In this document: positions 1-26,013 of the stretch, piece after piece
Position numbering within the stretch: the first letter of the stretch is position 1
Layout of the letters: the number at the start of each line of letters is the position of its first letter
Origin: a virus
IMG/VR virus record: IMGVR_UViG_3300034092_000346
Span: 1 to 26,013 of that record
Strand: one strand, 5' to 3'
Length of the DNA stretch: 26,013 bases
The notes under the pieces: model-generated
Told to the model about the DNA's origin: nothing
Database searches by the model: none
What the model saw: the letters and a program-made list of their open reading frames with translations, nothing else
Translations under genes and position numbers: made by a program

Positions 1-58
1 ATTGCCGGAGGCTTGTGAATAGTACAAACGTACTGATCGGATACAGATTTTTTGAGAA

Positions 59-90
59 AATACGAATCCATATCAATACGAAACCGTATC
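59..90. repeat. 16-bp tandem repeat, two copies
   Basis: Bases 59-74 (AATACGAATCCATATC) are followed directly by 75-90 (AATACGAAACCGTATC), matching at 14 of 16 positions. The second copy contains the small inverted repeat ATACG-AAAC-CGTAT. T7 carries short repeat arrays next to its terminal repeats, so a similar role near the genome end is possible, but it is unproven. Confidence 0.75.
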
Positions 91-137
91 ACCATCGCCC
101 ATTGATACGCTTGTACCATCCTACCCCCGTCCATTCC

Positions 138-168
138 TTGCGTACCTGCATTCACAGCAGAGACGCAA
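138..168. other. Two-step hairpin
   Basis: TTGCGT (138-143) pairs with ACGCAA (163-168), and inside it CTGC (146-149) pairs with GCAG (157-160). There is no U-tract on either side, so it does not look like a terminator. Its function is unknown; it may be part of a structured end region. Confidence 0.5.
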
Positions 169-372
169 CAGGGTCAGATCCCTTGCGCCGCAACGGGTTA
201 GGGCTGGCCACGGCTGGACTTGGACACGGATTCTGGACACAGCCACCCCCGGGGTAGTTCATGCGTACTGGCCCCTACCCCTATGGGGGGTCTGGCGGCG
301 CCGCACCTGGCGTACAGGACTTCAGAAATTTGTGTCAAAAATTATGGGTGGCTGTATATGCCCCTTGGAGGG

Positions 373-420
373 CCCTCTGAGGAGCCGTAGGTGTATTGAC
401 ACCTGCGGGGAGTCAGAGGG
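373..420 (-). other. Long two-arm hairpin after the last gene
   Basis: The outer stem CCCTCTGA (373-380) pairs perfectly with TCAGAGGG (413-420). An internal loop of GGAG facing GGAG follows. The inner stem CCGTAGGTGT (385-394) pairs with ACACCTGCGG (399-408) with one G-T wobble, closed by a 4-base loop. It lies 27 bases past the stop of the last gene. No U-run follows, so simple termination is unlikely. The shape, about 20 paired positions broken by an internal loop, recalls RNase III processing sites of T7-group phages. A packaging signal is the other option. Confidence 0.6.
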
Positions 421-446
421 GTCTTCCAGAGCCTTCTAGACCTCTC

Positions 447-614
447 TCAGGTCCCAGGAGCCACAGGCGGATACTCCTCATCCAGATTCATCGGAGAAGG
501 AACGTATCCTTTGGCAAACAGCACCCGCTGAGCTTCTTGGTAGTAGGGGCTATCTTTAGGAGCCACGGCAATGATACGTTTTGCTTGGTCAGGTGTAAGA
601 TCAATCTTAGTCAT
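447..614 (-). CDS. Hypothetical protein, 55 aa, overlapping thyX
   Basis: I do not recognise this protein. The chosen start is the ATG at 614, which overlaps the last eight bases of thyX in another frame. A longer frame back to 758 exists but lies wholly inside thyX and is very unlikely. The protein starts MTKIDLTPDQAKRIIAVAP, has a short predicted helix rich in Ala, Lys and Arg, then an acidic, Pro-rich tail (DEEYPPVAPGT). It has no membrane segment and no Cys pair. The overlap suggests translational coupling to thyX. It is the last gene in the phage transcription direction and is followed by the hairpin at 373-420. Confidence 0.55.
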   Translation of the reverse strand: MTKIDLTPDQAKRIIAVAPKDSPYYQEAQRVLFAKGYVPSPMNLDEEYPPVAPGT

Positions 615-1245
615 CGGTTTCTTGGATAACGTTGAAGATACTTGGAATTTCTTTACAAAGAATGCTGGCAATCTCTTGGGCAATCTGTCTATGCTCCAGC
701 TGTGTCTCCGGCCCACGCCGCACCTGGAGGTAGTGAAGCCAGCTACGGAGAGTCCCACTCATATAGAGCCGGGTAGGACTGTTGATGGGAAGGATCTTCC
801 TGGCACACTCCTTTGCAATTCCTAACTCAAGCAACCGCTGATACGCAAGCGTCGATTCTTTAATCACGTTGGCACAGAGCTGGTCTGCCTCAGCAATTGC
901 TTCCAGGTCGAGGTCATCGATGCTGTTCTGCCGGTTGGTCAGGTCCTGACGCCGGAAGCAGGGAATCTCAGGCCTAAGTGTAACCTCCGCATACCGCTGC
1001 GAAAACTCCTGAAAGGAGAAGCTCCGATGCCTCAGGATCTGTGCGCTAATATCACGGGTCGTGTTTATTTCTACGCAGCAGCTGGCCATCTCAAACGGAC
1101 TCCAGTGCTTATGCTTGATCAGGTACTTAAGCAGCCGTTCTGGGCTCTTGTTCTCTTCTTGGGACTTAGGATTACTGACTCTGGCACAGTAGGTAATGAT
1201 GGACTCAGCATCCGGTGTGATCCAGATAAGCTTAGTAGCAGGCAT
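607..1245 (-). CDS. thyX: Flavin-dependent thymidylate synthase ThyX
   Basis: ThyX methylates dUMP to dTMP using methylenetetrahydrofolate, with FAD and NADPH, in the host cytoplasm; phages carry it to raise dTTP supply during replication. The 212-aa length fits the family. The family signature is visible at residues 72-85 (RHRSFSFQEFSQRY), matching RHRxxSxQExSxRY and holding the FAD/dUMP-binding Arg, Ser and Gln residues. The N-terminus carries the usual HxxxFE-like segment (HWSPFEMA, residues 47-54). The gene follows the terminase after a 345-base structured gap and overlaps a 55-aa ORF by eight bases. No Shine-Dalgarno is visible before the ATG. A nucleotide-metabolism gene placed among late genes is notable; the function is secure from the motif. 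Confidence 0.96.
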   Translation of the reverse strand: MPATKLIWITPDAESIITYCARVSNPKSQEENKSPERLLKYLIKHKHWSPFEMASCCVEINTTRDISAQILRHRSFSFQEFSQRYAEVTLRPEIPCFRRQDLTNRQNSIDDLDLEAIAEADQLCANVIKESTLAYQRLLELGIAKECARKILPINSPTRLYMSGTLRSWLHYLQVRRGPETQLEHRQIAQEIASILCKEIPSIFNVIQETDD

Positions 1246-1297
1246 ACGAAGGAGTGATTGGTAAGTAGTAGGAGTAAAAGAAGGGTAAGGGGAAGGT

Positions 1298-1313
1298 AAT
1301 AGCTGCTGCTATT
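1298..1313 (-). other. Small perfect hairpin in the thyX leader
   Basis: AATAGC and GCTATT form a 6-bp stem with a 4-base loop, about 55 bases upstream of the thyX ATG. There is no U-run. It could be an mRNA stabilising or regulatory element. Confidence 0.35.
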
Positions 1314-1332
1314 GCTGGTGTGGCTATAGTAA

Positions 1333-1349
1333 TATAGTGAGCAACTATT
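1333..1349 (-). promoter_or_regulatory. T7-promoter-like element upstream of thyX
   Basis: On the minus strand the nine bases CTCACTATA match the core of the T7 class III promoter exactly, and AATA lies four bases upstream, where T7 has AATA three bases upstream. The bases following are TTA rather than the initiating GGG, which argues against a standard T7-type start. It overlaps the inverted repeat GTGAGCAA/TTGACTCAC (1337-1356). No other copy was seen in the window, so this is a candidate only. Confidence 0.25.
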
Positions 1350-1356
1350 GACTCAC
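1337..1356. repeat. Inverted repeat upstream of thyX
   Basis: GTGAGCAA (1337-1344) and TTGACTCAC (1348-1356) are complementary apart from a one-base bulge, spaced by three bases. It could be an operator or an RNA hairpin; it overlaps the promoter-like element. Confidence 0.4.
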
Positions 1357-1484
1357 TTGTCTTTCCGAAGGTCTGCGACTCCCATCGCCCCCAAGAGGGG
1401 CTCCGGGACTCTTGCCCTCAACAAGTCTAGCAATAGTCGTCCGACTCACGCAATTACACTTACGGTGATCGGCTCCGCGTCAGT

Positions 1485-1531
1485 CCCCCTTCGGGGTCCT
1501 TCCTTGGTCTTCGGGGCGCCGCTATCGCGGC
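1485..1531. other. Two compact GC hairpins
   Basis: CCCC-CTTC-GGGG occupies 1485-1496, and can also fold with a C(UUCG)G loop on the plus strand. GCCGC-TATC-GCGGC occupies 1518-1531. Both are downstream of terL in the phage direction. They have no U-tract and may be RNA stability or processing elements. Confidence 0.45.
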
Positions 1532-1543
1532 TTCCTCAGAGGT

Positions 1544-1571
1544 CCCCCTCTCCCCTTAACCCCTCTCCCCC
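1544..1571 (-). other. G-quadruplex motif (four G-tracts)
   Basis: The minus strand has G5-AGA-G4-TTAA-G4-AGA-G5. That is four runs of at least four G with loops of 3, 4 and 3 bases, a textbook intramolecular G-quadruplex pattern. It starts 20 bases past the terL stop, so the terL transcript would carry it as RNA. The plus strand could form an i-motif. The arrangement is a near-perfect mirror repeat around TTAA. Confidence 0.7.
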
Positions 1572-1590
1572 TATAGGGGCAAGTACCCTT

Positions 1591-3333
1591 TTAGGGAATC
1601 CATGAATAAACCGTTGTGTCTACTGGGATTTCTGTGTCATTTGAAAAGGACTTTCCGGCGACCAGCATGTCGGTTGCGAGGGTGGGTTGGTCGATGAACA
1701 TGGTGATCATGTTGTTCCACTCCTGACGCTTTTCTTGGATCAACGCTTCCTTAGAAGAGATGGCAAGGATGTCTTGAAAGTACTTGACGCCAAGGGCTAG
1801 AGCATCCACTCGGTCATCGTGCTTTACGGCTCCTTTTTCCCGACACATCCTGGTCAGCTGATACATCAGCATTCGAGGCAGTCTTTCTTCGGGGGCCATG
1901 TCGTTGTTGGACTGGTAGTCCCAGGTGATGAGACGCTGGTCAATGACAAGGCGGTGCTGGTTAAGGACTGGTTCCAGAGTGTCAATAATTCGGTCTTCTT
2001 TTCGTGTTGTGGCGCGTGTCTCCTCAAAGTTCATGCCAACCTTCATTTCAACGGCGTGCTTCTTTAGGAGTTCCATGATCGCACCGTCACCAAAGTTGGA
2101 TTCGATCAGACACGTCTTTGACCCGAACTGCCGAGACCTACGCAGTATTTCTCTTAAGGTAACATCAGAGTATCCGTCTTGGGTCGCATAGATGTCCCTG
2201 ATATAGATGAAGCCATTAATCTGTGACAGAATAATACTTACCGTTTCGTCCTTTCCTCGGCCTGAGGGGTCCACAGCAGTAATGGTCTCGTTCCACGGTA
2301 TGAACTCACCCGTTGCCTTTGGTCGATGCCACCGGTCACCAGGAAGGGCAACAGCAGGTAGATCAAGTAGGGTCTCCTTGTCAGCACCCCATACCAGATC
2401 AGACGGACCACGAGCAGGGTCCAAAGATAGAACGGAGAAGTCCGACAACTTAAGGGGAAACTTGAGAGCGTCAGAGAGGCTCGTGTCAAGCATGAACTGG
2501 AGCATAAAGTTGCTCCGAGACATCGACTGTTCCCTTTCCAGAAGGTTGATCTCGGAGAAGCGGGTATCCGTTGGCTTCCAAGAAAGCTTGTCTAGTCCGT
2601 GCTCATCGATGTCCCCTTGAAGGTCTTCGGCAAGGATGTCTTCATAGCCAACCAGTGATTTTGGATACCGAGCAGGCCACACGAGCGGCTTATAATTTCT
2701 TTCCCGCAGCGTCCGGTAAATGGTAAACGTTGTCTGTGGAGTTCCCAAAAAGATGATACGACTGTCCTCCTTTGGGGTCAACACGGACTCACCCTCCGTC
2801 ACGAGCTGAAGCAGCTTCTCTCGCATGAGGTCCGTAGCAGAGTTGCTTGGGACTTCAACGTCATCAAAGATGATCAAATCAGCACGAGAACCGGTAAGCT
2901 GGCCGGTGATACCAACCGACTTAACGGATGGTGACTGAGCAGGCCGACACCCACGCACATCGAAGGACACCCGGCTCCACCGTTGGTCATCGTCCTGTGG
3001 GGTCAGGTGGTTGAGCCAAGAGATCTCAATAAGGCATTTCTGACAGAAGATCGTAAAGTCATCGGCTCGCTGCTTGCTGGCCGACACCACCATGATCTTT
3101 TTGTCTCTGTCCCTAAACAGGATCCACAGGGTAAAGGCAGCAGCAATCCACGACTTACCAAGACCACGAAATGCTTGGATCTGGAGACGCTTCGGACCAT
3201 CCTGAAGGTATCTAGCAATGGCAATCTGTGCTCTTGTTGGACGAGGCAGGTCTAGCGACTTCCATACAAGAGTCAAGAAGAGTGGAAAGCTGGCCCTCAG
3301 ACGGTCCTCTAAGGCCGCTGTTTTATCGGTCAT
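1591..3333 (-). CDS. terL: Terminase large subunit (T7 gp19-like)
   Basis: This is the packaging motor ATPase and nuclease that cuts concatemers and drives DNA into the prohead through the portal. Length is 580 aa, against 586 for T7 gp19. The N-terminal ATPase shows a Walker A-type FRGLGKS at residues 55-61, Walker B LIIFDDVE at 153-160 and a coupling motif IIFLGTPQ at 193-200. The C-terminal RNase H-fold nuclease shows acidic residues in TAVDPSGRGKDE (Asp355), LIESNFGDG (Glu411) and HDDRVDALALG (Asp506/507). A hairpin lies just upstream of the start, and no clear Shine-Dalgarno is present. It follows a cluster of very basic small proteins and precedes the structured gap before thyX. Confidence 0.97.
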   Translation of the reverse strand: MTDKTAALEDRLRASFPLFLTLVWKSLDLPRPTRAQIAIARYLQDGPKRLQIQAFRGLGKSWIAAAFTLWILFRDRDKKIMVVSASKQRADDFTIFCQKCLIEISWLNHLTPQDDDQRWSRVSFDVRGCRPAQSPSVKSVGITGQLTGSRADLIIFDDVEVPSNSATDLMREKLLQLVTEGESVLTPKEDSRIIFLGTPQTTFTIYRTLRERNYKPLVWPARYPKSLVGYEDILAEDLQGDIDEHGLDKLSWKPTDTRFSEINLLEREQSMSRSNFMLQFMLDTSLSDALKFPLKLSDFSVLSLDPARGPSDLVWGADKETLLDLPAVALPGDRWHRPKATGEFIPWNETITAVDPSGRGKDETVSIILSQINGFIYIRDIYATQDGYSDVTLREILRRSRQFGSKTCLIESNFGDGAIMELLKKHAVEMKVGMNFEETRATTRKEDRIIDTLEPVLNQHRLVIDQRLITWDYQSNNDMAPEERLPRMLMYQLTRMCREKGAVKHDDRVDALALGVKYFQDILAISSKEALIQEKRQEWNNMITMFIDQPTLATDMLVAGKSFSNDTEIPVDTTVYSWIP

Positions 3334-3359
3334 GATAGAATGTACCTAAACAATAGTAA

Positions 3360-3388
3360 AGGGGCCTTGGAGAAGCTCCTAGACCCCT
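3360..3388 (-). terminator. Possible weak terminator or processing hairpin before terL
   Basis: On the minus strand AGGGGTCTAGGAG pairs with CTCCAAGGCCCCT around a CTT loop, with one A-A mismatch and one wobble. Only TTT follows, then ACTATTGTTT, so termination would be weak. It separates terL from the upstream cluster of small genes and could tune terminase level or be an RNA cleavage site. Confidence 0.45.
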
Positions 3389-3395
3389 GTGAGAC

Positions 3396-3530
3396 TTACT
3401 TACGCTTGCGGCTCTTGCCAGCCTTACTGAGGGCGATGGCAATTGCTTGTTTCTGAGGACGACCCTCCTTGACCATCTTGCTGATGTTTTTAGAGACGGT
3501 CTTCTTTGAGGAACCTTTTGACAGTGGCAT
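3396..3530 (-). CDS. Tiny basic protein, 44 aa
   Basis: The translation begins [16 protein letters not shown] and ends [14 protein letters not shown]. About a third of residues are Lys or Arg and only one is acidic. The pattern '[31 protein letters not shown]' is one I recognise as a small family repeatedly found in cyanophages and other phages (a DUF6496-like type), with no known function. It starts two bases after the stop of the 83-aa gene upstream and is the last gene before terL. The net charge suggests nucleic-acid binding, which is inference. Confidence 0.75.
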
Positions 3531-3532
3531 GA

Positions 3533-3784
3533 TTAGCTACACTTCCAACGTTTGAGGGCTAGGGCTTTGCGGGTTGGTTTACCGCTTGCGGTTTTCATTG
3601 GACCTTTGACGCCGCTCATGCGGGCACAGAAGGACTTCTTGCGGGGACCACCCTGCGGCTGAGGGGCCTGTAGATTAGACCCCGTTGCCGCGTTGTACTT
3701 CGCTCTGCCTTTGGCGGTGAGGCCGCCCTTACGGGACTTCTCGCCTCTGCCAAGGGACAGGCTAGGATTTTTTTTGGTGGCCAT
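3533..3784 (-). CDS. Basic DUF6321-like protein, 83 aa
   Basis: I chose the ATG at 3784 ([17 protein letters not shown]), which overlaps the upstream stop as TGATG; an in-frame GTG at 3787 is less likely. The body '[24 protein letters not shown]' followed by '[15 protein letters not shown]' and '[11 protein letters not shown]' matches a small conserved family found in phages and large viruses (DUF6321-like, assigned from memory). It is very rich in Lys, Arg and Gly, with two Cys residues. The function is unknown; the charge suggests DNA or RNA contact. It sits in the basic mini-protein cluster upstream of terL. Confidence 0.8.
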
Positions 3785-4548
3785 CACTCGCCACGGAGCT
3801 TTGTATTATACTTCTTGCCGCGCCAGGTGAAGGTTTTTTTGCCAGCGCTGCGGGAAGCCTTAAAGGCGCTGTCAAACGAACCCTTGTCAAGACCACCTTG
3901 GGTCAGACGCTTGGGAACAGCAGGACCCTGAGGGTTGCCGGTGGGCTTGCCCTTCATGGTGGCGTCCGCAAGTTTGCGAGGAGCCAACACGGCAGCAGCG
4001 GCACCAACTGGGCCAGCCAGACGTGCAGCACTTGCCACATTACGGAGAGTACGAGCAGCCTTAAGAGCACCGCTCATCCGACCCATGGCTTGCTTAGCAC
4101 CACGAGTTGCCTGAGCAGCCTTACGGATCTCTTGACCACGCTTGGCAGCAGCACGCACCTGACCGGAATCACCGATGGTACGTTGAGCCTTGGCCATGCT
4201 GCGGATACGCTCACCCCGAGGATTGGTTGGGGTTACAGTGGTGTTGCGACTGGCAACGGTGGACTTGCCTTGTGCCTGACGGCGGGCCTCAACGGCCTTG
4301 GCACGGATCTGACGCATGGCAGGACTGTTGCCGTTCGTGATGGCACGAGGCTGACGGCCAGAGGGCTTGCTAGCCCCACCACCTTGACCAGTCGTCACCT
4401 TTGCCGAACCAGGCGTGCCTTGACCAGAGGTGCTGACCTTGGCCTGACTAGCCGCCTGACGGTTGGCCCGTTGAGGGTTCTGACCCTTGGTCACGGGCTT
4501 ATCGGTTTTCCGCTTACTGCGGTTGGAAGAGGAGGTAACTTTTGCCAT
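3784..4548 (-). CDS. Basic low-complexity virion-like protein, 254 aa
   Basis: Residues 1-170 are rich in Ala, Lys, Arg, Thr, Gln and Gly with almost no hydrophobic core. Residues 171-190 form an Ala/Gly/Leu patch (SAARLAGPVGAAAAVLAP). The last 30 residues carry 'FDSAFKASRSAGKKTFTWRG' followed by KKYNTKL, a C-terminal motif I know from many phage virion-associated proteins of unknown function. It starts at ATG 4548 in an ACAATGG context without a Shine-Dalgarno, five bases after the upstream stop. It overlaps the next gene as TGATG. It is likely a packaged DNA-binding or internal protein, by inference from charge and motif. Confidence 0.75.
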   Translation of the reverse strand: MAKVTSSSNRSKRKTDKPVTKGQNPQRANRQAASQAKVSTSGQGTPGSAKVTTGQGGGASKPSGRQPRAITNGNSPAMRQIRAKAVEARRQAQGKSTVASRNTTVTPTNPRGERIRSMAKAQRTIGDSGQVRAAAKRGQEIRKAAQATRGAKQAMGRMSGALKAARTLRNVASAARLAGPVGAAAAVLAPRKLADATMKGKPTGNPQGPAVPKRLTQGGLDKGSFDSAFKASRSAGKKTFTWRGKKYNTKLRGE

Positions 4549-4553
4549 TGTTA

Positions 4554-5117
4554 TCAGGCGTTGATGGGACCAGAAGTCGTAGCCACGGTAACGGAGAAGC
4601 CGGAACCAGTACCACCAATGTTGGCAGCAGCTGCACTCAGCACTTCGCCAACGTCATAGCCAGTACCACCGCTGACGATGGTTACAACCGTCACGGCACC
4701 ACCAGCAACGGTGATGTCAGCGGTAGCGCCCGTGCCGGTACCACCAGTAAGGGCAACAGCAGAATAGGTGCCGGTGGTGTAGAGGGTGCCGCCAACCAGG
4801 GTGTTGACGGTCAGGATCTTACCCTGAACGGTATCAACGCGGGTCACACGACCAGTCTTGTTTGCGTTGTTCGAGGAGGGAATACGATCGGTCCGACGAA
4901 CAGTACGGATTGCGGTCTTACAGGCAGCAACGGTACCGTTAGCAGCAACAGTCGTGGCGAGGGTAGCGAAGGTAGCGGGAACGGTGGTCGTTGTAGTCAC
5001 ACCACCCGACACGTTAGCAGTGGTGTGCGTCCGGTTCTTGAGTTCGTCCTCGTCTTGACGACCAGGAGCCGTCGAGATGTTGCCGTAACTGGAACCGCCT
5101 GCGGGAAGAGTAGCCAT
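4554..5117 (-). CDS. Gly/Thr-rich virion structural-like protein, 187 aa
   Basis: The protein is rich in Gly, Thr, Val and Ala and almost certainly all-beta. The N-terminal 70 residues include an Asp/Glu/Lys stretch (GRQDEDELKNRTH) and a basic RTVRRTDR segment. The C-terminal third contains the module 'VVTIVSGGTGYDVGEVLS' followed by 'GGTGSGFSVTV', a repeat unit seen in many phage tail and decoration proteins. It lies between the HNH nuclease and the 254-aa basic protein. It is probably a head decoration or fibre-like structural protein. I cannot name a function. Confidence 0.75.
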   Translation of the reverse strand: MATLPAGGSSYGNISTAPGRQDEDELKNRTHTTANVSGGVTTTTTVPATFATLATTVAANGTVAACKTAIRTVRRTDRIPSSNNANKTGRVTRVDTVQGKILTVNTLVGGTLYTTGTYSAVALTGGTGTGATADITVAGGAVTVVTIVSGGTGYDVGEVLSAAAANIGGTGSGFSVTVATTSGPINA

Positions 5118-5148
5118 TTGATTTACCTAAAAAAGAATTACGTTAGTA

Positions 5149-5466
5149 CTAACCGGTAGTCCAGGACAGAACCCTGGAGAAGTTTTTGTGGTCAAAAGAG
5201 TCTTGACCAACCCACCACGACAACCAGTGGTTCGAACCTTTGGACTGGTTGCAATCTAGACAAGCGGGCACAACATTGTGGGTAGTGTCGTGCCCACCAC
5301 GGGCTTTTGGATGGACATGATCGAGCGTTAGATTTTCAGATGAGCCACAATAGACACACTGGTTGTTCCAATGTTCCTTAATGGCTGTCCTCCACATACG
5401 CTTGGCTTCGGCTGCGGTCATGGCCTTAAGAAAGTAGAGGTATTCAGAAGGATCTTTGAGAGGCAT
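5149..5466 (-). CDS. HNH endonuclease, 105 aa
   Basis: This is a small metal-dependent nuclease. Visible features are CVYC at residues 37-40, the HNH core LTLDHVHPKARGG with catalytic-type Asp49-His50, THNVVPACLDCNQSKG with CLDC at 69-72 as the second zinc pair, and Asn73. The N-terminus (DPSEYLYFLKAMTAAEA) is helical. It is either a free-standing mobile nuclease or a packaging nuclease: in several tailed phages an HNH protein near the terminase genes is needed for DNA cleavage by terminase. Here it lies between the maturase A-like gene and terL, which supports but does not prove the second idea. Confidence 0.9.
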   Translation of the reverse strand: MPLKDPSEYLYFLKAMTAAEAKRMWRTAIKEHWNNQCVYCGSSENLTLDHVHPKARGGHDTTHNVVPACLDCNQSKGSNHWLSWWVGQDSFDHKNFSRVLSWTTG

Positions 5467-5484
5467 GAGGCCTACTTCGGTGGT

Positions 5485-5631
5485 TTACTTCTTTTTGGGG
5501 AATCCTGCTTTCATCGCACTGTATGCCTTTGGAGACACCGTGCTCTTGCTCTTTGGACGGCTGGTTCCTGCCTTGCGACGCTTGTTGATATTAGCGTAGA
5601 GGCCGGGGGGCTTGGCGTTTCCTTTGTTCAT
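5485..5631 (-). CDS. Tiny basic protein, 48 aa
   Basis: The translation begins MNKGNAKPPGLYANINKRRK and ends KAYSAMKAGFPKKK, with fourteen Lys or Arg residues and no acidic ones. The PPGLYANINKRRKAGTSRPKS-type segment recurs in small cyanophage proteins of unknown function (recalled, not searched). The ATG overlaps the stop of the 88-aa gene upstream by four bases. The gene sits just before the HNH nuclease. Nucleic-acid binding is likely from charge alone. Confidence 0.75.
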   Translation of the reverse strand: MNKGNAKPPGLYANINKRRKAGTSRPKSKSTVSPKAYSAMKAGFPKKK

Positions 5632-5894
5632 TTTCGGGTACTTTTGCCGTTGTGACCGTTTCTGGCTCGGTTTTTGGATGGCGATTCAAGCACCATGCGG
5701 CCATCCTTTGTATGTGATAGATCGTGACCGCCCTTTCCGGCAAGGCCACGTCGTCTCCGCTCTGTCCACCGCTCTTCCGAAGCATTTTTAACGGTGGGTT
5801 TCTTATTCAGTTTGCGTTGATAAGCAGCCTTTTTAGCTGCTGCCTTTGGATTTGCCGCATAATACTTAGCGGACTTACTTTTTGCTTGCGCCAT
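5628..5894 (-). CDS. Basic protein, 88 aa
   Basis: I chose the ATG at 5894 (MAQAKSKSAKYYAANPKAAA), in an AACAATGG context. A longer frame to 5981 lacks a start signal and overlaps the membrane protein gene. The body reads KKAAYQRKLNKKPT, then 'ERWTERRRRGLAGKGGHDLSH' in two parts, ending KNRARNGHNGKSTRK. It is strongly basic throughout. The 'HDLSHTKDGRMVLE' segment is one I associate with small phage proteins next to packaging genes; the function is unknown. It overlaps the upstream gene by 20 bases and the next by four, suggesting coupled translation. Confidence 0.75.
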   Translation of the reverse strand: MAQAKSKSAKYYAANPKAAAKKAAYQRKLNKKPTVKNASEERWTERRRRGLAGKGGHDLSHTKDGRMVLESPSKNRARNGHNGKSTRK

Positions 5895-6087
5895 TGTTAA
5901 AATAAACGTACTGTTCAAGGCGCTCAAGGCGTTGATCTGCCTCACCTGCTCGGTGAACAAGCACATCAACGGACTTAGCAATGTTATGAAGCGTCAGCAG
6001 GTGCCATCCGAACAGTCCCAATGCTGCTGTAGCAATGATATTTCGGATAATCTCCTGGTGGTCCTCATCTGATGGCCCGTTCGACAT
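5875..6087 (-). CDS. Small membrane/coil protein at the T7 Rz position, 70 aa
   Basis: I chose the ATG at 6087 (MSNGPSDEDHQEII); the extension to 6126 begins with TTG. Residues about 13-30 (RNIIATAALGLFGWHLLTL) form a likely single membrane segment. A short coiled coil follows (VHRAGEADQRLERLEQYVYF), with a soluble C-terminal tail. The GGAGG before the ATG is unusually close. In T7 the gene between maturase A (18) and terminase (19) is the Rz inner-membrane spanin, and the topology and place here fit a short spanin-like or XhlA-like protein. No outer-membrane partner with a lipobox was found, so this is tentative. Confidence 0.6.
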   Translation of the reverse strand: MSNGPSDEDHQEIIRNIIATAALGLFGWHLLTLHNIAKSVDVLVHRAGEADQRLERLEQYVYFNNGASKK

Positions 6088-6295
6088 CCTCCATCTCCAA
6101 TTCGAGTGATTCAAAGAGAGAAGCAAGGGGACTTCCAGTCACCGGAAGGCCAGTGATGTTATTTTTGGACAACCAATCAGCTGCTGCCTTCAAATCTTGG
6201 GTTGTAGCAGTTCCGCTCTTGATGCGGACGATCAATTCTTCTGTAACAAGCCCATGAAGCTCGTTGAATTGATCTTCAGTGGCTCTCATTGTCAT
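6065..6295 (-). CDS. Probable maturase A / terminase small subunit
   Basis: The protein is 76 aa, or 74 from the second ATG at 6289, which has the ACAATG context seen elsewhere. It has a helical N-terminal half (ATEDQFNELHGLVTEELIVR), then a TTQDLKAAADWLSKNNITG segment, a Pro-containing linker and an acidic C-terminus. The pattern of a helix, 'TxxDLxAAxxWLxxNxI' and a short tail resembles T7 gp18 (89 aa), which recognises DNA with gp19. The gene lies in the T7 gene 18 place, upstream of an Rz-like gene. Its start overlaps the previous stop as TGATG. I am moderately confident; identity is weak by eye. Confidence 0.65.
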   Translation of the reverse strand: MTMRATEDQFNELHGLVTEELIVRIKSGTATTQDLKAAADWLSKNNITGLPVTGSPLASLFESLELEMEDVERAIR

Positions 6296-6636
6296 CAGTT
6301 TACCAGTTCAGTGATGAACAGAGTATCGCTAGAACCAGTTCCTTGAATGGCGGCAATGTTAGCACCAATTGGAACGGCCAAATTAATGCGTTCACCAGTC
6401 TTCAAGTAATGAGTAGAGCTTGAAGCAGTTTGAGCACCGACTCCAATCTGGTAATGACAATGATTACCACCAGTACAAAGAATGGAAACAAACCGACACG
6501 TTGAAGTCAGCGCCAAATTAACGCTGGTTGCTCCAAGAGTGATGGTGCGAGCGGTTCCGACTTCAAACGCGGTTGTTGTATCGCTGGTTAGAAAACTTCC
6601 AGCAACAGTTGTGCCATTAGTAGTAAGAGAAGCCAT
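6295..6636 (-). CDS. Small beta-rich virion-like protein, 113 aa
   Basis: The protein is Thr/Ser/Ala/Gly-rich with short alternating hydrophobic strands, no membrane segment and few charged residues. Segments such as TARTITLGATSVNLALTSTC and LKTGERINLAVPIGANIAAI read like a capsid decoration or tail-knob beta-sandwich. I do not recognise a family. Its codons are more AT-rich than those of the capsid gene. It overlaps the maturase A-like gene by one base and follows the 244-aa gene by four bases, so it belongs to the same transcript. Confidence 0.65.
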   Translation of the reverse strand: MASLTTNGTTVAGSFLTSDTTTAFEVGTARTITLGATSVNLALTSTCRFVSILCTGGNHCHYQIGVGAQTASSSTHYLKTGERINLAVPIGANIAAIQGTGSSDTLFITELVN

Positions 6637-6640
6637 TTAC

Positions 6641-7375
6641 TTATGCCCACGATCCAACAGAAGTGTTAGCACCAGCAGCACCGATTGGCCAAATTTCAAA
6701 ATAACTTCCAGCATAGGTAGAATATGCTCCACCTGGGTTAGCAGAAAGTTGATATTGAGGAATAAATGTACCACCAGCATTTACACTTATAGTGCCTTGC
6801 AATAAATAACTAGCGGAAAATGTAGCTACCGTTATAGAACTAGATAGTGTTGCGTTTGTTGCAACTGTTATATGTGCCGTTACAACTGAACCGGTTCCTA
6901 CTCCTGGCACAGCTGTGGTGCTACGAGTTTCAGCAGCTTTGTAAAAGATATTATTAAGAGTGGCAGTTCCTCCAAATGAAATTCCCAGTGTATGCGAAGT
7001 TGTACCAGCAGTTTTACTCAGTAAAAAATCTGACCTAAACGCATATACTGTACCAGCAACTAGTGTAATACCGGCATTAAAAACTGGTTGTGCTCCAGTT
7101 CCTGTTCCGCCTGTAAAATTGCTATTTAATCTATACAGCATTAAAGATGGTGATATGCTTCTACCAGATGTTGCACTGGGTGTAGTATAAATCACCTTGC
7201 CGTCGTATTCAACTGCTCCAGCCGATGCTGATGTTAGGTTGGTTCCAGATTGCAGTGTTAATGGCGATGCTGAAGTTGTGCCTGCTGCCAGCGTTAGGTT
7301 ACTAGTTAATGTGCCGCCACTAAACGCACCACTATCATCAAATGTTCCCGTAAAGGGATTAAATGCGTATGCCAT
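6641..7375 (-). CDS. Virion structural-like protein, 244 aa
   Basis: It begins MAYAFNPFTGTFDDSGAF, an opening I recognise from structural proteins of many cyanophages. It is followed by a low-complexity linker (TSNLTLAAGTTSASPLTLQS) resembling a tail-fibre shaft, then a globular beta-rich C-terminal part ending YFEIWPIGAAGANTSVGSWA. No enzyme motif is visible. It is probably a minor fibre or decoration protein exposed on the virion. Codon use is AT-rich relative to the capsid gene, which suggests a mosaic insertion. Receptor or appendage function is inference. Confidence 0.7.
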   Translation of the reverse strand: MAYAFNPFTGTFDDSGAFSGGTLTSNLTLAAGTTSASPLTLQSGTNLTSASAGAVEYDGKVIYTTPSATSGRSISPSLMLYRLNSNFTGGTGTGAQPVFNAGITLVAGTVYAFRSDFLLSKTAGTTSHTLGISFGGTATLNNIFYKAAETRSTTAVPGVGTGSVVTAHITVATNATLSSSITVATFSASYLLQGTISVNAGGTFIPQYQLSANPGGAYSTYAGSYFEIWPIGAAGANTSVGSWA

Positions 7376-7379
7376 TAAC

Positions 7380-7628
7380 TTAACTCTTAGTAACGCTTGT
7401 CAAATTACTACCGCTGTATGTTAATGTCAGCGTTGCCACAGTGGTTCCACCAGATCCACCAGTCTTATAAACTACTCCAGTCAAGTTACTGCCCGTATAG
7501 GTAAGAGACACATAATCATGCGTAGGAATTTCAAGACCAGTGACGGTTGGAATAGGATTAGTGGAGGCATTTGCAATTTCCACATAATCCAAAGAGTACC
7601 TACCCGAAGGTGGTGTGAGTACGGTCAT
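7380..7628 (-). CDS. Small repeat-containing structural-like protein, 82 aa
   Basis: It has two copies of a short unit, LTYTGSNLTGVVYK and LTYSGSNLTSVTK, separated by a Gly/Thr linker. The N-terminal part includes VEIANASTNPIPTVTGL. Such units occur in phage appendage proteins. Its ATG overlaps the endolysin stop as ATGA, so the two are probably co-translated. It shows no lysis-like membrane segment. I consider it a small virion appendage protein of unknown role. Confidence 0.6.
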   Translation of the reverse strand: MTVLTPPSGRYSLDYVEIANASTNPIPTVTGLEIPTHDYVSLTYTGSNLTGVVYKTGGSGGTTVATLTLTYSGSNLTSVTKS

Positions 7629-8608
7629 TTGTTATTCTCCTCAATGAGGCGGATGAGTTTGCTAGGATAGGACGGATCGGTCGCGTAGCCTTCGCTTTGG
7701 AGCAACTGACAGCACTCCTTCCACGACGTAGCACGGTTGATGCCCTTGTAGCCCTTATAATCTTTGTACCACATGGCAATCAGGTGGTCGATACAAGCAG
7801 TAGGGCTAGGATAGTCCTTGAAGGTAGCAACGACGGTGGTCCAGCGACCATTTAGGAACTCTTTTGTTTCCTGATTTGTGCCTGGTGTGCCCTTGATGCC
7901 AAAGAAGTTGTTCTTGCCAGACGTGTGTTGACCCCAGCTGCTTTCCAGGGCCCACTGGGCTGCCACAACCTCAGGAAACTTGGCTCCACAGGCCTTAGCA
8001 ACGGCCTTGACGCCCTTCCATGAGTTCTCAAAGGTAAGGGAAGCAGGGGCAATCTTGATTTCTTCGATGCGACGGAGGTCCATGAACCATGCCTCACCGC
8101 CGTGTGTCCACCGTGGAAGCCAATTCTTCCAGGTATAACTGACGCTTTTGCCGCCAAAGCCTCGATGAGGATAGCCTCCATTAAGATTGTCTAGTTCCCC
8201 GTAGGGGTCATGGAAGATGCCGTGGGTTTCGGTTGCTCCAATCAGCAGAATCCAGTGCCCACCACCACGAGGGGCAGAGGACGGACCGTGATGAAGGAAG
8301 CCAACAGGCACCGGAAGACCAGCACCGAGGCGATCATAGAGACCTTGGAGGCTGCCATTCTTGTAGAAGGTGGCCTTGACGTTGTAAGTAGCGGCTGCTT
8401 TGATCTGTGACTGTGGGTTCGTGGTGTCCCCATACTTGAGGACAGTTCTCAGGTAGTCATCATCAGCATTGACCCCCGACAAGGCGGAAGGCCATAGGTA
8501 TTTGACACCCATGGCCATCGTGCTAGAAAAGCACATCCTATCTGCGTGGGCCGTGCGACTATCTGTTTGTGGGTAGTACTGGGCAACCGGCAGGAGGATG
8601 TTTGTCAC
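7625..8608 (-). CDS. Two-domain endolysin: C39-like peptidase plus glucosaminidase
   Basis: The 327-aa protein degrades peptidoglycan at lysis. Residues 1-180 look like a C39/papain-type peptidase: Cys26 in RMCFSST, His118 in GGGHWILLIG and Asp134 in FHDPYGE would be the triad. Residues about 195-327 look like a FlgJ-type beta-N-acetylglucosaminidase, with Glu222 in AAQWALESSWG and the following NNFFGIKG motif. There is no signal peptide, so it needs a holin. It starts at GTG 8608, overlapping the stop of the holin-like gene as GTGA, and its own stop overlaps the next ATG. T7 uses an early amidase instead, so this is a different lysis solution. Confidence 0.88.
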   Translation of the reverse strand: MTNILLPVAQYYPQTDSRTAHADRMCFSSTMAMGVKYLWPSALSGVNADDDYLRTVLKYGDTTNPQSQIKAAATYNVKATFYKNGSLQGLYDRLGAGLPVPVGFLHHGPSSAPRGGGHWILLIGATETHGIFHDPYGELDNLNGGYPHRGFGGKSVSYTWKNWLPRWTHGGEAWFMDLRRIEEIKIAPASLTFENSWKGVKAVAKACGAKFPEVVAAQWALESSWGQHTSGKNNFFGIKGTPGTNQETKEFLNGRWTTVVATFKDYPSPTACIDHLIAMWYKDYKGYKGINRATSWKECCQLLQSEGYATDPSYPSKLIRLIEENNK

Positions 8609-8802
8609 CGGAGGGAATCCTTAAATTTGCGGATCTTGTCGTCCTCAGACCGAAGGGGCTTCAGTAGAGTGACGACTTTAAGAAAGACCTGAACAACGCT
8701 GTTGGAGCGATACTTGCTCAGTCCAATGACCTCGGATGCAATGAAGAGTCCGAAGAAAATGGCAGCTTCATAAGAAAGCTTAAGGCCGAAGATAGTAATC
8801 AT
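8605..8802 (-). CDS. Probable holin (T7 gp17.5-like place)
   Basis: This is a 65-aa protein with one hydrophobic segment at about residues 10-28 (SYEAAIFFGLFIASEVIGL) and a strongly charged C-terminal tail (LKPLRSEDDKIRKFKDSLR). T7 gp17.5 is a 67-aa holin at the equivalent place after the fibre gene. The start overlaps the stop of the upstream 42-aa ORF as ATGA, and its stop overlaps the endolysin GTG, so it is in a tightly coupled lysis cassette. Sequence identity to known holins cannot be judged by eye; the call rests on size, topology and neighbours. Confidence 0.7.
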   Translation of the reverse strand: MITIFGLKLSYEAAIFFGLFIASEVIGLSKYRSNSVVQVFLKVVTLLKPLRSEDDKIRKFKDSLR

Positions 8803-8927
8803 TTGCCTTGTCCTCGTGATTGTTTACGAGAGTGATTTGGTAGGGAATGTTGCCCCTGCCCCTGTTTAGTCTTTTTCGGGGGGCCGGGGACGTGGGTCAC
8901 CTTTGTTGTAGATTTAGGTTTGGCCAC
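8799..8927 (-). CDS. Tiny basic GTG-start protein, 42 aa
   Basis: It begins with GTG two bases after the stop of the 91-aa gene and ends with TGA inside the ATGA overlap with the holin-like gene. The translation starts (M)AKPKSTTKVTHVPGPPKK, continues TKQGQGQHSLPNH and ends SRKQSRGQGK: no acidic residues, Lys/Arg/Gln/Gly-rich. The 'GPPKKTxQGxGQHS' and 'YRGQGK'-type ending resembles small cyanophage proteins I recall. The position inside a chain of coupled genes supports that it is real. Its function is unknown. Confidence 0.6.
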   Translation of the reverse strand: MAKPKSTTKVTHVPGPPKKTKQGQGQHSLPNHSRKQSRGQGK

Positions 8928-8929
8928 GG

Positions 8930-9205
8930 TTACAAATACTGTTGATAAATAGCAAGCAGTTCTTCATAAGATACTGCCGCTAAAATCTCCATTTCAACCT
9001 GATCACATCGTTGCCGGTACTGCTCTCTCTCTTGAAGAACATTATCAGGCAATGGTTTGCCGCTAGTAGGATCCGCAGCTCGGATCACTTGCCAGTCGGT
9101 TTTGACAAGAGTAGCAGCAAGGTTGGCCTTGTTGAGATACAAAAGGTCAGATCTAATCTGTTCAACTACATGAGGTTGACCGTTGGTTTCAAAAAATCGG
9201 TTCAT
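8930..9205 (-). CDS. Small tail-associated (chaperone-like) protein, 91 aa
   Basis: The protein is all helical and has the segment TDWQVIRAADPTSGKPLPDN, followed by LQEREQYRQRCDQVEMEILA and a short C-terminal helix. A 'TDW.VIRA.E.G...P.....ER...R..C' pattern is common in small proteins encoded directly after tail fibre or spike genes, including XkdW-like and tail fibre assembly types. Here it follows the second spike by nine bases. A fibre chaperone or trimerisation helper is the most likely role, inferred from pattern and place. There are no membrane or enzyme motifs. Confidence 0.6.
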   Translation of the reverse strand: MNRFFETNGQPHVVEQIRSDLLYLNKANLAATLVKTDWQVIRAADPTSGKPLPDNVLQEREQYRQRCDQVEMEILAAVSYEELLAIYQQYL

Positions 9206-9214
9206 AAGCTTATG

Positions 9215-10648
9215 TTATGAATTGGCAGAACGAGAAATTTCATACCAGTATGGAGTCCGATAGATGAGTGTCAAGGTGTCTCCTGCGGTAGACGTGAAGT
9301 TTGTGCCGCCAAGAAGGTAGGCGTTGCTGCGGTTTATTGTTGTGTTTGAGTCGTTAAAGACGCAAGTGACAACTTGACCGTCTATTGCGTTGCTTAAGTT
9401 TGTAATAATAGTTGATGAACTATTGTTAAACCATAGGGAGTTTAGCCCTCTAACAGAGGGAGATGTATCCCCATTGGCCGCAGTACCCAATGACGCAGTG
9501 ACGAGTCCTCTTGGTGTTTGACGAAGGCTGTCAATGACATTGCCAAATGCAACAACGTTCGAGTACCCAGTAGCGCCAGACACCTCGGTAGCGCCAGCAA
9601 CAAGTGAGTTTCCGATAAGAGTGACACTTCTAGAGGCAATGTTGCTTACAAAGTTATACGCTGAAGCGAGTTGAACCGTGGTAACACCAGAAATGAGTAC
9701 ATCGGCTGCAGCCCAATTCAATCGGAATATCTGACTTGTTGTGCTAGTGCCTGAAATATACCCACCATACACATTGATTCCACGAGCATCCGTAGTTCCA
9801 GACCCGGAAACCTCTAAAAATGCTGCTGAACCCCCGTTGCGTTCCATGTGAAGGCCATGGAAAGTTGCTCCTCTGCATTGTTTAATTTCGATAGCTGCAG
9901 CAGGTTCATCAGTAAAAGTACTAATACTGCCACCAAACCATTCAAAATCAACAATATCCATAGAACCAGACATTCCAAGAACAAGGCGGCATTGTAGAAG
10001 CTGCGCATTAAACATTCTGCAGTCCTGTGCTCTGTCAGCCAAAACACCTACCTGGCCCACGCCATTGCCAAAGATATTGATGTCGCGCAGGATTGCATGA
10101 TCACATCTGCCTGGATTAGCTGCTGCGATGCCCAGAATAATTGCAGCTGTGGACGGAAACACGGTTGGGCGCATACAGACTTCCTGGATAAGAAAGCCGT
10201 CAGTAACACCAACACGAATAAAAGATGTGCAAGTGCCCGTATTTTCAAAGTCAAGCGAGCGAACGCTGCTATTTCGGCAGTCCGCGCCTACGTCAACAGC
10301 GATAGACGCCCCTCCAATCCACTTAAGGACAGTCGGTGCATTATTTTGACCAGCCAGGCTGCTTCCTGACCCAATAAGCGAAATACCTTTGTTTGCCCCA
10401 GAAAGTGATAGCGTATTAGCAAAACAGTAGATTCCTGGAGGGAAAAAAACAACTCCACCTCTATTTGTAAGCGTTGCAGCAATAGCCGCCTGAATGGCCG
10501 CCGTATCATCCGCCACACCGTTTCCAACGGCCCCAAAGTCCTTAACGGATACAACATCCCTGAGCTTATTCTCAACGGTCCTCTGGACACCTCCAGCCCC
10601 CGAAGGGGTGAAGGCGCCGAGGTCGGAGATGTTTCGTGTTTTAGTCAT
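9215..10648 (-). CDS. Second tail spike, pectate-lyase-like beta-helix
   Basis: The 477-aa protein has a short N-terminus (MTKTRNISDLGAFTPSGAGG) that ends in the spike-neck motif VKDFGAVGNGVADD at residues 35-48. A long Gly/Asn/Val-rich right-handed beta-helix body follows (for example VFFPPGIYCFANTL), then a compact beta-rich C-terminus (LIYRTPYWYEISRS). This architecture is typical of capsule- or EPS-degrading or binding spikes. It has no T7-type virion adaptor, so it probably docks on another protein. It overlaps the 90-aa gene as TAATG. Catalytic residues cannot be assigned by eye. Confidence 0.85.
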   Translation of the reverse strand: MTKTRNISDLGAFTPSGAGGVQRTVENKLRDVVSVKDFGAVGNGVADDTAAIQAAIAATLTNRGGVVFFPPGIYCFANTLSLSGANKGISLIGSGSSLAGQNNAPTVLKWIGGASIAVDVGADCRNSSVRSLDFENTGTCTSFIRVGVTDGFLIQEVCMRPTVFPSTAAIILGIAAANPGRCDHAILRDINIFGNGVGQVGVLADRAQDCRMFNAQLLQCRLVLGMSGSMDIVDFEWFGGSISTFTDEPAAAIEIKQCRGATFHGLHMERNGGSAAFLEVSGSGTTDARGINVYGGYISGTSTTSQIFRLNWAAADVLISGVTTVQLASAYNFVSNIASRSVTLIGNSLVAGATEVSGATGYSNVVAFGNVIDSLRQTPRGLVTASLGTAANGDTSPSVRGLNSLWFNNSSSTIITNLSNAIDGQVVTCVFNDSNTTINRSNAYLLGGTNFTSTAGDTLTLIYRTPYWYEISRSANS

Positions 10649-10920
10649 TAGACTTCCTCCGTAACCGGAGGCATTACGTTACTAATGAGACTGCTCTGGT
10701 AAGTCGCAATCACATTTGGCGTCCACAAAGCAGCAGCCACTGCCTGTAGTTCTGGACAATCAGAACTTACATCATCTCCAGGAACACGGACATGACGGTG
10801 ATAGGTGCGCCCAACTTCAACGCCGTCCTTTTCAATGATGTCAGCACGACGGCATTGAATGACAGAATGCGGTGGTGTAATTTCAAGTTTGTACTCTTGA
10901 CGTTCAATAAAAGTAGCCAT
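10648..10920 (-). CDS. Conserved small protein between the two spikes, 90 aa
   Basis: I chose the ATG at 10920 (MATFIERQEYKLEITPPHSV) because GGAGG lies at normal spacing from it; the ATG at 10929 abuts that Shine-Dalgarno. The protein contains CRRADIIEKDGVEVGRTYHR and VPGDDVSSDCPELQAVAAAL, which I recall from small ORFs beside tail fibre genes in cyanophages and other marine podoviruses. It has no membrane or catalytic motif. Lying between the adaptor fibre and the second spike, it could be a connector or chaperone, but this is inference. Confidence 0.65.
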   Translation of the reverse strand: MATFIERQEYKLEITPPHSVIQCRRADIIEKDGVEVGRTYHRHVRVPGDDVSSDCPELQAVAAALWTPNVIATYQSSLISNVMPPVTEEV

Positions 10921-10982
10921 TAGGATCATCCTCCAGATGAAACAGGTTTTAAGCTAAGTTGCGGGCTTGTAAATTCAATTAA

Positions 10983-11000
10983 ATAAAGTTTATACTTTAT
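10983..11000 (-). terminator. Weak AT hairpin at the end of the fibre gene
   Basis: ATAAAGT-TTAT-ACTTTAT is a perfect 7-bp inverted repeat spanning the fibre stop codon; on the minus strand it is followed by TTAATTG. AT pairs and the lack of a long U-run make it a poor terminator at best. Confidence 0.25.
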
Positions 11001-13203
11001 AAACAATACTGAAATAAATACGACCGGATGTAAAAGTATTATTTACAAAATCGCCATTTTTAGTAAGAACTAATGTTGTACCGCCTGTGCCTAAGTAGCA
11101 ACTGTCACCACCTCCTGAAACCATGTCAAAATAACTAACTGGTCCTGAAGCGGAGAAAGAGGTAAGAGTTTTTGCTGCAAAAGGGATGCCAGTTATAAAA
11201 CATAATCCGCCCCCACTTGAGCTAACTGATGAAACAAAAAGAGAACCGTTAATGGTAACTGTATCACCAACTTTTGTATAAACGCCAACCCGATCACCAT
11301 ACACAAAAGTAGGAGCAGTCTCTCTAGTAAATCCAGGTGTCCAAGTACCTTCCTCGTAATCGTCTAATGTGTTGGCATCAGCCGATGAGTATTGAGTAAC
11401 CGGAAAAGCAATACCTTGTTGTGGATAGCCTGTGCGATAGTAATGATCAGCATAAGCTCCAGGCGTTGTACCACTTATAAAATCAATTCTGTTACCAGCC
11501 GGTGAATTTATTTTGGATCTAGGATTAGACGTAATTGTTCCATCGCCTAGTTGCAATTCATTTGTTCTGGTTTGAATGTCAAAGTAACCAGTTGTCATGT
11601 AGCATTGAAACGCACCAACGCTTGCGTTGTTTGTTACACCACCAAGAATGTTATGTCGATGGACTCCATAAAAACCAGACGTGGAAGTTGTTGCGCCTAG
11701 TTCTGCTGTTAGCGTGGAAATGGACAAACCTTCCACATAAACGCCAAAAAGATTGGCAACAGCGGCAATCCCAGATGCCCGACCAAGTTTAATAATATGA
11801 GTAGCAGATGCTTGGTTGACATCCATGACTCCGCCAAAGAAATCCCAGGTACCGGATTCGATGTCTACGCATTTAACTTCTGCATTAAAATGACAGCCGC
11901 TAAAGCTATTGCCTCCACCATCGCTTTGCAAGTATGCTGCTATGTTGCCACCAAACCAGCATTGGCTAAAGGTTACATAATAACATTCATTGGTAGTCGC
12001 AAGAGCAGTATCCATTGCAGTAACGACAACGTTTCTGACATTGGAATAACCAACACCACGCATATTCAGGCCGATGCTTCCAGTCAAGCGAGAGCTATTG
12101 TTAATGACTAGATCACTAATTTCCCAGCCAACTAGCCTACTGCCATATGTTGGGTTTTCTCCGTAGGGGCCACGCAGGAAGGACTTGTTTGTGAGACTAC
12201 CTTTAATAATTGAGCTTCTAGCTCCGGCTCCTCTAAGGCAAGTGTAGTCACGCAGTACCAACGATGATGAAATTAAATACTGTCCAGATGGGAAATAGAC
12301 AGCAGGTTGTCCGGTCAGAGCAATAGGAATGGCTTGCGTATAGGCATAATCAATAGCTGCTTGAATAGCAGCCGTGTCATCAACCACGCCATTGCCTACA
12401 GCGCCGAAGTCCTTGACGCTGACAACTTCCTTTAACTTACTGTCAACAGTCCTAGTAATAGCCCCAGAACCTGTCTGTGTCCAATAAATACCACCGGCTT
12501 GATCCGTAGTAGTGCCATTAGCGTTATTAACGCAATGAACATCTACTACATCTCCAACTTCAAGAGCTACAGCAAAGGTAACCGTAGTACCATTATCTGC
12601 TGTGTAATCGACGTTACGTTGCTGAAGAACACCATTAATAAAAACCGTTTCTCTGCTGGCAGAGTAAGCAAGTGTTCCGCCATACTCACCGGCACCCGAA
12701 AAGACGGTTTGATCAGCAGTAGCCGTTTGTCTCCACCTTGTAACTCCAGGCACAGTCAATTGGCCATAACGATCATCAACATATTTCTTGGTGGCACTAT
12801 CAGCATCCAAAGTAGGAGTGCCCACATTGATAATCTTGAATCCACCCATGTTGAGAATACCAAGCATGGTATCTCCAAACTTACTCAGAGCCCTAAACGC
12901 AATCTCTTGGACAGAGTAAAGAGTCTGTGAGAAGTTAGCATTCAAATCCTGAGCCTTGATGGCAGATCCAGGAAAGATGGTGGCCTTGGTTTCTTCATTA
13001 TCGGTGTCCCGATAGATCCGAATCGATGCCCCAGCGCCAGGAGCCGCAAGGAACTGAATTGAAGTGTCAGTAGCAAAGATATAGTTGGTGACAATGGTTC
13101 CATTAACCGAAACCTTGACATCCGACCTATCCAAATAAGGAAAAGACAGGGAATAGAGTACAGTGACTCCATCCCCCGTATAAGTGTTTTGAACGACAGC
13201 CAT
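10990..13203 (-). CDS. Tail fibre/spike with T7 gp17-type adaptor
   Basis: The 737-aa protein attaches to the tail and contacts the host surface. Residues 1-110 match the T7 gp17 N-terminal adaptor (QNTYTGDGVTVLYSLSFPYL, DVKVSVNG, DLNANFSQTLYSVQE). DADSATKKYVDDRYGQL at 133-149 is the usual segment after the adaptor. Residues 263-280 (VKDFGAVGNGVVDDTAAI) open a pectate-lyase-like beta-helix body. An EEGTWTPGF module near residue 640 begins a C-terminal beta domain. I chose the ATG at 13203 (MAVVQ) over a TTG at 13209. The start lies just past the gp16-like stop. T7 gp17 is 553 aa; the excess is the spike body. Confidence 0.92.
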   Translation of the reverse strand: MAVVQNTYTGDGVTVLYSLSFPYLDRSDVKVSVNGTIVTNYIFATDTSIQFLAAPGAGASIRIYRDTDNEETKATIFPGSAIKAQDLNANFSQTLYSVQEIAFRALSKFGDTMLGILNMGGFKIINVGTPTLDADSATKKYVDDRYGQLTVPGVTRWRQTATADQTVFSGAGEYGGTLAYSASRETVFINGVLQQRNVDYTADNGTTVTFAVALEVGDVVDVHCVNNANGTTTDQAGGIYWTQTGSGAITRTVDSKLKEVVSVKDFGAVGNGVVDDTAAIQAAIDYAYTQAIPIALTGQPAVYFPSGQYLISSSLVLRDYTCLRGAGARSSIIKGSLTNKSFLRGPYGENPTYGSRLVGWEISDLVINNSSRLTGSIGLNMRGVGYSNVRNVVVTAMDTALATTNECYYVTFSQCWFGGNIAAYLQSDGGGNSFSGCHFNAEVKCVDIESGTWDFFGGVMDVNQASATHIIKLGRASGIAAVANLFGVYVEGLSISTLTAELGATTSTSGFYGVHRHNILGGVTNNASVGAFQCYMTTGYFDIQTRTNELQLGDGTITSNPRSKINSPAGNRIDFISGTTPGAYADHYYRTGYPQQGIAFPVTQYSSADANTLDDYEEGTWTPGFTRETAPTFVYGDRVGVYTKVGDTVTINGSLFVSSVSSSGGGLCFITGIPFAAKTLTSFSASGPVSYFDMVSGGGDSCYLGTGGTTLVLTKNGDFVNNTFTSGRIYFSIVYKV

Positions 13204-13205
13204 TG

Positions 13206-16200
13206 TCAATTAGGGTAATTGGTCAAATCGGTTACTTGATCATAGACACCACGCCGGAACTTGACCTTCTCCTGACGTGCCTCACGGACCATCTCTGCAA
13301 AGCCTGGGTCCTTACGTTCCATGGAACGGAATGCGGAGTCTTTGGATTGATTGATGATGCGTTGAACAGCCTCATAGTGGCGAGGACGGTTGGATTCCGA
13401 AGAGAATGACAGCCCACGGGCCTTCCAATCACTGAGGCTTTCCTTAAACCAATCCTGCGACATAAGACGCTCCAGACGGCTACGAACGCCGTTGCGATAC
13501 ATTTCTTGAGAAAGCATCCGACGCTGTTCACCGGTCAGTTCTACGCCCATAGGGCCGGTCTTGATGACATCCTTCATTTCGTAGTTAATGTCTACGAGCA
13601 TGTCCTTTACCTTATCCTCACCCATCTTTGCATACCTGATGGGGCTGATGGCATTGTAAAGACCACCGGCAGAGGATTCAACCTCTTCACCAGTAAGGAA
13701 ATCAACCTTTGTTGGACCGAGCAGTTTATAGCCTGGCAGCGCTGCGTTAAGAGCACGCTTGAGTTCTCCATCCACTTCCTTCATGTAAGGATCGATGGCA
13801 TTAGCAAGCATCCTCCTAGCACCAGCATAGGGCAGGAAGTTGTTGGCAGTGTTAAGGATTCCCTTAGTTACTCCATCAGCAGTCATGTTGCGTGGATCAA
13901 GCATCTCCGACAGGCCAGCAAGGCCAGCAAGATAACTCTTCTCCGTAACAGCAGCAGCAATGGCAAAGGCAACCTGACCAGCAGCACGCTCAGCAGCATC
14001 AGCAGCCCCCATGTTAGCCAACATCGCAATGTCAGCAACAGAAGCCATGATTGTGGCGAGAGGTTCGATGGGTTGGTAAGAGATCCAGTTATCACCAACC
14101 TTGAGGGACATTGGGCGATAACCACGATTCAACCAGATTGCCCGTTCCTCAGCATCCACAGGACCGTTTCCGGTAACAAGACCATTCAGAGCAGCCATGC
14201 CAACCAGGCCAACAGTCATGGTTCCAATAGCTTCTCGTCCCTTAAGTTCCGCAATCAGCAGTTCATCACCGGCTCGAACGGCTTCCTTGTATTGAGTAAG
14301 GAACCTAGCCAGACCAGGCGTATGCTGACCAGCATAAGCAAGGATGTTTGCTGGGGTACGAATAAAGGGAACGAAGATACGGCCAACACCAAGGGGAATA
14401 GAGTTCAGAGCATTAGCAATGCTGTTGGTGACTCCACCCGGATCTTGTTGGAAGGTAGCACGCTCTGCGTAGTCAAGCAGAGTCGGATCAAGAATGCGTC
14501 CAGTTGTCGGATCAATCTTCCTAGAAAACTCTTGGAGGTAGTTCTGAAAGAGACCGTCAACGTCGTTGGCACTCTTAGAGTCCGACATAGCCTTAAACAT
14601 GGCATCGGTCTGAACCTTTTGCCGTGCGTTAAGGGTCTTAAAGAAGTCATCAGCACCAACCATCATCCGACTGGGCAGACTAATGATTGGGTTATGAGTA
14701 AAGCGATACAGGGCCTCAACGAAGCCCGCAGCACGTTCCTCAGCAGTTCCAGGCTGAGCAGCCATCTTAAGACGTTCAATACCAGCAAGGGCTTGAGCAT
14801 CCTCAATGACAAACTTAGCATTCAGGTTAACAGAATCTCCAGTTCGCATGGAGGTCAATCCAACCTGCCATGCTTCCGATACGCTGCTGTAGATGGCATG
14901 ATAGCCAGCCATTGCTGAGCGACGGAGACTCTCATTGTTATTAAGTGTGCCCTGAAGTAGGATCGACGTGGGCCGCTCCACAAGGGCATAGGTGTTGCCA
15001 ATGACGTTACGCAGGTGCGTGATGGGACCGGACAGAATGGAGTTATACATCCCACTCATCAGCTCATCTACACCAAGTTTGGCAGCAATATAAGTAAAGT
15101 TGACGGCCTTGGTAGGATTACCACCAGCAAGAGCCATTGCCCTTACCAGTTTCTCCAGTTGTTCCTGGGCATCAGGATCACCAATCCGCTTAAGTTCCTT
15201 GACCTTGGCAGCCCATTCTCTGGCCTGACGCATGGTAAGCTCAACGCTATCATCGGCAGCATCTGCCCGAACGTTGATACCACTCATCAGGTCCAACCCA
15301 AAGGCTTGAAGACCTCCGCCATGGAACACAGCAGCTTGTTTATGTAGGCCCAGCATTGTCACAAGCCGATCAACCATTCGATCGAACTGGTTGCCACCAG
15401 CAAGACGTGCCTCAAGGGCCTTGTCTGCGTTAAGTGCAAGATCGAAGATTTGGTTGCTGGTATCGGTAATCAGTGCCTTGAGGGCAACGACACCTTCTCT
15501 GGTAAGCATATCACCAGAAGTACCATCGGTAGCACCACGCACTTCCATCATGGCTCCTGACTTCTTCAGAAGATCCGTGATATTATCAGTGGGTTCATTC
15601 CAGGTACGGGTAGCATCTCGCACATCTTGAACGATCCTAGCAGCATCACTAACAATGCTATCGGTGGAACGTCCAAGGCTCTTGGCAAGATTCTGAAGAT
15701 CAGTACGACGAGTAGTCTGACGCACATACTGCTCCACCTCATCGTCCAAATTCAGGATACGATAGGCAGCATCAGTAAGGATATGATCAGAACCACCGTG
15801 AGCGGAGATGTTGGTTCGGAAGCTTGAAGGGGCATCAGGAACCCGAGCAGAGTTTGGAATGGGACCATTCTCTACCTCAAGCTGCTGTTTAACAACTTGA
15901 TTGACATCAACCTCTTCCTTGTAGGCAGAGCGTTCGTGGGGCATCAAACCCGGATCATCCGGATCATAGCCACGAATGATCTCATCGTCCAGCTGTGCCT
16001 GACTCAGGCGAATATCTTCAAGGTCTCTGACAACGCTTTGAAGTTGTGGATCCTCATCGGTCAAACCAGCATTACGCATGGTCTGTTCCTGTTCCAGCAG
16101 CTTCTGTTCCTTGTCCAGAAGACTATTAATTTCCTTCTGCTGAGCATCCGACCACCGAGTTCCCTCTTGACGGATGGTACGAACGTTGTTCTTATCAGCA

Positions 16201-17111
16201 GCAGCCTTGGCCTCCTCTGTTGCCTTGAGACCTTCGGCTATTGCTTGATCCTTTGTTTTGCCCTGCTTAAGAGCGCTCTGAGCGGCCCTACGGCCTGCCA
16301 GCATCCAAACGAGGGAATCAACCGCAGCACCAGCAACACCACCCTCCAGGACCGTTTTAAGGCGTGCCTGCCAAGGATTATCAGCCTTGTCGGTTGCCAG
16401 AGCAAACATAAAGGAGTCCCGATACTGCTCCGGAACCATATTCTGAACAAGGTTGCTTAGGTTACCATCGTTTGGTTTGGCCAACATAAAGTCTGCCACA
16501 GCACCAGGAACGATGCCAGCAGCAATGGCTCCTTTGAGGCCAACGCCTTTTGTACCAAGTTTGATGGCTGCCGATGGAAGAACCCTTGCCGCAGCCGACA
16601 TACCGGTTGCAAAGGTAAGAACACCTTCAGCAAACTTACCAACCGGAGTCTTAGGACCCTCAACCTTAAAGTCATAAACGGCTTGAACGTACCGCTTATC
16701 GAATGGATTCTTTGTAGGATCCTTTTGAAGGGGACTGACTACTGTATCCTTGACCAGTTCACCAGTATTGAGAACACCTTCAATTAAATTAACGGGTGCT
16801 TTAACAACTGCACGGCTTGCTTCCCTGAATGCTTTTTCTTGGGGAACAGCCTGTTCTTGTGCTGCTGCTGCCTGTTGATAAATGTTAATCCCTTCCTTGA
16901 CTCCAGGCAGCTGTTGAACAGCATCAAAGACGGGCTGAAGTGGATTACGAGTACGAGCGGACTCTTCTTGTTGCTTTTTCTTAAGCTCCTGAGCTTGGCG
17001 TTGCTGTTGTTGCTGACGCCTCCGCTCCTCTTCATCTTTTTTGTTGCGTTCCAGAGGATCTTCGACACCCTGGCGTTGGCTGCTGCCAAACTCTCTCCAA
17101 CTGCTAGTCAT
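13206..17111 (-). CDS. Internal virion protein, T7 gp16-like
   Basis: The product is 1301 aa; T7 gp16 is 1318. In T7 this core protein is ejected and helps form the DNA channel across the envelope. I chose the ATG at 17111 (MTSSWREFGSS); an extension to 17177 would run through a terminator hairpin. Residues about 25-55 are a Gln/Lys/Glu coil (KKDEEERRRQQQQQRQAQEL). The body has amphipathic Ala-rich helices and possible membrane-interacting stretches (MTVGLVGMAALNGLVTG). Unlike T7 gp16, no transglycosylase motif is present at the N-terminus; it is at the end of the upstream protein. The stop overlaps the fibre gene region closely. Confidence 0.88.
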   Translation of the reverse strand: MTSSWREFGSSQRQGVEDPLERNKKDEEERRRQQQQQRQAQELKKKQQEESARTRNPLQPVFDAVQQLPGVKEGINIYQQAAAAQEQAVPQEKAFREASRAVVKAPVNLIEGVLNTGELVKDTVVSPLQKDPTKNPFDKRYVQAVYDFKVEGPKTPVGKFAEGVLTFATGMSAAARVLPSAAIKLGTKGVGLKGAIAAGIVPGAVADFMLAKPNDGNLSNLVQNMVPEQYRDSFMFALATDKADNPWQARLKTVLEGGVAGAAVDSLVWMLAGRRAAQSALKQGKTKDQAIAEGLKATEEAKAAADKNNVRTIRQEGTRWSDAQQKEINSLLDKEQKLLEQEQTMRNAGLTDEDPQLQSVVRDLEDIRLSQAQLDDEIIRGYDPDDPGLMPHERSAYKEEVDVNQVVKQQLEVENGPIPNSARVPDAPSSFRTNISAHGGSDHILTDAAYRILNLDDEVEQYVRQTTRRTDLQNLAKSLGRSTDSIVSDAARIVQDVRDATRTWNEPTDNITDLLKKSGAMMEVRGATDGTSGDMLTREGVVALKALITDTSNQIFDLALNADKALEARLAGGNQFDRMVDRLVTMLGLHKQAAVFHGGGLQAFGLDLMSGINVRADAADDSVELTMRQAREWAAKVKELKRIGDPDAQEQLEKLVRAMALAGGNPTKAVNFTYIAAKLGVDELMSGMYNSILSGPITHLRNVIGNTYALVERPTSILLQGTLNNNESLRRSAMAGYHAIYSSVSEAWQVGLTSMRTGDSVNLNAKFVIEDAQALAGIERLKMAAQPGTAEERAAGFVEALYRFTHNPIISLPSRMMVGADDFFKTLNARQKVQTDAMFKAMSDSKSANDVDGLFQNYLQEFSRKIDPTTGRILDPTLLDYAERATFQQDPGGVTNSIANALNSIPLGVGRIFVPFIRTPANILAYAGQHTPGLARFLTQYKEAVRAGDELLIAELKGREAIGTMTVGLVGMAALNGLVTGNGPVDAEERAIWLNRGYRPMSLKVGDNWISYQPIEPLATIMASVADIAMLANMGAADAAERAAGQVAFAIAAAVTEKSYLAGLAGLSEMLDPRNMTADGVTKGILNTANNFLPYAGARRMLANAIDPYMKEVDGELKRALNAALPGYKLLGPTKVDFLTGEEVESSAGGLYNAISPIRYAKMGEDKVKDMLVDINYEMKDVIKTGPMGVELTGEQRRMLSQEMYRNGVRSRLERLMSQDWFKESLSDWKARGLSFSSESNRPRHYEAVQRIINQSKDSAFRSMERKDPGFAEMVREARQEKVKFRRGVYDQVTDLTNYPN

Positions 17112-17163
17112 CGTTGATGATATGGTCCCCGCAGGGATAAGGGTTGATAGTTGATACAAGAAA

Positions 17164-17185
17164 AGGGGCCAACGCATTGACCCCT
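17164..17185 (-). terminator. Intrinsic terminator between gp15- and gp16-like genes
   Basis: On the minus strand AGGGGTCAA-TGCG-TTGGCCCCT forms a nine-pair stem with one wobble and a 4-base loop, followed by TTTTCTTG. It lies 20 bases after the gp15-like stop and upstream of the gp16-like ATG at 17111. Partial termination would lower expression of the gp16-like protein and everything downstream. Confidence 0.75.
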
Positions 17186-17204
17186 CACCAAATGTGTTTC
17201 TTGT

Positions 17205-19811
17205 TTACCGGACACCAAGACGAGCAAGAGCGCGTTTTGCTTCCGGAAGATATTGACGGTACGCACCGGTACGGTAGACCGTCCAGGCTCCAAGTCCTTG
17301 TGATTCAAAGACACGCTTTGCTGCTCGAACATTGGTTGCCGGATCCCAAAGATCTTCATCACGCTTGAGACCAAATTGCCGCCTGCGTTGGTTACCAAGC
17401 TCATCAATCATGTTAATCTGCCAGAGACCATAGGAATTGTCTCCGGTAGACCGATTTGGGTTGTGAGCATTAGACCTACCACCCGATTCAGCAAGAGCAA
17501 TGGCTGCCATGATTGGCGCAGTGTTCTTATTAAATCCGGAATCGATTGCAAGGCGAACAAGTTCATCAGGCCCCAATTGACCACCAGGAGTTGATCCAGG
17601 GGCAGGGCCTCCATTTTTACTGGTTTCGAGCGTAACTTGACGTTGGCGGGCATTATTGATGTCATTCCAGGCTCTGATTCGTTGAGAGGCAGAGGCATTT
17701 GGATTGACCAGGATGGCAGCAGCAGCAGGGGCAAGAGCCCGACGCTGTTGAGCAGCCTGAGCCGCTTGGGACTGTGATAGTTGTGTAAAGGGAATACCAT
17801 AAGCTTGAGATTGATCTCTCAAGAACGTGTCCCAACTCTTTCCAGTCGCAGTCATAAGAGCGCGTACCCGAGGAGTGGGTTGCTGTCCATTCAGGAAGTT
17901 CTGAGTGTTCTGAGCAAGTTCTTGAGAGCTGATCAACCAGTCCGTCTTAGATACGGGTCGAGACGACTGTACCTGAGCAGGAGTGGCGGTGCTGAAGTCC
18001 CTGGTTTGCCTTCCAGTAACTGGATTGAGAAACCTTTGGACCCTGGGATTATTGGACAGGGGGGCCTTGGGCACTACTCTACCATCCTGAATGACAGGGG
18101 TAAAGCGGGGCTGTTTGATCAGAGCATCTGCTCTTGTACGCAGGAAGTCGCGGACCTCCGCAGGAGAGGTTTGTGGATTTTGCTCAATGAATGTTTGGGC
18201 CAACTCAGACAATTCGTCTGACATCTGACCCTCAAGTAGGGCTGCCGCAGATCCAGCATCGGTAGCATTGATGCCTTGAACTGCTAATGTATCCGCATAG
18301 ACTCCGCGAACAAGACGTTTAATTTCTGGTTCCAGAGCCTTTGTCTTGGCAACAGCAGCAGAACTGGGAACTCGATTCTTAAGATCGTTTGCTTCGCTGG
18401 CAGTAATACGACCAAGCCGTACTAGTTCATTGATACTAGATTCGCTTGGATACCTACCAGAAGCAATGTCTCTGGCAAGATCCGCAGCAAGGAAGGGGTT
18501 ATAGTTTTCCCCTTGTTGAATCATGTTAGTAAGGGCATCCACGGCCTTCTTACTTCCAGCAGAAGCCAAACCACGAAGTTGATCGGTGGTCTGTGCCCAG
18601 CTGGTTTGAATCTGTGAAGGGTTTACGTTTGGCTGAGTGAGAAGCAGTTGGTGGGCGGACAATAGATCATCCACCATATCATCCTGCTCCTTCTCCTTCT
18701 TGCCTTGAATGTAATCATTATACTGCTCAACATTACGAGCAGCTGCTTCAAACAAGGGACGGAACCGATCACCCACTCGTGGACCGTTTGGTTGATCAGC
18801 AATGAGTGGTGTGTTAGCCAGAGCTTCTAGTAGATCTGTTCTACCAAGAGCCTTAGCATGTTCAATAAAGGATTCAACAACCGCTTGATTGGCTTCTCCA
18901 CGGCTCAATCTACCACCGATTTGAAGATCTCTGGTGGCTGTTTGCCAGAAGGTTTGAATCAAACGTGGATCATTGGCATCAAGGGTAAGAACCTCAGCAC
19001 CAATAAATTCACTGACCTGTTCAATCTCTTCCTGTTGAAGTGCCTTACGAGCAGAAGCCAGACGATTACTGACCAGCCCCTGCTTCACACCAAGCATGGT
19101 AGGGGTAAGATGCTCAGCAATGATGACAGGATTGACTCGGGAAATGCCTGCTTGATCGATGAACATCTGCTGTCCAACAGCAAACGATGCCATGATCTCG
19201 GCGGGAGTTTTAGCATCCCTCGGAGCAATCAACTTCGTAGAACCATCTGGATTGGTGATGGGAACAACTGGCTTATCGCTTTCCATGAACTCAGACATGA
19301 TCGTCTGACTGGAAGCAGCAGCAAGTTTAGCACGTCCAACGGCTTGACCATAAGCCCTCCACCCATTGATAGCAGGACTATCAGCACGAGCCTGTTCTGC
19401 TACGGCAGGAGATATTTGAGCAACCGTGTCACTAAGAGCAGCATCCTGAGAAGCCTTGTTTGCAAGAGCAGTTTCAGCAGACTTGAAATTATCGTATGCC
19501 TCAGGTTTGATGGTAAGATCACCATTCAGAACCTCAGCCATGCCAAGCTTCATTTCTGATTCGTTGCGCTTCTCTGCTTCTTTAAACAGAAAGTCACTCA
19601 GAGTATTGGAGAACTGTGACAGCGCCTCTACATTCAAAGCAGAGTTACGAAGCATGACCCTGCCAGCCTCGGCATACTGTTCGATCTGCCGTTCCTGCTG
19701 ATTGAGGATCTGCCGTGATGGATCGAACGCCTGAACTGGATTAAAGCCTACTCCGGACTGTGGACCTCGGATCGCAACCCTAGGCCCCTGTGATTGATAG
19801 ATTTGTGCCAT
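17205..19811 (-). CDS. Internal virion protein, T7 gp15-like, with C-terminal transglycosylase
   Basis: The protein is 868 aa; T7 gp15 is 747. Most of it is helical and Ala/Gln-rich, like internal core proteins ejected into the host. The last 123 residues (746-868) are a lytic transglycosylase (SLT) domain: IMAAIALAESGG with catalytic-type Glu775, NSYGLWQINM at 792-801 and a final AWTVYRTGAYRQYLPEA. This domain would open peptidoglycan during DNA entry. In T7 it is at the N-terminus of gp16, so the gene boundary has moved. The start has an AACAATGG context, and a terminator follows. Confidence 0.9.
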   Translation of the reverse strand: MAQIYQSQGPRVAIRGPQSGVGFNPVQAFDPSRQILNQQERQIEQYAEAGRVMLRNSALNVEALSQFSNTLSDFLFKEAEKRNESEMKLGMAEVLNGDLTIKPEAYDNFKSAETALANKASQDAALSDTVAQISPAVAEQARADSPAINGWRAYGQAVGRAKLAAASSQTIMSEFMESDKPVVPITNPDGSTKLIAPRDAKTPAEIMASFAVGQQMFIDQAGISRVNPVIIAEHLTPTMLGVKQGLVSNRLASARKALQQEEIEQVSEFIGAEVLTLDANDPRLIQTFWQTATRDLQIGGRLSRGEANQAVVESFIEHAKALGRTDLLEALANTPLIADQPNGPRVGDRFRPLFEAAARNVEQYNDYIQGKKEKEQDDMVDDLLSAHQLLLTQPNVNPSQIQTSWAQTTDQLRGLASAGSKKAVDALTNMIQQGENYNPFLAADLARDIASGRYPSESSINELVRLGRITASEANDLKNRVPSSAAVAKTKALEPEIKRLVRGVYADTLAVQGINATDAGSAAALLEGQMSDELSELAQTFIEQNPQTSPAEVRDFLRTRADALIKQPRFTPVIQDGRVVPKAPLSNNPRVQRFLNPVTGRQTRDFSTATPAQVQSSRPVSKTDWLISSQELAQNTQNFLNGQQPTPRVRALMTATGKSWDTFLRDQSQAYGIPFTQLSQSQAAQAAQQRRALAPAAAAILVNPNASASQRIRAWNDINNARQRQVTLETSKNGGPAPGSTPGGQLGPDELVRLAIDSGFNKNTAPIMAAIALAESGGRSNAHNPNRSTGDNSYGLWQINMIDELGNQRRRQFGLKRDEDLWDPATNVRAAKRVFESQGLGAWTVYRTGAYRQYLPEAKRALARLGVR

Positions 19812-19813
19812 TG

Positions 19814-20434
19814 TTACTTCTCACCCTTTGGAGCTTTAAGACTTGTATAGGCACTGTATCCACTCAACCCACCCTGAGCAACACCAGTTATTAATCCAAT
19901 AGGCGATGGCCCTGGCACTGGAATCGGAGCACTGGGTTTAAGCATCTGGTTAGAAGCAACCACGTTATTCTGACTCTGTGCTTCATTAAAGACAGCTTGA
20001 GTGTTATTATAGAAGTCATTCTCTGTCCACGCCAAGTTAACACCAAGGGTAGCCAGATCTCTTCCATACTGCCTCTCCGCATCCGACATCAATAGGCCAA
20101 CGGATTGACCAGTACGACCCGAAGCCAAGATCGTGCCTTGGGTTTGAAGGGACGAGGTGAGCAATGTTTGTTGTTCAGTGATGGCCTTCTGATACTCCGC
20201 ACGCAGTTTATTCTGCTCAGACACATAAGCCCGATTGGCGGATTCAGCATTCAATCGATACTGTTCTTTGGTAGCAACAACAGAACGTTCGTATGCTTGA
20301 ACTTCAGCTTGATACCGCTGTTGATTGACAGAGTTTTGATAGGCAACTTCCTGTTGTTGTTGCGAGTAGGCCGCAATAGATCCAACAACTGAAGTAAGGC
20401 CGGTAATAATACCGACTACAAGTGGGGCGCACAT
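19814..20434 (-). CDS. Internal virion protein, T7 gp14-like
   Basis: The protein is 206 aa; T7 gp14 is 196. The N-terminal hydrophobic stretch (LVVGIITGLTSVVGSIAAYS, residues 5-24) is followed by a long Gln/Ala/Glu coiled coil (QQQQEVAYQNSVNQQRYQAE) and a Pro/Gly-rich tail. In T7, gp14 forms part of the outer-membrane channel after ejection; the membrane stretch plus helix agrees with this. The start lies inside the gp13-like gene (19-base overlap), and its stop is two bases before the gp15-like ATG, so all three are coupled. Confidence 0.85.
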   Translation of the reverse strand: MCAPLVVGIITGLTSVVGSIAAYSQQQQEVAYQNSVNQQRYQAEVQAYERSVVATKEQYRLNAESANRAYVSEQNKLRAEYQKAITEQQTLLTSSLQTQGTILASGRTGQSVGLLMSDAERQYGRDLATLGVNLAWTENDFYNNTQAVFNEAQSQNNVVASNQMLKPSAPIPVPGPSPIGLITGVAQGGLSGYSAYTSLKAPKGEK

Positions 20435-20895
20435 GGCATTAACTTAGCAAATTCAACATAGGTTAAAGATTTTGGGCCAACACTAACATAAGCCAACCGT
20501 TTGAAACCAAGCAGATGAAGAAGTTTCATATGCATTCGGTTCCTTGGATCGGCTACGTTGTGAAGTAATGGATAGGAGGTCTGACGATCGACCCACTGTT
20601 TAGCCTCCTTTAAGAATAGTTTGGGGTACTGGCGGACATAGGGTGTGGTTAACATCCAGATGGCTCCGCTATGGGCATCGGTTCTGGATACCCCAGCAGC
20701 CCCGCAAATCATGCCGTCTGGATTCCAGAAGCAGATTGGATCATCGGACACCTCAACGGAAAGGCGAAGGGCCAGGCGCATGTCTGCAAATCCTAGCCCC
20801 TCAAGCTCCTGCTTGTCCTCAGGTTGGAGATTGTCGGCCACCCATTGAACATCGTAGGGTCGGGCCTTGTCAATGAGTTTGGTACAAATTCCCAT
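20416..20895 (-). CDS. T7 gp13-like internal virion/assembly protein
   Basis: The 159-aa protein has an acetyltransferase-like (GNAT/DUF2833-type) look: a central 'GMICGAAGVSRTDAHSGAIWML' core in two strands and 'ADPRNRMHMKLLHLLGFKRL', typical of the last helix and strand of that fold. T7 gp13 (138 aa) belongs to this family and acts in virion assembly. The ATG at 20895 abuts the TAA of tail tube B, and the end overlaps the gp14-like start by 19 bases. Enzyme activity is not implied. Confidence 0.8.
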   Translation of the reverse strand: MGICTKLIDKARPYDVQWVADNLQPEDKQELEGLGFADMRLALRLSVEVSDDPICFWNPDGMICGAAGVSRTDAHSGAIWMLTTPYVRQYPKLFLKEAKQWVDRQTSYPLLHNVADPRNRMHMKLLHLLGFKRLAYVSVGPKSLTYVEFAKLMPCAPHL

Positions 20896-23835
20896 TTAGA
20901 TGGAGCGGATGCCTTTGTTATTATAGGTGCCTTCCCAGACAATGGAGGTCAGGGCCGATGGGAATGGGGAAGAAGCCTGAAGATTTACTTCCACTTCTGT
21001 TCCCTTTGCCATGATCGGAATCTTGTTTTGAGCATTCCGAAGAACAGGAAGGGTGTTTGCTGGATACAAGTTTGCAGGAATCTGGGAAACGTTCACGATA
21101 AATGGATCTCTACCAAGAGAAGACACCGTAACCTCAAACGGTCCAGAATCATAGCTGTCAATCGACAGGCGATTCACTCGTGGTACATTGAGTGTATCCT
21201 TGCGATCATCCCGTATTACATAGAACGCAGGAAGAACCGCAGAGGATAGATACTGATACCCAAGAGCAAATCGTTTGCTGGTTTGATCACCTTCAATCTC
21301 AACGTAATACTTCTGTCCAACAGCGGCAGCGGCATCATACTGTTGATTGAGATACTGAACCACACCAGGCTCTAAAGGATCCAAACTAACCAAACAGGGT
21401 TGCAGTGTAGAGTCTTCGGTAGCATCCTTAAAGCAGATCCTGGTCATATCAGAACCAGCATGATACACAGTGGTTGGATTGTAGGTATAGCAATCCAGAC
21501 GAAGATCAATGAACTTGTTGTCGTAGAACAAAGCACCACCTGGGCTATCGGTCAATAGATTAACATGGCCGAGAACCTTGTTTCCAGTAGCGGTTGTGTA
21601 CACAACGAACAATCGATCATGCTCAAACTCAAAGACATCAATATCACCAGGCAGGGTCCATTTGAACCACGCAGCCATTTGACGCTCACTGCCACTGTTA
21701 AAGAACCTAAAGAGGTAGAGCGTGTTTGGATCACGTCGGCTGCGTAGACCAAAGGTAGATGCCGAAGAGGTAGCCTTTAGTTCAGCAAGGTCTGCTGGAA
21801 GATAAGAGGGAATGATTCTCGTAAGTTCAGCAACTTGAACCTTGCCAATACCTTGATCAGGAATTAAAATCTCAAATACACCAGTTGAGGTGACGCCTTG
21901 TTCGGTCATAATAACCGAAGAGCCAATATCAACCGGAGCTATCTTTGGATCTTGATTGTACGCACCAATTAGGTTAATCTCTGCTGTAGAAGCTGAGAAG
22001 GCATCCGTTGTGGTTTCTAGAATGTATTGAGCATTATCCGCAAACAATGCCAATCCGCGTGCCATCTGGATAGCATAACGGATTTCAATCGGTTTCAAGG
22101 AACCACAGGAAATATCAATAGGATCACTGTCAACAGAAGTAATAACTGTTGAAGCATAGAAGTCGAAGTAGCTTCCAGCCTGTGAGCAGATGACATTCTC
22201 TCCCGCCATCAAGACAAGTCGATTCTTAAAGAATGACATGCCCGTCAGATTTCTACTGACAAAGGTTGGAGGTGGGTTTGTTTCAGCATCACCAACATTA
22301 CGATTCTGCCACCAATTATCTGCCCAACTATCAATCGCTTGAGTAACAGTTGCTACGGTATTGATGGTGAATGTATCACCTTGATCACTTGTGACTACAT
22401 TGCTTGCCGTATATCCACGACCTGCTCTACTGATTTCAATTCCGTTGATGCGACCAGGAAACTCAGCATCAGTTGTAACACCTGCCCGTTGGGTAAGGAC
22501 TGCTCCAGCTGCTGTAGTAACAGTGGTATACGATCCAAACTTTGAGATGGTGAGGTTGTTGATCTGAATTGAACTATCGGTCGAGGTAATTCTTTGAACC
22601 TGATTATTGAGGTACCATGTTACGGTAACCGAGTTATCGGCAAACACCGACTTCTCAATAAAGTTAACAGACGCGCCAGAATAGGCATAGTTTGTAATGA
22701 CATTGTCAGTACGGATGTCTGTTACCCGCAGACGTAGGTTCAAGCCACTGCCACCATAAACTGGAAAGCTTTGCCCAATTGAATAGCGTCCGCTTGTAGA
22801 AGTTGTAATACTTACTGCTGTAGGGACACCAGTCACACTAGCAGTAGGAGTAATACTGGCTGCTTCGGTTTGACCAAGTTGACGATAGGTAAAGGTGCCA
22901 TTAGCCTCCCTGATGATGGCATGAGGCATTGTAGATGGATTCAATCCAAGCTTAACACTAGGACCAATCGTTTCTTCCCACACACCTGCTCCACTGGCAC
23001 TACCATCGCTCGTCTTGAATTTGACGTAGTAGTCATCACCAGTAGACTCAGCAGATGCTAAGACTTGGACAACCTTATCATTTAGAAACTGACGCGGCAG
23101 TTCAGCAATGGAGCTAACAGCACCTTTATATGCTTCAATCGCATTACCAGTTTGACCACCAGAAGCCTTGATAGCAAAGTCTGTGCTTGTATTTTTTACG
23201 ATGTGGATTGCATTTCCTACGGCTGTGGCAGTCCACACACCACCAGCATTGATTGCAGTAACAAGGTTTCCTGTAATATCAGATAGGTTGAGTGCTGTTG
23301 CTGATGTTGCAGGTGTACTGTAGCTGTACGTTGTTGCATCCAGAATAACTGAATACGTCGTGTTATAAGCAACAGAATTGACAACCGCAAAACCAAAAGG
23401 AACAAGAGCTGCGGAAGTGGTTGCCTGCTCTTGAACAATAACCTTTCTATTCAGAACAAAGGTGTAATCATTAATCTGAAGAACAGAAAGATCGGTAGAA
23501 GATGTATGGGTTGCGTATGTGGTAGCAGATGCTGCTGGAGTGTTTACTGTCTGCTGTACTCCACTTTCAGCATCCCAAATACGCAGCGTACCATTCTTTC
23601 CAAACTCAATGATGTAACGTTCTTCCTCATCTCGGAAGGTTACAAACCACGTTCCATCAGCAATAGCATTGCTTAATTTGCCAATGCCTTTAATGCCGGG
23701 ACGTTTTGCAAGGCCAAAGGTAGGATCAGGATAATAGTTGATACATTCACGCAGCTGGTTAGTGAGCTTGAGTGAATCAGGCTGCTGCGAGACCCCACCA
23801 ACAAGGTTAGGGATTTTCTGTGAAATAGCAGCCAT
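20896..23835 (-). CDS. Tail tubular protein B (T7 gp12-like nozzle)
   Basis: This is the tail nozzle protein, 979 aa against 794 in T7. The N-terminus 'ISQKIPNLVGGVSQQPDSLK' followed by CINYYPDPTFGLAKRPG is the strong family hallmark. The body is beta-rich with Thr/Ser/Gly repeats and a module near the middle, INGIEISRAGRGYTASNVV. A late segment (RALGYQYLSSAVLPAFYVIR-like, followed by LNVPRVNRLSIDSYDSGPFE) fits the C-terminal platform. The additional 185 residues versus T7 indicate inserted beta domains. Its start overlaps the stop of tail tube A as TGATG. Confidence 0.94.
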   Translation of the reverse strand: MAAISQKIPNLVGGVSQQPDSLKLTNQLRECINYYPDPTFGLAKRPGIKGIGKLSNAIADGTWFVTFRDEEERYIIEFGKNGTLRIWDAESGVQQTVNTPAASATTYATHTSSTDLSVLQINDYTFVLNRKVIVQEQATTSAALVPFGFAVVNSVAYNTTYSVILDATTYSYSTPATSATALNLSDITGNLVTAINAGGVWTATAVGNAIHIVKNTSTDFAIKASGGQTGNAIEAYKGAVSSIAELPRQFLNDKVVQVLASAESTGDDYYVKFKTSDGSASGAGVWEETIGPSVKLGLNPSTMPHAIIREANGTFTYRQLGQTEAASITPTASVTGVPTAVSITTSTSGRYSIGQSFPVYGGSGLNLRLRVTDIRTDNVITNYAYSGASVNFIEKSVFADNSVTVTWYLNNQVQRITSTDSSIQINNLTISKFGSYTTVTTAAGAVLTQRAGVTTDAEFPGRINGIEISRAGRGYTASNVVTSDQGDTFTINTVATVTQAIDSWADNWWQNRNVGDAETNPPPTFVSRNLTGMSFFKNRLVLMAGENVICSQAGSYFDFYASTVITSVDSDPIDISCGSLKPIEIRYAIQMARGLALFADNAQYILETTTDAFSASTAEINLIGAYNQDPKIAPVDIGSSVIMTEQGVTSTGVFEILIPDQGIGKVQVAELTRIIPSYLPADLAELKATSSASTFGLRSRRDPNTLYLFRFFNSGSERQMAAWFKWTLPGDIDVFEFEHDRLFVVYTTATGNKVLGHVNLLTDSPGGALFYDNKFIDLRLDCYTYNPTTVYHAGSDMTRICFKDATEDSTLQPCLVSLDPLEPGVVQYLNQQYDAAAAVGQKYYVEIEGDQTSKRFALGYQYLSSAVLPAFYVIRDDRKDTLNVPRVNRLSIDSYDSGPFEVTVSSLGRDPFIVNVSQIPANLYPANTLPVLRNAQNKIPIMAKGTEVEVNLQASSPFPSALTSIVWEGTYNNKGIRSI

Positions 23836-24434
23836 CAGCGAGCAATGGTACGGAATGGGGTGTAGGACACATAGAAGTTCTGTCCTGTTTCAAGACCAAA
23901 GATGTTAACCTCTGATGTATTGGTATCATAGGCCAAGCAGTTGGCACGCAGGATGCCTTCGTCTTGAGCATTGAAGTTTACCATCTCGGTAGAGCCAAGG
24001 GCCCGACCGGCAAAGACTCGTGCTGCTCGTTGGGTGACGTAGTCCTTGAAGACCTGAGGCAGATCCTCAAAGTCAAACAACCATACCACATCACACTTGA
24101 TGGGGGAACCAGTGGGGAAGGTGTAGGTGTGATTCACCTTGTCATAGAGCTTCCCACTTCTAAGTACGGTCTGGTACTTTTGAACGTTGGAGGTTTTATT
24201 GTCGGAGATGGACAGAACGTTCTGTGGGATGAGAATCTCTCCATTGATGTCTGGCATAAACGGATAGTTGATTTCCGTATTGAAGTGCCAGCCTTCTCCT
24301 TGAATTTCACGATTAACGGAATCCAGAATTTCCAGGGCAAGAGCCAGTTCTGGATTAGCAACATCTAGGCTGACCACTGGAGCCTGCCCGATGCCACTCA
24401 ACATTTGGTTAATGGCTTGAAGTCTTGTTGTCAT
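23835..24434 (-). CDS. Tail tubular protein A (T7 gp11-like gatekeeper)
   Basis: The 199-aa adaptor sits between portal and nozzle; T7 gp11 is 196 aa. Family features are the opening LQAINQMLSGIGQAPVVSLD, then PELALALEILDSVNREIQGE and GWHFNTE, and later LFDFEDLPQVFKDYVTQRAA with RVFAGRALGS. The ATG has a good AAGGA Shine-Dalgarno six bases upstream. It is the first gene after the strong capsid terminator, so read-through or a separate promoter must supply it. The next gene overlaps it by one base. Confidence 0.94.
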   Translation of the reverse strand: MTTRLQAINQMLSGIGQAPVVSLDVANPELALALEILDSVNREIQGEGWHFNTEINYPFMPDINGEILIPQNVLSISDNKTSNVQKYQTVLRSGKLYDKVNHTYTFPTGSPIKCDVVWLFDFEDLPQVFKDYVTQRAARVFAGRALGSTEMVNFNAQDEGILRANCLAYDTNTSEVNIFGLETGQNFYVSYTPFRTIAR

Positions 24435-24458
24435 TTCAATCCTTTAATACAGGCAGGT

Positions 24459-24489
24459 AAAAAAAAGGAGGCCCCCGTAGAGACCTCCT
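24459..24489 (-). terminator. Strong intrinsic terminator after the capsid gene
   Basis: On the minus strand AGGAGGTCTC-TACG-GGGGCCTCCT pairs over ten positions (wobbles T-G twice), closed by a C(UACG)G tetraloop, which is exceptionally stable, then eight Ts. It lies 35 bases past the capsid stop. T7 places its major late terminator T-phi just after gene 10, so function and place coincide. Confidence 0.9.
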
Positions 24490-24523
24490 AATCTATTCCT
24501 AATAATCTCCAAATTAGGAGTTA

Positions 24524-25522
24524 TCAGACGTTGCGGAAAGCACCGGCACAGGACACACGAACGGCGCCAGCACCGTAAGCCAGACGGCCCACGATCACGT
24601 CGCCTTGGTAGATGACCTTGGTGTCAGCACCAGTGGTTTGAACCGAAGGACCGATCGCCTCGACAACGCCAGCAGCGTCACGATGGAAGATCAGACCACA
24701 GCTGTTGGTGAAGTTCGAAGCAATACCGTAGTTGTTGTTCTCACCGGTCACAGCAGCTGCGTCGATGTTGGCGCCAGAAGCCGAACCATACTTACCCAGG
24801 AAGGGGATGTTGTTCGACTTGTAGATGCGGATACCAGCGATCTCATAGAGACCTTCGCCGCTGTTCAGGTTACCCTGGGTGTTACCGTATTCACGGTTCA
24901 GGATATTGGTGTCAACCTGGCTGATCAGGGCATAGTACTGACGGGGGCTCAGTACGGCCACACGACCATCCTTAGGAGCAGCGATCTCGTCCAGACGGGC
25001 AGCAGCTTCGAAGAAGCCATCAACCAGAGCCTGAGCATCATACTCCTTGGAAGCACCCAGGTTAACCTGGAAGCCACCGGGTTCGCCGGTCACAGCAGCG
25101 GTCAGGCCCGAAGCACGGTCCAGAACGCGGAAGATACGACGGTCATAGAACTCAGCCAGAGCCTGGCCGATCTGACGGGCGATGGGGCCACGGATGTCAT
25201 ACTGGGCCAGGGTCTCGTCGAGGTTATCAACGAACGCCGAGGCGACCAGCAGGTCATCCATTGCGATGGTGGTCTCAGCAGCCGGAGGGTTGCCGGAACC
25301 CAGGATGGCGTTACCAGGGGTGTGGTAGCCAGCCTGAATACGACCGGTATGAATGAATTGAGCTTCCTTACCGCCACGCAGGGTGCGGTTCATCACCAGG
25401 CCCTTAGCGATGGTGGAGTTGCGGAAAGCTTCGTACACTTCGCCCGTAAAGAGCTTCAGATAGAGGGCTTTCTTGTCACCGGCCTTATTAACCTGGCCGA
25501 GTTGAGTTACTGTTGCAGTCAT
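24524..25522 (-). CDS. Major capsid protein (T7 gp10-like)
   Basis: The shell protein is 332 aa; T7 gp10A is 345. The segment 'LFTGEVYEAFRNSTIAKG', then MNRTLRGGKEAQFIHTGRI, 'MDDLLVASAFVDNLDETLAQ' and YDIRGPIARQIGQALAEFYDR are typical of podovirus HK97-fold capsids. RVAVLSPRQYYALISQ and the late GLIFHRDAAGVVEAIGPSV complete the fold. Codons are GC-richer and more uniform than in the neighbouring tail genes, as expected for a very highly expressed gene. The start is in AAAACAATG without a Shine-Dalgarno. A long leader with hairpins lies upstream and a strong terminator downstream. Confidence 0.95.
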   Translation of the reverse strand: MTATVTQLGQVNKAGDKKALYLKLFTGEVYEAFRNSTIAKGLVMNRTLRGGKEAQFIHTGRIQAGYHTPGNAILGSGNPPAAETTIAMDDLLVASAFVDNLDETLAQYDIRGPIARQIGQALAEFYDRRIFRVLDRASGLTAAVTGEPGGFQVNLGASKEYDAQALVDGFFEAAARLDEIAAPKDGRVAVLSPRQYYALISQVDTNILNREYGNTQGNLNSGEGLYEIAGIRIYKSNNIPFLGKYGSASGANIDAAAVTGENNNYGIASNFTNSCGLIFHRDAAGVVEAIGPSVQTTGADTKVIYQGDVIVGRLAYGAGAVRVSCAGAFRNV

Positions 25523-25554
25523 TGTTTTAAGGAAAGAGAAGGTTTATCAGCTTT

Positions 25555-25572
25555 CCAAGTACTTGGGTTTTA
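25555..25572. other. Palindrome followed by GTTTTA
   Basis: CCAAGTACTTGG is a perfect 12-bp palindrome, followed on the plus strand by GTTTTA. It is in the capsid leader 33 bases upstream of the ATG. It could be a plus-strand terminator-like unit or a protein-binding site. Confidence 0.45.
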
Positions 25573-25613
25573 TCCGGATTCGAAGTATTCAGTTTTTGGG
25601 TAATACGTCCGTT

Positions 25614-25644
25614 GTATTGGGTGTCTGCCGCAGCAGGCCAATAC
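25614..25644 (-). other. Two-step hairpin in the capsid leader
   Basis: GTATTGG (25614-25620) pairs with CCAATAC (25638-25644), and CTGC (25625-25628) pairs with GCAG (25633-25636) inside. There is no U-run. It is a candidate RNA processing or stability element of the capsid mRNA. Confidence 0.5.
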
Positions 25645-25645
25645 T

Positions 25646-25666
25646 CCAGTCATGACTGGGTTTTTA
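25646..25666 (+). terminator. Possible plus-strand terminator-like palindrome
   Basis: CCAGTCATGACTGG is a perfect 14-bp palindrome followed on the plus strand by GTTTTTA. It would act against antisense transcription, as no plus-strand gene is nearby. Alternatively it is a binding site; the short loop makes termination uncertain. Confidence 0.35.
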
Positions 25667-25688
25667 ACGAGGTTATCCCATCCTCAAG

Positions 25689-25756
25689 GGCGCCAGTGGG
25701 ATTTGAACCCACATACTCACCAAACGGGTGAGATCTTACCATTAGATCATGGTGCC
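25689..25756 (-). tRNA. Shrunken tRNA-like sequence (possible tRNA-Asn relic)
   Basis: A 68-base cloverleaf can be drawn on the minus strand: acceptor GGCACCA/TGGCGCC with one A-C mismatch, D-arm ATCT-AATGGTA-AGAT, anticodon stem CTCAC/GTGAG, a three-base variable region and a clear T-arm GTGGG-TTCAAAT-CCCAC. The seven-base anticodon loop CCGTTTG would give GTT (Asn), but position 33 is C rather than the universal U, position 37 is U rather than a purine, and position 26 is missing. No CCA is encoded. It may be a decayed tRNA, a processing signal, or a functional odd tRNA. Confidence 0.55.
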
Positions 25757-25760
25757 AGCG

Positions 25761-25806
25761 ACCCCTCTGTTTGTGCTTCCAATGGATAGGCATGAGGGGT
25801 GTTTTA
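25761..25806. other. Inverted repeat flanking 26 bases, then GTTTTA
   Basis: ACCCCTC (25761-25767) and GAGGGGT (25794-25800) are perfect complements and are followed on the plus strand by GTTTTATTTA. In the phage direction this sits just before the tRNA-like sequence and could aid its excision. Confidence 0.4.
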
Positions 25807-25910
25807 TTTAGTTGTCCGCGCCGAAGGGGCAGCGGGACGGTTCACCATCCACCGGGGAATCCAATCCGGTGTACATTCGCCGTTTTAATGCCACGGACGC
25901 GGGCAGTCAA

Positions 25911-26013
25911 TTAGATCAGATCGCCGGAAGCAGCCAGCTTGGCTTCGATGTCAAGACGATACGCAGGGTCATTCCGATAACGAGGATCAGAGATGGCCCG
26001 TGCAAGTTCGGCT
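25911..26013 (-). CDS. Probable capsid scaffolding protein, C-terminal end (partial)
   Basis: Only the last 33 codons are in the window, ending DLI and TAA at 25911; the frame enters at 26012. The visible tail reads AELARAISDPRYRNDPAYRL, then DIEAKLAASGDLI. A 'SDPRY..DPAYR..VE.KLA.S' ending is one I recognise from scaffolding proteins of T7-like phages, and in T7 the scaffold gene 9 directly precedes the capsid gene 10. The gene's start lies outside the window. Confidence 0.65.
   Translation of the reverse strand, partial: AELARAISDPRYRNDPAYRLDIEAKLAASGDLI

Follow-up and report, generated by a model that had tools for sequence, protein, structure and literature searches.

A predicted wall-hydrolase domain at the C-terminus of a gp15-like ejection protein in a T7-like phage close to cyanopodoviruses

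Introduction

In phage T7, a lytic transglycosylase with a local wall-opening role in ejection is located at the N-terminus of gp16. The viral locus described here carries a putative wall-opening domain at an adjoining place in the gene order, raising the questions of which ejection protein bears this domain and how it came to be there. An initial annotation had proposed that the domain moved across the gp15/gp16 gene border; its sequence, predicted fold and distribution among relatives were analysed.

Results

Organization of the ejection-protein genes

The window (the entire 26,013 nt stretch analysed, positions 1 to 26,013 of IMG/VR record IMGVR_UViG_3300034092_000346) contains the ejection-protein cassette (gp14-, gp15- and gp16-like) of a T7-like phage near the cyanopodoviruses, with the following features:

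20416..20895 (-), small internal virion protein by PHROG assignment (phrog_308, E 5e-31), encoded upstream of gp14
19814..20434 (-), gp14-like internal virion protein (PF24072 T7_gp14, E 8e-19)
17205..19811 (-), gp15-like ejection protein of the octameric type (868 aa), bearing a predicted wall-hydrolase domain at its C-terminus (phrog_19560 and synteny)
17186-17163 (-), gp15/gp16 intergenic hairpin with a 10 bp stem, UGCG loop and T-rich tail
13206..17111 (-), gp16-like internal virion protein with a Gln-rich N-terminal coil, 1301 aa when started at ATG 17111, the frame being open as far as 17177 (phrog_6651, E 8e-176)
10990..13209 (-), tail fibre/spike encoded next to gp16 on its 3' side, with a T7 fibre N-terminus and a pectate-lyase-like region

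The order nozzle-gp14-gp15-gp16-fibre of the T7-like ejectosome was recognized from the nozzle (PF25675), T7_gp14 (PF24072), phrog_19560, phrog_6651 and the T7 fibre N-terminus. The gp15-like gene, the product of which matches phrog_19560 (virion structural protein) with an E-value of 5e-23, was placed by its synteny (gp14-gp15-gp16-fibre), and the gp15 and gp16 labels are assigned by order, size and the gp14 family. The body of the gp15-like protein did not match T7 gp15 in sequence, and hhalign comparison of eight- to nine-row gp15/gp16 profiles with single T7 and phiKMV sequences returned no match; such proteins diverge fast and may be homologous nonetheless.

Translation of gp16 likely starts at ATG 17111, because the upstream ATG 17177 lies within the hairpin loop and relatives begin gp16 at the site equivalent to 17111. 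The frame from ATG 17177 is, in addition, not kept in relative L003, and this start was rejected. As the initial annotation had described, the gp16-like protein opens with a Gln-rich coil, RRRQQQQQRQAQELKKKQQ. The same stop and boundary were observed in relatives L002 to L009, and stop, hairpin and start recur in independent contigs at 99%, 76%, 42% and 33% identity. With gene order and stop intact in these independent relatives and nothing found in its favour, a sequencing or assembly error that split or mis-joined one gene has practically no likelihood and was ruled out.

The C-terminal domain of the gp15-like protein

Two features of the gp15-like gene concern the predicted enzyme:

17205..17576 (-), SLT_3/lysozyme-fold domain, residues 746-868 with a Pfam core at 753-844 (Pfam, relatives and predicted fold)
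17489-17487 (-), codon of Glu775, the predicted catalytic acid and counterpart of C-type lysozyme Glu35 (sequence, invariance and phmmer alignment to 2fbd)

Pfam SLT_3 (PF18896) matched residues 753-844 with an E-value of 3.5e-14; the score of 53.5 bits exceeds the cut-off of 27, and the match spans profile positions 2-88 of 89 and hence nearly the whole domain. SLT (PF01464) matched the same protein with 26.6 bits against a cut-off of 21.3. These matches agree with the earlier assignment of the wall-opening domain to the last 123 residues of the gp15-like protein, rather than to gp16. Both motifs on which that assignment had drawn are present in the translation, with Glu775 contained in ALAESGG and followed by SYGLWQIN; the Glu and the sequence TGDNS[YF]GLWQIN are invariant across the window clade.

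Foldseek analysis of the predicted SLT_3 model, the mean confidence of which is low to moderate (pLDDT 63), identified 2fbd with a probability of 1.00, corresponding to a C-type lysozyme fold. Comparison of the model with 2fbd and HEWL gave Z scores of 9.2-8.5, the value of 9.2 extending over 102 residues. The term 'transglycosylase' is a family label for a domain of the SLT_3 subfamily that, as judged from its sequence and modelled fold, is C-type-lysozyme-like and may act as either a lysozyme or a transglycosylase. In the phmmer alignment to 2fbd, Glu775 pairs with C-type lysozyme Glu35, and we infer that it is the general acid of the wall-cutting domain.

In the same alignment, the position of C-type lysozyme Asp52 is occupied by a Ser, with an Asp two residues earlier, as might be expected if the domain were a non-catalytic peptidoglycan-binding or structural relic and the wall were opened otherwise, for example by an unrecognized domain of gp16. 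To our knowledge, however, lytic transglycosylases and goose-type lysozymes likewise lack Asp52, which counts against such a relic, as do the invariance of Glu775 and its surrounding motif in the window clade and the invariant Asp (GDNS) close by. The gp16-like protein yielded no SLT or lysozyme match in a Pfam scan, no match to solved structures with phmmer, and no hydrolase family in the Pfam, PHROG and solved-structure searches combined. No second SLT domain was found at the start of gp16 in the window or its relatives, and among the surveyed marine relatives no gp16 contains SLT or SLT_3, each record having a single SLT place, in gp15. The gp16-like protein of Pectobacterium phage PhiM1 does possess an internal endolysin-like domain (PMC11440229), of a kind that sequence searches could miss here; overall, a non-catalytic role for the gp15 C-terminus is considered improbable.

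Different hydrolases occupy the gp15 C-terminus of relatives

SLT_3 was found at the same gp15 place in L003, L006, L008, L009, P-SCSP1q and S-CBP3, and in L006 it is accompanied by an M23 domain. The gp15 bodies of L004 and L007 are 65-71% identical to that of the window, yet their endings consist of a different SLT-like domain plus an M23 domain, the latter being degenerate in endings of this type. Similarly, the gp16 of L030 is 87% identical to that of the window, yet its gp15 has an M23-type ending. A Phage_lysozyme2-type domain, the model of which best matches phi29 gp13, was identified at or near the gp15 C-terminus in Syn5, P60, S-CBP42 and approximately 20 metagenomic loci, where the gp15 gene directly precedes a gp16-sized ORF. 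The presence of different hydrolases in these endings indicates, at the level of sequence comparison, that the C-terminus of gp15 serves as a slot, closed by a conserved UGCG-loop hairpin, in which predicted wall hydrolases are exchanged. No hydrolase was found in P-SSP7 gp15, so the slot is either not always filled or not always recognizable.

The hairpin that the initial annotation had noted at the boundary is indeed present, and in relatives the UGCG loop is kept while the stem varies. It also occurs 3' of gp15 in Syn5 and S-CBP42, irrespective of the enzyme encoded.

Two side observations were made among the cyanophage sequences. The gp15 end of S-TIP37 has a GRYQFIGPT motif reminiscent of lambda-type endolysins; it has no Pfam match and was not counted as a further filling of the slot. 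Syn5 gp15 used as a lone query matched only Syn5 in viral contigs; an alignment of the domain proved effective as a query.

A shift of the gene boundary, by which a T7-type gp16 N-terminal SLT became the gp15 C-terminus as the stop and start moved, would account for the shared map place between the gp15 and gp16 bodies and for the lysozyme-like SLT motif common to both domains. However, the subfamilies differ: T7 gp16 scores 108 bits with PF01464 but has no PF18896 match, and PF01464 is also the subfamily in the Studiervirinae (T7-like) gp16 proteins analysed here, in which the enzyme resides on gp16. The window domain thus belongs to another SLT subfamily, SLT_3 instead of the T7-type SLT, and lies outside the gp16 N-terminus; in this respect the initial annotation is corrected. 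Profile comparison linked the SLT_3 domain to cyanomyovirus tail lysozymes with 100% probability and to a Streptomyces tectivirus protein with 99.8%, compared with 8.6% for the T7 SLT, and a tree separated it from the T7 gp16 SLT at 100/100 with very long branches. Together with the non-homologous hydrolases filling the slot in near relatives and the lack of SLT on any gp16 of the surveyed marine relatives, these results largely refute the proposed movement across the border, which we regard as very unlikely. Module exchange in a fixed slot is better supported than domain sliding over the gene border.

Comparison with known ejection proteins

A hydrolase on a gp15-like ejection protein is an already known layout (phiKMV gp36, SP6 gp36, K1E gp35 and PhiM1), and the window shares with phiKMV gp36, SP6 gp36 and the PhiM1 octameric ejection protein a muralytic-family domain at the C-terminus in gp15 position. 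In phiKMV, gp36 bears a C-terminal thermostable lysozyme, gp36C (PMC5380687). This 898 aa protein with its C-terminal wall-cutting domain is likewise followed by a gp16-position protein, of 1337 aa; however, gp36 gave no match in the Pfam scan performed here (neither PF18896 nor PF01464) and is not SLT_3, its best PHROG being phrog_2083, with an additional baseplate lysozyme profile, and its body cannot be aligned with the window gp15-like protein. SP6 gp36 and K1E gp35 are gp15-like proteins with a lysozyme (PMC8954989), which in SP6 gp36 comprises residues 770-905 and is a GH24 phage lysozyme (PF00959), an enzyme family other than SLT_3. In the cryo-EM structure of the PhiM1 ejectosome, the octameric ejection protein has a lysozyme-like domain (residues 718-903) without counterpart in T7 (PMC11440229). 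The window resembles PhiM1 in this placement on an octameric-type protein, but differs in that no equivalent of the endolysin-like domain inserted in the PhiM1 gp16-like protein was detected.

Among cyanophages, Syn5 and S-TIP28 (the two tested) share the gp15 and gp16 families of the window (phrog_19560 and phrog_6651). Syn5, P60, S-CBP42 and S-TIP28 also carry a lysozyme-fold domain at the gp15 C-terminus, although it is Phage_lysozyme2-like (phi29 gp13 type) rather than SLT_3. Conversely, the 953 aa gp15-position protein of the Prochlorococcus phages P-SCSP1 (MPP-C) has at its end an SLT_3 domain that shares 51% identity with that of the window, whereas the remainder of gp15 and gp16 are not recognizably related. 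These proteins carry a hypothetical annotation, and size and place alone prompted the suspicion that they are internal proteins of the virion (PMC9860041); phmmer of the P-SCSP1q protein against solved structures gave no match.

Discussion

Domain identity, position, conservation, the swap pattern and the lack of a detectable hydrolase in gp16 were observed directly, and from these we infer catalysis, ejection, tunnel building and an order of events. The C-terminal slot of gp15 would be filled here by an SLT_3 lysozyme-fold domain, of a kind also present in cyanomyovirus tail proteins, which would have arrived via exchange at the gp15 3' end between phages rather than by a slide of the domain across from gp16. 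Several gp15 copies (eight in T7 and PhiM1) would leave the head and assemble a periplasmic tunnel, their C-terminal domains cutting glycan strands locally with Glu775 as general acid, thereby allowing the tunnel and gp16 to pass the peptidoglycan ahead of the DNA. We consider this account as a whole, including the exchange of the domain in a fixed slot, highly probable.

A broader reading, which we advance tentatively and place somewhat below an even chance, is that the 3' end of the gp15 gene, delimited by the conserved UGCG hairpin, is a recombination hot spot at which whole hydrolase cassettes are swapped among T7-like cyanophages and traded with the tail genes of cyanomyoviruses. The entry enzyme could then be tuned independently of the tunnel, perhaps to host wall chemistry. 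The cassettes in question would be SLT_3, SLT-like plus LytM/M23, and the phi29-gp13-type lysozyme.

These findings assign a probable wall-opening enzyme to the gp15-like protein of several marine T7-like phages, including Syn5, P60, S-CBP42 and P-SCSP1, the gp15 of which has been annotated merely as structural or hypothetical. They suggest that the enzyme is chosen in a modular manner and is replaced more rapidly than the tunnel proteins change. T7 has eight copies of gp15 and about four of gp16; if, at these numbers, the enzyme is borne by gp15 instead of gp16, wall cutting would differ from that in T7 in both dose and location.

Structural genes and affiliation of the phage

In the window, which covers 26,013 bases of the virus record, all structural genes are encoded on the minus strand in T7 gene order:

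Structural order, minus strand: major capsid, tail tube, nozzle (PF25675), small internal virion protein (phrog_308), gp14-like, gp15-like, gp16-like, tail fibre
Minus strand: gp14-like protein (PF24072, E 8e-19)
17205-19811, minus strand: gp15-like protein, 868 aa (phrog_19560, family of Syn5 gp44)
Minus strand: gp16-like protein (phrog_6651, family of Syn5 gp45)

Neither the gp15 body nor the gp16 body could be linked in sequence to its T7 or phiKMV counterpart by profile alignment, and the two names are therefore based on the gp14 family together with gene order and protein size. In a comparison of gp16 proteins, the closest annotated phages were Synechococcus phages S-TIP28, S-CBP42, P60 and Syn5, at just 28-33% identity, indicative of a distant cyanopodovirus-like phage. 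Several further features were observed:

607-1245 and 5149-5466, minus strand: thyX thymidylate synthase and HNH endonuclease, flanking the terminase gene region
7625-8608, minus strand: candidate endolysin with a C39-like papain-fold region and a glucosaminidase domain
9215-10648, minus strand: pectate-lyase-like tail spike/fibre protein with a depolymerase C-terminal domain
10990-13209, minus strand: pectate-lyase-like tail spike/fibre protein with a T7 fibre N-terminus (TTG start in the ORF list)
24466-24489, minus strand: strong terminator-like hairpin (UACG loop and T run) just downstream of the capsid gene, a position comparable to that of T7 Tphi

A predicted wall-hydrolase domain at the C-terminus of the gp15-like protein

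Residues 753-844 of the gp15-like protein matched SLT_3 (PF18896) with 53.5 bits (Pfam cut-off 27), and SLT (PF01464) more weakly (26.6 bits). Glu775 and the SYGLWQIN motif lie where the initial annotation had placed them, and neither the Glu nor TGDNS[YF]GLWQIN varies across the window clade. The best solved relatives by sequence were C-type lysozymes (2fbd, E 2e-4), with Glu775 aligned to Glu35 and a Ser at the Asp52 place. An AlphaFold model built from six sequences, of moderate confidence only (mean pLDDT 63), was closest to C-type lysozymes of insects and vertebrates (Foldseek probability 1.00), with Z 9.2 and an rmsd of 3.2 across 102 residues. The sequence is compatible with either a lysozyme or a lytic transglycosylase, and does not by itself distinguish the two.

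As had also been proposed, this domain resides on the gp15-like and not the gp16-like protein: Pfam and PHROG profile searches of the latter did not detect an SLT/SLT_3-type domain, and every surveyed record contained a single SLT place. It is possible, by analogy with PhiM1, that the gp16-like protein conceals a second hydrolase.

A wall-cutting domain on a gp15-like protein is an already known arrangement, since it has been reported for phiKMV gp36, whose C-terminal domain is active and thermostable (PMC5380687), for SP6 gp36 and K1E gp35 (PMC8954989), and for the octameric ejection protein of PhiM1 (PMC11440229); a domain search placed a GH24 domain at residues 770-905 of SP6 gp36. No prior description of an SLT_3 filling or of exchange within a clade was found in the literature searched.

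Origin of the domain

The initial annotation held that the domain had moved from gp16 across the gene boundary, a proposal that the comparisons contradict. T7 gp16 matched PF01464 with 108 bits and did not match PF18896, and the window-clade profile aligned to T7-type gp16 SLTs with a probability of 8.6%, versus 100% (E 4e-52) for cyanomyovirus tail proteins, 99.9% for the P-SCSP1 gp15 ending and 99.8% for a Streptomyces tectivirus protein. Very long branches set the T7 domains apart at 100/100 in a maximum-likelihood tree, and this split is clear-cut, while finer branching in this short-domain alignment is weakly supported. Gp15-borne and myovirus-borne domains were intermixed within the SLT_3 part, where the S-CBP3 gp15 domain paired (100/98) with the tail 'lysozyme C' of Kyanoviridae phage DSL-LC03. 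The sequence evidence thus argues against a transfer from gp16.

In Prochlorococcus phage P-SCSP1q, a hypothetical protein of 953 aa (L015:5499-8360) was also observed to end in SLT_3, which supports the view that it is the ejection protein at the gp15 position in MPP-C cyanophages; the internal virion genes of P-SCSP1 were left without annotation in a cyanopodovirus study (PMC9860041).

Probable exchange at the gp15 C-terminus

Related contigs L004 and L007 share the gp15 body with the window (65% identity over 724 aligned residues and 71% over 320, respectively) and end in a different SLT-like domain (GLGQVMPENVGPW or GLGQVMPENIGPW; PF01464 only E 0.017 and 0.0014). In both, an M23 domain comes after it (E 3e-9 and 4e-10). 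L006 combines SLT_3 with an M23 domain of this kind. The gp15-like proteins with an M23/LytM domain added after SLT were:

L004:8001-11096
L006:7998-11069
L007:2-1897
L030:2-457

In this M23 domain a Gln replaces the first zinc-ligand histidine (QPGMD), and SIDF stands at the HxH place. It thus seems degenerate, and because its zinc ligands are apparently lost it may serve in binding or regulation rather than cutting. The gp16 of L030 is 87% identical to that of the window, yet its gp15 ending is M23-type, while L031 and L003 (gp16 77% identical) carry SLT_3; the type of ending is therefore not tied to how closely the adjacent gp16 genes are related, a pattern that exchange would produce.

Among more distant relatives, a third type, resembling Phage_lysozyme2 (PF18013), was found at the gp15 C-terminus of P60 gp33 (E 4e-5), Syn5 gp44, S-TIP28 and S-CBP42. 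Its alignment matched 60 loci when used as a query; in about 20, near-duplicates among them, the domain closed an ORF of 830-1020 aa to within a few residues of its C-terminus, with a gp16-sized ORF directly next, and in others it lay within myovirus-type genes. The top three PDB matches of its AlphaFold model (pLDDT 79) were phi29 gp13, a tail wall-degrading enzyme, with weak E-values. The gp15 proteins of cyanophage records L019 (P60 gp33), L017 (Syn5 gp44), L018, L014 and L020, annotated only as structural or hypothetical, carry this phi29-gp13-like lysozyme ending, with a weak Pfam score in some and by alignment only in SS120-1 (L020). A domain search found no recognisable hydrolase in P-SSP7 gp15.

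The boundary between gp15 and gp16

17186-17163, minus strand: gp15/gp16 hairpin (10-bp stem, UGCG loop, T-rich tail)

The start of gp16 is likely ATG 17111, since an ATG occupies the equivalent position in relatives L003, L004, L007 and L008, and the upstream ATG 17177 falls within the hairpin loop. A sequencing error splitting one gene was ruled out, as the boundary is undisturbed in contigs at 99%, 76%, 42% and 33% gp15 identity.

The presence of a hairpin at this boundary, as originally annotated, was borne out, but the view that it occupies a new boundary was not. In L003-L009 the UGCG loop is always kept and the stem is variable, and a UGCG hairpin directly follows gp15 in Syn5 (L017), S-CBP42 (L018) and most Syn5-type metagenomic loci (L042-L060); it was not found after gp15 in T7, phiKMV or P-SSP7. 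Shuffled sequence predicts ~0.1 chance stem-loops of such kind (at least 6 pairs) per strand of the window. The hairpin is a feature of the clade's gp15/gp16 junction. Its most likely role is in partial termination or processing, by which gp16 would be lowered relative to gp15.

Proposed role in genome ejection

The identity, place, conservation and exchange pattern of the domain were established computationally. Ejection, tunnel building and catalysis by the gp15-like protein are proposed from T7, PhiM1 and phiKMV: most likely, gp15-like subunits would be ejected and then assemble a periplasmic tunnel, beside which their C-terminal domains would cut the wall, after which gp16 and the DNA would pass.
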